This document shows, piece by piece, positions 1 to 64,000 of a DNA stretch of 64,000 nucleotides; positions within the stretch are counted from its first letter, which is position 1; each line of letters opens with the position of its first letter. The stretch covers positions 1,183,001 to 1,247,000 of the forward strand of contig NZ_JONW01000005.1 in the NCBI RefSeq assembly GCF_000712075.1, in the 5' to 3' direction. Below the pieces are notes generated by a model that ran no database searches, had not been told where the DNA came from, and worked only from the letters and a program-made list of their open reading frames with translations. Origin of the DNA: Caulobacter sp. UNC358MFTsu5.1. Its GTDB lineage: Bacteria; Pseudomonadota; Alphaproteobacteria; Caulobacterales; Caulobacteraceae. The translations under genes and the position numbers were made by a program.

Positions 1-1332
1 CCGGACCTCGCGGAGCGGCCGGCCGGCCGGAACCTCCCCGCCCCGCACCTTGGCCACGCCCAGCCGCTGGGCCAGGTAGATGCCTGAATGGCCGCTGCAC
101 AGGTAGGCGGTGAAGCAGGCCACGGCGAGATAGGCGGTCTGGCCGCCGCCGAACAGCTCCACCCCCATGATCGTGCAGGCCAGGGGCGTGTTGGCCGCGC
201 CGGCGAACACCGCCACGAAGCCCAGGGCGGCGAACAGGTCGGTCGGCGCGCCCAGCGCCCACGACAGCGCGTTGCCCAGGGCCGCGCCGATGAAGAACAG
301 CGGCGTCACCTCCCCGCCCTTGAAACCCGAGCTCAAGGTCACGACCGTGAAGACGATCTTCAGCAGCCAGCTCCAGTGGTCGATCCGACCCGCCTCGAAG
401 AAGCCGGCGATGGTCGGGTCGGCCGGGTTGTTGGAGAAGACGCCCAGGCCCAGATAGGCGCGCGTGCCCAGGGCGTAGACCAGGGCGATGACCATCAGGC
501 CCCCGACCACCGGCCGCAGCGGGGCATACGGGATCAGGCGCTTGAACAGCGCGCCCAGCCGGTGCTGGGCCTCGGCGAACAGCAGACCCGTCAGGCCGAA
601 GGCGACGCCGGCCGCCGCGACCTTGGCCAGCAGCAGCGGGTCCAGCTCGGCGACGACCGTGCGGACGGCGTAGGGCGCGTGATGGACGCCCCAGGCCCGG
701 CAGGCCCAGTCGCCGACCAGGGCGGCGAACAGGCAGGGGATCAGCGCCTCGTAGCGGACCTGGCCCAGGGTCAGGACTTCCAGCGCGAAGACCGCTCCCG
801 CCACCGGCGTGCCGAACACCGCGCCGAAGCCGGCCGCGATCCCGGCCATCAGCAGGACGCGGACGCCCGCCGCATCGAGCCGGAACAGCCGCCCGAAGGC
901 GCCGGCCAGGCTTCCGCCGATCTGGACCGCCGTGCCCTCGCGTCCCGCCGAACCGCCGAACAGGTGGGTGACCACGGTGGCGACCAGGACGAACGGCGCC
1001 ATGCGCAACGGCACGCCGCCGCCGGGCTGGTGGATCTGCTCGACGATCAGGTTGTTGCCGCCCTCGGCCGCCCCGCCCTTCCAGCGATAGGCCAGGCCCA
1101 CCAAAAGCCCCGCCAGCGGCAGGCCGAACAGTAGACAGGGGTGGACCAGGCGCGTCCGGGTCGCCAGGTCCAGGCTCCACAGGAACAGGGCGCACAGCGA
1201 ACCGACCGCCGCCGCCATCGGCGCGAGGATCGCGGCCCAGGCCAGCACGGCCTTGAGATGACGCCAGCGCAGGCCGGCGAAGGCCTTCAGGGCGGCGCGG
1301 TCGAAACGGGGAGAAGCAGGCAGTTCAGACAC
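1..1332 (-). CDS. Fluoride/proton antiporter of the CLC-F type (C-terminus cut by window edge)
   Basis: A polytopic CLC-fold membrane protein; 444 residues are visible and the end lies outside the window. The start is GTG at 1332, preceded by AGAGGA. Selectivity-filter motifs differ from ordinary chloride CLCs: GNNLI at residues 92-96 in place of GSGIP, and GREGT at 130-134 in place of GREGP, with the gating glutamate kept. GGEVTP near residue 340 is the third ion-site motif. These are the substitutions known for CLC-F proteins, which export fluoride in exchange for protons. A fluoride riboswitch sits directly upstream, so substrate and control agree. Not seen: the C-terminal residues, including any cytoplasmic domain. 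Confidence 0.9.
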
Positions 1333-1345
1333 GATTCCTCTTTCT

Positions 1346-1359
1346 CGCGGCGTACCGCG
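1346..1359 (-). promoter_or_regulatory. Hairpin between fluoride aptamer and ribosome binding site
   Basis: A perfect 5-bp stem CGCGG/CCGCG with a TACG (UNCG-class) loop, just 3' of the aptamer and ending 6 bases before the AGAGGA Shine-Dalgarno of the CLC-F gene. There is no T-run after it, so a translational rather than terminator-type expression platform is the more natural reading. This is inference. Confidence 0.5.
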
Positions 1360-1363
1360 GTCG

Positions 1364-1428
1364 GGTAGGAATCATCGGCTCCTTCCTGAGGAGCGGTTCG
1401 GCATGACGCCCGGCGGAAATCCATCACC
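1364..1428 (-). promoter_or_regulatory. Fluoride riboswitch (crcB motif)
   Basis: Read on the minus strand, the leader carries the conserved blocks of the crcB/fluoride aptamer in order: GGTGATGG, then TTCCGCC, then AACCGCTCC, a short loop, GGAGC, and GATGATTCCTACC. GCTCC and GGAGC form the internal stem. Fluoride binding is expected to turn on the adjacent CLC-F gene, whose start lies 31 bases downstream. The identification rests on motif reading; a covariance-model search was not run. Confidence 0.88.
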
Positions 1429-1471
1429 GTGGCCGGCTTCTAGGCGACCACGGTGAGGCCTGTCAAATCCG

Positions 1472-3889
1472 CTATTTCAGCGCATAGGCGATGACCTGGT
1501 CGCCGATCGGGGTCTCCATGAAGTGGTGGCCGCCGGTCATGATGACCACGTACTGCTTGCCGCCGACGTCGTAGGTCATGGGCGTGGCCTGGCCGCCGGC
1601 CGGCAGCTTGTCCTGCCAGACGGTCTTGCCGGTCTTCAGGTCGATGGCGCGGATCAGGTTGTCGGTGGCGGCGGCCACGAACACCAGCCCGCCGGCCGTG
1701 ACCACCGCCCCGCCGTTGTTGGGCGTGCCGATGTCCAGCGGCAGGTGCGAGGGGACGCCGAACGGACCGTTGGTGCGCGCCGAGCCGAACGGGCGGTCCC
1801 ACAGGGTCTTGCCGGTGCGCAGGTCGATGGCGCGGATGCCGCCGTATGGGGGCTCCTTGCACAGCAGGCCGGTCAGGGGCAGGCGCCAGCCGGCGTTGAC
1901 GTCGATGGCATAGGGCGTGCCCACCTGCGGATCGCCCGCGCCTTCCGCGCCCTTCTTCATCGAGCCGCCGCGGGCGTCGCCGCGCGGGGTCCAGCCCTTG
2001 GCGTCGGCCACGGCGCGCGGCACCAGGCGGTTGTAGTTGGGCATGTCGTTGTAGTTGGCGACGATCACGCCGCGGCTGGAATCGACGGCCACGCCGCCCC
2101 AGTCCGACCCGCCGTTGTAGCCGGGATACTCGACATAGCGGCGGTCGGCGACCGGCGGGGTGAAGAAGCCGTCGTACTTGGCCCGCTTGAACTGGATGCG
2201 GCAGATCATCTGGTCGATCGGCGACATGCCCCACATCTGCTTCTCGGTCAGGTCGGCCTTGCGCAGGCTGTGGTACAGCGAGAACGGTTGGGTGGCCGAA
2301 CGCTGCTCGGGTTCGAGCCCGCCCTGCGGCACGGCGCGTTCCTCCACGCCCGTCAGCGGACGGCCGGTGCGGCGGTCCAGCACGAAGATGTCGCCGCGCT
2401 TGCTGGGCAGCACCACGGCCGGGACCGGGCCGCCGGCGCTGGGGAAGTCGACCAGAGTCCCCTGCGAGCCCAGGTCGTAGTCCCAGACGTCGTTGTGCAC
2501 GGTCTGGAAGCTCCAGCGCGGCTTGCCGGTAGTCACGTCCAGGGCGACCAGCGAGGTCGAATACTGCTTCTCCAGCGCCGAGCGACTGGAGCTCCAGTAG
2601 TCGGCGGCGCTGACGCCCAGCGGCAGGTAGACCAGGCCCAGGGCCTCGTCGCCCGTGGCCGTGGTCCACATGTTGGGCGTGCCCTTGGTGTAGGTCTGGC
2701 CCTCGGGCGGCAGGGTCGTGATGTCGGGACGGGTCATGTCCCAGGCCCAGCGCAGGGCGCCGGTGACCGCGTCATAGCCCTGGATCACGCCCGACGGGGC
2801 GTCGCGCCGCTGGCCGTCCAGCACCTGGTGGCCGGTGACGACCACGCCGCGCACGATGGTCGGGGCCGAGGTGATCGACAGCATGCCGGCCGCCGAGGGG
2901 CCCATGCCGACATTTGTCGAGACCTGGCCGTTGGTCCCGAAATCGGCGCACGGGACGCCGGTCCGGGCGTCCACCGCGATCAGCCGGGCGTCCAGCGTGC
3001 CCTCGATGATCCGGGTGGAGCAGGCCTTGGCCGGATCGGCGCCGGGCACGGCGTAGTACGACACGCCCCGGCAGGCGGCGGTGTAAGGGATGGCCTCGTC
3101 CGGCACCTTGGGGTCGTAGCGCCAGCGGGTCTGGCCGGTGGCCGGGTCGATGGCGATCATGATGTTCTTGGGCGTGCAGACATAGAGCATGTTCCCCACC
3201 TTCAGCGGGGTGTTCTCGGCGCCGTACTTCCCTTGCGCCGCCGCGCTGGGCATGTCGCCGGTGCGGATCATCCAGACCCGGGCCAGGTTGCGGACGTTGT
3301 CCGGGTTCAGCTGGTTCAGGGGCGAATAGCGCTGGCCGGCGTAGGTGCCGCCATAGGCCGGCCAGTCGGCGCCCACCCGCATCAGGGAGGGATCGTTGTC
3401 GGTCATGGCCGCGATGGCGGGCAGCGGCCCGTCGACCTTGGCCTTGTTGGCGCCGGCCACCACCACGCCGCCCACGATCAGGAAGACCGCCAGGCCCGCG
3501 AAGCCGATCAGCGATTTCTTGCGGCCCTCCGGCCCCGGATCGACGGTCGGCAGGACGGCCAGCACCAGGACCAGCAGCACGGTCGGGGCGATCACGCGCG
3601 GGACCAGGGCCCAGCCGTTCAGCCCCACCTCCCACAGCGCCCACAGCACCGTGGCGACGAACACGCCGACATAGATCCAGGCCCCCAGGGCGCGCCTCTG
3701 GATCAACAGGACGCCCGACACCAGCAGGCCCAGGCCGGCCAGCACGTAGTAGGGAGAACCGCCCAGCACGGCCAGCCAGGCGCCGCCGATCGCCAGGACC
3801 AGGCCGATCAGGGCCAGGACGACGCCCAGGACCACGGCGACCCAGGCGCCCGCGCCCTTTCGAGAAGATGCCAGGGACGCCATCGCCAT
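1472..3889 (-). CDS. gcd: Membrane-bound PQQ-dependent dehydrogenase (glucose/quinate/shikimate family)
   Basis: An 805-residue quinoprotein, close to the 796 of E. coli Gcd. About five membrane helices (residues ~15-146) anchor it in the inner membrane. The periplasmic eight-bladed propeller then starts with WPAYGGTYAGQRYSPL at 176-191. The HNDVWDYDL segment at 465-473 holds the candidate catalytic aspartate, D472. It oxidises a sugar or a cyclic polyol such as quinate to its lactone or keto product and passes electrons to ubiquinone. Glucose and quinate dehydrogenases cannot be told apart from these motifs alone, so the symbol is provisional. No pqq biosynthesis genes are in the window. Confidence 0.88.
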   Translation of the reverse strand: MAMASLASSRKGAGAWVAVVLGVVLALIGLVLAIGGAWLAVLGGSPYYVLAGLGLLVSGVLLIQRRALGAWIYVGVFVATVLWALWEVGLNGWALVPRVIAPTVLLVLVLAVLPTVDPGPEGRKKSLIGFAGLAVFLIVGGVVVAGANKAKVDGPLPAIAAMTDNDPSLMRVGADWPAYGGTYAGQRYSPLNQLNPDNVRNLARVWMIRTGDMPSAAAQGKYGAENTPLKVGNMLYVCTPKNIMIAIDPATGQTRWRYDPKVPDEAIPYTAACRGVSYYAVPGADPAKACSTRIIEGTLDARLIAVDARTGVPCADFGTNGQVSTNVGMGPSAAGMLSITSAPTIVRGVVVTGHQVLDGQRRDAPSGVIQGYDAVTGALRWAWDMTRPDITTLPPEGQTYTKGTPNMWTTATGDEALGLVYLPLGVSAADYWSSSRSALEKQYSTSLVALDVTTGKPRWSFQTVHNDVWDYDLGSQGTLVDFPSAGGPVPAVVLPSKRGDIFVLDRRTGRPLTGVEERAVPQGGLEPEQRSATQPFSLYHSLRKADLTEKQMWGMSPIDQMICRIQFKRAKYDGFFTPPVADRRYVEYPGYNGGSDWGGVAVDSSRGVIVANYNDMPNYNRLVPRAVADAKGWTPRGDARGGSMKKGAEGAGDPQVGTPYAIDVNAGWRLPLTGLLCKEPPYGGIRAIDLRTGKTLWDRPFGSARTNGPFGVPSHLPLDIGTPNNGGAVVTAGGLVFVAAATDNLIRAIDLKTGKTVWQDKLPAGGQATPMTYDVGGKQYVVIMTGGHHFMETPIGDQVIAYALK

Positions 3890-3994
3890 GCTCCGAAACC
3901 GAACTGTCGTGTACTGGACCGAACATGTTCAGCGAGGCTTCGGTTCCCCCGTCGCGAGACCGATCGCGGCGCATCGCGAATAGATCATAGAGGA

Positions 3995-4040
3995 CTCTGC
4001 TTGACAGAGCATTTGGACATGATAACTCTGCATCACAGAG
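3995..4040 (+). promoter_or_regulatory. Two copies of a CTCTG-N5-CAGAG operator over a promoter
   Basis: Identical inverted repeats, CTCTG-N5-CAGAG, occur at 3995-4009 and 4026-4040, offset by 31 bases (about three helical turns). A TTGACA -35 element at 4001-4006 lies inside the first copy, and a TAACTC -10-like element at 4023-4028 overlaps the second. Binding would occlude RNA polymerase. The likely ligand is the winged-helix protein encoded at 4624-4932; this is inference. Confidence 0.6.
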
Positions 4041-4072
4041 CGCTCTGGGCGCGAAGTTCAACGGAGGGTGCG

Positions 4073-4627
4073 ATGGGCATTTCCAAATCCGAGGCGGCGT
4101 CGGCCCTGACCGACATCGAGACCGCTGCCGGCCGCAGCCGGCTGATGAAGGGCTATCATCACGCGGCCCCGATCCTGATGGTGTGGGGCGTCGTCTGGGC
4201 GGCCGGCTACACCGCCATGGGCCTGCTGGCGCCCGAGCGCTGGGGCGTGCTGTGGCTGGTCCTGGACGTGATCGGCGTGGGCTCGACCATGCTGCTGGCC
4301 CGGCGCGGCAAGGGGACGGCGGCGCCCGGCCAGGGCTGGAAGATCGCGGCCGGCGTCCTGGTGATCCTGGTCTTCTTCGCCGGCACCTTCGCCCTGTTCC
4401 GCCCCGAGTCGACCGACGCCGCCATCGCCTATCCGGGCCTGGTCACCGGCCTGGTCTATGCCGGGATCGGCATCGCCTTCGCCCCCCGCTACCTGTGGAT
4501 CGGCGCGGCGCTGTTCGCGGCCAGCCTGGTCGGCTTCTTCTTCTTCCAGCCCTGGCTGACCTTCTGGATGGCCGCGGCCGGCGGCGGGTCGCTGTTCGTC
4601 TCGGGCCTGTGGATGCGGGGAGCGTGA
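4073..4627 (+). CDS. Predicted integral membrane protein, function unknown
   Basis: A 184-residue protein with about five hydrophobic helices after a charged 35-residue N-terminus, so an inner-membrane location is likely. The ATG at 4073 is preceded by GGAGG and follows the double operator. No family was recognised. Its stop overlaps the start of the downstream winged-helix regulator by four bases (GTGA), so the two are translationally coupled. In such pairs the regulator usually controls the membrane protein. The role could be stress- or permeability-related, but nothing in the sequence fixes it. Confidence 0.75.
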   Translation: MGISKSEAASALTDIETAAGRSRLMKGYHHAAPILMVWGVVWAAGYTAMGLLAPERWGVLWLVLDVIGVGSTMLLARRGKGTAAPGQGWKIAAGVLVILVFFAGTFALFRPESTDAAIAYPGLVTGLVYAGIGIAFAPRYLWIGAALFAASLVGFFFFQPWLTFWMAAAGGGSLFVSGLWMRGA

Positions 4628-4932
4628 GCGTGGCCGAGTTGGACGAGCTTATCCACCAGCCCCTGCGGCTGAAGATCATGGCCGCGCTGCACGCCGAGCG
4701 CGACGCCGAGCCGGTGGAGTTCTCGCGCCTCAAGGCCGCCACCCAGGCGACCGACGGCAATCTGGGCAGCCACCTGACCACCCTGGAGAAGGCCGGCTAT
4801 GTCGAGATCACCAAGGACTTCGTCGGCAAGCGGCCCCGCACCCGCGCGGCCCTGACCCAGACCGGCCGCAAGGCTTTCCGCCGTCACGTCGACTACCTGC
4901 GCGCCGTGGTCGAGGGCGTGGACGGCGACTAG
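4624..4932 (+). CDS. Winged-helix DNA-binding regulator (MarR/HTH_34-like)
   Basis: A 102-residue, single-domain regulator. It starts with GTG at 4624, overlapping the TGA of the upstream membrane protein. The order is helix (LIHQPLRLKIMAAL), recognition helix (NLGSHLTTLEKAGYV) and basic wing (GKRPRTRAALT), typical of the winged-helix family PF13601. No ligand domain is visible. It probably represses its own operon through the two CTCTG-N5-CAGAG sites ahead of the upstream gene, and a terminator follows its stop. Confidence 0.82.
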   Translation: MSVAELDELIHQPLRLKIMAALHAERDAEPVEFSRLKAATQATDGNLGSHLTTLEKAGYVEITKDFVGKRPRTRAALTQTGRKAFRRHVDYLRAVVEGVDGD

Positions 4933-4943
4933 GGGCCTCTCCT

Positions 4944-4976
4944 CCCCCCGCGCAGCGAGGCGTGGGGGGTCTTTTT
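4944..4976 (+). terminator. Rho-independent terminator
   Basis: A 9-bp stem (CCCCCCGCG paired with CGTGGGGGG, one G-U) with an 8-base loop, followed by TCTTTTT. It closes the membrane protein/winged-helix operon. Confidence 0.85.
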
Positions 4977-5026
4977 GCGCGCCGCCCCGTGCAATGGGCG
5001 CGCCAAACGGCGTTACGTAGCCCCCC

Positions 5027-5050
5027 TTAGGGGGCGTCCGTTAGGGGGCG
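5027..5050 (+). repeat. Two direct repeats of TTAGGGGGCG ahead of the alternative oxidase
   Basis: Exact 10-base copies at 5027-5036 and 5041-5050, offset by 14 bases, about 85 bases before the oxidase start. They could be a tandem regulator site or a local duplication; there is no direct evidence for either. Confidence 0.4.
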
Positions 5051-5134
5051 GCCCCGAATTTCGCCTGTCCTCGGCCGGGCGTACCAAGGCGTCATGACCG
5101 GCCCGAAGCGGACCGGCCCTTTCGGGGAACCATC

Positions 5135-5824
5135 ATGACCAGCCCAGCCATCGACCTGACCGTCCACCACAAGCCCGCCGGCGTTTCGGACCGCGTCGCC
5201 CATGGCTTCGTCAAGCTGCTGCGCTTCTGCGCCGACACCTTCTTCGCCAAGCGCTACGGCCACCGGGCCGTGGTCCTGGAAACCGTGGCGGCGGTGCCCG
5301 GCATGGTCGGCGCGACGCTGACCCACCTGAAGTGCCTGCGCCGCATGGAAGGCGACAAGGGTTGGATCAAGACCCTGATGGACGAGGCCGAGAACGAGCG
5401 GATGCACCTGATGACCTTCATCGAGGTCGCCAAGCCCACCCTGTTCGAACGCTTCGTCGTCGTGGCCGCCCAGTGGGTGTTCTACCTGTTCTTCTTCGGC
5501 CTCTACCTGGTCAGCTCCAAGACCGCCCACCGCGTGGTCGGCTATTTCGAGGAAGAGGCGGTGATCAGCTACACCCACTACCTGGCCGAGATCGACGAGG
5601 GGCGCAGCGCCAACGTGCCGGCGCCGCAGATCGCGCTGGACTACTGGAACCTGCCCGCCGGCTCCACCCTGCGGGACGTGGTCGAGGTGGTCCGCGCCGA
5701 CGAGGCCCACCACCGCGACGTCAACCACGGCTTCGCCAACGAACTCCGCGGCCTGCCGCAGGGCGAGATCGCCCCCTGCCCGCCGCACGTGGTGCTGGAG
5801 CCGAACTGGAAAGCGGCGGCCTGA
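5135..5824 (+). CDS. aox: Alternative oxidase (cyanide-insensitive ubiquinol oxidase)
   Basis: A 229-residue di-iron, membrane-associated ubiquinol oxidase that reduces oxygen to water without pumping protons. All iron ligands of the family are visible: E49 in LET, E88 and H91 in NERMH, a glutamate in EEEA at 139-142, and E190 and H193 in RADEAHH. A hydrophobic hairpin at ~104-127 fits the interfacial membrane segment. It lies alone between a terminator and a palindromic repeat. Bacterial copies are patchy, so transfer is possible, but base composition matches the neighbours. Relief of respiratory or nitric-oxide stress is a plausible role. Confidence 0.93.
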
Positions 5825-5896
5825 CGCCAGCCTCCCAGCTCAGGCCCCGCGCGCGCCCCGAGGAGTCCCCCTCGGGGCGTTGCGCTGTCTCCAAAT

Positions 5897-6008
5897 GTTG
5901 TCATCCCGGAAAGCGCGCAGCGCTTGTCCGGGACCCAGGTGAACCGCAAAGCCTCAGCCCAGCCCCCTGGGTCCCGGACAGCCTCTGCGAGGCTTCCGGG
6001 ATGACAAC
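5897..6008. repeat. Intergenic palindromic repeat, family A copy 1
   Basis: Outer arms GTTGTCATCCCGGA (5897-5910) and its complement (5995-6008). Inner arms TGTCCGGGACCCAGG and complement lie at 5925-5939 and 5966-5980. It sits between the convergent genes aox and glmM and could end transcription from both sides. Related copies are at 22896-23025 and 43377-43504. Confidence 0.8.
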
Positions 6009-6035
6009 GGTTTTAGTGTTGATTGGGCGAGCGCC

Positions 6036-7382
6036 CTAGACCGCCTTCACCGCCGAGACGATCGACTTGACCACCTTCCTGACCAGGGCCGGGTCGTCGC
6101 CCTCGGCCATGATGCGGATCAGGGGCTCGGTGCCGGACGGGCGGACCACGATGCGGCCCGAGCCGTTCAGCTGGCTCTCACCGTCGGCGATGGCCTCCTT
6201 GACGCTCTTGTGTTCCAGCGGCTTGCCGCCGGCGAAGCGGACGTTCTCCAGCAGCTGCGGCACCGGCTCGAACTGGCGGCCCAGGGCGCTCATCGGCTTG
6301 CCGCTCTCGATCAGCACCGCCAGCACCTGCAGGGCCGCGATCAGGCCGTCGCCCGTGGTCGAGAAGTCCGACAGGATCACGTGGCCCGACTGCTCGCCGC
6401 CGATGTTGAAGCCGCCCTCGCGCATGCGGGCCATCACGTAGCGGTCGCCGACGCTGGTGCGCTCCAGCTTCAGCCCGTTGTCGGCCATCAGGCGCTCGAG
6501 GCCGAGGTTGGACATGACGGTGGCCACCACCCCGCCGGCCTTCAGCTTGTCGGCCTTGGCCAGGGCCAGGGCGATGATCGCCATGATCTGGTCGCCGTCG
6601 ACCACCACGCCCTTCTCGTCGCAGATCACCAGCCGGTCGGCGTCGCCGTCCAGGGCGATGCCGATGTCGGCGCGGTACTCGCGCACCAGCCGGGCCATGG
6701 TCTCGGGATGGGTCGAACCGCACTCGGCGTTGATGTTCGTGCCGTTGGGCGCGACGCCGACCGGGAACACCTCGGCGCCGAGTTCGTAGAGGGCCTCGGG
6801 CGCGACCTTGTAGGCCGCGCCGTGGGCGCAATCGATGACGATGCGCAGGCCCGCCAGGCTCAGGTGACGCGGGAAGGTCGCCTTGACGATCTCGATGTAG
6901 CGGGCCTGGGCGTCGTCGACGCGCTTGACCCGGCCCAGGTCGCGCGGCGAGGCCAGGCCTTCCTGCAGGCCCTCGTCCATCAGGGCCTCGATCTTCAGCT
7001 CCTGCTCGTCCGACAGCTTGTAGCCGTCCGGACCGAACAGCTTGATGCCGTTGTCGGCGAAGTCGTTGTGCGAGGCGCTGATCATCACGCCCAGGTCGGC
7101 GCGCATCGAGCGGGTCATCATGGCGACGGCCGGGGTGGGCAGCGGGCCGAACAGCCGCACGTCCATGCCGACGCTGGCGAAGCCGGCCACCAGGGCGGGC
7201 TCGATCATGTAGCCCGACAGGCGGGTGTCCTTGCCGATCACCACCAGGTGGCGGCGGTCGTCCTGGGATCGGAACAGCTTGCCCGCCGCCAGGCCGACGC
7301 GCAGGGCGACCTCGGCGGTCATCGGGTGCTTGTTGGCCTGACCGCGGATGCCGTCGGTCCCGAAATACGCGCGCTTGCTCAT
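6036..7382 (-). CDS. glmM: Phosphoglucosamine mutase
   Basis: 448 residues, normal for GlmM. It converts glucosamine-6-phosphate to glucosamine-1-phosphate in the cytoplasm on the way to UDP-GlcNAc for peptidoglycan and lipopolysaccharide. The phosphoserine loop ISASHN (101-106, catalytic S104), the metal-binding DGDADR loop near 245 and the phosphate-binding RPSGTEP near 418 are all present. It is divergent from glmS, which makes its substrate, with 162 bases between them. The two enzymes of one pathway therefore share a promoter region. Confidence 0.97.
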
Positions 7383-7544
7383 GTTCTCGACTTTGTCTTG
7401 ATCCGGTCTCGATCGGGCCGCGAAACGATCCGAAATGCAGATTTATGAGGGCCGCCGATAAGCGAATGCTAAAGGCGGCGCTCGAAATATCCCGCGACGG
7501 TAGCAATAGTCCTCACCGCTGCGTTCTACAAAGGATCATGGCCC

Positions 7545-9365
<1,821 letters not shown>

Positions 9366-9376
9366 GCCGCCCACAT

Positions 9377-9413
9377 CCGACTATCCTCGCGAAAGCGGGG
9401 ATGATCGGATTTT
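9377..9413 (+). terminator. Terminator after glmS
   Basis: Stem ATCCTCGC/GCGGGGAT with a GAAA tetraloop, extended by CCGA/TCGG across a small internal loop, then TTTT. It lies between convergent glmS and the permease gene. Confidence 0.7.
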
Positions 9414-9417
9414 GGAA

Positions 9418-10830
9418 TTATCCCGCCAGCTTCGACTTGCGCACCGAATAGCCGAAATAGACGACGCACGCCGCCGCGGCCCAGGCGGCGAACAGCAGCC
9501 AGGTGTCCAGCGGCAGGCCGACGATCAGGTAGGCGCAGAAGGCGACGCTGGCGACCGGCACGAGCGGATAGAACGGCACGCGATAGCCGCGCGGCAGGTT
9601 CGGCTGGGTGCGGCGCAGGATGATCACCCCCAGCGAGACGATGGCGAAGGCGATCAGGGTGCCCATGCTGGTCAGGTTCACCAGGGTGTCCAGCGGCACG
9701 AACGCGGCCAGCAGGGCGATGAAGGCCGCGACGATCCAGGTGTTGAGGTCGGGGCTCTGGGTCTTGCGGTTCACCCGCTGGAACACGGATGGCAGCAGGC
9801 CGTCGCGGCTCATGGCGTAGAGGATGCGGGTCTGGCCGTACATGACCACCAGGGTGATCGAGAAGATCGAGACGATGGCCCCCACGCAGAGGATCAGCGA
9901 GGTCCAGGCCTGGCCGGTCAGGTTGCGCAGGATCACCGCCAGCCCGGCTTCCTGCCCCGCGAACGCGGTCCAAGGCTGGGCCCCGACGGCGGCCAGGGCC
10001 ACCAGGATGTAGACGCCGGTGACGATCAGCAGCGACAGGATGATGCCCAGCGGCAGGGTGCGGCGCGGGTCCTTGACCTCGTCGCCGGCGGTCGAGACCG
10101 CGTCGATGCCGATATAGGAGAAGAAGATCGACGAGGCCGCCGCCCCGATCCCGGCCACGCCCATCGGGGCGAACGGCGTCAGGTTGCCGGCGTGGAAGCC
10201 GCTGAAGGCGATGACCACGAAGAACAGCAGCACCAGCAGCTTCAGCACCACCAGGATCGCGTTGACGGTCACCGACTCCTTCACGCCGCGCAGCAGCAGG
10301 ACCAGGCAGGCGCCGACCAGGACCACGGCCGGCAGGTTGAACACCCCGCCCGCGCCCGGGGCCTTGGCGATGGCGTCGGGCATGCGCCAGCCGATCAGGT
10401 CGGAGAACATCTCGTTCAGGTACTGCCCCCAGCCCACGGCGATGGCCGAGGCCGAGACGGCGTACTCCAGCAGCAGGCACGCCCCGACGAGAAAGGCGGT
10501 GAACTCGCCCAGGGTGGCGTAGGCGTAGCTGTAGGACGAACCCGACACGGGGATGGTCGAGGCCAGTTCGGCGTAGCACAGGGCCGTCAGGGCCGCGGTG
10601 ATCCCGGCGATCACGAACGAGACGATCACGGCGGGACCGGCGGCCGGCACGGCCGTGGTCAGGGCCACGAAGATGCCGGTGCCGATGGTGGCCCCGACGC
10701 CGAGCATGGTCAGCTGGAACAGGCCGATCGAGCGGTCCAGGCTCTCCTCGGGCAGATGCTCGCCGCCTTCGGCGATGACCCGGCCCACGGGCTTGCGGCG
10801 AAGAAGGTCGGCCGCGCGAAACTGGCCCAT
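9418..10830 (-). CDS. Amino acid permease (APC superfamily)
   Basis: A 470-residue inner-membrane transporter with about twelve helices. The first helix carries the APC signature GVGATIGTGIFV, a broken helix that forms the substrate site, and ELASTIPVSGSSYSYAY follows in helix 3. The family imports or exchanges cationic or neutral amino acids using the proton gradient. Overall it resembles the YhdG/CAT branch, but the substrate is not readable. AGGGA precedes the ATG at 10830. It is divergent from trmO. Confidence 0.88.
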   Translation of the reverse strand: MGQFRAADLLRRKPVGRVIAEGGEHLPEESLDRSIGLFQLTMLGVGATIGTGIFVALTTAVPAAGPAVIVSFVIAGITAALTALCYAELASTIPVSGSSYSYAYATLGEFTAFLVGACLLLEYAVSASAIAVGWGQYLNEMFSDLIGWRMPDAIAKAPGAGGVFNLPAVVLVGACLVLLLRGVKESVTVNAILVVLKLLVLLFFVVIAFSGFHAGNLTPFAPMGVAGIGAAASSIFFSYIGIDAVSTAGDEVKDPRRTLPLGIILSLLIVTGVYILVALAAVGAQPWTAFAGQEAGLAVILRNLTGQAWTSLILCVGAIVSIFSITLVVMYGQTRILYAMSRDGLLPSVFQRVNRKTQSPDLNTWIVAAFIALLAAFVPLDTLVNLTSMGTLIAFAIVSLGVIILRRTQPNLPRGYRVPFYPLVPVASVAFCAYLIVGLPLDTWLLFAAWAAAACVVYFGYSVRKSKLAG

Positions 10831-10953
10831 GGAGTCCCTCGAAGTCTTTGGGGGGGTCTGGAAAACGGCGGCAAACTAGCCTCGCCGGGCCCGCGACATC
10901 AACTTGCCTTCGCGGGATTCGCCGCCGAAGCTGGGCCGAAGGCGGAGGAAGCC

Positions 10954-11415
10954 ATGTCCATCACCATGACGCCGATCGGCGTGGTCCGCGGCGGTCGCGA
11001 CGTTCCCGAGGACGACGACTGGGGCCAGAGCCGGGCGCGCATCGACCTGGACCCGGCCCGCTTCGACGCCGAGGCCCTGGCCGGGCTGGACGCCTTCAGT
11101 CACGTCGAGGTGGTCTATGTGTTCGACCGCGTGACCGACGACCAGATCGTCACCGGCGCCCGCCATCCGCGCGGCAACACCGCCTGGCCCAAGGTCGGCA
11201 TCTTCGCCCAGCGCGGCAAGAACCGGCCCAACCGCATCGGGGTGACGGTCTGCGACATCGTTTCGGTGGACGGCCTGTCGCTGGAGGTGCGGGGCCTGGA
11301 CGCCATCGACGGCACGCCGGTCCTGGACCTCAAGCCGGTGATGGCCGGCTTCGCCCCGCGCGGCGAGCACCGCGAGCCCGATTGGGCGCGGGAGATCATG
11401 AAGGACTACTGGTAG
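10954..11415 (+). CDS. trmO: tRNA m6t6A37 methyltransferase (TsaA/TrmO domain)
   Basis: 153 residues, a single TsaA-like beta-barrel domain. It uses SAM to methylate N6-threonylcarbamoyl-adenosine at position 37 of threonine tRNA. The signature block runs from HPRGN through FAQRGKNRPNRIGV to LDLKPVM. The ATG at 10954 is chosen because it follows GGAGG and begins right before the family's N-terminal motif TPIGVVR. E. coli TrmO is longer because of a C-terminal domain; this short form is common in alphaproteobacteria. It converges with the esterase-like gene at an 8-base distance. Confidence 0.82.
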   Translation: MSITMTPIGVVRGGRDVPEDDDWGQSRARIDLDPARFDAEALAGLDAFSHVEVVYVFDRVTDDQIVTGARHPRGNTAWPKVGIFAQRGKNRPNRIGVTVCDIVSVDGLSLEVRGLDAIDGTPVLDLKPVMAGFAPRGEHREPDWAREIMKDYW

Positions 11416-11422
11416 GCCAGCT

Positions 11423-12472
11423 TCATTCGTACACGAGGTTTTGGGCGAAGAACGGCAGCATGTCGGTATAGACCCGCCCCGTCGGGCCCCAGGTGCGATC
11501 GCCCCAGCCGCCCACATACTCCTCGGCCTCGTGCGGCACGCCGAACTCGACCAGGGCCCGCGAGAAAGCCTGGTTGGAAACCACGTGGTCGGGATTGGGG
11601 TCGTTGCGGCCCCAGTCGAACTTGAAGCCGCGCAGGGTCTTCAGGTTGTCGGCGTAGCGCGACAGGTTCTGGCCCAGCAGGAAGCTGTTTTGAAGCTTGG
11701 CGGTCAGGGCCATGTCGACCGCGATGCGCCCGTCCGGACCCTTGCGCGCCGGCAGGTCGGCATAGAGCGGCGGCTTGTCGGGATTGGGCAGGTGGGCCTG
11801 GTAGATCGCCACGAACAGCTGCGAGAAGCCGTCGGCCTTCAGATCGTCCAGCGACTTGGCGTTCTGGATCAGGTCCCAGTTGGGCCGCGAGGACATGGTC
11901 TGCAGGCCCAGGCCCGTGCCCACCGGGTGGAGGGCGTAAACCGAACCGAACACGTCGGCGTGGCGCATGCCGAAGGCGATCGCGCCGTAGCCGCCCATGC
12001 GGTCGCCGGCCAGGCCGCGCGAGTCCCGGGTCGCCAGGGTCCTGAACTGCTTGTCCGTCCACGGAACAAGGTCACGGACCATGAAGTCGTCCCAGCGGCC
12101 GGTCACCGGCGAGCTGGTGTAGATCGAGCTGCCCAGCGAGGTGCTGAAGTCGGCGGCGACCACGATCACCGGCGGGATCGCCCTGGCGGCGATCGCCTTG
12201 TCGAGCAGGGCGGCGAAGCCGTCCCGGTCGAAGGCCGCGCGCTCGTCCTCGAACAGGTTGTGCAGGTAGTAGACGACCGGATAGCGCCGGCCCGAGGCGT
12301 CGTAGCCGTCGGGCAGATAGACCCGCACCCGCCGCTGCGGACTGACGCCGATCTTGTTGCCGTCGAAGGCCTTGGACGCGACGACGAAGTCGCGCACCTG
12401 GCTCTGGGCCAGGGCCGGCGGTGCCGCCAGCAGGGTCATGAAGGCCGCCAGCAGCAGGCCGAGCCGGATCAT
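11423..12472 (-). CDS. Secreted esterase-fold protein lacking the serine nucleophile
   Basis: 349 residues with a Sec signal peptide (residues 1-22, cleavage after ALA). It belongs to the PF00756 esterase family of alpha/beta hydrolases, usually extracytoplasmic. The ATG at 12472 is chosen because GGAGAG lies upstream and it begins the signal peptide; an in-frame GTG at 12508 lacks a site. The nucleophile elbow, normally GxSMGG, reads GDRMGG here, with Arg158 where Ser is expected (codon CGC at 11999-12001, one change from AGC). Either catalysis is lost or another residue serves. Its substrate is unknown. It lies downstream of cfa on the same strand. Confidence 0.75.
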   Translation of the reverse strand: MIRLGLLLAAFMTLLAAPPALAQSQVRDFVVASKAFDGNKIGVSPQRRVRVYLPDGYDASGRRYPVVYYLHNLFEDERAAFDRDGFAALLDKAIAARAIPPVIVVAADFSTSLGSSIYTSSPVTGRWDDFMVRDLVPWTDKQFRTLATRDSRGLAGDRMGGYGAIAFGMRHADVFGSVYALHPVGTGLGLQTMSSRPNWDLIQNAKSLDDLKADGFSQLFVAIYQAHLPNPDKPPLYADLPARKGPDGRIAVDMALTAKLQNSFLLGQNLSRYADNLKTLRGFKFDWGRNDPNPDHVVSNQAFSRALVEFGVPHEAEEYVGGWGDRTWGPTGRVYTDMLPFFAQNLVYE

Positions 12473-12557
12473 CGGGACTCTCCGTGTCACACCCAGGGAG
12501 AACGCCACTCAACTGAAGGTCATCAGCGCCTCGCAATCAGGCGCATTTGCGGCGCCG

Positions 12558-13745
12558 CTAGCGCCGCTCGCCCTCGAACATGTAGTCGCGGGTGATCGGC
12601 AGGGCGCCGACCTTCTTGGCCACCTGGATCTGGAAGACCATGTGGCCGCCGTAGCGGAAGCCCAGCTCGGCCCCGCACAGGTAGAATTCCCACATCCGCC
12701 GGAACCGCTCGTCGAACATGGCGGGGATGTCCGGATCGGCCAGGAAGCGCATCCGCCAGTGCTTGCAGGTCTCGGCGTAGTGCAGGCGCAGGATCTCGAT
12801 GTCGGTGATCCACAGGCCCGCCGCCTCGACGGCTTTGACGATCTCCGACAGGCCCGGGATGTAGCCGCCGGGGAAGATGTACTTGGCCGTGAAGGCGTTG
12901 GTCGCGCCGGGACCGGACATGCGGCCGATGGCGTGGATCACCGCGCTGCCGTCGTCGGCCAGCAGGCGTTTCACGGTCTCGAAATAGGTCTGGAAGTTGG
13001 GCGCGCCGACGTGCTCCAGCATGCCCACCGAGACGATGCGGTCGAAGGTCTCATTGAGGTCGCGATAGTCGGTCAGGCGGAACTCGACCTGGTCCGACAG
13101 CCCCGCCTTCTCGGCCCGCTCCTTGGCCAGGGCCAGCTGCTCGGTCGACAGGGTGACGCCGGTCATCCGGGCCCCGTGGTCGGCCGCCAGGGTCAGGGAC
13201 ATGCCGCCCCAGCCCGAGCCGATGTCCAGCACCTTCATGCCGGGGGTGATGTTCAGCTTGGCGCCGATATGGGCCTTCTTGGCGGCCTGGGCCTCCTCCA
13301 GCGTCATGTCGGGCCGCGCGAAATAGGCGCAGCTGTACTGCATGTCGGTGTCGAGGAAGCGCTTATAGAGCTCGTTGCCCACGTCGTAGTGGTGGGCGAC
13401 GTTGCGGCGCGAGGCGATGCGGTCGTTGACCGACTGCACGGTGCGCTTGATCGCCTTGCGGGCCCGGGTGACCGGCGTGCCGCGCTTGGGCGTGCGCCCG
13501 CCGCTCCTGCCGACGATCTCCAAGAGGTCCCACAGGGTCCCCTGCTCGATCTTCAGGTCGCCTTCCATGTAGGCCTCGCCCAGGCCCAGGCTGGGATTGG
13601 CCACCAGGCGGCGCAGGCCGCGGGCGTTGACCCGCATCGTCACGGGCGGGCCCGAGCCGTCGCCGGCCTTGGTGGTCGAACCGTTCGGAAGGTGGATGGT
13701 CAGGTCGCCGACCTTGACCATCTTTTTCAGCAGAGCTTCGATCAT
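12558..13745 (-). CDS. cfa: Cyclopropane-fatty-acyl-phospholipid synthase
   Basis: 395 residues. It transfers a methylene group from SAM to the double bond of unsaturated acyl chains in membrane phospholipids, usually as cells enter stationary phase or meet acid. The SAM-binding motif LDIGSGWGG is at 173-181, and the preceding HHYDVGNELYKRFLD block (118-132) is the Cfa signature. YIFPGGYIP and the C-terminal YLCGAELGFRYGG are also typical. The start codon directly abuts a 12-bp hairpin and no clear Shine-Dalgarno is free; an internal ATG at residue 9 is an alternative start. Confidence 0.92.
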   Translation of the reverse strand: MIEALLKKMVKVGDLTIHLPNGSTTKAGDGSGPPVTMRVNARGLRRLVANPSLGLGEAYMEGDLKIEQGTLWDLLEIVGRSGGRTPKRGTPVTRARKAIKRTVQSVNDRIASRRNVAHHYDVGNELYKRFLDTDMQYSCAYFARPDMTLEEAQAAKKAHIGAKLNITPGMKVLDIGSGWGGMSLTLAADHGARMTGVTLSTEQLALAKERAEKAGLSDQVEFRLTDYRDLNETFDRIVSVGMLEHVGAPNFQTYFETVKRLLADDGSAVIHAIGRMSGPGATNAFTAKYIFPGGYIPGLSEIVKAVEAAGLWITDIEILRLHYAETCKHWRMRFLADPDIPAMFDERFRRMWEFYLCGAELGFRYGGHMVFQIQVAKKVGALPITRDYMFEGERR

Positions 13746-13775
13746 GGCCGCGAAGCTAAACCCAGCTTCGCGGCC
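13746..13775 (-). promoter_or_regulatory. Perfect hairpin abutting the cfa start codon
   Basis: GGCCGCGAAGCT (13746-13757) and its exact complement (13764-13775), with a 6-base loop; in the cfa mRNA it ends at the base before AUG. It would mask the initiation region. There is no T-run, so it is not an obvious terminator for the upstream aldo/keto reductase gene. Confidence 0.6.
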
Positions 13776-13845
13776 GAGAACAGGCCGAAATTTTCATCCG
13801 CCCACCCTTGAAAATCGAGCCCCGAGGACCACGGAGGCGACCCGG

Positions 13846-14841
13846 TCAGCGCTCGCTGTCCAGGTGCGCCATCTGGGCTTCGGCGTAGCGCGTGCCCGCC
13901 GCGGCGTCGCGGGGCACCGCCCGCTCGATGGCGGCCAGGTCGTCGGCCGACAGGGCGACATCCAGCGCGCCTAGCGACTCGGCGAGACGCGCGCGGGTGC
14001 GGGCCCCGACCAGTGGCACGATGTCGTCGCCTTGCGCCGCCACCCAAGCGATGGCGATCTGGGCGACGCTGACGCCCTTGGCCGCCGCGATGGCGCGCAG
14101 GGCCTCCACCAGGGCCAGGTTCTTGTCGACATTGTCGCCCTGGAAGCGCGGGGAATAGGCGCGGAAGTCGCCCCGGGCCTTGCCCTGATCCTTGTCCCAG
14201 TGGCCGCTGATCAGGCCGCGCGACAGCACGCCGTAGGCGGTCATGCCGATGCCTAGCTCGCGCAGGACCGGCAGGATCTTGTCCTCCACGCCTCGGGTGA
14301 TCAGGGCGTACTCGATCTGCAGGTCGACGATGGGGTGGACGGCGTGGGCCTTGCGGATGGTCTCGACGCCCACCTCCGACAGGCCGATGTGACGCACGAA
14401 GCCCGCCTGGACCATCTCGGCGATGGCCCCGACCGTGTCCTCGATCGGCACGTTCGGGTCCAGGCGCGCGGGGCGGTAGATGTCGATGTGGTCGACGCCC
14501 AGGCGCTGCAGCGTATAGGCCAACGAGGTCTTCACCGCCGCCGGGCGGCCGTCGAAACCGATCCAGCCGGCCCCGGGGTCGCGCTGGGCGCCGAACTTGA
14601 CGCTGAGGATCGCCTTGTCGCGCTTGCCGCCCTTCAGCGCCTCGCCGATCAGCATCTCGTTGTGGCCCATGCCGTAGAAGTCGCCGGTGTCGATCAGGGT
14701 GATCCCGGCCTCCAGGGCGGCGTCCAGGGTGGCCAGGCTCTCGGCGCGGTCGGACGGGCCGTACATGCCCGACATGCCCATGGCCCCCAGGCCCAGGGTC
14801 GAGACGACGGGACCGGTCTTGCCGAGTTGACGCGTTTGCAT
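13846..14841 (-). CDS. Aldo/keto reductase
   Basis: 331 residues, a TIM-barrel NADPH-dependent oxidoreductase of the AKR11/13-like group. Visible are RQLGKTGPVVSTLGLGAMGMSG at the start, the catalytic-Asp segment TLIDTGDFYGMGHNE, a lysine in ILSVKFG, and the dinucleotide-binding region VPLVGART near the C-terminus. The ATG at 14841 is used because the longer frame upstream overlaps the divergent LysR promoter. A LysR gene reads away from it 105 bases off and probably controls it. The substrate, probably an aldehyde or quinone, is unknown. Confidence 0.88.
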   Translation of the reverse strand: MQTRQLGKTGPVVSTLGLGAMGMSGMYGPSDRAESLATLDAALEAGITLIDTGDFYGMGHNEMLIGEALKGGKRDKAILSVKFGAQRDPGAGWIGFDGRPAAVKTSLAYTLQRLGVDHIDIYRPARLDPNVPIEDTVGAIAEMVQAGFVRHIGLSEVGVETIRKAHAVHPIVDLQIEYALITRGVEDKILPVLRELGIGMTAYGVLSRGLISGHWDKDQGKARGDFRAYSPRFQGDNVDKNLALVEALRAIAAAKGVSVAQIAIAWVAAQGDDIVPLVGARTRARLAESLGALDVALSADDLAAIERAVPRDAAAGTRYAEAQMAHLDSER

Positions 14842-14946
14842 GGGGAAGTCTCCGAAGGGGGCGTGTTCGATGGCGGGGACTATGCGCCGCCGCCTCGCGT
14901 GCGATAATCCGTTCATCACCGCACGAGCCGTTCGGAAAATCGTACA

Positions 14947-15840
14947 ATGGCCAAGCCCGACCTCGCCGATCTCGACGCCTTCACCGCCGTGGCCCGGGCC
15001 CGCGGCTTCCGGGGCGCGGCCGCCCAGCGCGGGGTCTCGGCCTCGTCGCTGTCGGAGGCCCTGCGGCGGCTGGAGGCGGACCTGGGCGTGCGCCTCCTGA
15101 ACCGCACCACCCGCAGCGTCACCCCCACCGAGGCGGGCGAGCGGCTGCTGGCCCGGCTGACCCCCGCCCTGGCCGACGTCTCCCTGGCCCTGGACGAGGT
15201 CAACGCCTTCCGCGACAGCCCGACCGGCGTGCTGAAGCTGAACGTGCCGGGCGCGGTGTCGCGGATCGTCTTCCCCGACCTGATCCCGCGCTTCCTGGCG
15301 GCCCATCCCGGGGTGCGGCTGGAGATCACCGCCGAGGACGCCTTCGTCGACGTGCTGGCGGCCGGCTACGACGCCGGCGTCCGCTACGACGAGCGGCTGG
15401 AGAAGGACATGATCGCCGTGCCCCTGGCCGGGCCGCAGCGGTTCGTCGTGGTCGGCTCGCCGGCCTATTTCGCCGCGCGCGGCCGGCCGAGCCATCCGCG
15501 CGAGGTGCTCAACCACCCCTGCATCCGCCACCGCTTCCCCAGCGGAGCCAGCTACGCCTGGGAGTTCGAGAAGGACGGCGAGGTCATCCGCGTCCAGCCC
15601 GAGGGCCCGCTGGTCACCAACAGCGGCGAGCTGGAACTGGCCGCCTGCGAGGCGGGCGTGGGCCTGCTGGCCACCTTCGAGGGCTTCGTCGCCCACGCCA
15701 TCGCCGCCGGACGGCTGGAGACCGTGCTCGACGACTGGCTGCCGCCGTTCAGCGGGCCCTATCTCTACTATCCCAGCCGCCGCCACATGCCCGCGCCGCT
15801 GCGGGCGTTCGTGGACTTCGTGAAGGCCGAGCGGAAATAG
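14947..15840 (+). CDS. LysR-family transcriptional regulator
   Basis: 297 residues. The N-terminal winged helix-turn-helix (residues ~5-64, FRGAAAQRGVSASSLSEALRR) is followed by a periplasmic-binding-protein-like effector domain (~90-295). It is divergent from the aldo/keto reductase gene with a 105-base shared region, the classic LysR arrangement, so it likely regulates that gene and itself. The N-terminal pattern LADLDAFTAVARARGF matches the subgroup often found beside aldo/keto reductases. The inducer is unknown. Confidence 0.9.
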   Translation: MAKPDLADLDAFTAVARARGFRGAAAQRGVSASSLSEALRRLEADLGVRLLNRTTRSVTPTEAGERLLARLTPALADVSLALDEVNAFRDSPTGVLKLNVPGAVSRIVFPDLIPRFLAAHPGVRLEITAEDAFVDVLAAGYDAGVRYDERLEKDMIAVPLAGPQRFVVVGSPAYFAARGRPSHPREVLNHPCIRHRFPSGASYAWEFEKDGEVIRVQPEGPLVTNSGELELAACEAGVGLLATFEGFVAHAIAAGRLETVLDDWLPPFSGPYLYYPSRRHMPAPLRAFVDFVKAERK

Positions 15841-15997
15841 GGCGTGCAGAACCCGTCCACGCCGGGTGAAATCTTCCCCGAACGTGCCGCGCTAAGCGTC
15901 GCATTAGAAAGCCTGTCCTTGCTTATGCGCCTTCCCGGGCGTAACGGGTCCGCTCCCGCCGCCGACGGCGGGATCAAGTTTGAAATTGGAGGCTGCG

Positions 15998-17026
15998 ATG
16001 GGTTACCGGGTCGCCGTGGTCGGCGCCACGGGCAATGTGGGCCGTGAGATGTTCAACATCCTCGAGGAAGTGAAATTCCCCGTGGACAAGATGCATGCGA
16101 TCGCGAGCCGCAAATCCATCGGCGTGGAAGTCTCGTTCGGCAGCCAGATCATCCGCTGCGAGGACCTGGAGACCTTCGACTTCTCGACCGTCGACATCGT
16201 GCTGATGAGCGCGGGCGGGGCGATCTCGAAGGCCTGGGGCGAGAAGATCGGCGCGGCCGGCGCCATCGTCATCGACAATTCCAGCCACTTCCGGATGGAT
16301 CCGGACGTGCCGCTGGTGGTGCCGGAAGTGAACCCGGACGCCGTCAACAGCCTGCCCAAGAACATCATCGCCAACCCCAACTGCTCGACCGCGCAGTTGG
16401 TGGTGGTGCTGGCTCCCCTGCACGCCGAAGCCAAGATCAAGCGGGTGGTCGTCTCGACCTACCAGTCGGTCTCGGGCGCGGGCAAGGAAGGCATGGACGA
16501 GCTGTGGGAGCAGACCAAGGGCGTCTACGTCCTCGGCGCGCCGCCGCCCAAGAAGTTCACCAAGCAGATCGCCTTCAACGTCATCCCCCACATCGACGTC
16601 TTCATGGAAGACGGCTTCACCAAGGAAGAGTGGAAGATGATGATGGAGACCAAGAAGATCCTGGATCCGTCGATCAAGCTGACCGCCACCGCCGTGCGCG
16701 TGCCGGTCATGGTGGGCCACGCCGAGTCGGTGAACATCGAGTTCGAGACCCCGCTGGACGAGGACGACGTCCGCGAGATCCTGCGCGACGCCGACGGCGT
16801 CCAGGTGGTCGATAAGCGCGAGGACGGCGGCTACATGACGCCCAAGGAAGCGGCCGGCGAGTTCCCGGTCTATGTCTCGCGCATCCGCACCGACCCGACG
16901 GTCGAGAACGGCATCGCGCTCTGGTGCGTGGCCGACAACCTCCGCAAGGGGGCGGCCCTGAACGCCGTGCAGATCGCCCAGCTGCTGCACGAAAAGGGCC
17001 TGATCAAGCAGAAACTCCCGGCCTAA
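15998..17026 (+). CDS. asd: Aspartate-semialdehyde dehydrogenase
   Basis: 342 residues. It reduces aspartyl-4-phosphate to aspartate semialdehyde, the branch point to lysine/diaminopimelate, threonine and methionine. The NADP loop GATGNVG is at 9-15, the catalytic cysteine is C129 in NPNCST, and the C-terminal histidine sits in SRIRTDPT-like context. The ATG at 15998 is chosen because GGAGG lies 7 bases upstream; six further codons upstream are in frame but lack homology. A strong terminator follows, so it is probably a single-gene unit. Confidence 0.96.
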   Translation: MGYRVAVVGATGNVGREMFNILEEVKFPVDKMHAIASRKSIGVEVSFGSQIIRCEDLETFDFSTVDIVLMSAGGAISKAWGEKIGAAGAIVIDNSSHFRMDPDVPLVVPEVNPDAVNSLPKNIIANPNCSTAQLVVVLAPLHAEAKIKRVVVSTYQSVSGAGKEGMDELWEQTKGVYVLGAPPPKKFTKQIAFNVIPHIDVFMEDGFTKEEWKMMMETKKILDPSIKLTATAVRVPVMVGHAESVNIEFETPLDEDDVREILRDADGVQVVDKREDGGYMTPKEAAGEFPVYVSRIRTDPTVENGIALWCVADNLRKGAALNAVQIAQLLHEKGLIKQKLPA

Positions 17027-17061
17027 GCCGCCGTCCGCAACAAGCGGGTGGACGATTTCAG

Positions 17062-17096
17062 GGGCTCCCGGGACATCAGGTCCCGGGAGCCCTTTT
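17062..17096 (+). terminator. Rho-independent terminator after asd
   Basis: A perfect 13-bp stem GGGCTCCCGGGAC/GTCCCGGGAGCCC with a 5-base loop, followed by TTTT. Confidence 0.92.
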
Positions 17097-17131
17097 CATT
17101 TGCGATCTACGATTCGAGGGGACACGAAGCG

Positions 17132-18052
17132 ATGTCGGCGGACCTGACCAAGAGCCCAGCCACGAACCAGGACGAGGCCCGGACGGCGTTGATCGCCGGG
17201 GTGGGCTGCTACCTCCTGTGGGGCTTCCTTCCGCTCTATTTCCACCTGCTGTCGAACCTGGGCGTGGGCCCGTGGGAGATGGTCGCGCACCGCACCCTGT
17301 GGGCCGCGCCCTGGGCCTTCCTCGCCGTGCTGCTGGCCCGCCAGGGCGGCCAGGTGGCGGCCGTGCTGCGCCAGCCCCGCACCCTGGGGATCCTGGCCCT
17401 GAGCACGGCGGCGATCTTCATCAACTGGTCGATCTACGTGTTCGCGGTCACCGCCGGCCACGTGATCGAGGCCAGCCTGGGCTATTACATCAACCCGCTG
17501 ATGAACATGGCGGCCGGCGCCGTGCTGTTCCGCGAGCGGATCAGCCGCGAGGGGGCGATCGCCATCGGCCTGGCGGTGATCGGGGTGGCGATCCAGACGG
17601 CGGCCCTGGGCCACCTGCCGATCATCTCGCTGGGCGTGGCCCTGAGCTTCTGCGTCTACGGCATCCTGCGCAAGCAGGTGAAGGCCGACGCCCAGACCGG
17701 CCTGTTCATCGAGTGCGCCTACCTGGCGATCCCGGGTCTGATCTACGTCCTGCACCTGCAGGCGACGGGCGCCGGCCACTTCGCCACGGGCGCGGGCGTA
17801 ACCACCCTGCTGGCCCTGGCCGGTCCGGCCACCGTCGTGCCCCTGGCCCTGTTCGCCTGGTCGGCCCGCCGCATGCCGCTCAGCGCCATGGGCTTCCTGC
17901 AGTTCATCGCCCCGACCCTCCAGTTCCTGATCGGCGTGGCGCTGGGCGAGGCCTTCACCCCGCTGCGGGCCCTGTCGTTCGGCTTCATCTGGGCGGGCGT
18001 GGCGGTGTTCGCCTACGGGGCGTGGAAGCGGACGCGAGCGGTGGCGGCCTGA
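17132..18052 (+). CDS. rarD: EamA-family transporter RarD
   Basis: 306 residues, ten predicted membrane helices in two EamA repeats. It matches RarD: LIAGVGCYLLWGFLPLYFHLL at the start, then HRTLWAAPWAF, with NWSIYVFAV and SLGYYINPLMN in the middle. The ATG at 17132 fits the family start. RarD proteins were named for a chloramphenicol-sensitivity link but their substrate is unknown. It follows the asd terminator and is 68 bases ahead of a serine hydrolase gene on the same strand. Confidence 0.88.
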   Translation: MSADLTKSPATNQDEARTALIAGVGCYLLWGFLPLYFHLLSNLGVGPWEMVAHRTLWAAPWAFLAVLLARQGGQVAAVLRQPRTLGILALSTAAIFINWSIYVFAVTAGHVIEASLGYYINPLMNMAAGAVLFRERISREGAIAIGLAVIGVAIQTAALGHLPIISLGVALSFCVYGILRKQVKADAQTGLFIECAYLAIPGLIYVLHLQATGAGHFATGAGVTTLLALAGPATVVPLALFAWSARRMPLSAMGFLQFIAPTLQFLIGVALGEAFTPLRALSFGFIWAGVAVFAYGAWKRTRAVAA

Positions 18053-18120
18053 ATCGGCGGGCCGGGGATGACGGGGCCGGGAAGTCGGCTAGGCTGCCGG
18101 GCTCCAGGAGAGTCCGCCGC

Positions 18121-19425
18121 ATGCCCACCCGACGTTCCCTGCTCGCCGCCGGCGGCGGCCTGGTCCTCACCGGCGCCCTGACCGGCGCGGCGCGCGACCC
18201 GCTGGACGACCTGCTGGCCGGGGCCGGCGATCCGGGCGCCGCCGTTCCGGGCCTGGCGGGCGCGGCGTTCAGGGACGCGTCCAGGCCCGGCGCGACGACC
18301 GTGGCGCGCGGCCTGGCCGACGTCGCGACCGGTCGCTCGATGACGGCGGACTCCCCGGCCCGCATCGCCTCGATCTCCAAGCTGGTCACGGCCCTGGGCT
18401 TCATGACCCTGGTCGAGGCCGGCAAGGTCGGGCTGGACGACGACGTTTCCGACATCCTCGGCTGGTCCCTGCGCCATCCGCGCTTCCCCAAGGCGACGAT
18501 CACCCCGCGCCGGCTGATGTCGCACACCAGCGGCCTGCGCAACGGCCCCAGCTATCCCGTCGCCTTCGGCCGCCCGCTGAGCGCGGCCCTGACGCCCGGC
18601 GGCGCCCAGTGGGGCGACGGGGCCTGGTTCGGGCCGGCCGGCGAGGCCCCGGGCGACTGGTTCGCCTATGCCGACGTCAACTTCGCCGTGGTCGCCCAGC
18701 TGATAGAGCGGCTGTCGGGCCAGCGCTTCGACCGTTTCATGACCGCGCGGGTGCTGGAGCCGCTGGGCGTCCAGGCCGGCTTCAACTGGAGCGGCGTCGC
18801 CCAGGCGGTCCGCGACCGGCGCGCGGTGCTCTACCGCAAGGCCCCGTCCGACGACGGTCCCTGGGATGCGGCCGGCCCCTGGGTCGCCCAGCTCGACCAG
18901 ACCCTCCCGCCCGCCCCCGAGCTCGCCGTCCGCGTGGCGCCCGAGGCGGCCGGGCGCGCGCTGGACAGCTACCAGCCCGGCGAGAACGGCTTCGTCTTCG
19001 GACCGCAGGGCGGCCTGCGGGCCTCGGTCGTCGACCTGGCGGCGATCGGACGGCTGCTGGCCCGGCGGGGCGCCCCGATCCTCAGGCCCGAGACCTTCGC
19101 CGCCATGACCACGCCGACCTGGCGCTTCGATCCGGCCCGCCCGAACGGCGAAGGCTATGGCGGCCTGATCCGCGCCTACGGCCTCGGCGTCCAGACCCTG
19201 ACCGGGACGGCGGGAAGCGACGATCCTTTCGACGGCTGCGAGGGCTGGATCGGCCACGCCGGCGACGCCTACGGCCTGACCTCGGGCCTGTGGGTCCATC
19301 CGACGAAGGGCCGGGGGATGGCCTATCTGCTGACCGGCCAGGCCGCGCCGCTGGCGCGCAACAAGGGCCGCTCGAAGCTGACCCGCCAGGAAGAGGCCCT
19401 GGCCGGCCGGCTGGCGCGGGCCTGA
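18121..19425 (+). CDS. Exported serine hydrolase of the beta-lactamase/DD-peptidase fold
   Basis: 434 residues with an N-terminal TRRSLLAAGG sequence that resembles a twin-arginine signal, so Tat export is possible. The SxxK nucleophile motif is S84-I-S-K87. A YAD triad occupies the place of YxN near 181, and SHTSGLRNG near 139 is typical of the class C/esterase group (PF00144). It acts in the periplasm on an unknown ester, amide or peptide. It overlaps no neighbour; the exporter gene follows 44 bases on. Confidence 0.85.
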   Translation: MPTRRSLLAAGGGLVLTGALTGAARDPLDDLLAGAGDPGAAVPGLAGAAFRDASRPGATTVARGLADVATGRSMTADSPARIASISKLVTALGFMTLVEAGKVGLDDDVSDILGWSLRHPRFPKATITPRRLMSHTSGLRNGPSYPVAFGRPLSAALTPGGAQWGDGAWFGPAGEAPGDWFAYADVNFAVVAQLIERLSGQRFDRFMTARVLEPLGVQAGFNWSGVAQAVRDRRAVLYRKAPSDDGPWDAAGPWVAQLDQTLPPAPELAVRVAPEAAGRALDSYQPGENGFVFGPQGGLRASVVDLAAIGRLLARRGAPILRPETFAAMTTPTWRFDPARPNGEGYGGLIRAYGLGVQTLTGTAGSDDPFDGCEGWIGHAGDAYGLTSGLWVHPTKGRGMAYLLTGQAAPLARNKGRSKLTRQEEALAGRLARA

Positions 19426-19469
19426 CGACGCCGTCGGACGGGGCATGGCGCCGGGCGCGCGCCTGGGCC

Positions 19470-20897
19470 ATGCTCGCGGCCATGGCCGGCCCGCATCATC
19501 CCCCCTGTGACGAAGGCGTGATCCGCGCCGCCCGCCCCGAAGCCTCCGCGCCGCGCAAGCGCCTGGCCCTGGCGGCCACGGTGCTGGGCTCGAGCATGGC
19601 CTTCATCGACGGCTCGGTGGTCAATGTCGCCCTGCCGGCCATGCGCGCGGCGCTGAAGGCCGACCCCGCCCAGGTGCAGTGGATCGTCAACGCCTACCTC
19701 CTGCTGCTGGGCGCCCTGGTGCTGATCGGCGGCTCGGCCGGCGACCGCTACGGTCGGCGGCGGGTGTTCGTGATCGGGGTCGGCCTGTTCGCCGCCGCCT
19801 CGCTGGGCTGCGCCCTGGCTCCGGACGCCGGCTGGCTGATCGCCGCCCGCGCCGTCCAGGGGATCGCCGCGGCCCTGCTGGTCCCGGCCAGCCTGGCGAT
19901 CCTGGGCTCCACCTTCGACGACCAGGAGCGCGGCGGGGCGATCGGGGCCTGGGCCGGGTTCGGCGCGGTGACCACGGCGATCGGGCCGGTGCTGGGCGGC
20001 TGGCTGGTCGACCATGTCTCGTGGCGCGCCATCTTCCTGATCAACATCCCGCTGGCGGTCGCCACGGTCTGGCTGGCCCTGGCCGCGGTGCGCGAGAGCC
20101 GCGACCCCGAGGTCGAGCGCCTTGACTGGCGCGGCGCGGTCCTGGCCGCCGCCGGCCTGGGCGCGGTGACCTGGGGCCTGACCGCCGCCGGCGAGCGGGG
20201 CTGGACCAGCCCGGCGGTCTGGGGCGCCCTGGCGGTCGGCGCGGCCCTGCTGGCCGGCTTCGTCGTCAGCCAGGCCCGCGAGGCCCATCCGATGATGCCG
20301 CTGGCGCTCTACCGCTCGCGGACCTTCAGCGGCGCCAACCTGCTGACCCTGGCGCTCTATTTCGGCCTGACCGGGGCCCTGTTCTTCCTGCCCTACGAAC
20401 TGATCGCCCGGCACGGCTACGCGGCCGCCGCGGCGGGGGCGACCCTGCTGCCGTTCTCGCTGGTCATGGGAACCCTGTCGGGGATGGCGGGCCGGCTGGC
20501 CGACCGGTTCGGGGCGCGGCCGATGCTGACGGTGGGTCCGATCCTGGCGGGGATCGGCTTCGCCCTGCTGGGCGGGCCGTGGATCGGGGCGGGCTTCTGG
20601 ACCGGCGTGCTGCCCGGCCTGCTGACCGTGGCCCTGGGCATGACCATCGCGGTCGCGCCCCTGACCAACACGGTGATGAGCGCCGTGGCCGCCAGCCATG
20701 CCGGCGTCGCCTCGGGGATCAACAACGCCGTGGCCCGGATCGCCGGCCTGCTGGCGGTGGCCATACTGGGCCTGATCTATTTCGCGCCGGGCCCGTCCGG
20801 CTATCCGTGGGTGATGGGGATCAGCGCGGCGACGGCGATCCTCGCGGGGATCGTCGGGGCGCTGACCATCGAGGGAAAGCCTAGCAGAAAGGCCTAG
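19470..20897 (+). CDS. Major facilitator drug exporter, 14-helix DHA2 (EmrB/QacA-like) family
   Basis: About 475 residues with fourteen hydrophobic helices. Helix 1 reads LGSSMAFIDGSVVNVALP (motif D1), loop 2-3 has GDRYGRRRV (motif A), and GPVLGGWLV matches motif C. It is a proton-driven exporter of hydrophobic compounds. The start is uncertain: ATG at 19470, ATG at 19482 or GTG at 19518 all precede the first helix and none has a strong ribosome site. The 3' end overlaps the convergent outer-membrane protein gene by four bases. Confidence 0.88.
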   Translation: MLAAMAGPHHPPCDEGVIRAARPEASAPRKRLALAATVLGSSMAFIDGSVVNVALPAMRAALKADPAQVQWIVNAYLLLLGALVLIGGSAGDRYGRRRVFVIGVGLFAAASLGCALAPDAGWLIAARAVQGIAAALLVPASLAILGSTFDDQERGGAIGAWAGFGAVTTAIGPVLGGWLVDHVSWRAIFLINIPLAVATVWLALAAVRESRDPEVERLDWRGAVLAAAGLGAVTWGLTAAGERGWTSPAVWGALAVGAALLAGFVVSQAREAHPMMPLALYRSRTFSGANLLTLALYFGLTGALFFLPYELIARHGYAAAAAGATLLPFSLVMGTLSGMAGRLADRFGARPMLTVGPILAGIGFALLGGPWIGAGFWTGVLPGLLTVALGMTIAVAPLTNTVMSAVAASHAGVASGINNAVARIAGLLAVAILGLIYFAPGPSGYPWVMGISAATAILAGIVGALTIEGKPSRKA

Positions 20898-21706
20898 AAC
20901 CGCTTGGCCACGCCCACCGCCAGCTCCAGGTCCGGCGTGTCGTGGTTCAGCCCCACATAGGCCGAGGCGTCCAGCTGGACGTCCTTCAGCGCGGGCGGGG
21001 TCCACGCGGCCGTCAGGTCGAAGCTGGCCGAGGTGACGTGGCCGGACGGGTCCTCGTCGCGATCGGCCCACAGCTCCACGCCCAGGGCCACCGGCCCGAA
21101 CGACCGCCCGATCCCGACCGCCCCGCCGAAGCCGGCGTGACGGCCCGAGCCGTCGGCGTCGGCGCGGACGTCGACCTCGGGCGACAGGGCCAGCGACCAG
21201 TCGGCGTTCAGCGGCAGGGAGACGGGCAGGATCAGACCGCCCAGCCAGGTCCCGTCGCCGATCTGGTCCGATCCGACCGGCGCGGTGACGAAGGGCTGCA
21301 GGGCGACCGAGACGCCGTCGCCGCCCGGGTTCTTCAGCGACCAGCGCAAGGCCAGGCCCAGGTCGCCGACGCCGTCGGCGGTGGCGCTGGCGCCGCTGGC
21401 GCGGTCCTTGTCGTGGATCCGCTCGTAGGCGTTCCAGCTGAGCTGACCCTCGACGCGGTCGGACAGGCCCAGCCGCAGCTCCAGCGTCCCGAAGGAGGTG
21501 TCGTCGCTCGACGTCCCGTCGCCTCGGGTCCAGGCGCGGTCGGCCAGGCCCAGCTCGGCCTGGAAGCGGCCGGCGTCCAGCACGCAGGGCGGCGAGCCCT
21601 TGCCCGGCCGGTCGGCGCAGAAGTCGCGTCCGGTGTCTTGAGCGTGGGCGGTCGAGGCCAGGAGCCAGACGAGACCGGCGACGCTGACGATTCCGGCCTT
21701 GGCCAT
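20894..21706 (-). CDS. Outer-membrane beta-barrel protein (MetA-pathway/PF13557-like)
   Basis: 270 residues. A signal peptide (1-22, ending AHA) is followed by alternating amphipathic strands and a terminal phenylalanine, the outer-membrane assembly signal. Segments such as QAELGLADRAW, EGQLSWNAYER and LGLALRW resemble the phenol-degradation MetA transporter family, annotated as possible channels for hydrophobic compounds. The gene lies 10 bases downstream of a serine hydrolase gene on the same strand and is probably cotranscribed with it. The substrate is unknown. Confidence 0.78.
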   Translation of the reverse strand: MAKAGIVSVAGLVWLLASTAHAQDTGRDFCADRPGKGSPPCVLDAGRFQAELGLADRAWTRGDGTSSDDTSFGTLELRLGLSDRVEGQLSWNAYERIHDKDRASGASATADGVGDLGLALRWSLKNPGGDGVSVALQPFVTAPVGSDQIGDGTWLGGLILPVSLPLNADWSLALSPEVDVRADADGSGRHAGFGGAVGIGRSFGPVALGVELWADRDEDPSGHVTSASFDLTAAWTPPALKDVQLDASAYVGLNHDTPDLELAVGVAKRF

Positions 21707-21716
21707 GTCCGCCTCC

Positions 21717-22844
21717 CTAGAGCGCCGTGTACGCCGCCTGGATCAAACGCACGGCGCGCGGATCTCCGATCAGCTCGGTGCCCTGCTTGTTCATCACATA
21801 GGCCCCGGACACGCCGCGCGAGGGGTCGGCGAAGGCGCACGAGCCGCCCCAGCCGCTGTGGCCGAACGCCTCGGCCGTCGGGCCGTAGAAGAAGTTGGGC
21901 GTGTTGCGCATGAAGCCCGCGCCCCAGCTGATCACATAGGGCAGGACCAGGTCCTGGCCGACGATCCGCTCGGCGCTGGCCAGGGCGATCACCGCCGGCG
22001 ACAGCACCGGGACGCCGTCCAGCTCGCCGCCCGAGGCCAGGGCGCCCATCAGCCGGGCCAGGGCCGGGGCGGTGGCGTGGCCGTTGGCCGAGGGGATCTC
22101 GGCCCGGCGCCAGTCGGCGGTGCCTCGGCCACCGGGGGCGGCCCACTTGGTCATGAAGGCGGCCTTCACCGCCTCGTTCATCGCCCCGAACTTGGGCAGG
22201 GCGGTGGGGCGCATCAGCTCGGCGCAGCGGGCGTGCTCGCTGTCGGGCAGGCCGATCCAGATATCGAGGTCCAGCGGCCGGGCCAGGTCCTCGCGCAGGG
22301 CCGTCCCCATGGTCCGGCCGTCGACGCGGCGGAAGATCTCGCCGGCCGTGAAGCCGAAGGTCACCGGGTGGTAGCCGCTGGCCGAACCGACCGGCCACAG
22401 CGGGGCCATGGCGGCCAGCTTGGCGGTGGTGGCCTGCCAGTCGAACCAGATGGCCGGGTCGGTCTCGTCCGGGAAGCCCGACAGGCCGTCCTGGTGCGAC
22501 ATCACCTGGCCGACCGTGACGTCCTGCTTGCCGTTCTGGGCGAACTCCGGCCAGACCGAGGCGACGGTCTGGTCGTAGGACAACCGACCCTGGTCCACGA
22601 GGCGGGCGATCAGCAGGGCGGCGACGGCCTTGGTGGTCGAGAACAGCGGCGTCAGGGTGTCGGGCCCGAAGGCGACCTCGCGCTTGCGGTCGGCGAAACC
22701 GCCCATCAGGTCGACGACGACCTCGCCGTGGATGGCCAGGCTGAAGCGCGCGCCCAGCTCGCCTCCATCCTCGAAGTTCGCCGCGAAGGCGTCGCGGACG
22801 GCGGAGAAGCGGTCGGGGCAGAAGCCGGTGATGTCGACGGTCAT
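21717..22844 (-). CDS. Cytoplasmic serine hydrolase (EstB-like, beta-lactamase fold)
   Basis: 375 residues without a signal peptide. The nucleophile motif is S69-T-T-K72, and the tyrosine motif is Y in SGYHPVTFGF near 180. VMSHQDGLSGFP is the conserved block between them. This pattern fits the family VIII carboxylesterases and lipid esterases related to class C beta-lactamases. The natural substrate is unknown. It is 10 bases upstream of the outer-membrane protein gene. Confidence 0.88.
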   Translation of the reverse strand: MTVDITGFCPDRFSAVRDAFAANFEDGGELGARFSLAIHGEVVVDLMGGFADRKREVAFGPDTLTPLFSTTKAVAALLIARLVDQGRLSYDQTVASVWPEFAQNGKQDVTVGQVMSHQDGLSGFPDETDPAIWFDWQATTAKLAAMAPLWPVGSASGYHPVTFGFTAGEIFRRVDGRTMGTALREDLARPLDLDIWIGLPDSEHARCAELMRPTALPKFGAMNEAVKAAFMTKWAAPGGRGTADWRRAEIPSANGHATAPALARLMGALASGGELDGVPVLSPAVIALASAERIVGQDLVLPYVISWGAGFMRNTPNFFYGPTAEAFGHSGWGGSCAFADPSRGVSGAYVMNKQGTELIGDPRAVRLIQAAYTAL

Positions 22845-22895
22845 GGGTGTGCTCTACTCCACCGCCGTTCAGCTTGTCACCCGCCACCACAACAC

Positions 22896-23025
22896 CGTCA
22901 TCCCGGGCCTTGTGCCCCGGGATCCCTGGTTCAGCCCGCACGTGAAGCGCTTTGGCGCGCTGGCGCGCCACACCTCCGCCCTTGCGGCGGACAGAGGGGC
23001 CCCGGGCACAAGGCCCGGGATGACG
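22896..23025. repeat. Intergenic palindromic repeat, family A copy 2
   Basis: Outer arms CGTCATCCCGGGCCTTGTGC (from 22896) and complement (ending 23025), with secondary stems inside. It lies between the pdxY end and the start region of the serine hydrolase gene, both on the minus strand. It shares the TCATCCCGG end with the copies at 5897 and 43377. Confidence 0.8.
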
Positions 23026-23048
23026 GGCTGAATTTGTGGTCGCTGCCG

Positions 23049-23909
23049 TTAGGCCAGCCGCTCGATCCGCACGGTGGGCGAGGTCTGCTTGATCCGCGCG
23101 GCCATGGCCACGATGGGCAGTTCGGGCGCGTTCCAGATGTTGGCCGCCGTCACGGTCTCGGCCACGCCGCCCACGGCGCGGGCCAGGCCGTACGAGATGG
23201 TCTGGCCCTCCAGGATCGAGGCGGCGTAGAGGGCGGTCAGCAGGTCGCCGGTGCCGCTGGGCGAGCGCTCGGCCTTGGCGTGGGCGGCCAGCCAGGCCTC
23301 CTTGCGGTCGACATAGACCACGCCGATCTCGTTTCCTCTGTGTACGGACGACACCAGGGTCGGCTTGCCGAGCAGGCGGCCGGCGCGCACCGCCGCGTGG
23401 GGGTCGCGCGAGTCCGTGCCGGTCAGGCGCTGCAGCTCCCAGGCGTTGCAGGCCACGATGTCGGCGCGCGGGATCAGGTCGCTGGCGATGGCCTCGGCCA
23501 CCTCGGCGGGGACATAGAGGCCCTTGCCGGCGTCGCCCATGGTGGGATCGACGATCACGGTCGGCTTGCGGGCCGTCGCGCCCTGCGGCGGGTTCTCGCG
23601 CGGCGTGGCGCGGACGGCGTCGATGGTCCGGGCGGCGGCGCGCACCTGGGCGGCGCTGGCGAAATAGCCGGTGATGACCATGTCGGTCAGGCCGAACAGG
23701 CCGTTGGCCTCGATGCCGTCCAGCATGCCCTCCATCACCTCGATGGGCGCGGGCGCGCCGCCGGGGATGCCCCAGCCGGGATGGCGGCCGAACAGCACGG
23801 TCGGCACGACCATCGAGTCGATGCGGAACTGCACGAGGGCGGCGGCCTGGGCCGACGCGCCGACCCGGCTGCCGGCGACATGGCTGGAGATGATCAGAGC
23901 GAGCGGCAT
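23049..23909 (-). CDS. pdxY: Pyridoxal kinase
   Basis: 286 residues, ribokinase-like fold. It phosphorylates pyridoxal to pyridoxal phosphate in the B6 salvage pathway. Visible are the start LIISSHVAGSRVGASA, the ATP-site VDPTMGD near 155, and the catalytic-loop GTGDLLTALY near 225 with the base aspartate. The ATG at 23909 matches the family start although no good ribosome site precedes it. PdxY rather than PdxK is favoured by overall pattern, but the two are hard to separate by eye. Confidence 0.88.
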   Translation of the reverse strand: MPLALIISSHVAGSRVGASAQAAALVQFRIDSMVVPTVLFGRHPGWGIPGGAPAPIEVMEGMLDGIEANGLFGLTDMVITGYFASAAQVRAAARTIDAVRATPRENPPQGATARKPTVIVDPTMGDAGKGLYVPAEVAEAIASDLIPRADIVACNAWELQRLTGTDSRDPHAAVRAGRLLGKPTLVSSVHRGNEIGVVYVDRKEAWLAAHAKAERSPSGTGDLLTALYAASILEGQTISYGLARAVGGVAETVTAANIWNAPELPIVAMAARIKQTSPTVRIERLA

Positions 23910-24109
23910 GACTAGCGGCTTAGCCGAGCATTGGGGACTTGAATAGGGCAAGCTGGGCCATGATCGGCGACTGACCGCATAACATCGGTATGTCTTTGCC
24001 CGAGCATCCCAGACCTTGTTCAACCGCCCAACGAAGAGGCCGCCGCGAAGCGGCGCCCGGCGGGCGGCGGCGTTGACTCGCCAAGCCTGACCATGGACAG
24101 GCTAAGGCC

Positions 24110-25432
24110 ATGCTTGGTTTCATTTCGGACGGCCCTCTCCGTGCGGGCGCGACGCGCCGCTGCCGCCAATGCGGTTTCCGATCCGCCGTCGCCTCGTCGT
24201 TCCGCGTCGAGCGCGGCGGCATGTTCGGCCGTCGGGGTCACGTCTGCTTCGGGTGCAAGCCCTATCAGGCCGGCCCCGATCGCGCCTACTGGCATAGCTG
24301 GTTCTTCCAGCTGTTCACCTCGGCCGCGATCGCCTGGTGGTGCAGCCTGGACGGCGGCTTCGCTTTCGGCGTCCTGCTCTGGCTGACCCTGGTCCTCGCC
24401 CGCCCGCTGGCCATCCTGGTCCACGAATCCGGACACGTCCTGGCCGCCAAGGCGGTCGGCTTCGACGTGGTCGACGCGCAGGTCGGCCGCGGCCCGGTGG
24501 CCTTGGCGCACCGCGCCTGGGGCGTCCGGTGGTCGATCCATCGCTACGCGGCGCTGGGCGGGATGACCCTGTTCATCCCGCCCGAGGGGGCCAGCCGTTG
24601 GCGCAGCGGCGTGAGCTACGTCGGCGGCGCCCTGGCCAACCTGGCGGCGGCGGTCGTGGCGGCGGCGCTCTTTCCGTTCGCGGACGGCGCCGCGGGGGGC
24701 CTGGCGGGGGCGGTCGTCGTCGGCTGGCTGTTCCTGAACCTGCTGATGGCGCTCAACGCGCTGTGGCCGAGCAAGGGCGTCGACCACCCCTCGGACGGCG
24801 CCCTGATCCTGGCGCTGCTGCGCAAGCCCGCGCCCGACGCCAACGAGCGGTTCCCCCTGCTCCGCCAGACCCAGCGCCTGACCTTGGCCGGCCGCTTTTC
24901 AGAGGCCGCCGACGCCTTCGAGGCCCAGCTGAAGGTCTGGCCGAACGATCCGTACGCCCTGGGCATGGTCGTCCACTGCATCTCCCTGGCGAAGGACGAT
25001 CGCGCGGCGCTCGCCCGCTATCGCGCCCTGGCCGCCGAAGCGCCGGCCGGACCGCCCAGGCCGTTCGACTGGCATGCGTACATGGCCGGCTGGATGGCCG
25101 GCAATATCGCCTGGGCGGCGATCAACGCCGGACCCGACGCCGATCTCGACCTCGCCGAACGGCAGCTCCAGGTCGCCCTGTCGCTGCTGCCCGACGTCCC
25201 GGCCATCAAGGGGACCCATGGCGCTTGGCTGGCCGCCCGGGGGCAGGCCGACATCGGCGAGGGCCTGCTGGCTCAGGCGCTTCCCGAGCTGGAGACGCCC
25301 AGCGACAAGGCCGCCTTCGCCCGGCGGCTGGCCGAGGCCCGGCGGGCGCGCGCGGACGCCGTCGGCGCGGCCGAGGCCGAGCGGCTGGGCGATCACATCC
25401 TGAGCCGTGCGCTGGAGCGCCCGGCCGTCTAG
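24110..25432 (+). CDS. Zinc-ribbon, M50-like membrane protease and TPR fusion protein
   Basis: 440 residues with an unusual order. Residues 18-49 hold C18xxC21 and C46xxC49, a zinc ribbon. Hydrophobic helices follow (~65-105) and contain HESGH at 105-109, the HExxH of M50 site-2 proteases. GGALAN (172-177) and NALWP...DG (216-230) match the second M50 elements. The C-terminal half (~245-435) is a helical TPR-like region. The protein would sit in the inner membrane and cut near or within the bilayer. Its substrate is unknown. It stands alone, divergent from pdxY. Confidence 0.75.
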   Translation: MLGFISDGPLRAGATRRCRQCGFRSAVASSFRVERGGMFGRRGHVCFGCKPYQAGPDRAYWHSWFFQLFTSAAIAWWCSLDGGFAFGVLLWLTLVLARPLAILVHESGHVLAAKAVGFDVVDAQVGRGPVALAHRAWGVRWSIHRYAALGGMTLFIPPEGASRWRSGVSYVGGALANLAAAVVAAALFPFADGAAGGLAGAVVVGWLFLNLLMALNALWPSKGVDHPSDGALILALLRKPAPDANERFPLLRQTQRLTLAGRFSEAADAFEAQLKVWPNDPYALGMVVHCISLAKDDRAALARYRALAAEAPAGPPRPFDWHAYMAGWMAGNIAWAAINAGPDADLDLAERQLQVALSLLPDVPAIKGTHGAWLAARGQADIGEGLLAQALPELETPSDKAAFARRLAEARRARADAVGAAEAERLGDHILSRALERPAV

Positions 25433-25433
25433 C

Positions 25434-25465
25434 AAAAGGGCCCGCCGCGTTTCCGCGGCGGGCCC
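25434..25465 (-). terminator. Terminator of ahcY
   Basis: A 12-bp perfect stem GGGCCCGCCGCG/CGCGGCGGGCCC with a 4-base loop. On the minus strand it is followed by TTTTGC, so it serves ahcY; it may also stop the convergent gene. Confidence 0.88.
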
Positions 25466-25490
25466 TTCCGGCTTGGCGGTGAGGCCAGGC

Positions 25491-26882
<1,392 letters not shown>

Positions 26883-26953
26883 GGTCGGCTCCTGCGGTCG
26901 GGGGATGGTCTTGGGCGGTCTATACCGCGCCCGGGCCCTTCTCGCAATTAAGG

Positions 26954-26973
26954 CATAAGGATTTCTTTATATG
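26954..26973 (-). promoter_or_regulatory. Imperfect inverted repeat upstream of ahcY
   Basis: On the minus strand the site reads CATATAAAG-AA-ATCCTTATG, two A/T-rich half-sites in otherwise GC-rich DNA. Its place and shape fit an operator for a SAM- or SAH-responsive repressor of methionine-cycle genes. The regulator is not in the window and the assignment is inference. Confidence 0.4.
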
Positions 26974-26996
26974 CCGAGCCGACAGACCGCCCGCCG

Positions 26997-28034
26997 CTAA
27001 CGCACCTCGGCGTGGAACGCGGTCGGCCAGTCGTAGCCGTAGCCCCGGCAGACCGGCATGACCGTCGCCTCGGACAAGGCGAAGACCTCGCCGCTCCAGA
27101 CCCAGGCGGTGGAGTTGCCGCAGTCGCCGACCCCGCGCCCCTTGCTGTAGGACGACAGGACGCGGGTCTTGGGATCGTAGTCGGCGTTGGTGGCCAGGCC
27201 GTCGTCGACGCCCTCCAGCGGCGCCAGGATCGCTTTCCCCGCCTTGTCGACCACCACGAACAGCGAGTCGAAATTGTAGGCCCCGCCGCTGCACGGGACC
27301 TGCCACAGAACCTGGTCGGCCGACAGGCGATAGGCCTGGGGCTTCTGGCTTTCCCAGTCGGGCCCGACGTCGCATTCGGCCTTGCGCAGCAGGGCCTGGA
27401 CCGGCGCGGGCGGCTTGGACGGCAAGCCGGTCTGGGCGGCGGCCGGGGCGGCGCGCAGCACCGGAACGGGCGGCGGGGCGGGGACGCCGGAAGCCGGGGT
27501 CGCGCCCTTGGCGACCATGGCCGTCACCGTGCCGACCCGCTTCTGCTGGTCGTCGGCGTAGCGCAGGGCCGCGACCATGCCGGCCAGCGACACCTGGCCC
27601 ACCGTCCTGTCGCCGGCCCGGATCGTCAGCACCGCGCCGTTGCGCGCCGCGCCCAGCAGCGGTCCCACCTGGGCGTCGTCGAGCACGACGGTGAAGCCGC
27701 CGGCCTCGCTCAGGGGCTTGGACCGCGCGGTCAGCACCACCTTGCCGTCGACCGCCAGGACGGGCGGCTTGCCGCCGAGGCCGGCCTCGCTGTCGGACTG
27801 GTCGATCTCGACCTTGGCCGGCGCGCCCGCCGCGGCGGCGCGGGTCAGGCGCAGGACGGCCGGCAGCTCGCCCTCCTCGGACCCGAAGCCGACGACCGTG
27901 CAGGCCCGCAGGTTGTCGCAGACCACCGTCCAGTCCTTGAAGCTCTCGACGCCGTCGGCGCGGGCCGCGACCGGGGCCGCGACGGGAACCAGGGCCAGGA
28001 CGGCCAAGCCCAGGGCCGGGATTTCGATCTTCAT
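26997..28034 (-). CDS. Periplasmic DUF1176-family protein
   Basis: 345 residues with a signal peptide (1-26, ending ARA). It matches the DUF1176 pattern: an N-terminal SFKDWTVVCDNLRACTVVG block resembling an invasion-associated fold, a proline/alanine linker at ~205-240, and a C-terminal half with CDVGP, VPCSGGAYN and CRGYGYDW. Several cysteines suggest disulfides, which fits the periplasm. The function of the family is unknown. It is 26 bases downstream of the CYTH-CHAD gene on the same strand and could be cotranscribed. Confidence 0.82.
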   Translation of the reverse strand: MKIEIPALGLAVLALVPVAAPVAARADGVESFKDWTVVCDNLRACTVVGFGSEEGELPAVLRLTRAAAAGAPAKVEIDQSDSEAGLGGKPPVLAVDGKVVLTARSKPLSEAGGFTVVLDDAQVGPLLGAARNGAVLTIRAGDRTVGQVSLAGMVAALRYADDQQKRVGTVTAMVAKGATPASGVPAPPPVPVLRAAPAAAQTGLPSKPPAPVQALLRKAECDVGPDWESQKPQAYRLSADQVLWQVPCSGGAYNFDSLFVVVDKAGKAILAPLEGVDDGLATNADYDPKTRVLSSYSKGRGVGDCGNSTAWVWSGEVFALSEATVMPVCRGYGYDWPTAFHAEVR

Positions 28035-28060
28035 GCGACGCCTCCGATAAAGAGGAACGA

Positions 28061-29593
28061 TCACCAGAACCGTTTGGCCTCGACGAAGCTGACATAGGCG
28101 CCCTGGGCGTCGGCCAGCAGCTCGGCTTCGTGCTCGGCGCCGCCCGCCGTCAGCCGTCCGGCGGCGAAGGCGGCCTCGGGATCCTCGCACGACAGGGCCA
28201 CCTCGCGGGCCAGGGCCTCGCGCCCGGCCAGGTCGTTCAGCAGGCCCAGGGCGTCCTGCAGATCCTTGGTCGCCTCGACGAAGCCGGCCAGGCGCTTGGG
28301 ATGGTCGGGGAACAGCCCGCCCAGGTCCTCGACGGCGTAGCGCAGCTTCTTGCCGCGGATGCGCAGGTGGTGGCGATCCTCGGGGCTGAGGGAGATCAGG
28401 TCGCGGCCGTCCTTGCGGATACGGCGGCGGCGCTTGTCCAGCGCCTTGGCGGCGAAGGCGGCGGCGGGCTTCTCGCGACGTTTCTTCAGCCGGGCGTCGG
28501 TGGTCCAGGCGCCGGCCTCGAGCCAGGCGGCGGCGTCGATGGCCAGGGCGCGGAAGCGGGCGCTGTCCACGGCCGAGTCGGCCTTGGCGTAGGCCTCCGT
28601 CTGGGCGGCCAGCAGCGCCTTGCCGAACGCCGCCAGGGCCCGGGCCTCGTCCTGGACGGCCTCGCCCGGGTCCTCGCTCGGCTCCTGGGCCGTCTGGCGC
28701 TCGACGGCGGGGCGCCAGACGTCGGCGATGAACACGTCCAGACCGCGCGCCGCGCCCAGGGCGTCGGCCAGCCATTTCAGCTCGGCCTTGACGTGGAGGG
28801 CGGCCGGATCGCCGGCCAGGGCCTTGAAGGTGGACAGCAGGGCGCGGAACCGTCGGGCCGCCACGCGCAGCCGATGCACGCGCTCGGGACCGGGACGGGC
28901 GCGCAGGGCCTCGGCGGCGGCGCACAGCCGGTCCAGGGCCGCGCGGCCCAGGGCCTGCAGCGCCTCGCCCGTGGTCGCGTCGGGCTTCAGGGACGCCTCG
29001 GCGCGCGGGCCTTCCGGCTCGCCCAGGGCGAGGGCGTAGCCACGCTCGGCCTTGCTGACCAGGGACAGGCGCAGCGGCGCGTGGGCGGCCAGGTCGCGGG
29101 CCAGGTCGAACAGCACGCGCGGCGCGCCGGCCTTCAGCTCCAGCTCCAGCTCGCTGACCGCCGCGCGGCGGTCGTCGGCCAGCAGCTCGCCCTGGTCCAG
29201 GGCCGCCTCGATGGTCGCCCCGTCACGCTCGACCAGCCGGGTCACGCGCCGGACGTTGGTGGCGAACACCGGGGCCAGGGCGTCGCCGTTGATGACCTGG
29301 GCGGCCGGGGTCTTGGCCAGCAGCTCGCGGTCGGGCTCGGGCCCGGCCACCGCGTTCTCCCACTCGCCCCGGGCGAACACCCCGCCGGACGAGGCCGATT
29401 TCAGGGTCTGCTTGCGGCCGTTCTCGCCGTCGCGGATGCGCAGGCCGAAGCCCGCCTTGCGCAGGGCGTGGTCGACGGTGTCGAAATAGGTGGCGTCGAG
29501 CTGTCGAACCGCCTCCCGCCCCTCAAGCCGGGCCAGGATCGCGTTCGAAGACTCCGGGGCGATCAGGAACTTCAGCTCGATTTCGTGATCCAT
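28061..29593 (-). CDS. CYTH-CHAD protein, probable inorganic triphosphatase
   Basis: 510 residues. The N-terminal CYTH domain (1-~200) starts with the EIELKF signature and forms a triphosphate tunnel with metal-binding acidic residues. The C-terminal CHAD domain (~215-505) is helical with conserved histidines and basic residues (RVHRLRVAARRFRALL, HHLRIRGKKLRYAVEDL) and is known to bind polyphosphate. E. coli YgiF has this order and hydrolyses tripolyphosphate. The ATG at 29593 starts exactly at the CYTH motif. It is divergent from bioB. Confidence 0.92.
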   Translation of the reverse strand: MDHEIELKFLIAPESSNAILARLEGREAVRQLDATYFDTVDHALRKAGFGLRIRDGENGRKQTLKSASSGGVFARGEWENAVAGPEPDRELLAKTPAAQVINGDALAPVFATNVRRVTRLVERDGATIEAALDQGELLADDRRAAVSELELELKAGAPRVLFDLARDLAAHAPLRLSLVSKAERGYALALGEPEGPRAEASLKPDATTGEALQALGRAALDRLCAAAEALRARPGPERVHRLRVAARRFRALLSTFKALAGDPAALHVKAELKWLADALGAARGLDVFIADVWRPAVERQTAQEPSEDPGEAVQDEARALAAFGKALLAAQTEAYAKADSAVDSARFRALAIDAAAWLEAGAWTTDARLKKRREKPAAAFAAKALDKRRRRIRKDGRDLISLSPEDRHHLRIRGKKLRYAVEDLGGLFPDHPKRLAGFVEATKDLQDALGLLNDLAGREALAREVALSCEDPEAAFAAGRLTAGGAEHEAELLADAQGAYVSFVEAKRFW

Positions 29594-29701
29594 GCGACAA
29601 TTATAACTTGGCCGACGGCGTTTGGCTGCATCGGGCCGTGACGGGGTGCGCACGTTGGACGTGCTTGCCATTCCCTTTGACCGAGTCCAAACCTGCGCGC
29701 C

Positions 29702-30712
29702 ATGAGCCAGATCAACGCCGCCCAGCCCCGTTACGATTGGACCCTCGACCAGGTCGAGGCCCTGTTCGACCTGCCGTTCATGGAGCTGGTGTTCCAGGCC
29801 GCGACCGTGCACCGGGCCTGGTTCGACCCGTCGGAAGTGCAGCTGTCGCAGCTGTTGTCGGTCAAGACCGGCGGCTGCGCCGAGAACTGCGGCTATTGCA
29901 GCCAGTCGGCCCACTTCAAGACCGGCCTGAAGGCCGAGAAGCTGATGGACGCCGACGTGGTGATCGCCAAGGCCCGCGAGGCCCGCGAGGGCGGGGCCCA
30001 GCGCTTCTGCATGGGCGCGGCCTGGCGCGAGCTGAAGGACCGCGACCTGCCCAAGCTGGCGGCCATGATCGGCGGGGTGAAGGCCCTGGGCCTGGAGACC
30101 TGCGCGACCCTGGGCATGCTGACGCCGGAACAGGCGAAACAGCTGAAGGACGCCGGCCTCGACTACTACAACCACAACCTCGACACCGGCCCGGAATATT
30201 ACGGCGACGTGGTCTCGACCCGCACCTACCAGGAGCGCCTCGACACCCTGGCCTATGTCCGCGACGCGGGCATGAGCACCTGCTGCGGCGGCATCGTCGG
30301 CATGGGCGAGACGCGCCGCGACCGGGCCAGCCTGCTGCACCAGCTGGCCACCCTGCCCAGCCATCCCGACAGCCTGCCGATCAACGGCCTGGTGCCGGTC
30401 AGCGGCACGCCGCTGGGCGACGCCATCCTGAAGGACGGCGCCAAGGCCATCGATTCGATCGAGTTCGTCCGCACTATCGCCGTGGCCCGGATCGTCTGCC
30501 CCAAGTCGATGGTCCGCCTGTCGGCCGGTCGCGACGACATGAACCGCGAGCTGCAGACCCTGTGCTTCCTGGCCGGCGCCAACTCGATCTTCGTCGGCGG
30601 CAAGCTCTTGACCACCCCGCTGCCGAACATGGACGACGACAGCAAGCTGTTCCACGACCTGGACCTGCGCCCGATGGGCGCGAAGGCCCCGGAAGCGGTG
30701 GCGGCGGAGTAG
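29702..30712 (+). CDS. bioB: Biotin synthase
   Basis: 336 residues, a radical-SAM enzyme that inserts sulfur into dethiobiotin. The iron-sulfur cluster cysteines are C59, C63 and C66 in [28 protein letters not shown] and the arginine and asparagine ligands of the second cluster region are intact. It stands alone without bioF, bioA or bioD, as in some alphaproteobacteria. I did not find the TTATCTATAA-type BioR box in the 108-base gap upstream. Confidence 0.97.
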
Positions 30713-30720
30713 ATTCAGAT

Positions 30721-30845
30721 TTCCCTCCCCCTTGTGGGGAGGGTGGCCCCGAAGGGGTCGGGTGGGGTCTGATGACTCAGGGGTGGCGGCGAAGCCCCAC
30801 CCACCAGCTTCGCTGGTCCCCCCTCCCCACGAGGGGGAGGGAAAA
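30721..30845. repeat. Intergenic palindromic repeat, family B copy 1
   Basis: Outer arms CCCTCCCCCTTGTGGGGAGG (within 30721-30743) and complement (30820-30845), with GGGTGGGGTCTG and its near-complement inside. It lies between convergent bioB and the HPr gene. It is closely related to the element at 53646-53775. Confidence 0.82.
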
Positions 30846-30852
30846 GCGACTT

Positions 30853-31131
30853 CTATCTTTCCTCGTCGAACCGGTTCGAGACCAGTTCCGTCAGCGCGTC
30901 GAGCGCCGCTTCGGCCTCGGGGCCCTCGGCGGCGATGTCGATGGTGGAGCCGATGCCGGCGGCCAGCATCATGAGGCCCATGATCGAGCGGGCGTCGACG
31001 CTGGTGCCGTCGCGGGCGACCGTCACCTCGGCGTCGAAGCCGGAGGCCAGCTTGACGAACTTGGCCGAAGCGCGGGCGTGGAGCCCCCGCTCGTTGACGA
31101 TCTCGACCGTGCGCGCCGCCATGCGACTCAT
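30853..31131 (-). CDS. ptsH: HPr-family phosphocarrier of the regulatory PTS
   Basis: 92 residues. The phosphorylated histidine lies in ERGLHARAS and is residue 15 if translation starts at the second ATG (31122), or residue 18 from the ATG at 31131. The latter is chosen because it overlaps the EIIA stop as ATGA behind GGAGAA. DARSIMGLMML carries the serine that HPr kinase modifies. No sugar permease is nearby. In alphaproteobacteria this HPr acts in a regulatory phosphorelay that touches nitrogen and carbon status. Confidence 0.92.
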   Translation of the reverse strand: MSRMAARTVEIVNERGLHARASAKFVKLASGFDAEVTVARDGTSVDARSIMGLMMLAAGIGSTIDIAAEGPEAEAALDALTELVSNRFDEER

Positions 31132-31535
31132 TTTTCTCCCGCCAGCACGTAGGAGGCCACGGAGATATATTTCCGTCCAGCCTCCTGGGCGTGGGCGACG
31201 CAGGCCTGCAGGTTCTCGCGCTGGCGCACGCTGGCCAGCTTGATCAGCATCGGCAGGTTCAGACCGGCGATGACCTCGGCCTTGGTCTGCTCCATCACCG
31301 AGATAGCCAGGTTCGAGGGCGTGCCGCCGAACATGTCGGTGAGCAGAATCACGCCGTCTCCGTCCTGATCGACGGCGGCGCACGCCTTCAGAATGTCCGA
31401 CCGGCGACGCTCCATGTCGTCTTCCGGGCCGATGCAGATGGCCTTCACCGCGCTCTGCGGTCCGACCACATGCTCCATGGCGGAGACGAACTCCTCCGCC
31501 AGCCGCCCGTGCGTGACTATCACGAGCCCGATCAT
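31128..31535 (-). CDS. PTS EIIA component of the mannose type (regulatory)
   Basis: 135 residues, an EIIA-Man fold with the phosphoryl-accepting His9 in IVTHGRLAEEF. LLTDMFGGTPSNLA is the second conserved block. The ATG at 31535 begins the motif MIGLVIVTHG; the longer in-frame start at 31562 is not needed. There are no IIB, IIC or IID genes, so transport is unlikely and signalling is inferred. It is coupled to the HPr gene by a four-base overlap and follows hprK by 75 bases. Confidence 0.9.
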   Translation of the reverse strand: MIGLVIVTHGRLAEEFVSAMEHVVGPQSAVKAICIGPEDDMERRRSDILKACAAVDQDGDGVILLTDMFGGTPSNLAISVMEQTKAEVIAGLNLPMLIKLASVRQRENLQACVAHAQEAGRKYISVASYVLAGEK

Positions 31536-31610
31536 GCCTGATCTCTCAAACGGGATCCCCATAACCCGTGGCGGCAGGGAGGCGCCGCGCGGGCCGTCTT
31601 GATACGCTTG

Positions 31611-32045
31611 TTAGTCGGCGACTCCAAGATGCTCGAACATCCGTCTGATTTTCCCGGGGGCGCCGGGTTCCAGAGGCCACAGGTCCAGAACGCGCGTGGA
31701 GACGCCTTCGATGACTTCGAACATGGGGGCCGGCAGCCGTTCTACCGCCTGCGGCCGATCCACGCACCGCACCAGGAGGTCGATTCGGCAGAAGGGCCGG
31801 CTGGCCTGGGGCAGCACGCCCAGGCCCCGCGCCTCGATCAGGCCGACCAGCGCCTCCGGCGCGCGGCCGTAGAGCCCGCCGCCCGAAACGAACACCTGGG
31901 TGCGGTCATCGGCGACCAGCACGAAGCCCTGATCCAGGGCCCGCAGCGCCAGATCGCTCTTGCCGACGCCCGACGGACCTTCGATCAGCGCGCCGCGCCA
32001 GGTTCCCGCCATCCGGCGGGCGATCAGGCCGGCATGGCGGATCAT
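31611..32045 (-). CDS. hprK: HPr kinase/phosphorylase, short alphaproteobacterial form
   Basis: 144 residues, only the C-terminal kinase domain of Gram-positive HprK, which is about 310 residues. The P-loop GPSGVGKS is at 23-30 and the HprK signature appears as APEALVGLIEARGLGVL. It is expected to phosphorylate or dephosphorylate HPr on serine. The short form is normal in alphaproteobacteria. Its start ATG overlaps the stop of chvG (ATGA), linking the sensor kinase and PTS branches in one operon. Confidence 0.93.
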   Translation of the reverse strand: MIRHAGLIARRMAGTWRGALIEGPSGVGKSDLALRALDQGFVLVADDRTQVFVSGGGLYGRAPEALVGLIEARGLGVLPQASRPFCRIDLLVRCVDRPQAVERLPAPMFEVIEGVSTRVLDLWPLEPGAPGKIRRMFEHLGVAD

Positions 32046-33706
32046 TCGCGCGGGCCGCCGTGATGGTGGGGGCCGTGGGCGCCGGCCTCGGGCAGGTCGA
32101 CCCGGAACCGGGCCCCGATCACCTTGCCCTCGGCGTCCTTGCGGTTCTCGGCCCGCATGGTCCCGCCGTGCGCCTCGACGATCTGGCGGGCGATCGACAG
32201 GCCCAGGCCCGAATTGCCGCCGAACGCCTTGCCCTTCGGCCGCGAGGTGTAGAAGCGCTCGAAGATGGTCTCCAGATTGTCGGGCGGAATCCCCGGGCCG
32301 TCGTCGTCGACCGTGACGATCAGCCGGTTGTGCTGGTCGCGCAGGCCGGGATCGCGGCTGAGCGTGACCCGCACCTCGCCGTCGGCGGCGCTGAACGAGC
32401 GGGCGTTGTCGATCAGGTTGCGGAACACCTGGCCCATCGGGGTCTCGCGCGCCACGATCCGGGCGTGCTGCGGCGCGCGCTTGGCGTCGAAGGTCACCCG
32501 CACGCTGCCCGGGGCCTCGCCCGGACGCAGCTGGGCCTCGTAGAGGTGGATCACCTCGGCCAGCAGCAGGTTCAGCTCGAACGCCCGCGGCGCCTCGCGC
32601 GACAGCTCGGCGTCCAGCCGGGAGGCGTTGGAGATGTCGGTGACCAGGCGGTCCAGGCGGGTGACGTCCTGCTGCAGGATGGCCAGCAGCCGGGCCCGGG
32701 CGGCCGGGTCGGTGACCAGGTCCAGGGTCTCGATCGCCGAGCGGATCGAGGTCAGCGGATTCTTGATCTCGTGGGCGACGTCGGCGGCGAAGCGCTCGAT
32801 GGCGTCCATCCGCTCCGACATCGAATCGGTCATCTCCTCCAGGGCGCGCGACAGGTCGCCCAGCTCGTCCTTGCGGTCGGAGATGTCGGGCAGGGAGATG
32901 GCCCGGGCGCCGTCCAGCCGCACGCGGTCGGCGGCGCTGGCCATGCGCAGCACTGGCTGGGCGATCAGGCGGTTCAGCAGGAACGACGAGATCAGGGTGG
33001 TGGCGATGGCGATCAGGGCGAAGGGCAGCAGGGCCTTGCGCTCGGCGGCGATGATCTGGTCGATATCGCCGGCTTCCAGGGTCAGCACGCCCAGCACGGC
33101 GCGCACGTGCTGGATGGGGATCGACACCGACACCACGCGCTCGCCCATCTCGTCGATGCGGGTGCCGGCTACGGGCTCGCCCAGCTTGGCCTGGGCGATC
33201 TCGGCGGCCAGGGCCTCGCGGGCGGCCTTGGCGACCTCGGGCTTGGTGTCGGTATCCCGGGTCGGCAGGCCGAAGGCCGGCTGGCCGGGCTTGCGGGCCG
33301 GCGGCAGGACCTTGGACTCCACCCGGTCGGCGACGACGTAGCTGTCGGCCAGCTGGTTGCCCTGGGCGTCGAACAGCCGCGCCCGCTGCGAGCGGGGGAT
33401 GAACAGGCTCTGCAGGATGTCGCTGGCCTGGTCGGGGGCCAGGCGCGGCTCGGGGTCTCCGACCGTGGCGGCCAGGTCGATGACGTTGGCGATCAGCTCG
33501 CCCTGGGTGGTCAGGCTGTCGATGCGCGTGTTGATCAGGCCGCTGCGCAGCTCGTTGAGCACCAGCGCCCCGCCCAGCAGCACCGCCAGGGCCAGCAGGT
33601 TCAGGCCGATGATCAGCCGGCCCAGGCGCGAACCCCTGGGCCAGGCGAACTTCGGCCACGTCAGGCGCCGTTTCGGCTTGCCCTCAGGCCCGCTGTCCGA
33701 GGCCAT
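32042..33706 (-). CDS. chvG: Sensor histidine kinase ChvG (ExoS)
   Basis: 554 residues. Two membrane helices (~27-47 and ~295-315) flank a periplasmic sensing domain, then come HAMP, the phosphoacceptor box with VAHEIKNPLTSIR, and an ATPase domain with NLIDNARSF and GLGLSIARQIVEAHGG. The ATG at 33706 lies 7 bases after the chvI stop. With ChvI it forms a two-component system that senses acid and cell-envelope stress in alphaproteobacteria. The gene overlaps hprK by four bases. Confidence 0.93.
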   Translation of the reverse strand: MASDSGPEGKPKRRLTWPKFAWPRGSRLGRLIIGLNLLALAVLLGGALVLNELRSGLINTRIDSLTTQGELIANVIDLAATVGDPEPRLAPDQASDILQSLFIPRSQRARLFDAQGNQLADSYVVADRVESKVLPPARKPGQPAFGLPTRDTDTKPEVAKAAREALAAEIAQAKLGEPVAGTRIDEMGERVVSVSIPIQHVRAVLGVLTLEAGDIDQIIAAERKALLPFALIAIATTLISSFLLNRLIAQPVLRMASAADRVRLDGARAISLPDISDRKDELGDLSRALEEMTDSMSERMDAIERFAADVAHEIKNPLTSIRSAIETLDLVTDPAARARLLAILQQDVTRLDRLVTDISNASRLDAELSREAPRAFELNLLLAEVIHLYEAQLRPGEAPGSVRVTFDAKRAPQHARIVARETPMGQVFRNLIDNARSFSAADGEVRVTLSRDPGLRDQHNRLIVTVDDDGPGIPPDNLETIFERFYTSRPKGKAFGGNSGLGLSIARQIVEAHGGTMRAENRKDAEGKVIGARFRVDLPEAGAHGPHHHGGPRE

Positions 33707-33713
33707 CTTGCGA

Positions 33714-34424
33714 TCAGGATTCGCGATATCGGTAGCCGACGCCATACAGGGTTTCGATGGAATCGAACTCCGGATCGACCTGGCGGAACTTCTTGCGCAT
33801 GCGCTTGATGTGGCTGTCGATGGTGCGGTCGTCGACATAGACCTGATCGTCGTAGGCGGCGTCCATCAGGTTGTCGCGGCTCTTCACGAAGCCCGGGCGC
33901 TGGGCCAGCGACTGCAGCAGCAGGAACTCGGTGACCGTCAGGCGCACCGGCTTGCCGTCCCACAGGCTGTCGTGGCGCGCGGAATCGAGCGTCAGCTTGC
34001 CGCGCTTCATGATCTTGGAATTGGCCGCGCCCGGGGCGGCGCCGGCGGCGTCCTCCTCGTCCGGACGGGCCCGGCGCAGCACGGCCTTGACCCGCTCCAG
34101 CAGCAGGCGCTGGCTGAACGGCTTGTGGATGTAGTCGTCGGCCCCGAGGTTGAAGCCGAGGATCTCGTCGATCTCGTCGTCCTTGGAGGTCAGCATGATC
34201 ACCGGGATCTCGGTGGTCTGGCGCAGGCGCCGCAGCACTTCCATGCCGTCCATGCGCGGCATCTTGACGTCCAGGATCACCAGGTCGGGCGCCTGGCTCT
34301 CGACCGCGTCGAGACCGGACGCGCCGTCGTAGTAGGCCTTCACGACATGGCCATGGCTTTCCAGCGCCAGCGAAACCGAGGCGACGATGTTCTCGTCGTC
34401 GTCGATGAGAGTAATATCGGCCAT
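33714..34424 (-). CDS. chvI: Response regulator ChvI
   Basis: 236 residues, OmpR class. The receiver has the phosphoacceptor D52 in LVILDVKMP and the switch lysine in YIHKPFS. The C-terminal winged helix contains [19 protein letters not shown] and ends VGYRYRES. It is the first gene of the chvI-chvG-hprK-EIIA-HPr run. A GTCGAT-N3-ATCGAC palindrome lies 32 bases before its start and could be part of its control region. Confidence 0.95.
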
Positions 34425-34455
34425 CGAGCCCTATGGGTCCTTTCGCGGATTTCCT

Positions 34456-34470
34456 GTCGATACTATCGAC
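34456..34470. promoter_or_regulatory. Palindrome in the chvI divergent promoter region
   Basis: GTCGAT-N3-ATCGAC, perfect 6-bp arms, in the 203-base gap between chvI and the unknown gene at 34628. A protein-binding site for either gene is possible; the binding protein is not identified. Confidence 0.4.
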
Positions 34471-34627
34471 CGGCGTCGCCCGCTACAACGCGCGGGGCGG
34501 CTAAGCTTTCCCGTTCTTTTGCGGCTCCAGCGTGGCGCGAATGCGGCGCGCCCCGACAACCCGCGCGGCGGCAACCTCACCTTAAGGTCTTGTATCCCAT
34601 AACGGAGTCTCGGGGAGCCCTTTGCCT

Positions 34628-36349
34628 ATGAGCGACCAAGTCCATTACGAGCTGTTCGTGCGCCGCAAGCCCGGCGCGCAATGGACGCTCGACATGGCGA
34701 CCGAGATCCGGACCCACGCCCTTCAGACCGCCGAGGAGGCTCTGGAGCAGGGCCGTGCGGTGGCCGTGCGCGTCAGCAAGGAAACCCTCGACCCCGAGAC
34801 GCGCGAATACAAGTCGATCGCCATCTTCACCAAGGGCCAGGTCGACGGCGGCAAGCCCAAGAAGCAGCAGGAGGACCTGGATCCCCTCTGCGTCCAGCCG
34901 TCCGACCTCTACACCGCCCACGCCCGCGACCGCATCGGCCGGCTGCTGGAGGGCTGGCTGGACCGTCACAACGCCACGCCGTTCGAGCTGCTGCACCGTC
35001 CCGACCTGGTCGAGAAGCTGGAAGCCTCCGGCACCGACCTGCAGCACGCCCTGCAGAAGATCGCCATCCCCGAGGCCGAAGCCCGGGGCATGTCGGTCCA
35101 CGAACTGATCCGCACCTTCCAGGGCCTGGTCGAGCGCACCGTCGCCAACCTGATGAAGGCGTTCAAGAAGGGCGACCTGCCGGACCTGGACAAGGAAGGC
35201 TTCGCCCGCGCCGCCGAGCGCCTGGCCATCGATCCCGACCGCGCCTTCCTGCTGGGGGCCGGCGTCGCCGCCTCGATCGCACCCGGCAAGAACTGGTCCG
35301 AGAAGATCGCCCGCCTGCTGGACCTGGCCGACGCCGCGCCCAGCGAGCCCAAGGCCCGCGCCGCCGCCCTGGCCGCCATCGAGACGCCCCTGGCCGAGAT
35401 CATCGGCTCCAAGGCCGGCATGGCCGACCTCCTGGGTGGTCAGAAGGAGGGCGGCGAGGCCGACCTCGGGACCACACTGGCCGCCATGACCCGCCTGGCG
35501 GGCGGGGCGCAGGTCGAGGCCCTGATCCGCGTCGAGACCGGCGTGCGCAACTGCATGCCCGAGCTGTCGGGCACGGCCCGGCGCCTGTGCGAATGGCTGA
35601 GCGGCGAGGAATTCCCCGCCGTGCGCATGTCGATCGCCCAGCGGGTGCTCAAGGAACTGAACGGCGTGCGCCGCCTGAAGCCGGCCGACGCCGAGCAGGA
35701 GATCGAATATCTCCGCGCCCTGGCCATGAGCCTGACGGCCGCCGCCGGCCGCATCCTGCCGCCGGAAGACATCACCAGCGCCTTCACCACCCGGTCCAAG
35801 ACCCTGCTGAACGGCGAGTTCATCGAATCCCTGCTCGGCCGCGACCGCTCGTCGCGCGAGGAGGTGCAGATGCTGATCCGCCTGGCCGAGAACGTCATGG
35901 GCGCGGTCAACAAGCGCACGGCGGCCCGCTGGCTGTCGGCCAACGTCCTGGCCCTGCGCTTCGAGCGCGAGCTGCGCCAGGGTCCGGACTCGGCGGCCGC
36001 CAAGCTGGCCGCCCTGGCCGCCCTGCAGAAGGCCCTGGTCCGCTCGGGCCTGGTGGTCGAGGACTACGAGCCCCTGTGCGCCCGCCTGGGCGAGGTGGGC
36101 GGCATGATCGAGGCCGACGCCCGCCTGGTCGCCATGCTGGTCCGCGCCCCGGCCCCGCTGCCCCAGAAGATGTCGGTGCTGATCAAGCTGGCCATGGGCG
36201 AGGCCGGCCCCACGGGTCCCGTCGCCGACCGGGCCAAGACCGAGGTGATGAAGCTCGCCCGGGCCCCTGAGGCCCGCGAGGAGCTGGCCAATTCGCCGGA
36301 GACGATGGACCTGCTCAAGGGCATGGTTCAGCAGAAGGCGGCGGCTTAG
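34628..36349 (+). CDS. Conserved hypothetical protein, about 573 residues
   Basis: Not recognised. It is a soluble, mostly helical protein with no signal peptide or membrane segment. A short mixed N-terminal domain (1-~95, HYELFVRRKPGAQWTLDMA) is followed by ~470 residues of helices rich in alanine, leucine and charged residues, with no catalytic motif visible. Start choice: ATG at 34628, with TTG at 34622 in frame and closer to the GGGGAG site. It is divergent from chvI, so it may be part of the envelope-stress response; this is inference from position only. Confidence 0.72.
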   Translation: MSDQVHYELFVRRKPGAQWTLDMATEIRTHALQTAEEALEQGRAVAVRVSKETLDPETREYKSIAIFTKGQVDGGKPKKQQEDLDPLCVQPSDLYTAHARDRIGRLLEGWLDRHNATPFELLHRPDLVEKLEASGTDLQHALQKIAIPEAEARGMSVHELIRTFQGLVERTVANLMKAFKKGDLPDLDKEGFARAAERLAIDPDRAFLLGAGVAASIAPGKNWSEKIARLLDLADAAPSEPKARAAALAAIETPLAEIIGSKAGMADLLGGQKEGGEADLGTTLAAMTRLAGGAQVEALIRVETGVRNCMPELSGTARRLCEWLSGEEFPAVRMSIAQRVLKELNGVRRLKPADAEQEIEYLRALAMSLTAAAGRILPPEDITSAFTTRSKTLLNGEFIESLLGRDRSSREEVQMLIRLAENVMGAVNKRTAARWLSANVLALRFERELRQGPDSAAAKLAALAALQKALVRSGLVVEDYEPLCARLGEVGGMIEADARLVAMLVRAPAPLPQKMSVLIKLAMGEAGPTGPVADRAKTEVMKLARAPEAREELANSPETMDLLKGMVQQKAAA

Positions 36350-36364
36350 CAATCTCGCCCTCTT

Positions 36365-37545
36365 TCAAAGAGAGAGGGATTCTCCCAGCGCCTCGACCAC
36401 CCTGTCCACGTCCCCGTCCGCCATCGTCGGATAGAGCGGCAGGGTCAGGCAGCGCGCGTACCAGGCGTCGGCGCCGGGCAGGTCCAGGGCGCCGTAGCGG
36501 CTCTGGTAGTAGGGCTGGCGGTGCACCGGGATGTAGTGGACCTGACTGCCGACGCCGCGCGCCTTCAGCGCCTCAACCACCGCCAGGCGGGTCGTGCCCA
36601 GGGCTTCGAAATCGATCAGCACGGTCAGCAGGTGCAGGGCCGGGTCGGACCACGCCGGGCTCTCCGCCAGGCGCACGGCCGGGGCCAGGGCCGCCAGCTT
36701 TTGCCGATAGAGCGCGGTCAGCGCCTTCCGGCGGGCGACGAAGCGGTCGAGCTTGGCCAGCTGCGAGATCCCCAGGGCGCACAGCACGTCGGGAATGCGG
36801 TAGTTGAAGCCCAGCTCGGGCATCTCGTACCACCAGGGCTCGGCGCCGGCCGGCCGTTGCATGCCGTGGCCGCGCAGGCTGCGGGCCCGGGCCGCCAGGG
36901 CCGCGTCGTTGGTGGTCAGCATGCCGCCCTCGCCCGTGGCCAGGGTCTTGACCGGATGGAACGAGAAGCTGGCGAAGCTGGAATAGGCGCCGTCGCCGAC
37001 CGGATGGGCCGCGCCGTCGAAGGTCCCGACCGAGCCCAGGGCGTGGGGCGCGTCCTCGACCAGGGTCGCGCCAGCCGAGGCGGCCAGGTCGCGCAGGGCC
37101 GGCAGGTCGCAGACGTCGCCGCGCAGGTGCACCGGAAGCACGGCGCGGACCCGGCGACCTTCGGCGCGCTTCAGGGCCTCGGCCAGGGTGTCGGGCGTCA
37201 TCAGGCCGCTGTCGGGATCGACGTCGGCGAACACCACCTCGGCCCCGACGTAGCGGGCGCAGTTGGCGGTGGCCAGGAAGGTGACCGACGGGGCGATGCA
37301 GACGTCGCCCCCCTTTCCTTCATTGGCGCCGACCCCCAGGGCCATCATCGCCAGGTGCAGGGTCGCCGTGCCGTTGGCCACCGCGATGGCGTGCTCGGCC
37401 CCGACCTTGGCCTTGAAGGCCGTCTCGAAGGCCTCGACGGTCGGGCCGGTGGTCAGGAAGTCGGCGCGCAGGGCCGCCGCGACCGCCGCCACGTCGTCGT
37501 CCTCGATGGTCTGACGGCCGTACGGCAGGAACGGCGGGCTGCTCA

Positions 37546-37546
<1 letters not shown>
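36365..37546 (-). CDS. pseC: PseC-type sugar aminotransferase (flagellin modification, FlmB-like)
   Basis: 393 residues, DegT/DnrJ/EryC1 fold. The PLP lysine is K200 in SFHPVKTLATGEGG, and the aspartate stacking the cofactor is in VEDAPHALGS. It transfers an amino group to UDP-4-keto-6-deoxy-AltNAc, step 2 of pseudaminic acid synthesis. The pair with pseB corresponds to Caulobacter flmA/flmB, needed to glycosylate flagellin. Its ATG shares one base with the pseB stop (TGATG). Confidence 0.92.
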
Positions 37547-38697
<1,151 letters not shown>

Positions 38698-38709
38698 TCA
38701 CAAGGGGCC

Positions 38710-39117
38710 ATGCGCCGCGCCCTCCTCATTCCCGTCCTGTCGCTGCTGGCGACCGCCAGCCTGGCCGCCCCGCCCGCCTTCGCCGGTCACGGCAAGGAGG
38801 AGAAGAAGGCGCCGCCGACCTATTTCGCCCTCCAGCCGCTGACGGCCACGACCATCCGCCGCGACGGCCGCCGGGGCGTCATGACCCTGGAGGCCGGGAT
38901 CGAGGCCAAGGACGCGACCCTGATGGAGCGCGCCCAGCAGTCCGAGCCCCGCCTGCGCGCCGCCTTCGCCCAGGTGTTGATGACCTACACCGCCGGCATG
39001 CCGCGCGGCGCTGCGCCGGACCTGAACTATCTGGGCGACAAGATGCAGGACGCCGCCGACAAGGTGCTGGGCCGCAAGGGCAGCAAGGTGCTGCTCGGTT
39101 CGGCGATGGTGAACTAG
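38710..39117 (+). CDS. Secreted protein with a FliL-like domain
   Basis: 135 residues. A signal peptide (1-25, ending AFA) replaces the membrane anchor of FliL. The mature part PPTYFALQPLTATTIR...MTLEAGIEAKD...LRAAFAQVLMTY...LGDKMQDAADKVLG follows the order of the FliL periplasmic domain (strand, strand, helix with R/L pattern, terminal strand). FliL family proteins stabilise the flagellar stator. The ATG at 38710 follows AAGGGG. It is divergent from pseB/pseC, which supports a flagellar link. The assignment is by pattern and needs a profile check. Confidence 0.55.
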   Translation: MRRALLIPVLSLLATASLAAPPAFAGHGKEEKKAPPTYFALQPLTATTIRRDGRRGVMTLEAGIEAKDATLMERAQQSEPRLRAAFAQVLMTYTAGMPRGAAPDLNYLGDKMQDAADKVLGRKGSKVLLGSAMVN

Positions 39118-39611
39118 GGCGCCGACTTCTTCCGCCGCGCCTTGAAGAACCCCCGCAGCAGGTCCGCGCTCTCCTGGGCCATCACCCCGCCGGTCACGTC
39201 CGGCCGCCAGTGGCAGGTGGGCTGGGCGAAGAATTTCGGGCCGTGGACCACCGCCCCGCCCTTAGGGTCCTCGGCCCCGAACACCACCCGGCCGATGCGG
39301 GCGTGGCTGATCGCCCCGGCGCACATGGCGCAGGGCTCCAGCGTCACCACCAGGGTCAGGTCGGTCAGGCGGTAGTTGCCCAGCTTGGCCGCCGCGATCC
39401 GCATCGCCGCGATCTCGGCGTGGGCCGTGGGGTCATGGGCGCCGATCGGACCGTTGCCGGCCCGGGCGATCACCTCGCCGGTCTTCGGATCGAGGATCAC
39501 CGCCCCCACCGGCGTCTCGCCCGCAGCGGCGGCGGCGCGGGCCTCCTGGAGCGCGAGAGCCATGGCCCCCAAATCCCCGGCGTCTTGATCCTGGGGGGGA
39601 TCGGTGCGCAT
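39114..39611 (-). CDS. tadA: tRNA-specific adenosine deaminase
   Basis: 165 residues, cytidine-deaminase fold. The zinc site is H64-A-E66 with the catalytic glutamate, and P93-C-A-M-C97. It converts A34 to inosine in the anticodon of tRNA-Arg(ACG). ATG at 39611 is preferred; ATG at 39626 is an alternative and both precede the domain. Its end overlaps the convergent FliL-like gene by four bases. It is divergent from rluB, with 49 bases between. Confidence 0.93.
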   Translation of the reverse strand: MRTDPPQDQDAGDLGAMALALQEARAAAAAGETPVGAVILDPKTGEVIARAGNGPIGAHDPTAHAEIAAMRIAAAKLGNYRLTDLTLVVTLEPCAMCAGAISHARIGRVVFGAEDPKGGAVVHGPKFFAQPTCHWRPDVTGGVMAQESADLLRGFFKARRKKSAP

Positions 39612-39660
39612 TAGAAAACCGCCCATCGTGAGATGCGCCCTGCCCTTGAAGGACGACGCC

Positions 39661-41052
39661 ATGACCGAGAAATACCAGCCCCACCTGCATGACAACGCCC
39701 TTCTGGGTCAAGACGACCACGAGTTCGGTCTCGACGGCGAAGGCGGCGACGGCGAGCGCGTCGCCAAGATGCTGGCCCGCTCGGGCGTGGCCTCGCGGCG
39801 CGAGGTGGAGCGGCTGATCGAGGCCGGCAAGGTGGCCCTGAACGGGACCGTGCTGACCACCCCCGCCGTCAAGGTCCGCCCCGGCGACATCCTGACCGTC
39901 GACGGCAAGATGATCGACGAGCCCGAGCCGACGCGCATCTTCCGCTATCACAAGCCCACCGGCCTGCTGACCTCGCACAACGATCCCAAGAACCGGCCGA
40001 CGGTGTTCCAGGCCCTGCCGCGCGACCTGCCGCGCGTCATCTCGGTGGGGCGCCTGGACCTCAATTCCGAAGGCCTGCTGCTGCTGACCAACGACGGCGA
40101 GCTGTCGCGCGCCCTGGAGATGCCGCAGAACGCCTGGCAGCGCCGCTACCGGGTGCGCGCGTTCGGCGTGACCACCCAGGAGAAGCTGGACCGGCTGAAG
40201 GACGGCATCACCATCGAAGGCGTGCGCTACGGCGCCATCGAGGCGCGGCTGGACAAGGCCCAGGACAAGGCCGGCGGCCGGAACCTCTGGATCACCGTCT
40301 CGCTCAGCGAAGGCAAGAACCGCGAGGTCCGCAAGGTGCTCGAGGCCATCGGCCTGAAGGTCAACCGCCTGATCCGCCTGTCCTACGGCCCGTTCGCCTT
40401 GGGCACGCTTCTGCCGGGCCAGGTCGAGGAGGTCGGCCCCCGGGTGATCCGCGAGCTGCTGGAAGGCATCATCCCGCCCGAGAACATGCCGCAGGGCGAC
40501 AAGCCCCGGTTCATCGGCGTGGCCGAGCCGCTGAAGGCCCCGGGCCAGGCGGGCGGCGGCGACGTCCAGCGGCGCGGCGTGCCCCGGGTGGGCAAGATGA
40601 CCCAGGTCTCCATCCTGCAGCCCGAGGAGAAGGCCGAGGACGAGAAGTTCGTCCGCAAGCCGGGCTGGGCCAAGCCGAAGAAGAAGCCCGTGATCGCCCA
40701 CAAGGCCGGCGCGGCCAAGCCGGGCGCCGGGAAGACGGCTGCGGGAAAGACGGCTCCGAGCAAGCCGGGCGCGCGTCCGGGCAAGAAGTCGATCGAGACC
40801 AAGATCGTCGGCCCCCGCGCCCTGTCGCCGCGCGAGGCCGCCGACAAGCGCATCCGCGAGAAGGCCCTGGCCGAAAAGGCCGCCGACAAGCGCGGCGCGG
40901 CGCAGGGCAAGGACGCCCGTCCCGCCTCGGCCAAGCCCAAGCCCGGCGCGCTGCGGGCCGAGGGCTACAAGCCGCAGGGCGCGGGTCGCGGCGGAAAGCC
41001 GGGCGGGGCGCGTCCGGCCGGCAAGCCCGGCGCGCCGCGCGGCAAGCGCTGA
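39661..41052 (+). CDS. rluB: 23S rRNA pseudouridine synthase (RluB family) with long basic tail
   Basis: 463 residues. An S4 RNA-binding domain (~31-78, RVAKMLARSGVASRREVERLI) is followed by the RsuA/RluB catalytic domain with the nucleophile D133 in GRLDLNSEGLLLLTNDGE. From ~295 to the end runs a lysine/alanine/proline/glycine-rich, low-complexity basic tail of about 165 residues, probably disordered and RNA-binding. E. coli RluB is 291 residues, so the tail accounts for the extra length. It modifies uridine in helix 80-90 loops of 23S rRNA. Confidence 0.9.
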   Translation: MTEKYQPHLHDNALLGQDDHEFGLDGEGGDGERVAKMLARSGVASRREVERLIEAGKVALNGTVLTTPAVKVRPGDILTVDGKMIDEPEPTRIFRYHKPTGLLTSHNDPKNRPTVFQALPRDLPRVISVGRLDLNSEGLLLLTNDGELSRALEMPQNAWQRRYRVRAFGVTTQEKLDRLKDGITIEGVRYGAIEARLDKAQDKAGGRNLWITVSLSEGKNREVRKVLEAIGLKVNRLIRLSYGPFALGTLLPGQVEEVGPRVIRELLEGIIPPENMPQGDKPRFIGVAEPLKAPGQAGGGDVQRRGVPRVGKMTQVSILQPEEKAEDEKFVRKPGWAKPKKKPVIAHKAGAAKPGAGKTAAGKTAPSKPGARPGKKSIETKIVGPRALSPREAADKRIREKALAEKAADKRGAAQGKDARPASAKPKPGALRAEGYKPQGAGRGGKPGGARPAGKPGAPRGKR

Positions 41053-41062
41053 TCGATCAGGC

Positions 41063-41088
41063 CGCCGCCCTAGGTCGCCGCCCTAGGT
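41063..41088. repeat. Tandem duplication of a 13-base unit
   Basis: CGCCGCCCTAGGT occurs twice without a gap, at 41063-41075 and 41076-41088. The second copy includes the stop codon of the CPBP protease gene, so the duplication may have arisen at that stop. Confidence 0.7.
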
Positions 41089-42021
41089 GGCCGCGAAGCG
41101 GGTCCAGCGGCGCAGCGGGGCCCACCGCGCGGCGATCTCGGCCAAGGCGACATAGCCGGCCAGCATCAGCGGGGCGATGACCAGGGTCTCGGGCGGGAAG
41201 CCGTGCGGCGGGTCGGGCTTCAGCGCCATCGGCTGGACGAACAGCAGGATGACGATGTTGTTGGCCGCATGGGCCCCGATGGCGAACTCGATCCCGCCCA
41301 GCCGCAGGGTCATCCAGGCCAGGCCCACCCCCATCGCCAGCCGCACCAGGAAGGCGTCGAGATTGGGATCGAAGTGAATGGCCGAGAACAGCAGGCCGCT
41401 CAGCACCAGCACGGCGCGGGGGTCGGGGAACCAGGCCCCGACGATCTTGATCAGCCAGCCGCGGAAGACCAGCTCCTCGGCGGCCGCGGCGATCAGCAGC
41501 AGGACGACGACCAGGGCCAGATAGGTCAGCCGGACGCCCAGGTCGGGGCCGATCGCCAGGATCGGCGCGCCCGGGGCCTTGGGATCCAGGGCCGCCGAGG
41601 CCAGCAGCAGCGGCCCGATCGTCACCGCGAACAGGCCCAGGCCCAGCAGCAGCAGCCGCCAGCGGAAGCGGGGGGCGGCGGTGAAGTACGTCCGCAGCCG
41701 GCGGCGATGCAGCAGGGCCGCCGCGCCCACGAAGGCCAGGGCCATGGCGCCGTTCACGACGGCCAGCAGGCCCAGCACGAAGGCCACCTCGGTCAGGCCG
41801 GTCGGCGCCTCGCCGCGCCCGATCATCTCCATCAGGCGCTCGACCGACTCCACGCCCCCGCCGACGATCGCGAAGGCGACGAACACGACGAGGCCCGCGA
41901 TCACCGCCGCCAGCAGGGCCGCGATCACGCCGATGGGCACGGTCAGCAGGAGCGGAACGACGCGCCGGTCGGCGGGCGTCAGATCGTCCAGGAACGGCGA
42001 CTGTCGAAGCTCTGCTAGCAC
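41083..42021 (-). CDS. CPBP-family intramembrane metalloprotease
   Basis: 312 residues with seven or eight hydrophobic helices. The Rce1/CPBP motifs are intact: E182-E183-x3-R187 in AAEELVFRGWL, FxxxH ending at H216, and HAANN further on. The start is a GTG; of two adjacent GTG codons the one at 42021 has the better spacing to AAGGA. Bacterial members cleave membrane or lipidated proteins, or give bacteriocin immunity; the target here is unknown. It is divergent from the TMEM175-like gene. Confidence 0.87.
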   Translation of the reverse strand: MLAELRQSPFLDDLTPADRRVVPLLLTVPIGVIAALLAAVIAGLVVFVAFAIVGGGVESVERLMEMIGRGEAPTGLTEVAFVLGLLAVVNGAMALAFVGAAALLHRRRLRTYFTAAPRFRWRLLLLGLGLFAVTIGPLLLASAALDPKAPGAPILAIGPDLGVRLTYLALVVVLLLIAAAAEELVFRGWLIKIVGAWFPDPRAVLVLSGLLFSAIHFDPNLDAFLVRLAMGVGLAWMTLRLGGIEFAIGAHAANNIVILLFVQPMALKPDPPHGFPPETLVIAPLMLAGYVALAEIAARWAPLRRWTRFAAT

Positions 42022-42162
42022 CACGGTCCTTGGATCCGGTTGTGGATCATCGCTAGGCGTTCGCCGCCCGCGACGCAAGCGGCGCGACACGCGACTTGCC
42101 CCGCCAGCCGGCGCGCGGCACACAACGCAGGCAACATGGGGCGACGACAGGGCGGGGCGAGC

Positions 42163-42801
42163 ATGACCGACATCACCGACAAGGAAGCGCAGCACCTTCA
42201 TCGCCTGATCCTGTTCTCGGACGCGGTGTTCGCGATCGCCATCACCCTGCTGGCCATCGAGATCCATCCGCCCGAGCACTGGAGCAGCGTCGGCGACCTG
42301 CTGAGCCAGATGCGGCACAAGCTGATGGCCTACGCCGTCAGCTTCGCCGTCGTGGGCGTCAACTGGATCGCCCATCGCCGCACCTTCTCGCGCCTGCGCC
42401 GGGCCGACGGCGTGCTGGACGTGCTGAACCTCCTGATGCTGGGCCTGCTGGCCCTGCTGCCCCTGGGCACCGAGATGCTGTGGGAGAACGGCACGGCCTC
42501 GTCGGTGGTCGTCTATGTGGCGCTGGTGACTGCCATCGGCCTGGCCCACGCCCTGGCCTGGGGTTACGCCGCCATGTTCGCCGGACTGTCCGAACCGATG
42601 CCGACCGGCGAGAAGGTCTATGTGCTGCTGCGCGTGGCCCTGCTGCCCGGCCTGATGTGCGGCCTGACCTTCCTCAGCATCATCACCCAGACCTGGTGGG
42701 GCTGGCTGGGCATCGCCGTGGTCGTGGCCGGACTGTCGATGACCAACCGCCTGATGGCCCGGAGCGGCGCGCTCCCCGCCGTCCCGGCCGCCGAGGACTG
42801 A
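42163..42801 (+). CDS. TMEM175-family potassium channel protein
   Basis: 212 residues, six hydrophobic helices. The first helix carries the family hallmark RxxxFSD (R14-L-I-L-F-S-D20) in RLILFSDAVFAIAITLLAIE. Bacterial TMEM175 proteins (formerly DUF1211) form potassium-selective tetrameric channels with one six-helix repeat per subunit, which fits this length. The physiological role is unclear. The stop is followed 3 bases later by the TTG start of rsmD, so the two are probably cotranscribed. Confidence 0.86.
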   Translation: MTDITDKEAQHLHRLILFSDAVFAIAITLLAIEIHPPEHWSSVGDLLSQMRHKLMAYAVSFAVVGVNWIAHRRTFSRLRRADGVLDVLNLLMLGLLALLPLGTEMLWENGTASSVVVYVALVTAIGLAHALAWGYAAMFAGLSEPMPTGEKVYVLLRVALLPGLMCGLTFLSIITQTWWGWLGIAVVVAGLSMTNRLMARSGALPAVPAAED

Positions 42802-42804
42802 GTC

Positions 42805-43368
42805 TTGCGCATCGTCTCGGGCCAGTATCGCGGCAAGGCCATCGTCACCCCGCCGGGGGCCAACACCCGCCCCACCTCCGACCGGGCCCGCCAGGCCGTG
42901 TTCAACATCCTCGAGCACGCCGCCTGGGCGCCGGAGCTGCACGGGGCGCGGGTGATCGACGTGTTCGCCGGCTCCGGGGCCCTGGGCCTGGAGGCGATGT
43001 CGCGCGGGGCCGCCTTCTGCCTGTTCGTCGAGACCGACGACAACGCGCGCGGCGCGATCCGCGAGAACATGGAAGCCTTCGGCCTGTTCGGCCAGGCCCG
43101 GGTGCACCGGCGCGACGCCACCGATCCGGGCCCGCGCCCGGGCAGCGTCGGCGCGCCGTTCGACATCGCCTTCCTCGACCCGCCCTACGCCAAGGGCCTG
43201 GGCGAGAAGGCCCTGGCCGCCCTGGCCGCCGGCGACTGGCTGTCCCCCGGCGCCGTCGTGGTGTTCGAGCGCGGCCGCGACGAGCCCGATCCGGCGCCGG
43301 AAGGCTTCGAGCGGTTGGACGCCCGGGAGTACGGGGCGGCGAAGGTGTTCTTCTTCCGGCTGGCGTGA
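42805..43368 (+). CDS. rsmD: 16S rRNA (guanine966-N2)-methyltransferase
   Basis: 187 residues from a TTG start at 42805, placed by the family start MRIVSGQYRGK. The SAM motif is VIDVFAGSGALGLEA (50-64) and the catalytic motif is D125-P-P-Y128. RPTSDRARQAVFNIL (22-36) is the RsmD signature. It methylates G966 of 16S rRNA late in 30S assembly. It lies 3 bases after the channel gene, and its 3' side faces a palindromic repeat. Confidence 0.94.
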   Translation: MRIVSGQYRGKAIVTPPGANTRPTSDRARQAVFNILEHAAWAPELHGARVIDVFAGSGALGLEAMSRGAAFCLFVETDDNARGAIRENMEAFGLFGQARVHRRDATDPGPRPGSVGAPFDIAFLDPPYAKGLGEKALAALAAGDWLSPGAVVVFERGRDEPDPAPEGFERLDAREYGAAKVFFFRLA

Positions 43369-43376
43369 TCAAAAAT

Positions 43377-43504
43377 CCGCTCATCCCGGCGGATGCCGGG
43401 ACCCAGATGGAATGACTCCCGAGCTGACGCCATGAGCTCGGCGTTCTTCCAATCCGCCACACCGATATGGGATCTGGGTCCCGGCGTTCGCCGGGATGAG
43501 CGGG
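43377..43504. repeat. Intergenic palindromic repeat, family A copy 3
   Basis: Outer arms CCGCTCATCCCGGC (from 43377) and near-complement (ending 43504), with CCGGGACCCAGAT and ATCTGGGTCCCGG inside. A-runs on the left and T-runs on the right border it, so it can act as a terminator in both directions. It lies between convergent rsmD and the AsmA gene. Confidence 0.82.
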
Positions 43505-45607
43505 CTATTTTTTGACCTTCGCCGGGGTGGTCTGGGCCACCTTGACCGGGGCGCCGTCGCTGCGGGCCTCGGCGACCAGGCTGGCGCAGTCGGCGTCCTT
43601 GGCCTCGCCGCCGGTGACGAAGGGCAGGATGGCGGCCAGGGGCGAGACAAAGGCGCCCAGCGCCGCGGCGATCCCGCCCTGGGCCACCGCCCCGCCGGTC
43701 TCCAGCCCGACCTTGGGCGACATGAACGGTCCCTTGATGGTGATCGGGATGAACAGCCGGACCAGGCGCGGCTTCTTGCTGTCGCCGTCGATCCTCAGGT
43801 CCATGCGTTCGTTCTGCAGGTCGATCGTGCCCTTGCCGCGCGCCAGCACCACGCCGGTGTCGGCGACGATCTGGTTGGAGGTCATGACGCCGTCCTTGAC
43901 GTTGAAGTCGGCCACCGCGCAGCGGACGCTGGTCTCCTTGTCGCTCTTGCTGAGCAGCAGGAGCAGGCCCTTGGAGGCGTTGACGCCCAGCAGCTCGGCG
44001 AAGGCCTGGCGGATCTGGCCCTTGGGCGAGACCAGGGTCACCTGGCCGTTCGCGGTCGAGGCGGCGCGGTGCACCGAATTGCCGTAGCCGGTCAGCTTGG
44101 CCCGGGCCATCACCCCGCCCTCGACGGCCGGCTTACCGTCGTTCTTGATGGTGATGAAGTCTTCCAGCTTGGCGTTGGTCAGGCGCAGGTCCAGATCGGT
44201 GCGCGGCACCTTGGGATTGGCGTCCAGCCGAACCTTTCCGGCCAGGTCGCCGCGCGAGAAGGTGAAGGCGATGGGATCCATGGTCAGCACGCCCTTCTCC
44301 AGCGTCAGGTCCAGCCGGACCTTCTGAAGGGGCAGGTTCGGCGCGTTGACCGCCAGGGCCCGGTACTTGACCTTGGCGTCCATGGCCTTGACGCGCTCGA
44401 CCTGCAGGGTGGCGTCGGGCAGCAGGCGCTGGGTGGCGTCGCGCTGGGCGGCCTCGACCTTCTGGCCGGCCGAGGCGGTCTCGCCCCTGCCGGTGGCCGG
44501 CGCCGCGCCGACCAGGCTGCCCAGGTCGTCGAAGTCCAGGCGCCGGGACTGCAGGTCGGCCTCCAGATAGGGCCGCTCGCGGCCCGTCAGCACGAACAGG
44601 TCGCCCGAGACGTCGCTGTCGCCGATCCGCCCGTTCAGCTTCTTGAAGTCGAACCGCTGGCCGTTGCGGGTCAGATGGCCGCTGATCTTGTAGGGCGGGG
44701 TGTTGGGCAGGGTCAGGCCGGTCAGGGCGTAGAGGCGGTTCAGGTCCGTGCCCGAAACGCTCAGCTGGGTCTCGAACAGGCCCAGGTTGAACGGCTTGGT
44801 GATGTCGCCCTTGGCCAGGACGTGGGTCGAGCCCGCATCGACCCTGGCGTCGAACGGATAGGGCCGGTTGGGCGAGATGTTCAGCAGCGGGCCGCCGGTG
44901 ACCAGGGCGGTGAACGGCGAACGGTTCAGCTGGCCCTTGCCCTCCAGCACGAACCGGCCGCGTCCATCGGCGGTGGCGTGTTCGTTGGAATTGACCGTGC
45001 CCAGGAAGAAGACGTCGCGCTGCTGGTCTTCGTAGCGCAGCTGGCCGTCATTGATGATGAAGTGCTGGATGGCCGGCAGCTTCAGCGGCGTCTTGGGGGC
45101 GTTGGGGTCGCCGAACGTCCAGTTGGCCTTGCCCGAGCCGTCGCGCAGCAGGCGCACGTCCGGCCGGTCCACCGCCAGCAGCGGCAGGATCACGTCGCCC
45201 TTCAGCAGGGGCAGCAGCTTGATCTGCACCGCGATGCGGTCGACCTTGGCCATGGGCGTTCCGGCCGGCGAGCCCTTGGGATCGGCCTTGGCCGCCCAGT
45301 CGGGCTGGGCGATGCGCACCCCCAGGGCCTCGGCCTTGGGCGAGAACGACCAGGGATGGACGCGCAGGTCGCCGGTGATCACCACCTCGCGGTCCAGCCG
45401 CGCCGAGGCGAAGCGGCCCAGCGGGCCCCGGAACCAGTTCCAGTCGAAGATCACCAGGAAGACGACGATGGCGATCGTCAGCAGGATCGCCCCGATCATC
45501 CCCCAGCGCGCACGCGGCGGCAGACCGCGCAGACGCGCGATCAGGTTGGGGGGCGGCGGATTGGGGGCGAGCGTCGTCAGGGCGGGAACCTCCGGATACC
45601 CGTCCAC
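43505..45607 (-). CDS. AsmA-family protein
   Basis: 700 residues. An N-terminal membrane helix (~36-54, MIGAILLTIAIVVFLVIF) is followed by a long beta-rich periplasmic region in the bridge-like lipid-transfer superfamily. The N-terminal AsmA block RFASARLDREVVITGDLRVHPWSFSPKAEALGVRI is clear, and the C-terminal AsmA_2 region carries SKDKET-like and GTIDLQNERMDLRIDGD segments. Such proteins help phospholipid traffic to the outer membrane. The start is a GTG at 45607, not well supported by a ribosome site. Confidence 0.88.
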   Translation of the reverse strand: MDGYPEVPALTTLAPNPPPPNLIARLRGLPPRARWGMIGAILLTIAIVVFLVIFDWNWFRGPLGRFASARLDREVVITGDLRVHPWSFSPKAEALGVRIAQPDWAAKADPKGSPAGTPMAKVDRIAVQIKLLPLLKGDVILPLLAVDRPDVRLLRDGSGKANWTFGDPNAPKTPLKLPAIQHFIINDGQLRYEDQQRDVFFLGTVNSNEHATADGRGRFVLEGKGQLNRSPFTALVTGGPLLNISPNRPYPFDARVDAGSTHVLAKGDITKPFNLGLFETQLSVSGTDLNRLYALTGLTLPNTPPYKISGHLTRNGQRFDFKKLNGRIGDSDVSGDLFVLTGRERPYLEADLQSRRLDFDDLGSLVGAAPATGRGETASAGQKVEAAQRDATQRLLPDATLQVERVKAMDAKVKYRALAVNAPNLPLQKVRLDLTLEKGVLTMDPIAFTFSRGDLAGKVRLDANPKVPRTDLDLRLTNAKLEDFITIKNDGKPAVEGGVMARAKLTGYGNSVHRAASTANGQVTLVSPKGQIRQAFAELLGVNASKGLLLLLSKSDKETSVRCAVADFNVKDGVMTSNQIVADTGVVLARGKGTIDLQNERMDLRIDGDSKKPRLVRLFIPITIKGPFMSPKVGLETGGAVAQGGIAAALGAFVSPLAAILPFVTGGEAKDADCASLVAEARSDGAPVKVAQTTPAKVKK

Positions 45608-45675
45608 AACGCGCGGACGGGGTCCTTATGTTCCGAAAACGGTCAGTTCCCGCCCCGGGGCGGCCTCGGCGGCGG

Positions 45676-45780
45676 CTAGTAGACCAGCCGCAGGCTGCCC
45701 ACGCCGATGGCGGCCAGCACGAAGGCGACGATCGCCACGATCTCGTAGGCCTTGAAGAGCGGCTTGCTCGGTTGGCGCAT
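45676..45780 (-). CDS. Small membrane protein of 34 residues
   Basis: An ATG at 45780 with GGGGGA 9 bases upstream opens a 34-codon frame: a short basic N-terminus (MRQPSKPLFK), one hydrophobic helix (AYEIVAIVAFVLAAIGVGSL) and RLVY at the end. Such single-helix peptides are often annotated next to envelope genes in Caulobacterales. No function is known. It lies 68 bases upstream of the AsmA gene on the same strand. Confidence 0.55.
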   Translation of the reverse strand: MRQPSKPLFKAYEIVAIVAFVLAAIGVGSLRLVY

Positions 45781-45855
45781 GATGAAATTTCCCCCGTCCC
45801 GATTTGATGCGTGTGGTCCCCCCTCACGCAATCTCCGGGCCAAAAACATGAGTCT

Positions 45856-46218
45856 TCACGGCAGCTTGCCCGGCCAGACCAGGAAGCCGCCGGCGTCGCG
45901 TCCCGCCACGCGGTAGACCGGATAGGGCGCGACCGGGTCCGACGGCGCCGGGTCCGGAAGGATCCGGGTCCAGCCGCCGTAGCGGTCGCCGCGCAACGGC
46001 TGGTCCTCCACGTCCAGCGGCCGCTCGTATGCCCAGCGGTCGAAGTCGCTCCAGACCGCCCGGGCCTCGCACTCGACGCGGTCGTAGCGATAGGCCCCGC
46101 CCGGGCCGGTGACCCGGCGGACGGCGCAGTCCTGCGGCCGATCCGCGGCCGACGCGGCGGCGCCCGTTCCGCCTACGGCGGCGACGAGACCCAGCAAAAG
46201 CAGCGCACGGCGGATCAT
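45856..46218 (-). CDS. Hypothetical secreted protein
   Basis: 120 residues. The signal peptide (1-24, ending SAA) is followed by a small mature domain with two cysteines (CAVRRV and VECEARA), probably a disulfide, and many aromatic and proline residues (YPVYRVAGRDAGGFLVWPG). No family recognised. It lies divergent from the HAD gene; its start region faces the TetR-type operator at 46349. Confidence 0.65.
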   Translation of the reverse strand: MIRRALLLLGLVAAVGGTGAAASAADRPQDCAVRRVTGPGGAYRYDRVECEARAVWSDFDRWAYERPLDVEDQPLRGDRYGGWTRILPDPAPSDPVAPYPVYRVAGRDAGGFLVWPGKLP

Positions 46219-46348
46219 GGCGAAAACTCCAGAAGGTTAACAAACCAGAGCCCCTGCGTGCTTTCGCGCGCTTTCGCCTTCAACGCGAGCTTGGCCATGA
46301 AGATTCTTCGGGCGATTGCCAGACGCGGCCGCCCGCCCTAGCTTTCGG

Positions 46349-46364
46349 TCAAACAAGTGTTTGA
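46349..46364. promoter_or_regulatory. CAAAC-N4-GTTTG operator ahead of the HAD gene
   Basis: TCAAAC-AAGT-GTTTGA, perfect 6-bp arms with a 4-base spacer, ending 7 bases before the start codon. It matches the C/GAAAC-N4-GTTTG/C box of PsrA-like TetR regulators. A second copy precedes the short-chain dehydrogenase gene at 47506. Confidence 0.7.
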
Positions 46365-46371
46365 GGCGGAC

Positions 46372-47013
46372 ATGGCGATCGAGGCGGTGATCTGGGATTT
46401 CGGCGGGGTGTTCACGACCTCGCCGTTCGAGGCCTTCCGGCGGTTCGAGCAGCAGCGCGGCCTGCCGCAGGACTTCATCCGCCGGGTCAACGCCGCCGAT
46501 CCCGACGCCAACGCCTGGGCCCTGTTCGAGCGCAACGAGATCGACGCGGCCGCCTTCGACGCCCTGTTCCTGGAGGAGGCCACGCGTCTGGGCCACGCCG
46601 TGCGCGGCGCCGAGGTGCTGCCCCTGCTGTCGGGCGACGTGCGGCCGCGCGTGGTGGCGGCGCTGAAGGCCTGCAAGGCGCGGTTCAAGGTGGGCTGCAT
46701 CACCAACAACGTCGTCACCGGCCACGGCACGGGCATGGCCGGCTCGGCGCAGAAGGCCGAACAGATCGCCGAGATCTTCGCCCAGTTCGACGCGGTGATC
46801 GAAAGCTCCAAGGCCGGGGTCCGCAAGCCCGACCCGCGCATCTACGAAATGATGTGCGAGCTGATCGGCGTCGCCCCGGAGCGTTGCGTCTACCTCGACG
46901 ACCTGGGGGTCAACTGCAAGCCGGCGGCGGCCCTGGGCATGACGGCCATCAAGGTCTCGACCGAGGACCAGTTGCTGGCGGACCTTGCGGCGGCGACCGG
47001 TTTGGCGTTCTGA
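46372..47013 (+). CDS. HAD-superfamily hydrolase (sEH-N/ACAD10-like)
   Basis: 213 residues. The nucleophile aspartate is D9 in [10 protein letters not shown]; the second acid of DxD is glycine, as in the subgroup related to the N-terminal domain of ACAD10. Motif II lies in CITNNV, the lysine and aspartates in [13 protein letters not shown] and [10 protein letters not shown]. The ATG at 46372 is used because GAGGCGG precedes it and the operator ends before it. It is followed 32 bases later by a pterin dehydratase gene. A role near acyl-CoA breakdown is suggested by the operator shared with the dehydrogenase. Confidence 0.82.
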
Positions 47014-47045
47014 GGGGGAAACCCTTTCCGCCGCAGGAGCCCGCC

Positions 47046-47333
47046 ATGACCCGCCCCGCCAAGATCGGCGCCGCCGCCGCCCTCTCCCAACTGCAGGGCT
47101 GGGCCTCGGTCGCCGACAAGGACGCCATCGGCAAGACCTTCAAGTTCACCGACTTCAACGCCGCCTTCGGCTTCATGACCCGCGTGGCCCTGATGGCCGA
47201 CAAGCTGGACCACCATCCGGAGTGGTTCAACGTCTACAACCGCGTCGAGGTGGTGCTGACGACGCACGACGCCGACGGGGTCAGCGAGCTGGACGTGACG
47301 ATGGCGCGGTTCATGGACGAGATCGCGGCCTAG
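47046..47333 (+). CDS. phhB: Pterin-4a-carbinolamine dehydratase
   Basis: 95 residues. The active-site block is [24 protein letters not shown], with two histidines and a third in THD. It recycles 4a-hydroxy-tetrahydropterin formed by phenylalanine hydroxylase, and a homologue is also a dimerisation cofactor. No phenylalanine hydroxylase gene is in the window. It follows the HAD gene by 32 bases and probably shares its promoter. Confidence 0.9.
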
Positions 47334-47463
47334 CGCCCCCTCCGTCGGGCTGCGCCCGCCACCTCCCCCGTTGCACGGGGGAGGAGAGGCTGGTTCGCTT
47401 CCTCCTCACCCGCGAAGCGGGAGAGGTGGCGCGCTGCGAATACGCAGCGCGACGGAGGGGGCG
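47334..47463. repeat. Intergenic palindromic repeat, family B-like
   Basis: Outer arms CGCCCCCTCCGTCG (from 47334) and complement (ending 47463), with CCTCCCCCGTTGCACGGGGG and GCTGCG/CGCAGC stems inside. It lies after phhB and before the operator of the dehydrogenase gene, both read rightward. Confidence 0.8.
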
Positions 47464-47505
47464 TCCAGAGCCGCCGTTTCCCCCTTCCGTCCCCGCCCCA
47501 TCCAG

Positions 47506-47523
47506 TTCAAACTAGCGTTTGAA
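47506..47523. promoter_or_regulatory. CAAAC-N4-GTTTG operator ahead of the dehydrogenase
   Basis: TTCAAAC-TAGC-GTTTGAA, perfect 7-bp arms with a 4-base spacer, 22 bases before the start codon of the short-chain dehydrogenase. It has the same core as the site at 46349, so one TetR-type regulator, not in the window, probably controls both transcripts. Confidence 0.75.
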
Positions 47524-47545
47524 TTATAACGGGAGGACGCCGCAG

Positions 47546-48331
47546 ATGGCGCAGAGCACGGGCCGGGTCGCCGGCAAGAAGGCCTTCATCACGGGCGGCG
47601 CCCAGGGCCTGGGCGCGGCGGCCGCGCGGCGTCTGGCCGAGGAAGGCGCCAAGGTCAGCCTCGCCGACATCAACTTCGCCGGGGCCCAGGCCGTGACCGA
47701 CGAGATCAACGCCGCCCACGGGGCCGGCACGGCCTTCGCCTTCCAGCTGGACGTCACCCAGGAAGACCAGTGGATCGAGGCCCTGGAGAAGGCCGACGCG
47801 GCCATGGGCGGGATCTCGGTGCTGCTCAACAACGCCGGCGTCGCGGGCGACAAGCCGCTGGAGCAGATGGAGTTCGACCTCTGGAAGAAGATCATGTCGA
47901 TCAATGTCGACAGCGTCTTCCTGGGGGCCAAGCACGCCCTGAAGTACATGCGCGCGCACCAGCCGGGCTCGATCATCAACATCAGCTCGATCGCCGGCCT
48001 GATCGCCAACCACAATTCGCCGGCCTACAACGCCTCCAAGGCGGGCGTTTGGCTGCTCAGCAAGAACATCGGCCTCTACTGCGCCAAGATGGGGCTGGAT
48101 ATCCGCTCCAACTCGATCCACCCGACCTTCATCGACACCCCGATCCTGGACCCGCTGAGCCAGCGCCTGGGCAAGGAGGAGGCCCACGCCAAGCTGGGCC
48201 GTCAGATCCCGCTGGGCCACATCGGCGAGCCGAACGACATCGCCAACGCCGTGCTCTACCTGGCCAGCGACGAGAGCAAGTTCATGACCGGCGCCGAGCT
48301 GAAGCTGGACGGCGGGATTTCGGCGATGTGA
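47546..48331 (+). CDS. Short-chain dehydrogenase/reductase
   Basis: 261 residues, classical SDR. The NAD loop is TGGAQGLG, the NNAG motif follows, S is in NISSIAGL, and the catalytic Y-x3-K is YNASK. The acid residue after strand 2 (LADINF) favours NAD over NADP. The ATG at 47546 follows GGGAGG. Its operator matches that of fatty-acid and branched-chain degradation regulators, so a 3-hydroxyacyl or hydroxysteroid substrate is plausible but unproven. Confidence 0.88.
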   Translation: MAQSTGRVAGKKAFITGGAQGLGAAAARRLAEEGAKVSLADINFAGAQAVTDEINAAHGAGTAFAFQLDVTQEDQWIEALEKADAAMGGISVLLNNAGVAGDKPLEQMEFDLWKKIMSINVDSVFLGAKHALKYMRAHQPGSIINISSIAGLIANHNSPAYNASKAGVWLLSKNIGLYCAKMGLDIRSNSIHPTFIDTPILDPLSQRLGKEEAHAKLGRQIPLGHIGEPNDIANAVLYLASDESKFMTGAELKLDGGISAM

Positions 48332-48336
48332 TCATC

Positions 48337-48415
48337 GGGGACATGCCCTTGCGGCGTGTCCCCATCCGCTAGCGTCGAGCCAAGACTTGGGGACACGCCG
48401 CAAGCGCATGTCCCC
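48337..48415. repeat. Palindromic repeat between the dehydrogenase gene and regA
   Basis: Arms GGGGACATGCCCTTGCGGCG (from 48337) and near-complement (48388-48415), 28 bases each with one mismatch, spacer 23. It lies between convergent genes and ends 8 bases before regA. It likely acts as a bidirectional terminator. Confidence 0.8.
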
Positions 48416-48423
48416 GGTCCCGC

Positions 48424-48981
48424 CTACCGCGGCGCCCGCTTCGCCAAAATCCGCTGCAGGGTCCGCCGGTGCATGTTCAGCCTGCGCGCCGTCTCGGAGA
48501 CGTTGTGGCCGCACATCTCGTAGACCCGCTGGATGTGCTCCCAGCGCACGCGGTCGGCGCTCATCGGGTTTTCCGGCGGGGCCGGGGCGGCGTCCTTGGC
48601 GGCCAGCAGGGCGCGGGCCACGTCGTCGGCGTCGGCCGGCTTGGACAGGTAGTCGATCACCCCGGCCTTCACCGCCGCCACGGCGGTGGCGATGTTGCCG
48701 TAGCCGGTCAGCATGATGACCTTGGCGTCGGGGCGGACGTCGCGCACGGCCTCGACCACCTTCAGTCCGGTGCCGTCCTCCAGCCGCATGTCGAGCACGG
48801 CGTGGGCCGGGGCCTGGGATTTCAGGGCGCTCATCGCCTCGGCCACCGAGGCGCAGAGCGTCACCGCAAATCCGCGCTGTTCGAGGGCTCGGCCCAATCG
48901 CGTCCGTAGCGGCGCGTCGTCGTCGAGGAGCAGCAGGGACTTGTCGGGCAAGGCCGCGACCATTTCACCGATATCCGCCAT
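48424..48981 (-). CDS. regA: Redox response regulator RegA (PrrA/ActR family)
   Basis: 185 residues. The receiver has phosphoacceptor D64 in AVLDMRLEDG. A proline-rich linker (~132-138) leads to a Fis-type helix-turn-helix, NVSETARRLNMHRRTLQRIL, near the C-terminus, the RegA pattern. It controls respiration, carbon and nitrogen genes in response to quinone redox state. It is 88 bases downstream of regB. Confidence 0.93.
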   Translation of the reverse strand: MADIGEMVAALPDKSLLLLDDDAPLRTRLGRALEQRGFAVTLCASVAEAMSALKSQAPAHAVLDMRLEDGTGLKVVEAVRDVRPDAKVIMLTGYGNIATAVAAVKAGVIDYLSKPADADDVARALLAAKDAAPAPPENPMSADRVRWEHIQRVYEMCGHNVSETARRLNMHRRTLQRILAKRAPR

Positions 48982-49069
48982 GAAATTCAGCGCCTCCCAA
49001 CGCCGACACTCAACCGGGCCACGAGCGAGCTATCTTGTTGCCCATTTCCCGAGTGTCGCAAGTGTTTCA

Positions 49070-50479
49070 TCACAGCTCGCTCGCACCGATGATGGCCGGC
49101 GCCTCCAGCGCCGACCTCGGCCAGCGCGCCGCGACCACCGCGCCGCCGCGCCGACCGTTCTTGAAATCCACCGTGGCCCCAGTTCGTTCCAGCAGGGTCT
49201 TGGCGATGAAGAAGCCCAGGCCCATGCCGATGTGGCCGGTCCTGGACCCTTCCGCCCCCGGGCGGGACGTCACATAGGGCTCGCCCAGCTTGGCCAGGAT
49301 CTCCGGCGAGAAGCCCGGGCCGTCGTCGCGCACCTCGATCACCACGGCGCGGGCGTCGAAGCGGGCCACGACGATCACCTCGGCCCGGGCGAAGTCGACG
49401 GCGTTCTCGACGATGGTCGTCAGGGCGTGGAGGATCTCGGCGCGGCGCCAGATGTCGGGCGCGGAATCGCCGGGCGGGCCGTTGACCACCGCCTCCACGC
49501 GGATGCCGTGGATCATGTGCGGCTCGATCACCTCGTGCACCAGCTGGACGAGGCTGATGCGCTCGTGCACGGCGTCCTTGGCCTCGGGCATCTCGGTCAG
49601 CCGGGCCAGGATCTCGCGACAGCGGGCGGCCTGGCCGATCATCAGCTCGGCGTCCTCGCGGGTCTGCTCGTCGGGCGCGTTGCGGATCATCTCGCGGGCC
49701 ACCACCGAGATCGTGGCCAGGGGCGTGCCCAGCTCGTGGGCGGCGGCGGCGGCCAGGGCGCCCAGGGCCGACAGGCGCTGCTCGCGGGCCAGCACGGTCT
49801 CGGTGACGTTCAGGGCCAGCTCCATGCGCGCCGATTCGGTCGCCGCCTGCCAGGCGTAGGCCCCGGTCACCGCGATGCCGAGGATGCGCGACAGCACGAT
49901 GGTCATCAGGGTCAGGCCGCCGGGCACGGGCCCCGGTCCCGCCGACGGCCGGTAGGGCAGCGGCAGGTTGAAGAAGGCCAGGATCACGCAGGCCGCCACC
50001 GCCAGGACGCCGATGGCCGCGGCGAACCGGGCCGGCAGGGTGGCGGCGGCCAGGGTGACGGGCGCGATCAGCAGCAGGGAGAACGGATTGATGATCCCGC
50101 CGGTCAGGTACAGCATCCCCGCCAGCTGCAGGGTGTCGAAGGCGATCTGGGCCGTGGCCTCGACCTCGCGCGCCATCCGCTGGCCGCCGAAGGCCAGGCC
50201 GATCAGCACGTTCAGCCAGGCCGACATGGCGATCAGCGAGAAGCACAGGGCGTAGGGGACCTTCAGGTCCAGGACGAGGCCGGCGATCAGCACCGCGGCG
50301 GTCTGGCCGACCACCATGATCCAGCGCTGGGCGATCAGGGTGCGGACCCTCAGGCGTCCGCGACGAAGCCCCGGACCCGCCCAGGACCAGTCCTCGTCTT
50401 GCGCCGCCTCGACGTCAGGCTTATCGAGCCCCGGTCGAGGCGAACTGTGCGGCGCATTCTTGAGAGACGCGTCTGCCAT
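49070..50479 (-). CDS. regB: Redox sensor histidine kinase RegB (PrrB/ActS family)
   Basis: 469 residues from the ATG at 50479. Five or six membrane helices lie at ~48-210, with the quinone-site motif GGIINPF at 127-133. The phosphoacceptor H248 is in AAHELGTPLATI, and C287, 39 residues on, matches the redox-active cysteine of RegB. The ATPase domain ends GMGLGFFIAKTLLERTGA. It senses the ubiquinone pool and phosphorylates RegA. It is divergent from senC with a 55-base gap. Confidence 0.94.
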   Translation of the reverse strand: MADASLKNAPHSSPRPGLDKPDVEAAQDEDWSWAGPGLRRGRLRVRTLIAQRWIMVVGQTAAVLIAGLVLDLKVPYALCFSLIAMSAWLNVLIGLAFGGQRMAREVEATAQIAFDTLQLAGMLYLTGGIINPFSLLLIAPVTLAAATLPARFAAAIGVLAVAACVILAFFNLPLPYRPSAGPGPVPGGLTLMTIVLSRILGIAVTGAYAWQAATESARMELALNVTETVLAREQRLSALGALAAAAAHELGTPLATISVVAREMIRNAPDEQTREDAELMIGQAARCREILARLTEMPEAKDAVHERISLVQLVHEVIEPHMIHGIRVEAVVNGPPGDSAPDIWRRAEILHALTTIVENAVDFARAEVIVVARFDARAVVIEVRDDGPGFSPEILAKLGEPYVTSRPGAEGSRTGHIGMGLGFFIAKTLLERTGATVDFKNGRRGGAVVAARWPRSALEAPAIIGASEL

Positions 50480-50534
50480 GTCGCACCTTAAGGCCAGAAA
50501 TTCTCCCCTGGCGAGAGCGAAAGGTTCAACGCCC

Positions 50535-51128
50535 ATGCCGCGTCATCGGTTGTTCGCGATTCTGGCAGGCCTCGTGGCCGTGCTGGTGGCCGGCGGGCTG
50601 ATCTACAAGACCGGCGTTCTGGACAAGGCCCCGCCCCCGTCCCTGGTGGGCGGCCCGTTCCAGCTGGTCGACCAGAACGGCCAGCCGACCACGGAAGCGG
50701 CGCTGAAGGGCCAGTGGAACGCGGTGTTCTTCGGCTTCACCTACTGCCCGGACGTCTGCCCCGGCACCCTGCAGGCCCTGGCCGCCGCCAGCGACCAGCT
50801 GGGCCCCAAGGCCAAGGACCTGAAGATCGTCTTCATCTCGGTCGATCCCGGCCGCGACAATCCCGAGCAGCTGAAGACCTTCCTGTCGGGCCCCACCCTG
50901 CCCAAGAACATCCTGGGCCTGACCGGCACGCCCCAGCAGGTGGCGGCCGCCGCCAAGGCCTATCGCGCCTACTACAAGCAGGTCGGCGACGGGCCGGACT
51001 ACAGCGTCGACCACTCCACGGCCATCTACCTGATGGATCCCAAGGGCCGGTTCAGCAAGGTGATCGCCTACAACCTGCCGCCCGAGGAGATCGCCCGGCA
51101 GATCAAGGACGCCATGGAAGGGCGCTGA
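50535..51128 (+). CDS. senC: SCO1/SenC family copper chaperone
   Basis: 197 residues. An N-terminal membrane helix (7-25) anchors a periplasmic thioredoxin-like domain. The copper ligands are C71 and C75 in CPDVC and H160 in YSVDHSTAIY. It delivers copper to the CuA centre of cytochrome oxidase. In Rhodobacter the same gene sits beside regA/regB, and the arrangement is kept here. The ATG at 50535 precedes the helix. Confidence 0.94.
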   Translation: MPRHRLFAILAGLVAVLVAGGLIYKTGVLDKAPPPSLVGGPFQLVDQNGQPTTEAALKGQWNAVFFGFTYCPDVCPGTLQALAAASDQLGPKAKDLKIVFISVDPGRDNPEQLKTFLSGPTLPKNILGLTGTPQQVAAAAKAYRAYYKQVGDGPDYSVDHSTAIYLMDPKGRFSKVIAYNLPPEEIARQIKDAMEGR

Positions 51129-51190
51129 CCGGCGCCCGCGACGCTGTACCGCTACCGGAAGGCGGTACCTTCTTAGGGTTTGGCGTGTTA

Positions 51191-51205
51191 TGTTGCATTG
51201 CAACA
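51191..51205. promoter_or_regulatory. TGTTGCA-T-TGCAACA palindrome upstream of phaZ
   Basis: Perfect 7-bp arms around one base, 13 bases before the phaZ start codon. TGC-containing palindromes of this kind bind PhaR, the regulator of polyhydroxybutyrate granule genes in alphaproteobacteria. The location would block initiation. No phaR gene lies in the window. Confidence 0.6.
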
Positions 51206-51218
51206 TTCTGGATGCGCC

Positions 51219-52475
51219 ATGCTGTACGCCCTGCACGAGGCCAGTTTCTACGCCTCCACGCCCCTGCGCTTCGCGGCCCTGGCCGCGCGCGACTTCTGGG
51301 GCTCGCCCCTGAACCCGGCGGCCGACACCGATCTGGGCCGGCGCATCCACGCGGGCGCGGACCTGTTCTCGAACGTCACCCGCCGCTACGGCAAGCCGGA
51401 CTGGCGCGTCGACACGGTCAAGATCGGCCAGGTCGACGTGCGCGTGCGCCCGACCGTGGTCTGGGAAAGCCCCTGGGCGCGGCTGATCCAGTTCGACCGT
51501 GACATGGCCGACATGCGCCGGGCCGGCAAGTTCGCCCTGGACCCCGCCGTGCTGATCGTCGCCCCCCTGTCGGGCCACTACGCCACCCTGCTGCGCGGCA
51601 CGGTCGAGGCCTTCCTGCCCGACCACGCGGTGTTCATCGTCGACTGGATCAACGCCCGCGAGGTCTCGGTCCTGCAGGGCCGTTTCGACTTCCACGACTA
51701 TATCGACCACATCCAGCAGATGCTGCGGCTGCTGGGCCCGCGCCCCAACGTCGTGGCCGTCTGCCAGCCGGGCCCGCCGGTCCTGGCCGCCGCTGCGCTG
51801 ATGGCCGAGGACAACGACCCCTCGCGCCCGGCCAGCATGACCTTCATGGGCTCGCCCATCGATGCGCGCCTGTCGCCGACCGTGACCAACCAGCTGGCCG
51901 AGGAAAAGCCGTTCACCTGGTTCCAGTCGAACATGATCTACACCGTGCCCGCGCCCTATCCGGGCATGGGCCGGCGCGTCTATCCGGGCTTCGTCCAGCT
52001 GGCCAGCTTCATGAGCATGAACGCCGAGAAGCACCAGCAGGCGCACCAGCGGTACTTCCAGGACCTGGTGAAGGGCGACGGCGACAGCGCCGACAAGCAC
52101 CTGGAGTTCTATGACGAGTACCTGTCGGTGCTGGACCTGACCGAGGAATTCTACCTCCAGACCATCGACATCGTCTTCCAGCAGTACCTGCTGCCCAAGG
52201 GCGAGCTGGTCCATCGCGGCCGGTTGGTGCGGCCCGAGGCGATCACCGACATCGGCCTGATGACGGTCGAGGGCGAGAACGACGACATTTCCGGCATCGG
52301 CCAGACCCAGGCGGCGCACGCCCTGTGCTCGTCCCTGCCCGAGTCGATGAAGGAGGACTACGTCCAGCCGGGCGTGGGCCACTACGGGGTGTTCAACGGC
52401 CGCCGGTTCCGCGAGGAGATCTATCCGCGCGTCCGCGACTTCATCCTGAAGAACGATCCGAACTTCCAAAGCTAG
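51219..52475 (+). CDS. phaZ: Intracellular polyhydroxyalkanoate depolymerase
   Basis: 418 residues. It degrades native storage granules; the catalytic nucleophile is a cysteine, C182 in VAVCQPGPPVLA, where other depolymerases have serine. The start MLYALHEASFYASTPLRFAA and end GVGHYGVFNGRRFR, with the catalytic histidine, are typical. The ATG at 51219 is chosen because the palindrome ends before it and the family starts there; the longer frame from 51180 would run across the palindrome. Confidence 0.94.
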   Translation: MLYALHEASFYASTPLRFAALAARDFWGSPLNPAADTDLGRRIHAGADLFSNVTRRYGKPDWRVDTVKIGQVDVRVRPTVVWESPWARLIQFDRDMADMRRAGKFALDPAVLIVAPLSGHYATLLRGTVEAFLPDHAVFIVDWINAREVSVLQGRFDFHDYIDHIQQMLRLLGPRPNVVAVCQPGPPVLAAAALMAEDNDPSRPASMTFMGSPIDARLSPTVTNQLAEEKPFTWFQSNMIYTVPAPYPGMGRRVYPGFVQLASFMSMNAEKHQQAHQRYFQDLVKGDGDSADKHLEFYDEYLSVLDLTEEFYLQTIDIVFQQYLLPKGELVHRGRLVRPEAITDIGLMTVEGENDDISGIGQTQAAHALCSSLPESMKEDYVQPGVGHYGVFNGRRFREEIYPRVRDFILKNDPNFQS

Positions 52476-52512
52476 GCTTGAGCTTCGCTGACGAAATCTG
52501 CGAAACAGGGCC

Positions 52513-52872
52513 ATGTCCGACGCCCCTGTTTCGCTGATCGATCGCCTGGCCGGCCTGGCCTTCAGGACCAAGCTGTTCGCCACGGGCGTGGTCTACATGC
52601 TGGTCATGTTCGCACTGTCCGAAGCGACCGGCGACGACCTCGTCCCACGTCTGTGGTTCGCCACGACGCTGCCCGTCGTCTGGGGACTGGCCTTGCTGGC
52701 CCAATGGCTGTCGATGCGGCCTCGCCCCGCCTTCGCCGAGGCGGTCGCCGGCGTCGTCGCCTCGGCCCGTCGACGACCTTTCGTCGCGGTGTTCTACGCC
52801 GCCGCCGCCGTCGCCATCGAGGCGCAGACGATAGCCTGGGCCCTGGGCCGTTCGTTGATCCCCGACCTGTAG
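52513..52872 (+). CDS. Hypothetical membrane protein
   Basis: 119 residues with two or three hydrophobic helices (~20-36, ~48-66, ~89-108) and a basic loop MRPRPAF. No family recognised. It lies 37 bases after phaZ on the same strand and 46 bases before the metallopeptidase gene, so it could be part of either unit. The ATG at 52513 has only a weak ribosome site. Confidence 0.6.
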   Translation: MSDAPVSLIDRLAGLAFRTKLFATGVVYMLVMFALSEATGDDLVPRLWFATTLPVVWGLALLAQWLSMRPRPAFAEAVAGVVASARRRPFVAVFYAAAAVAIEAQTIAWALGRSLIPDL

Positions 52873-52918
52873 CGCGGCCCCCCTTGCACCTGGACCGTTG
52901 CGGCGCGATCTAGAGGAC

Positions 52919-53638
52919 ATGAACCTCTTCCGCCCGCAGCGCTACGCCGACGGTGACCGGCTGGACGTGCGCGGCTGCGCGGTGCGGCTGAAGGTCGACG
53001 GCCGGGCGCGGCGGATCTCGCTGCGGGTCGACCGGGCCAAGTCCGAGGTGGTGGCCCTGGCCCCCTCCCCGCGCCGGCTGTCCGAGGCCGTGGCCTTCGC
53101 CCACGAGAAGGCCGACTGGATCGCCGGCCAGTTGGCCGCCCTGCCCAATCGCCAGGTCATCGCGCCGGGCGGGATCCTGCGCCTGCTGGGCAAGCCCTAT
53201 CGGCTGGAGGTCGGCCCCGGCCGGCCGAAGATGACGGAAGACGCCCTGATCGCCCCGGACGACAGCGCCTGGGGCCTTCGCATCCTGCGCCTGGCCAAGC
53301 GCGAGGCCCTGACCCGCCTGACCGAGCGCACCGCCCACCACGCCGCCGCCCTGGGCCGGCCCATGCCCTCGGTGGCCATCGCCGACCCCAAGGCCCGCTG
53401 GGGCTCGTGCCGCCCGGCCCGCCCCGGCCATCCGGCCGCGATCCGCTACAGCTGGCGACTGGTCCTGGCCCCGTTCGAGGTCGCCGACTACGTCGTGGCC
53501 CACGAATGCGCCCACCTGATCGAGGCCAATCACGGACCCCGGTTCTGGGCGCTGTGCGAGAAACTGTCGGGCGATCCCGCGCCCCACCGACGCTGGCTGC
53601 GGGCCCACGCGGCGGAGCTGCACGCGATCTCGGCCTAA
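52919..53638 (+). CDS. YgjP-type metallopeptidase (DUF45)
   Basis: 239 residues. The zinc motif is H195-E-C-A-H199, with a further histidine in NHGPRFW, and the RWGSC block at 160-164 is the family hallmark. The fold is related to WSS1/SprT proteases. E. coli YgjP is of the same size and its role is unknown. The ATG at 52919 is chosen over TTG at 52898 because MNLFRPQ is nearer the family start; the GAGGA site is close to it. A family B repeat follows. Confidence 0.86.
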   Translation: MNLFRPQRYADGDRLDVRGCAVRLKVDGRARRISLRVDRAKSEVVALAPSPRRLSEAVAFAHEKADWIAGQLAALPNRQVIAPGGILRLLGKPYRLEVGPGRPKMTEDALIAPDDSAWGLRILRLAKREALTRLTERTAHHAAALGRPMPSVAIADPKARWGSCRPARPGHPAAIRYSWRLVLAPFEVADYVVAHECAHLIEANHGPRFWALCEKLSGDPAPHRRWLRAHAAELHAISA

Positions 53639-53645
53639 ATCCAGT

Positions 53646-53775
53646 CTTCCCTCCCCCTCGTGGGGAGGGTGGACGCAAAGCGGACGGGTGGGGTCTGCTG
53701 ACTCGTCTTGCTGACTCATCAAACCCCACCCGACCCTGGCTCCGCCAGGGCCACCCTCCCCACAAGGGGGAGGGA
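53646..53775. repeat. Intergenic palindromic repeat, family B copy 2
   Basis: Outer arms CCCTCCCCCTCGTGGGGAGG (within 53646-53669) and complement (ending 53775), with a GGGTGGGGTCTGCTGACTC core shared with the copy at 30721. It lies between the convergent metallopeptidase and penicillin-binding protein genes. Confidence 0.83.
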
Positions 53776-53783
53776 CAGGCCGA

Positions 53784-55748
53784 TTAGTACGGCAGCTGCT
53801 CCGGCGCGGGCGTCCCCGGAGCCGGGGTTTCCGCCGCCGGGCCTTCGGGCGCGGCCGAGGGGTCCAGCAGGGCGCCGATCGGGTCGTCGCCGGCCGGGGG
53901 CGGGGGCTCGATGACGCCGCCGGGGATCGGGGTGGCCTTCAGGCGCGGCAGGGCCGCGGCCATGAAGTTGCGCCAGATCTCGGCCGGGGCGCCGCCGCCG
54001 GTGACCTTCTTCATCGAGGTGTTGTCGTCCTTGCCGGTCCACACCGCCGTGACGAAGCCGCCCGTATAGCCGACGAACCAGGCGTCGCGGTAATCGCTGG
54101 TGGTGCCCGTCTTGCCGGCGATGTCGTAGCCCGCGACCTTGGCCCGCGCGCCGGTGCCGTTGGCCACGACCTGGCGCATCATCTGGTTCATGTACTGCAG
54201 CGACGGCGAGCCGATCACCGCCGGGCGCTGGGTCTTGTCGACGCTGTGGTCGTACAGGACCTTGCCGCTGGTCGTGCGGATGCGCTCGATGCCGTAGCCC
54301 TTGGCCAGGAAGCCGCCGTTCGAGAACGGGGCGTAGGCCTGGGCCATCTCCATGGGGCTGACCTCGACCGCGCCCAGGGCCATCGACGGGTCCAGCTGGA
54401 TCTTGCTGGTGATGCCCAGGCGGCGGGCGGTGTTGGCGACGTTGCTGGTGCCCACCTCGCTGGCCAGGCGCGCGGCGACGGTGTTGATCGACTGGGCCAG
54501 GGCCGTCTGCAGGGTCATCGGACCCAGGTACTTGTTGGTGTAGTTCTTGGGCTCCCAGTTGCCGATCTTCACCGGCTCGTCGACCACCATGACCGACGGG
54601 TTGCGGCCCTGGTCCATGGCGGTCAGGTAGACGAACGGCTTGAAGGCCGACCCGGCCTGGCGGCGGGCGCTGGTGGCGCGGTCGAACTGGGTCTCGCCGT
54701 AGTCGGCGCCGCCGACATAGGCGCGGATGCGGCCTTCGCCGTCGATGGCGACCAGGGCCGCCTGCTGCACGCCCTGGGTCTTGTGGCCCTCGACGCCGAC
54801 CTGGACCGAGCGTTCGGCGGCCACCTGGATCGGCAGGTCCAGGGTGGTCTCGACCACCAGGTCCTCGGTCGGCTCGCCGACCAGCGAGCGCACCTGGGCG
54901 TCGACATAGTCGGTGAAGTACTGGGCGCGCTGGTTGGCCAGGGTGGCCGAGACGCGGACGGGTTCGGCGAAGGCCTGGTCGCGCTGCTCGGCGGTGATGG
55001 CCTTCATCCGCACCATCTCGTCCAGAACGATGGTGGCGCGGCGGGCGGCGCGGTCGCTGGCCGAGACCGGCGAGTAGCGGGCGGGGGCCTTCATCAGGCC
55101 GGCCAGCAGGGCGGCCTCGCCGACGGTCAGCTGGCTGGCGGGCTTGTTGAAGTAGCGCTGCGAGGCGGCCTCGATGCCGTAGGCCCCGGCCCCGAAATAG
55201 ACCCGGTTCATGTAGAGGGCCAGGATCTGCTTCTTGCTGAACTTCAGCTCCAGCCAGACGGCCAGGATCAGCTCCTGGGCCTTGCGGCGATAGTTCTGGG
55301 CCGGGCTGAGGAACAGGTTCTTGGCCAGCTGCTGGGTGATGGTCGAGCCGCCGCGCTGGGGTCCGCCCTCGTGGCTGAGGTTCCAGATCAGCGAGCGGGC
55401 GATGCCCCAGGGGTTGAAGCCGATGTGGTGGTAGAACTGGCGATCCTCGATCGCCACGAAGGCGGCCGGCACGTATTCGGGCAGGGCGTCCAGGTCGACG
55501 GGCGGCGCGTACTGGCTGCCGCGCACGGCCAGCAGGGCGCCGGACCGGTCCAGATAGCTGATCGAGGGCTGGCGCTTGACGTCGTACAGCTTGGAGGTGT
55601 CGGGCAGGTCGCTGGCGAACACCGCGAAGAAGGCGACGATGAAGATCAGGCCCCAGACGCCCAGCACCATCGTCCAATAGAGCAACGCCTGCAGCGGCGT
55701 GCGCTGAGGTTTCGCCGGCTTGTTCCCGCCGAAGACGCCGTTGGCCAT
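53784..55748 (-). CDS. Class A penicillin-binding protein (PBP1A family)
   Basis: 654 residues. A membrane helix (~23-45) is followed by the glycosyltransferase domain with EDRQFY (101-106) and GGSTITQQLAKN (133-144). The transpeptidase domain has S367-A-F-K370, S420-I-N422 and KTGTT near 552. It polymerises and cross-links peptidoglycan in the periplasm. A proline/alanine-rich tail of about 45 residues ends the protein. E. coli PBP1a is 850 residues; this shorter form, without the inserted OB domain, fits Caulobacter PbpC/X-type enzymes, but which paralogue it is cannot be told. Confidence 0.92.
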   Translation of the reverse strand: MANGVFGGNKPAKPQRTPLQALLYWTMVLGVWGLIFIVAFFAVFASDLPDTSKLYDVKRQPSISYLDRSGALLAVRGSQYAPPVDLDALPEYVPAAFVAIEDRQFYHHIGFNPWGIARSLIWNLSHEGGPQRGGSTITQQLAKNLFLSPAQNYRRKAQELILAVWLELKFSKKQILALYMNRVYFGAGAYGIEAASQRYFNKPASQLTVGEAALLAGLMKAPARYSPVSASDRAARRATIVLDEMVRMKAITAEQRDQAFAEPVRVSATLANQRAQYFTDYVDAQVRSLVGEPTEDLVVETTLDLPIQVAAERSVQVGVEGHKTQGVQQAALVAIDGEGRIRAYVGGADYGETQFDRATSARRQAGSAFKPFVYLTAMDQGRNPSVMVVDEPVKIGNWEPKNYTNKYLGPMTLQTALAQSINTVAARLASEVGTSNVANTARRLGITSKIQLDPSMALGAVEVSPMEMAQAYAPFSNGGFLAKGYGIERIRTTSGKVLYDHSVDKTQRPAVIGSPSLQYMNQMMRQVVANGTGARAKVAGYDIAGKTGTTSDYRDAWFVGYTGGFVTAVWTGKDDNTSMKKVTGGGAPAEIWRNFMAAALPRLKATPIPGGVIEPPPPAGDDPIGALLDPSAAPEGPAAETPAPGTPAPEQLPY

Positions 55749-56046
55749 GTCAGTCCTTGATCCCGAAAGGGCGCGAAGTCCCGGGGCCGCGCCGAAATCC
55801 GTTTAGCCGAAGCTCACAAAACGCGCGACAAGATTGACGAGGGATGAACGGCCTTCGGTGCGGCCCAGTGGGCGCCTTGCGCGCGGCGCGTGTTCATGGT
55901 TCGTTTCAGCCTGTGGTCGCGACCGGGGAGGCTGGCGACCGTCCATGCAGGGGCCGTGCAGCCGATGTCCGCTTTCAAGCCGATTTTGGGGGCCGGATCA
56001 TGGCGCCGCGCTTGGCCTGGGCTCCGCGCGCTGTCAAAAGACGCCC
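55749..56046. other. 298-base divergent region between PBP1A and recQ
   Basis: No convincing gene. An in-frame extension of recQ runs through it, but composition and lack of homology argue against translation. Promoters for both genes must lie here. I saw no N7-spaced GTTC LexA box; a close pair GTTCATGGTTC near 55893 has the wrong spacing. Confidence 0.5.
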
Positions 56047-57909
56047 GTGTACGACCAGCCTGATTCCGTCATCGACCCCTCGCCGCCCTCGCTCGACGCG
56101 GCGCGCGAGGTCCTGCGCCGCACCTTCGGCCATTCGGACTTCCGGGGCCTGCAGGCCGGGGTGATCGGCGAACTGCTGGCCGGGCGCAGCGCCCTGGCCG
56201 TGCTGCCCACCGGCGGCGGCAAGAGCCTGTGCTACCAGATCCCCGCCCTGGTCCGTCCGGGCCTGGGCCTGGTGGTCTCGCCGCTGATCGCCCTGATGGC
56301 CGACCAAGTGGCGGGCCTGCAGCAGGCCGGCGTCGCGGCCGAGCGGCTGGACAGCAACACCCTGCCCGCCGAGCGGGCCGAGATCTGGCGGCGGATCGAC
56401 GACGGGCGGCTGGACCTGCTGTACCTGTCGCCCGAGGGCCTGATGCAGCCGTCGATGCTGGAGCGGCTGTCGCGCCTGCCCCTGTCGCTGGTCGCCGTCG
56501 ACGAGGCCCACTGCGTCAGCCAATGGGGCCACGACTTTCGGCCCGAATACCGGATGCTGGGCCGCCTGGCCGAGGTGTTCCCGCACGCCCCGCGCCTGGC
56601 CGTCACCGCCACCGCCGACGCCCGGACCCGCGACGACATTCGCTCGGAACTGCGCCTGAAGGGCGCGGCCGAGTTCGTCGACAGTTTCGCCCGCCACGAG
56701 CTGGCCCTGAACGCCGAGCGCAAGAAGGGCAAGGGCCACGACCGGGTCATCGAGCTGGTCACCGAGCGGCCCAACCGCGCCGGGGTGGTCTATGCCGGCA
56801 GCCGGGATTCGACCGAGAAGCTGGCCGAGAAGCTGATCGCCGAGGGCATTCCGGCCCTGGCCTATCACGCGGGCCTGGACAAGGCCGTGCGCGCCCGGCG
56901 GCTGGAGGAGTTCCTGGAGGCCGACGAGGCGGTGATGGTGGCGACCATCGCCTTCGGCATGGGGGTCGACAAGCCCGACGTCCGCTTCGTGATCCACGCC
57001 GATCCGCCGGCCGCCATCGAGGCCTATTGGCAGGAGATCGGCCGGGCCGGCCGCGACCGCCAGCCGGCCGAGGGCATCACCCTCTACAGCTCCGCCGACC
57101 TGGCCTGGGCCGTGCGCCGCATCGAGGCCCAGAGCGCGCCCGACGAGGTCAAGGCGGTGCAACTGCGCAAGCTGCGCCAGTTCTACGCCATGCTGGAGGG
57201 CGTCACCTGCCGCGCCGCCGCCGTCCGCCGCTATTTCGGCGAGGAGGGGGTCGAGCGCTGCGGGGTCTGCGACATCTGTGTTGCGCCGCCTGTCGGCGTC
57301 GATGCGACGCAGGCCGCCCAGAAGGCGCTGTCGGCCGCCCACCGCATGGGCGGACGGTTCGGACGCGGCCGCCTGGTCGACCACCTGCTCGGCAAGACCA
57401 AGGACGTGACCCAGGCCGAGGCGACCATGTCGACCTTCGGCATCGGCAAGGAATTCAGCCCCCAGGGCTGGCGCGACCTGATCGACACCCTGGTGTTCGA
57501 GGGCCTGCTGCGCGAGGACCCCAACGACGGCCGGCCGCTGATCGGCCTGGGCGACGGCGAGGGCGTGCGCCAGGTCTATCGCGGCGAGCGGCTGGTCTCG
57601 CTGCGCCAGCAGCCGATCACCGCCGACGGCCAGGCCAGGTCCGGGGCGGGCAAGACCGCCCGCAAGCGCCAGGCCCTGACCGTGCCACTGGAGGACCAGG
57701 CCCTGTTCGAGGCCCTGCGGAGCTGGCGGCGCGAGGAGGCGGCCCTGCAGCACGTGCCGCCCTACGTCATCTTCCACGACGCCACCCTGGCCGAGATCGC
57801 CGCCGCGCGGCCGGCCACCGCCGCGGCCCTGGCCAAGGCCGGCGGCGTGGGCCAGGGCAAGCTCGACCGCTATGGCGAGGCGGTGCTCAAGGTGGTGCGC
57901 GACAACTAG
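56047..57909 (+). CDS. recQ: ATP-dependent DNA helicase RecQ
   Basis: 620 residues from GTG at 56047. The helicase core has PTGGGKS (54-60), DEAHC and the QEIGRAGRD motif VI. A zinc-binding subdomain follows with CGVCDIC, then a winged-helix RQC domain and a C-terminal HRDC domain (VPPYVIFHDATLAEIA). It unwinds DNA 3' to 5' in recombination repair. An ATG at 55945 would add 34 atypical residues, so the GTG next to the family start is preferred. Confidence 0.94.
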   Translation: MYDQPDSVIDPSPPSLDAAREVLRRTFGHSDFRGLQAGVIGELLAGRSALAVLPTGGGKSLCYQIPALVRPGLGLVVSPLIALMADQVAGLQQAGVAAERLDSNTLPAERAEIWRRIDDGRLDLLYLSPEGLMQPSMLERLSRLPLSLVAVDEAHCVSQWGHDFRPEYRMLGRLAEVFPHAPRLAVTATADARTRDDIRSELRLKGAAEFVDSFARHELALNAERKKGKGHDRVIELVTERPNRAGVVYAGSRDSTEKLAEKLIAEGIPALAYHAGLDKAVRARRLEEFLEADEAVMVATIAFGMGVDKPDVRFVIHADPPAAIEAYWQEIGRAGRDRQPAEGITLYSSADLAWAVRRIEAQSAPDEVKAVQLRKLRQFYAMLEGVTCRAAAVRRYFGEEGVERCGVCDICVAPPVGVDATQAAQKALSAAHRMGGRFGRGRLVDHLLGKTKDVTQAEATMSTFGIGKEFSPQGWRDLIDTLVFEGLLREDPNDGRPLIGLGDGEGVRQVYRGERLVSLRQQPITADGQARSGAGKTARKRQALTVPLEDQALFEALRSWRREEAALQHVPPYVIFHDATLAEIAAARPATAAALAKAGGVGQGKLDRYGEAVLKVVRDN

Positions 57910-58009
57910 AAAAGGACGGCGGCGCCGCAAGCGCGAGAAACGTTTTGCCGCCGGGCGTGTTAAGAGTGTTGACCCCATCTCCTCCATGGATTTCGGCACG
58001 GGATTTCGC

Positions 58010-58318
58010 ATGACCGACTTCACGATCAAGACCGCCACACCCGCCAAGACCCGCGCCAAGCGCGCCAAGGCCGCCGTGGACAAGGCCGTCGAGACGGTGA
58101 CCGAAAAGGCCCACGTCGCCGCCGAGTACGCCGCCGAGAAGGCTGGGGTCGCCCGGTCCTTCGCCGCCGAAAAGGCCGAGGTCGGCAAGGCCTGGAGCAT
58201 CGAGAAGGCCAAGGCGGCCCACGTGATCGCCGAGGAACGCCCCGTCGCCGTGGCGATCGGCGCGTTCGTGGCTGGCGCGGTGTTCGGTTTCCTGCTGGCC
58301 CGCAACTTCGACCGCTAG
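58010..58318 (+). CDS. ElaB/YqjD-like small tail-anchored protein
   Basis: 102 residues. A lysine/alanine-rich helical region (~10-75, with repeats of the form EKAxVA) leads to a C-terminal hydrophobic helix AIGAFVAGAVFGFLLAR with a glycine zipper. The EERPVAVAIG motif before it is typical of the DUF883 family, some of which tether ribosomes to the membrane. ATG at 58010 is chosen; ATG at 57986 adds eight residues. Confidence 0.7.
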   Translation: MTDFTIKTATPAKTRAKRAKAAVDKAVETVTEKAHVAAEYAAEKAGVARSFAAEKAEVGKAWSIEKAKAAHVIAEERPVAVAIGAFVAGAVFGFLLARNFDR

Positions 58319-58326
58319 ACCCGGCG

Positions 58327-58782
58327 TCAGAGCGTCAGCCGCTCGGCGTTGACGCCGGCGGCGCGCAGGGCGGCCAGCCGAGCGAAGGCCAAGGTCAGCG
58401 CCTTGCGGCGCGCCGGGGCCAGGGGCGCGACCGGCGCCTCGCGCACGATCGCCCCGCCGAAGCCGTCGGCGACGATCAAGCCCGGCTCCTCGGGCAGGAT
58501 GCCTTCCGGGAAATCCGGCGACACCGAGAAGTAGAAGGCGTCGCAATAGGGGGCGTATTCGGGCCATTTGCGATCGACCCGGAAGTCCTCCAGCCCCGAC
58601 TTCACCTCGACGATCAGCACATCCCCCTTCGGCCCCAGGGCCATCACGTCGGCGCGCCGCCCGTTGGGCAGGGTGACTTCGGCCAGGGGCGCGTAGCCCA
58701 GCGACACCAGGAACCGCGCCGCGCCCCGGGTGACGAGGTCGGTGGTCTCGGGCCGCGTGCGGAGATCGACGATGATGTCCAT
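58327..58782 (-). CDS. mmcB: MmcB-family DNA repair protein
   Basis: 151 residues, a PD-(D/E)xK-like nuclease fold with DVMALGPKGDVLIVEVKSG holding the D and ExK residues. In Caulobacter MmcB is an SOS gene linked to mitomycin C tolerance, acting in DNA repair. A LexA box of the GTTC-N7-GTTC form lies 12 bases before its start. The gene is convergent with the DUF883-like gene. Confidence 0.92.
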   Translation of the reverse strand: MDIIVDLRTRPETTDLVTRGAARFLVSLGYAPLAEVTLPNGRRADVMALGPKGDVLIVEVKSGLEDFRVDRKWPEYAPYCDAFYFSVSPDFPEGILPEEPGLIVADGFGGAIVREAPVAPLAPARRKALTLAFARLAALRAAGVNAERLTL

Positions 58783-58793
58783 GCCGAAAACAT

Positions 58794-58808
58794 GTTCCAG
58801 CTTTGTTC
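58794..58808 (-). promoter_or_regulatory. LexA (SOS) box of mmcB
   Basis: GTTC-CAGCTTT-GTTC, exact alphaproteobacterial LexA consensus with 7-base spacing, 12 bases before the mmcB start codon. Confidence 0.9.
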
Positions 58809-58821
58809 GCGGATCAAGAGG

Positions 58822-59088
58822 TCAGTAGTGGTAGCGGCATTGCGCCACTTCGAACCGCTGGTCTTCGCCCCAACCCACGACCCGATAGACGAGCCGATCT
58901 TCCAGCGTGATCCGCCGGGACCACCAGCCCTTCAGGTCGCCCTTCAGCGGTTCGGGCTTGCCGGTGCCCTTGAACGGCGTGCGCAGACATTCCTTGATCA
59001 TGGCGTTCACCCGGTCCAGCACGGTGCGATCGGCGGCCTGCCAATGCAGGTAGTCTTCCCAGGCCTGCTCCGAGAAGACGAGCTTCAC
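58822..59088 (-). CDS. yoeB: YoeB-family toxin (ribosome-dependent mRNA endonuclease)
   Basis: 88 residues, GTG start at 59088 overlapping the antitoxin stop as GTGA. The order WEDYLHWQ, RTPFKGTGKPEPLKGDLKGWWSRRIT, RLVYRV and terminal CRYHY matches YoeB, including the catalytic E, R and terminal HY residues. It cleaves mRNA at the ribosomal A-site when the antitoxin is lost. Confidence 0.96.
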   Translation of the reverse strand: MKLVFSEQAWEDYLHWQAADRTVLDRVNAMIKECLRTPFKGTGKPEPLKGDLKGWWSRRITLEDRLVYRVVGWGEDQRFEVAQCRYHY

Positions 59089-59339
59089 GGCTCGATCAGC
59101 GTCCGCTCGACGCCTTGCCCGGCATCGAGCTCGGCGATCGACTTACGCAGACGCTCGGCGTTGGCCGGCGACGATAGGAGGTGCAGCGTCTCTTCCATCG
59201 CATGCCAGTCCGACAGCGAGACCATCACGACAGACTCCGCCTTCTGGCGGGTGATCACGACCGGAGCACGGTCATCGACGACCCGATCCATGACCTCCTT
59301 GAGGTTGGCTCGGGTGTCGGAATAGCTGAGCACGTCCAT
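59085..59339 (-). CDS. yefM: YefM-family antitoxin
   Basis: 84 residues from ATG at 59339. The Phd/YefM fold has SYSDTRANLKEVMDRV at the start and ITRQKAESVVMVSL, EETLHLLSSPANAERL. It neutralises YoeB and represses its own promoter. Two TGTAC-type sites 12 bases apart lie just upstream. Confidence 0.95.
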   Translation of the reverse strand: MDVLSYSDTRANLKEVMDRVVDDRAPVVITRQKAESVVMVSLSDWHAMEETLHLLSSPANAERLRKSIAELDAGQGVERTLIEP

Positions 59340-59368
59340 CGGCAAAGCCTCCAAAATCACGGATTATA

Positions 59369-59386
59369 TGTACTGATATTTGTACA
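59369..59386. promoter_or_regulatory. YefM-YoeB operator
   Basis: TGTACT (59369-59374) and TGTACA (59381-59386), 12 bases apart, in AT-rich DNA next to a TATAAT -10 element on the minus strand (59364-59369). The E. coli yefM-yoeB operator has two TGTACA cores at the same spacing. Confidence 0.8.
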
Positions 59387-59461
59387 AATTCAAGATGGCG
59401 TGCCGACCTCAACGTCGTTAGCTTGCTCGCGAAGCGTCACCTGACCCGCGAGCCGAACGCC

Positions 59462-59668
59462 ATGAGCCTCACCGCCATCTTCCTCAATATGCTGCCCATC
59501 TTCCTGCTGATCGGCGTGTGGATCTTCTTCATGAAGAAGATGGGCAAGGCCTCGCCGGCGGTGACCACCCAGCTGGACTGCATGACCGCCCAGCTCGAGG
59601 AGACCCGACGGATGAACCAGACGCTGGAGCGGATCGCCGTCGCCCTGGAAGAGCGCCGAGGCGCCTAG
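59462..59668 (+). CDS. Small membrane protein resembling the second FtsH helix region
   Basis: 68 residues. One hydrophobic helix, AIFLNMLPIFLLIGVWIFFM, is followed by KKMGK and a charged coiled-coil-like tail (TQLDCMTAQLEETRRMNQTLER). The helix and its MKKM end resemble the membrane region of FtsH. The function is unknown; single-pass anchor with a coiled coil suggests oligomerisation. The 3' end overlaps the lipocalin gene by four bases. Confidence 0.6.
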   Translation: MSLTAIFLNMLPIFLLIGVWIFFMKKMGKASPAVTTQLDCMTAQLEETRRMNQTLERIAVALEERRGA

Positions 59669-60219
59669 CGCGACCCGTGCCGGGTCACCCGCAGCCTCGA
59701 GGTGTCGTAGCCCATCGCCCGGGCCCGGTCGGTCAGGGCGCTGAGCTGGGCCGGCGTCGGCGGTTCGCGGGTCAGCAGCCACAGATAGCGGCCCGAGCCC
59801 TCGCCGACGATCGACCAGCTGTAGTCGTCGGCGTGGTCCAGCACCCAGTAGTCGCCCAGGAAGAACGGGCCGAAGAACGAGACCTTCAGCTTGGCCGAGG
59901 TGGTCGCGTCGGCGACCTTGGCCTTGCCCTCGCTGACCTTGGCCGGGCCGGTCGGGCCGCCCTGGCGGCAGGTGTTGAGCACCCGGATCAGGCCGTCGGG
60001 ACGTTTTGAGTACTCGGCCGTGACGCCGTCGCAGCCCTTCTCGAACCGCATGTCGTAGCGGGCCGCCTCGTACCAGCGCCCGGCGTAGCGCTCCAGATCG
60101 ACCGCCTTGGCCGGCTGGGGTGGGTGCGGATTGCCGCTGGGCGGGGCCATGCAGGCGGCGACGGCGACCGCGGTCAGCAGCAGGGCGGCGACGAGGCCGG
60201 AGGCGTGGAGCGTCCGCAT
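59665..60219 (-). CDS. Lipocalin lipoprotein (Blc-like)
   Basis: 184 residues. The signal peptide ends in a lipobox, AVAAC, so it is lipid-anchored. The lipocalin motif GRWYEAARYDMRFEKGCDG and later YWVLDHADDYSWSIVG and YLWLLTREP are present. The Blc group binds lysophospholipids or fatty acids. It begins one base after the stop of a second lipocalin gene upstream. Confidence 0.88.
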   Translation of the reverse strand: MRTLHASGLVAALLLTAVAVAACMAPPSGNPHPPQPAKAVDLERYAGRWYEAARYDMRFEKGCDGVTAEYSKRPDGLIRVLNTCRQGGPTGPAKVSEGKAKVADATTSAKLKVSFFGPFFLGDYWVLDHADDYSWSIVGEGSGRYLWLLTREPPTPAQLSALTDRARAMGYDTSRLRVTRHGSR

Positions 60220-60220
60220 C

Positions 60221-60754
60221 TCAGGCCGGCGGCTGCTGCGGATATTCCAGCTTGGCGTAGCCGAGGCTCTTCACCCGCTCCAAGGCCTGGGCCTTGACCC
60301 CCTCGCTCAGCACCGGCCGACGGGCCAGCAGCCACACATAGTTGCCGCCCGGTGTGGCCATGATCGCCCACGAATGGTCGTCGGCGCAGTCCAGCACCCA
60401 GTATTCCTGCTTCTTCAGCCCGCCCAGGAAGCTCATGGTGAAGCGGGTGTTCTGGCTGCCCGCCAGGATCTTGCCGGTGGTGTCGAACGCCTTGGCCGCG
60501 CCGCTGGCCGAGCCCCTTCGGCAGACCTGGTGGACGGCGAAGCCGTCGGCGCCCTTGCCGGTGAACTCGGTGGTCGGGGCCTCGCAGTCGCGCTGGCCGG
60601 CGTTGGGCGTGCGGGCGATCTCGTACCACTTGCCCGAATAGAAGCTGGTCGGGATGGCCTTGGCCGGCGGCTTGGCGGCCGCCAGCGCGCCCCCGCCCGC
60701 GAACAGGCCCGCGGCGAGCAGGCTGACGGCGATCGAGATCGAAAGACTGCGCAT
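60221..60754 (-). CDS. Lipocalin family protein, second tandem copy
   Basis: 177 residues, with a signal peptide (1-26, ending LAAA) and no lipobox cysteine, so it is probably soluble in the periplasm. SGKWYEIARTPNAGQRDCEA, YWVLDCADDHSWAIMATP and YVWLLARRP align with the downstream lipocalin. The ATG at 60754 is chosen over 60784 because it begins the signal peptide. Tandem duplication and loss or gain of the lipid anchor are evident. Confidence 0.86.
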   Translation of the reverse strand: MRSLSISIAVSLLAAGLFAGGGALAAAKPPAKAIPTSFYSGKWYEIARTPNAGQRDCEAPTTEFTGKGADGFAVHQVCRRGSASGAAKAFDTTGKILAGSQNTRFTMSFLGGLKKQEYWVLDCADDHSWAIMATPGGNYVWLLARRPVLSEGVKAQALERVKSLGYAKLEYPQQPPA

Positions 60755-60789
60755 GACGCCCACCTTGCCCCACAAGTCGTCCACAACGC

Positions 60790-60833
60790 AAAACGCCCCG
60801 CCGGGGTTCCCTTTGAGGGGTCCCGGCGGGGCG
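60790..60833 (-). terminator. Terminator after the ferritin-like gene
   Basis: A long stem, CGCCCCGCCGGG paired with CCCGGCGGGGCG, with an inner stem; on the minus strand it is followed by TTTTGC. Confidence 0.85.
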
Positions 60834-60855
60834 CTTGGTTCAGGCGATAGGAGGC

Positions 60856-61989
60856 CTATTCGGCGGCGATGGTCACCGGCGCGACGCGGTCCTTGAAGTT
60901 GATGGCCTGCAGGTGGCGGATGCCTTCCTCGGCGATGTCGTCGCCGACCATGCGGTCGCCCTCGCCCTTCAGCTCCTCGATGTCCACGTACATGGCGTAG
61001 AACGCCTTGGTGCGATCGGTGATGATGCCGGCGTTGAGCAGGGTCTTCACCAGCACCCGGAAGATGTTGGTCTGCTCCTTCATGTTCTCCCGACGCAGGT
61101 CGTCGGTCATGATCTTCCCGTACTCCTCGACCACCTTGTCGGGGTCCAGGCCAAACTCGCGATAGAGATCCAGCTGCTGGTGCGGCGAGACCAGGTTGAA
61201 CAGCAGGGTCTGGAAGCAGTGCGCCGCCCAGTCCTCGATGATCGCGTGCTCCTCGGGGCTCAGCTTGGGCACCGTGCGGTCGGCCCAGATCTTCCCGAAC
61301 TTGTGGTGGAAGGCCTCGTCGGTCATCACCAGCTGCAGCAGCTTCTTGCCGACCGGGTCGTTGATATTGTTGAAGAAGGTGGCGAAGGCGCCCATGGCCA
61401 GGCCTTCCACCAGCATCTGCATGCCGATGATCTTCTTATAGACCTCGGGCGCGCCGATGATCTCGACCAGCAGGGTCTTCAGGGCCGGCCCGCATTCGAC
61501 CGGCTTGCCCCAGCGGGCCTTGATGTACTTGGCGAAGGCCGTGACGTGGCGGGCCTCTTCGCGGGTCTGGTTGGCGGCGTATTCCTGGGCGCCCTGGTCC
61601 TTGAGCACGTGGCACAGGCTGGCCGACAGGTTCAGCGCGCCCTGCTCGCCGTGCAGGATCGACGAGAAGCTGCGCAGCACCGACTGGTTGATGAAGCGGA
61701 TGCGCTGCTTGGGATCGGAAAGGTGGTCGGAGACGTAGTCGGTGGACAGGGCGATCACCAGGTCCTCGGGAACCAGCGCCTGGTTCTCCATGTCGAACGG
61801 CTCGTCGAAATCGATATAGGCCTTGTCCAGCGGGTCCCAGAAGTGGTCGTGGGTGGCCGAGATGATCTTGTCGAAGGCGCTGGAGCGGTTGCCGTAGCGG
61901 TCGAGTTCGAGCATCGACTCGAAGTCGTCCGGCGCCACCGCGTCGTACATGGCGTCCTTGGTGATGTTCTTGTCCGTCGCGCTGGTCAT
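60856..61989 (-). CDS. Ferritin-like di-iron protein of unknown substrate
   Basis: 377 residues, cytoplasmic. The di-iron ligand pattern is complete: E115, E145xxH148, E195 and E225xxH228, with 30-residue spacing inside each half, as in ferritin-like oxidases and ribonucleotide-reductase R2-like proteins. No radical tyrosine assignment is made. It stands alone, without an R1 subunit, so ordinary ribonucleotide reductase is unlikely. Oxidase, N-oxygenase or hydroxylase activity are possible; the family could not be named from sequence. Confidence 0.7.
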   Translation of the reverse strand: MTSATDKNITKDAMYDAVAPDDFESMLELDRYGNRSSAFDKIISATHDHFWDPLDKAYIDFDEPFDMENQALVPEDLVIALSTDYVSDHLSDPKQRIRFINQSVLRSFSSILHGEQGALNLSASLCHVLKDQGAQEYAANQTREEARHVTAFAKYIKARWGKPVECGPALKTLLVEIIGAPEVYKKIIGMQMLVEGLAMGAFATFFNNINDPVGKKLLQLVMTDEAFHHKFGKIWADRTVPKLSPEEHAIIEDWAAHCFQTLLFNLVSPHQQLDLYREFGLDPDKVVEEYGKIMTDDLRRENMKEQTNIFRVLVKTLLNAGIITDRTKAFYAMYVDIEELKGEGDRMVGDDIAEEGIRHLQAINFKDRVAPVTIAAE

Positions 61990-62151
61990 CCTTGGGGGCT
62001 CCTCGCCTAAAGGGGCTGGACAGGCCCCGTCTAACGCGGGTCTCTGGCCTATCTAAACACTGTCAACTCAAAGACGCGGCGGGGTCAAATTAAAAATGAC
62101 GACTGCGTCAGGTTCGCAAATGGGCCCGGGGCCCCTGGGGAAAGCACGGCC

Positions 62152-62859
62152 ATGGGGCTCAACGTCTTCGTCCTGACCGGCGCCGGCATCTCGGCCGAGA
62201 GCGGCCTGGGCACCTTCCGCGACACCAGCGGCATCTGGACCCAGTACGAGCTTTCCGAGGTGGCCACCCCCGAGGGTTTCGCCCGCGACCCGGCCAAGGT
62301 GCGGGCCTTCTACAACGCCCGGCGGACCAATCTGGAGGGCGCGGCGCCCAATGCGGCGCACACGGCCCTGGCCCGGCTGCAGGCGGGTCTGGCCGCCAAG
62401 GGCGGGCGTCTGTTCCTGTGCACCCAGAACGTTGACGACCTGCACGAGCAGGGCGGCTGCGTCGATGTGGTCCATATGCACGGCGAGCTGCGGGTGACGC
62501 GCTGCCACGCCTGCGGGGCGACCTGGCCGGACCTGGATCCGCTGAACGCCGACATCGGCTGCCCGGCCTGCGGCCGCGTCGGGACCGCCCGCCCGCACGT
62601 GGTGTGGTTCGGCGAGGAGCCGCTGTTCCTGGACGCGATCGGCGACGCCCTGGAGGAGTCCGACCTGTTCGTGTCGATCGGCACCTCCGGCTCGGTCTAT
62701 CCGGCCGCCGGCTTCGTGGCCGAGGCGCGGCGGCTCGGGCTCCGAACCTGCGAGCTGAACCTGGAGCCCTCGGACAACGCCCGGGCCTTCGACGAGCGGC
62801 GCTATGGACCGGCGACGGAGGTGGTGCCGGCCTGGGTGGAGGAGGTGCTGGGCGGGTAG
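62152..62859 (+). CDS. cobB: NAD-dependent protein deacylase (class III sirtuin)
   Basis: 235 residues. The NAD motif GAGISAESGLGTFRD (10-24), TQNVDDLHE (91-99) and the catalytic H110 are present. A zinc site is formed by C118, C121 and the CPAC pair. Y54-x2-R57 in the acyl pocket is the class III hallmark, known for desuccinylase and demalonylase activity in addition to deacetylation. The start is an ATG at 62152. It faces a hypothetical gene on the right. Confidence 0.93.
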   Translation: MGLNVFVLTGAGISAESGLGTFRDTSGIWTQYELSEVATPEGFARDPAKVRAFYNARRTNLEGAAPNAAHTALARLQAGLAAKGGRLFLCTQNVDDLHEQGGCVDVVHMHGELRVTRCHACGATWPDLDPLNADIGCPACGRVGTARPHVVWFGEEPLFLDAIGDALEESDLFVSIGTSGSVYPAAGFVAEARRLGLRTCELNLEPSDNARAFDERRYGPATEVVPAWVEEVLGG

Positions 62860-62868
62860 GACCTCACC

Positions 62869-63336
62869 CTAGTCGCGTATCCACCCATCGAAGTAATCGG
62901 TCTCGGTGAGAAGGTCGGGTTCGCTGGAAACGACCGCCAGCGTGGCGTCGGGAGACACGGGCGCCTTGTCCTCATGACGCAGGCAGATGAACGCCTGGCC
63001 ATCCCAACCGAAGGTTACCGCTCGGCAGGTCGCTGCCGATCGGACCGTGCCAGCACATACAGCGTTCGGGTCGATCGATCGCCGTATGCGGTCTAGCAAG
63101 TCCTCTTCCGACAGGAGGGGGATCAGGTGCGGTTCGGCCAGGTCTTCGTGAAAATGGCCCGCATCGGCGGCCGCTCCGGGATCGCGCCAATCGACGACGA
63201 ACTGGAAGACGTCTCCTCCACTCCGCAGGCTGTCGAATGTCATCTTGGCGATCAGCGAAATGGACGCCTGCGTCCTTTCGGCCGGAACGTCATCACCATA
63301 GAGCTCGAACGCGGGAAAAATCGCATAGGCCTTCAT
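62869..63336 (-). CDS. Hypothetical protein
   Basis: 155 residues with no signal peptide or membrane segment; rich in acidic residues and with aromatic patches (DVFQFVVDWRD, DYFDGWIRD). No family recognised. Base use at 62869-63336 is a little less GC-rich than the neighbours (for example ATCGAAGTAATCGG near its end), which hints at transfer. It is convergent with cobB at a 9-base gap. Confidence 0.58.
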   Translation of the reverse strand: MKAYAIFPAFELYGDDVPAERTQASISLIAKMTFDSLRSGGDVFQFVVDWRDPGAAADAGHFHEDLAEPHLIPLLSEEDLLDRIRRSIDPNAVCAGTVRSAATCRAVTFGWDGQAFICLRHEDKAPVSPDATLAVVSSEPDLLTETDYFDGWIRD

Positions 63337-63387
63337 GCCGTCAATCCGTCGGCCATGGTCGAGGTTCGCAACAGCGTCACGACGCTC

Positions 63388-63810
63388 CTACCCCTCCAGC
63401 CCCGCCAGCACCTTCGGATCCCGTTTCGCCAGCTCTACGATCCGTTCGATCAGGGCGTCCTTGCTCTCCAGCGCCAGACCGTCCCTCAGCCGCGCCAGGC
63501 GCTCGCGGACATAGCCCCGCCCCGTGCCGTCCAGCAGGTTGGCCGCCACGACCACGGCCGCTTGGTGCTTGCAGGCCCCGAACTTGTCGAAGCCCGGGCA
63601 GGTGCAGGCGCCCTCGCCGTCCGGGGCGCGCAGGGTGACGACATAGAGGTCGCCGGCGCTGCCCTTCACGTGGGCGGTGACCGCGTCGTCCTCGATGGCG
63701 ACCAGGTCGACCGACCCGGCCTCGGCGATGGCCGCGCCGCTCTCGAACCAGCGCTCGTCCATGCGGCCCCGCCACGCATCGGCGTCAAAAAGCGTGTCGC
63801 CGTGGCTCAT
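63388..63810 (-). CDS. SWIM zinc-finger protein
   Basis: 140 residues. The SWIM motif CxCx8CxH is seen as CTCPGFDKFGACKH near 68-81. SWIM domains bind DNA or proteins. The ATG at 63810 overlaps the stop of the metallopeptidase gene as ATGA, so the two are translationally coupled. A C-terminal helical region with LARLRDGLALESKDALIER may bind a partner. Confidence 0.82.
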   Translation of the reverse strand: MSHGDTLFDADAWRGRMDERWFESGAAIAEAGSVDLVAIEDDAVTAHVKGSAGDLYVVTLRAPDGEGACTCPGFDKFGACKHQAAVVVAANLLDGTGRGYVRERLARLRDGLALESKDALIERIVELAKRDPKVLAGLEG

Positions 63811-64000
63811 GCGTCGTCCTCGATGCGGTGGATGTCGTCGTCCGACAGTCCGAAATGGTGGCCGATCTCGTGGACCAGCACGTGGGCGATCAGTTCGCCC
63901 AGGGTGACGTCGCCGCGCTCGCACCATTCGTCCAGGATCGGGCGGCGGTACAGGAACACCATCGACGGCTGCGGCGTGGGGTCGAACAGCGAGCGGCGGG
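63807..64000 (-). CDS. Minimal zincin metallopeptidase (DUF1025 family), partial
   Basis: The C-terminal 64 codons are visible; the start lies beyond the window. The zinc motif HEIGHHFGLSDDD is complete (HExxHxxGxxD), with FLYRRPILDEWC before it. Family members are about 130 residues and of unknown function. It is coupled to the SWIM gene by an ATGA overlap. Confidence 0.85.
   Translation of the reverse strand, partial: RRSLFDPTPQPSMVFLYRRPILDEWCERGDVTLGELIAHVLVHEIGHHFGLSDDDIHRIEDDA

Follow-up and report, generated by a model that had tools for sequence, protein, structure and literature searches.

The window, meaning the whole stretch of 64,000 nucleotides from Caulobacter sp. UNC358MFTsu5.1 that was analysed, contains a HAD gene, phhB and a short-chain dehydrogenase (SDR) gene, together with two palindromes that we treat as putative operators. 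The features are as follows.

46338..46345, + strand: predicted -10-like box CTAGCTTT, just 5' of operator 1
46349..46364, no strand assigned: putative operator 1, TCAAAC-aagt-GTTTGA (TCAAACaagtGTTTGA), 7 bp upstream of the HAD ATG
46372..47013, + strand: HAD protein, TIGR02247 ('epoxide hydrolase N-terminal domain-like phosphatase'), motif I D-F-G rather than D-x-D
47046..47333, + strand: phhB, pterin-4a-carbinolamine dehydratase, between the HAD gene and operator 2
47506..47523, no strand assigned: putative operator 2, TTCAAAC-tagc-GTTTGAA (TTCAAACtagcGTTTGAA)
47525..47530, + strand: predicted -10-like box TATAAC, abutting operator 2
47546..48331, + strand: short-chain dehydrogenase, NF005473

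An earlier note on this DNA had reported two palindromes at these places, in front of genes that it called HAD, phhB and short-chain dehydrogenase. The gene calls were correct, and a motif scan of the window found CAAAC-N4-GTTTG without mismatch at 46350-46363 and 47508-47521. At least two matches with no more than one mismatch occurred in 9 of 100 shuffles of the window, so that the window-only statistic is weak; we accepted the palindromes as real because the counts in the whole genome and the conservation in relatives decide the matter. CTAG, CTAA or CTAC was present within 14 nt 5' of the site in the 17 HAD promoters of the genus that retain it, and AATTATAA or a similar sequence was found 3' of the counterpart of operator 2 in some SDR orthologues. 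Inspection by eye also revealed, 3' of phhB and 5' of operator 2, a GC-rich stretch (47333-47465) with the look of an inverted repeat or of a dispersed intergenic element, and an inverted repeat, GGGGACATG...CATGTCCCC, at window positions 48336-48420, 3' of the SDR gene, which is a possible terminator.

Across the 5.4 Mb genome (13 contigs), TCAAAC-N4-GTTTGA occurred 5 times and its reversed control 0 times. The genome-wide scan for CAAAC-N4-GTTTG suggested in the earlier note also came out above control, with 60 places at up to one mismatch versus 24 for the control, and 10 of these were exact (50 of the 60 places were listed individually, 10 were not). None of the 10 exact sites falls within a predicted gene, and each is no farther than 77 bp 5' of a predicted start codon, a placement that covers about 6.5% of the sampled sequence; this is a rough figure, as sampling was centred on motif sites and genes were called with a simple gene finder.

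We then compared 80 related contigs, mostly titled Caulobacter, Phenylobacterium or Caulobacteraceae, whose loci are related and so not independent. A site with zero or one mismatch was found 5' of HAD orthologues in 42 of 79 loci (one of the 80 had too little upstream sequence), against 0 of 1580 mononucleotide shuffles. The SDR orthologues had such a site, with a variable centre, in 34 of 49 loci, against 0 of 980 mononucleotide shuffles; the other 31 of the 80 were without an SDR at 60% identity or more having enough upstream sequence. In the 77 pooled sites the outer T was kept in 77 and the outer A in 75, neither being part of the search, and the centre varied; these sites were chosen at zero or one mismatch, so the constancy of CAAAC and GTTTG is partly by construction. 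Within the genus, 17 of 24 loci had the HAD site and 7 were without it (loci L234-L236 and L266 were omitted from the genus operator scan). A one-mismatch HAD site was present in 9 of 18 Phenylobacterium-titled loci, and none of the 11 such loci with an SDR had a site 5' of that gene. At zero or one mismatch, no HAD site was found in 6 loci of other families, nor in 18 loci of the phylum sample (15 outside the family, 2 in other genera of the family and 1 in the same genus; 3 repeat genomes of the genus scan). Chance palindromes would fit the weak statistic within the window, and are excluded for practical purposes by the genome-wide counts, the proximity to start codons and the conservation in relatives; we regard this explanation as extremely improbable.

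The genes behind the exact sites were varied. They encode an acyl-CoA dehydrogenase, a saccharopine-dehydrogenase-like protein, a thiolase of the pcaF type, a hotdog thioesterase whose divergent neighbour has no Pfam match, a DUF2855 protein whose divergent neighbour is an EamA transporter, a beta-lactamase-type hydrolase, a small secreted-looking protein, the HAD protein of the window and two SDRs, one of them that of the window. Acyl-CoA-type genes thus stand behind several, not all, of the 10 exact sites. The earlier note had spoken of a small regulon defined by the two sites of the window; since the genome has 10 exact sites and the window just two of these, this description had to be given up. 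Among the 40 listed one-mismatch places, 14 were picked by eye and one more was looked at. The genes behind the 14 encode an APH-type kinase, a second acyl-CoA dehydrogenase, a thiolase and SDRs, as well as a quinone oxidoreductase, a P450, a flavin monooxygenase, a DUF3089 hydrolase-like protein, a GST and further products; one of the 14 falls inside a coding region. These places are weaker than the exact ones, and some will be chance. As the regulon is broad, the shared operator does not tie the HAD protein to the kinase.

The DUF2855 gene with the exact operator is at G000:C5:673316 in the window's genome. In a family that we take to be sphingomonad-like (f9), a DUF2855 gene was found 5' of the HAD gene, directly in locus L322 and with one small gene between in L318, and CoA-transferase genes lie downstream in both loci. 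Because it precedes the HAD gene in those two loci and bears the exact operator here, DUF2855 could be a further member of the same pathway. We found no literature on DUF2855 among open-licence papers.

Two of the genes behind these sites belong to the ACAD10/11 class. The acyl-CoA dehydrogenase with the exact operator upstream (C5:413366-414670) matched mouse ACAD11 (8v3u) with an E-value of 5.6e-138, and after four matches of this class the next was at 5.2e-41. The stretch LADGPDEVH is identical in the two proteins, and we presume that the catalytic Asp of ACAD10/11 lies within it. That a catalytic Asp is conserved in ACAD10/11 is stated in the available excerpts of two reports (PMC11342911, PMC12440821). 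The ACAD11-like kinase (C5:925659-926735) has a one-mismatch site 11 bp 5' of its start and is the genome's best APH-type match; its match to 3dxp had an E-value of 1.6e-122 and that to the kinase half of mouse ACAD11 one of 1.5e-79, and it contains the motifs HGDYRLDN (HGD..LDN) and DWE. The dehydrogenase, kinase and HAD genes are located on the same contig (G000:C5) at about 413, 926 and 1229 kb, the first two about 510 kb apart and each with an operator-like site. Of the 27 genus loci scanned for the dehydrogenase gene, 26 had the operator 5' of it, 25 without mismatch, and the one miss is a 57% identical paralogue. A site upstream of the kinase gene was found in 28 of 29 genus loci (16 with one mismatch, 12 with two, never exact), in counts made without a shuffle control. 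In a further genome, G013 (L234, L235), two overlapping matches together make up the ACAD10/11-type dehydrogenase, indicating either a pseudogene or a sequencing error. The earlier note had left the functions of the HAD protein and SDR open; they stay tentative and are narrowed by the genes with the same operator elsewhere, this dehydrogenase and, with an imperfect site, this kinase, which point towards 4-hydroxyacyl-CoA.

The earlier note had also proposed a PsrA-type operator, a TetR-family repressor and an acyl-CoA theme, and this proposal held up well. The operator arms are those of the PsrA footprint TTCAAACN4GTTTGAA quoted in PMC13104628, and the window sites fit the PsrA motif C/GAAAC-N2-4-GTTTG/C given in the same excerpted text. 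For published PsrA, which binds TTCAAACN4GTTTGAA, that text names long-chain fatty acids as the signal. We read 41 distinct TetR proteins from 45 matches in the genome (for two of the 45 no gene was called), and a PsrA-like TetR at G000:C10:272273-272953 is the leading candidate for the regulator. This protein had the best fit to the PsrA query (37% over 158 aa, with a query sequence entered by hand), and its best PDB match was 2fbq (E 3.3e-20; helix AGVNLASVNYHFGSK vs AGVNLAAVNYHFGSK), which we take to be PsrA itself. NCBIfam ranks PsrA (NF053516) first for it, yet at 110.4 bits against a cut-off of 300, and we therefore call it PsrA-like, not PsrA. Its own upstream region in Caulobacter contains a weak, conserved site about 27 bp upstream with 3 mismatches, a score reached in 0-7 of 100 shuffles, and through this site the TetR may regulate its own gene. 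Another match, 186-187 bp upstream, was not conserved and was dropped. No TetR gene adjoins an operator in this genome, the closest pair among the 45 TetR matches and 50 listed motif places being about 2.6 kb apart.

Several other genomic TetRs, among them the PsrA-like proteins at C5:549883, C5:66486, C5:541771, C13:66127 and C6:392992, also matched the PsrA query, at E-values from 7e-23 to 2e-12 with the hand-entered query, and one of these could read the operator instead. We consider this rather improbable, as the VNYHFGSK recognition helix was found only in the C10 protein (match at C10:272369) among the 41 distinct TetRs read, and a relative of this protein faces a dehydrogenase-kinase operon across a doubled operator. 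The latter arrangement was seen in another alphaproteobacterial family (f11), in 7 of 7 loci (L337, L338, L343-L347). The doubled operator, TTCAAAC-N4-GTTTCATAC-N4-GTTTGAA or near variants (9318-9348 in L337), consists of two overlapping operators that form a larger palindrome. The L337 TetR is 42% identical to the C10 protein, and both TetRs score far under the NCBIfam PsrA cut-off (110 and 98 vs 300). By their gene arrangement, the f11 loci link a putative regulator, its predicted operator and the enzyme pair independently of Caulobacter. In ten dehydrogenase loci of other genera and families (L334-L336, L339-L342, L348-L350; including two from the family to which the window belongs) no site with zero or one mismatch was found within 400 bp 5' of the gene, which speaks against a wider rule.

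Together, these comparisons make it likely that both window sites are operators of the PsrA-like TetR, and that its Caulobacter regulon covers acyl-CoA catabolism including 4-hydroxyacyl-CoA breakdown. Because the f11 TetR faces the dehydrogenase-kinase operon across the doubled operator, a single PsrA-like repressor probably controls 4-hydroxyacyl-CoA breakdown in this Caulobacter. A PsrA-like Caulobacter regulon with such a branch is, as a prediction from sites, their conservation, protein families and gene context, well supported.

The HAD protein is the point of interest in this regulon. Its TIGR02247 score is 248 bits against a cut-off of 125.4, and it is the sole match above the cut-off among 5 in the genome. 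A Caulobacter vibrioides genome used as control likewise contains a HAD scoring above this cut-off. Human ACAD10 is, we assume, a member of the same model. The HAD motif I reads DFGGV in 110 of 111 distinct orthologues, where the second Asp of DxD is absent; the first Asp is retained in 110, ITNN in 110 and LDD in all 111. ACAD10 combines a HAD domain, an APH-type kinase and an ACAD domain in one gene, according to excerpts of three papers (PMC11342911, PMC12440821, PMC2223070). As far as the excerpted account goes, its kinase phosphorylates 4-hydroxyacyl-CoA and its ACAD domain makes 2-enoyl-CoA, and its HAD domain, in which just the first Asp of DxD is left, keeps the kinase in check in a role described as tentative and non-catalytic (PMC11342911).

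In a sample of 299 genomes of the phylum, 19 carried the HAD gene, 85 the dehydrogenase gene, 82 the kinase gene and 80 both of the latter. All 19 HAD genomes had both partners, and the hypergeometric value of 2.3e-12 for this co-occurrence ignores relatedness and depends on match thresholds chosen by the analyst. The kinase and dehydrogenase genes were within 4 kb of each other in 48 of the 80 genomes that have both. No bacterial HAD fusion was seen, in that no HAD open frame in the 19 HAD genomes exceeded 350 aa, and a search for HAD on plasmids gave no match. The 18 HAD neighbourhoods of the phylum sample contained no HAD-kinase-ACAD cluster. Neither in these nor in the 80 related loci did a kinase or ACAD10/11-type gene lie beside the HAD gene, though one of the 80 had a 29% ACAD about 9 kb off. 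The order HAD-phhB-SDR recurs in many related loci.

These observations bear on three readings of the HAD protein. It may be a housekeeping or lipid phosphatase without special link to the kinase or dehydrogenase, HAD-phhB and SDR being ordinary members of a general PsrA-like fatty-acid regulon. The 10 exact sites before varied genes agree with this, as do the position of the HAD gene beside neither partner elsewhere, the restriction of its operator to Caulobacteraceae among the loci scanned, and its nearest solved relatives, the bifunctional soluble epoxide hydrolases. Against it stand the presence of both partners in every HAD genome of the sample (with relatedness ignored) and the loss of the second Asp of motif I, as reported for ACAD10; we regard it as a serious possibility, short of an even chance. 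An active phosphatase on 4-phosphoacyl-CoA or lipid phosphates, reversing the kinase, would fit the retained first Asp, ITNN and LDD. E. coli YihX (8pno), a weak relative of the HAD protein (E 1.1e-6), is active with a D-x-G motif. However, the ACAD10 HAD domain had negligible activity on 4-phosphohydroxyhexanoyl-CoA in the excerpted report (PMC11342911), and we think such a phosphatase unlikely. We put forward tentatively, as a possible if somewhat doubtful reading by analogy, that the window HAD corresponds to the HAD domain of ACAD10 and is a regulatory subunit without phosphatase activity that restrains the free kinase; the Caulobacter genes would then represent ACAD10 in three pieces under a PsrA-like operator, possibly in a pre-fusion state.

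A working model of the regulon with its 4-hydroxyacyl-CoA branch can be outlined. Without fatty-acid ligand, a repressor dimer would occupy TTCAAAC-N4-GTTTGAA beside or over the transcription start and block it, and a long-chain acyl ligand would release the repressor; we infer both the binding and the ligand from the likeness to PsrA. The kinase would phosphorylate 4-hydroxyacyl-CoA, and the dehydrogenase would remove the phosphate to yield 2-enoyl-CoA for beta-oxidation. The HAD protein would be a partner of the kinase and would most likely curb its activity, as reported for the HAD domain of ACAD10. Three things taken together suggest this link: the operator that the genes have in common in Caulobacter, the nesting of the HAD genomes within those having both partners, and the parallel with ACAD10. 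Among solved structures the SDR is closest to R-specific alcohol dehydrogenases, and our guess is that it may convert 4-oxo and (R)-4-hydroxyacyl-CoA into each other. The ACAD10 kinase favours the R form about fourfold in the excerpted report (PMC11342911).

We thus propose a PsrA-like Caulobacter regulon having an ACAD10/11-type branch, of which we found no plain description in the open-licence literature. Human ACAD10 enables the burning of unusual 4-hydroxy fatty acids. With separate HAD, kinase and dehydrogenase genes under one predicted operator, each protein could be removed or mixed in vitro, which would make the HAD question directly testable.

Three known systems invite comparison, each through published text available in part. 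PsrA regulons have been described in 12 taxa, some of those in Proteobacteria being in RegPrecise (PMC5343134). The PsrA regulon of Pseudomonas and other Proteobacteria (PMC13104628, PMC5343134) shares with the Caulobacter system the sequence TTCAAACN4GTTTGAA, a TetR-family regulator, a near-identical recognition helix and a fatty-acid theme. In contrast, the Caulobacter regulator, at 37% identity over 158 aa to the hand-entered query, falls under the NCBIfam cut-off, and its predicted targets include an ACAD10/11-type dehydrogenase, a kinase and a stand-alone HAD. The lva operon of Pseudomonas putida (LvaA kinase, LvaC ACAD; via PMC11342911, PMC12440821) likewise provides a kinase and an ACAD for 4-hydroxyacyl-CoA, whereas the Caulobacter genes are dispersed and include a HAD; the ACAD10 HAD-like domain is itself described, in the excerpt of PMC12440821, as without homology to any lva protein. 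All three parts of mammalian ACAD10 are present in Caulobacter, the kinase and ACAD being close to the halves of mouse ACAD11 and the HAD keeping only the first Asp of DxD, a likeness by motif and assumed TIGR02247 membership. However, what is one gene in mammals is three separate genes in Caulobacter, about 300-820 kb apart.
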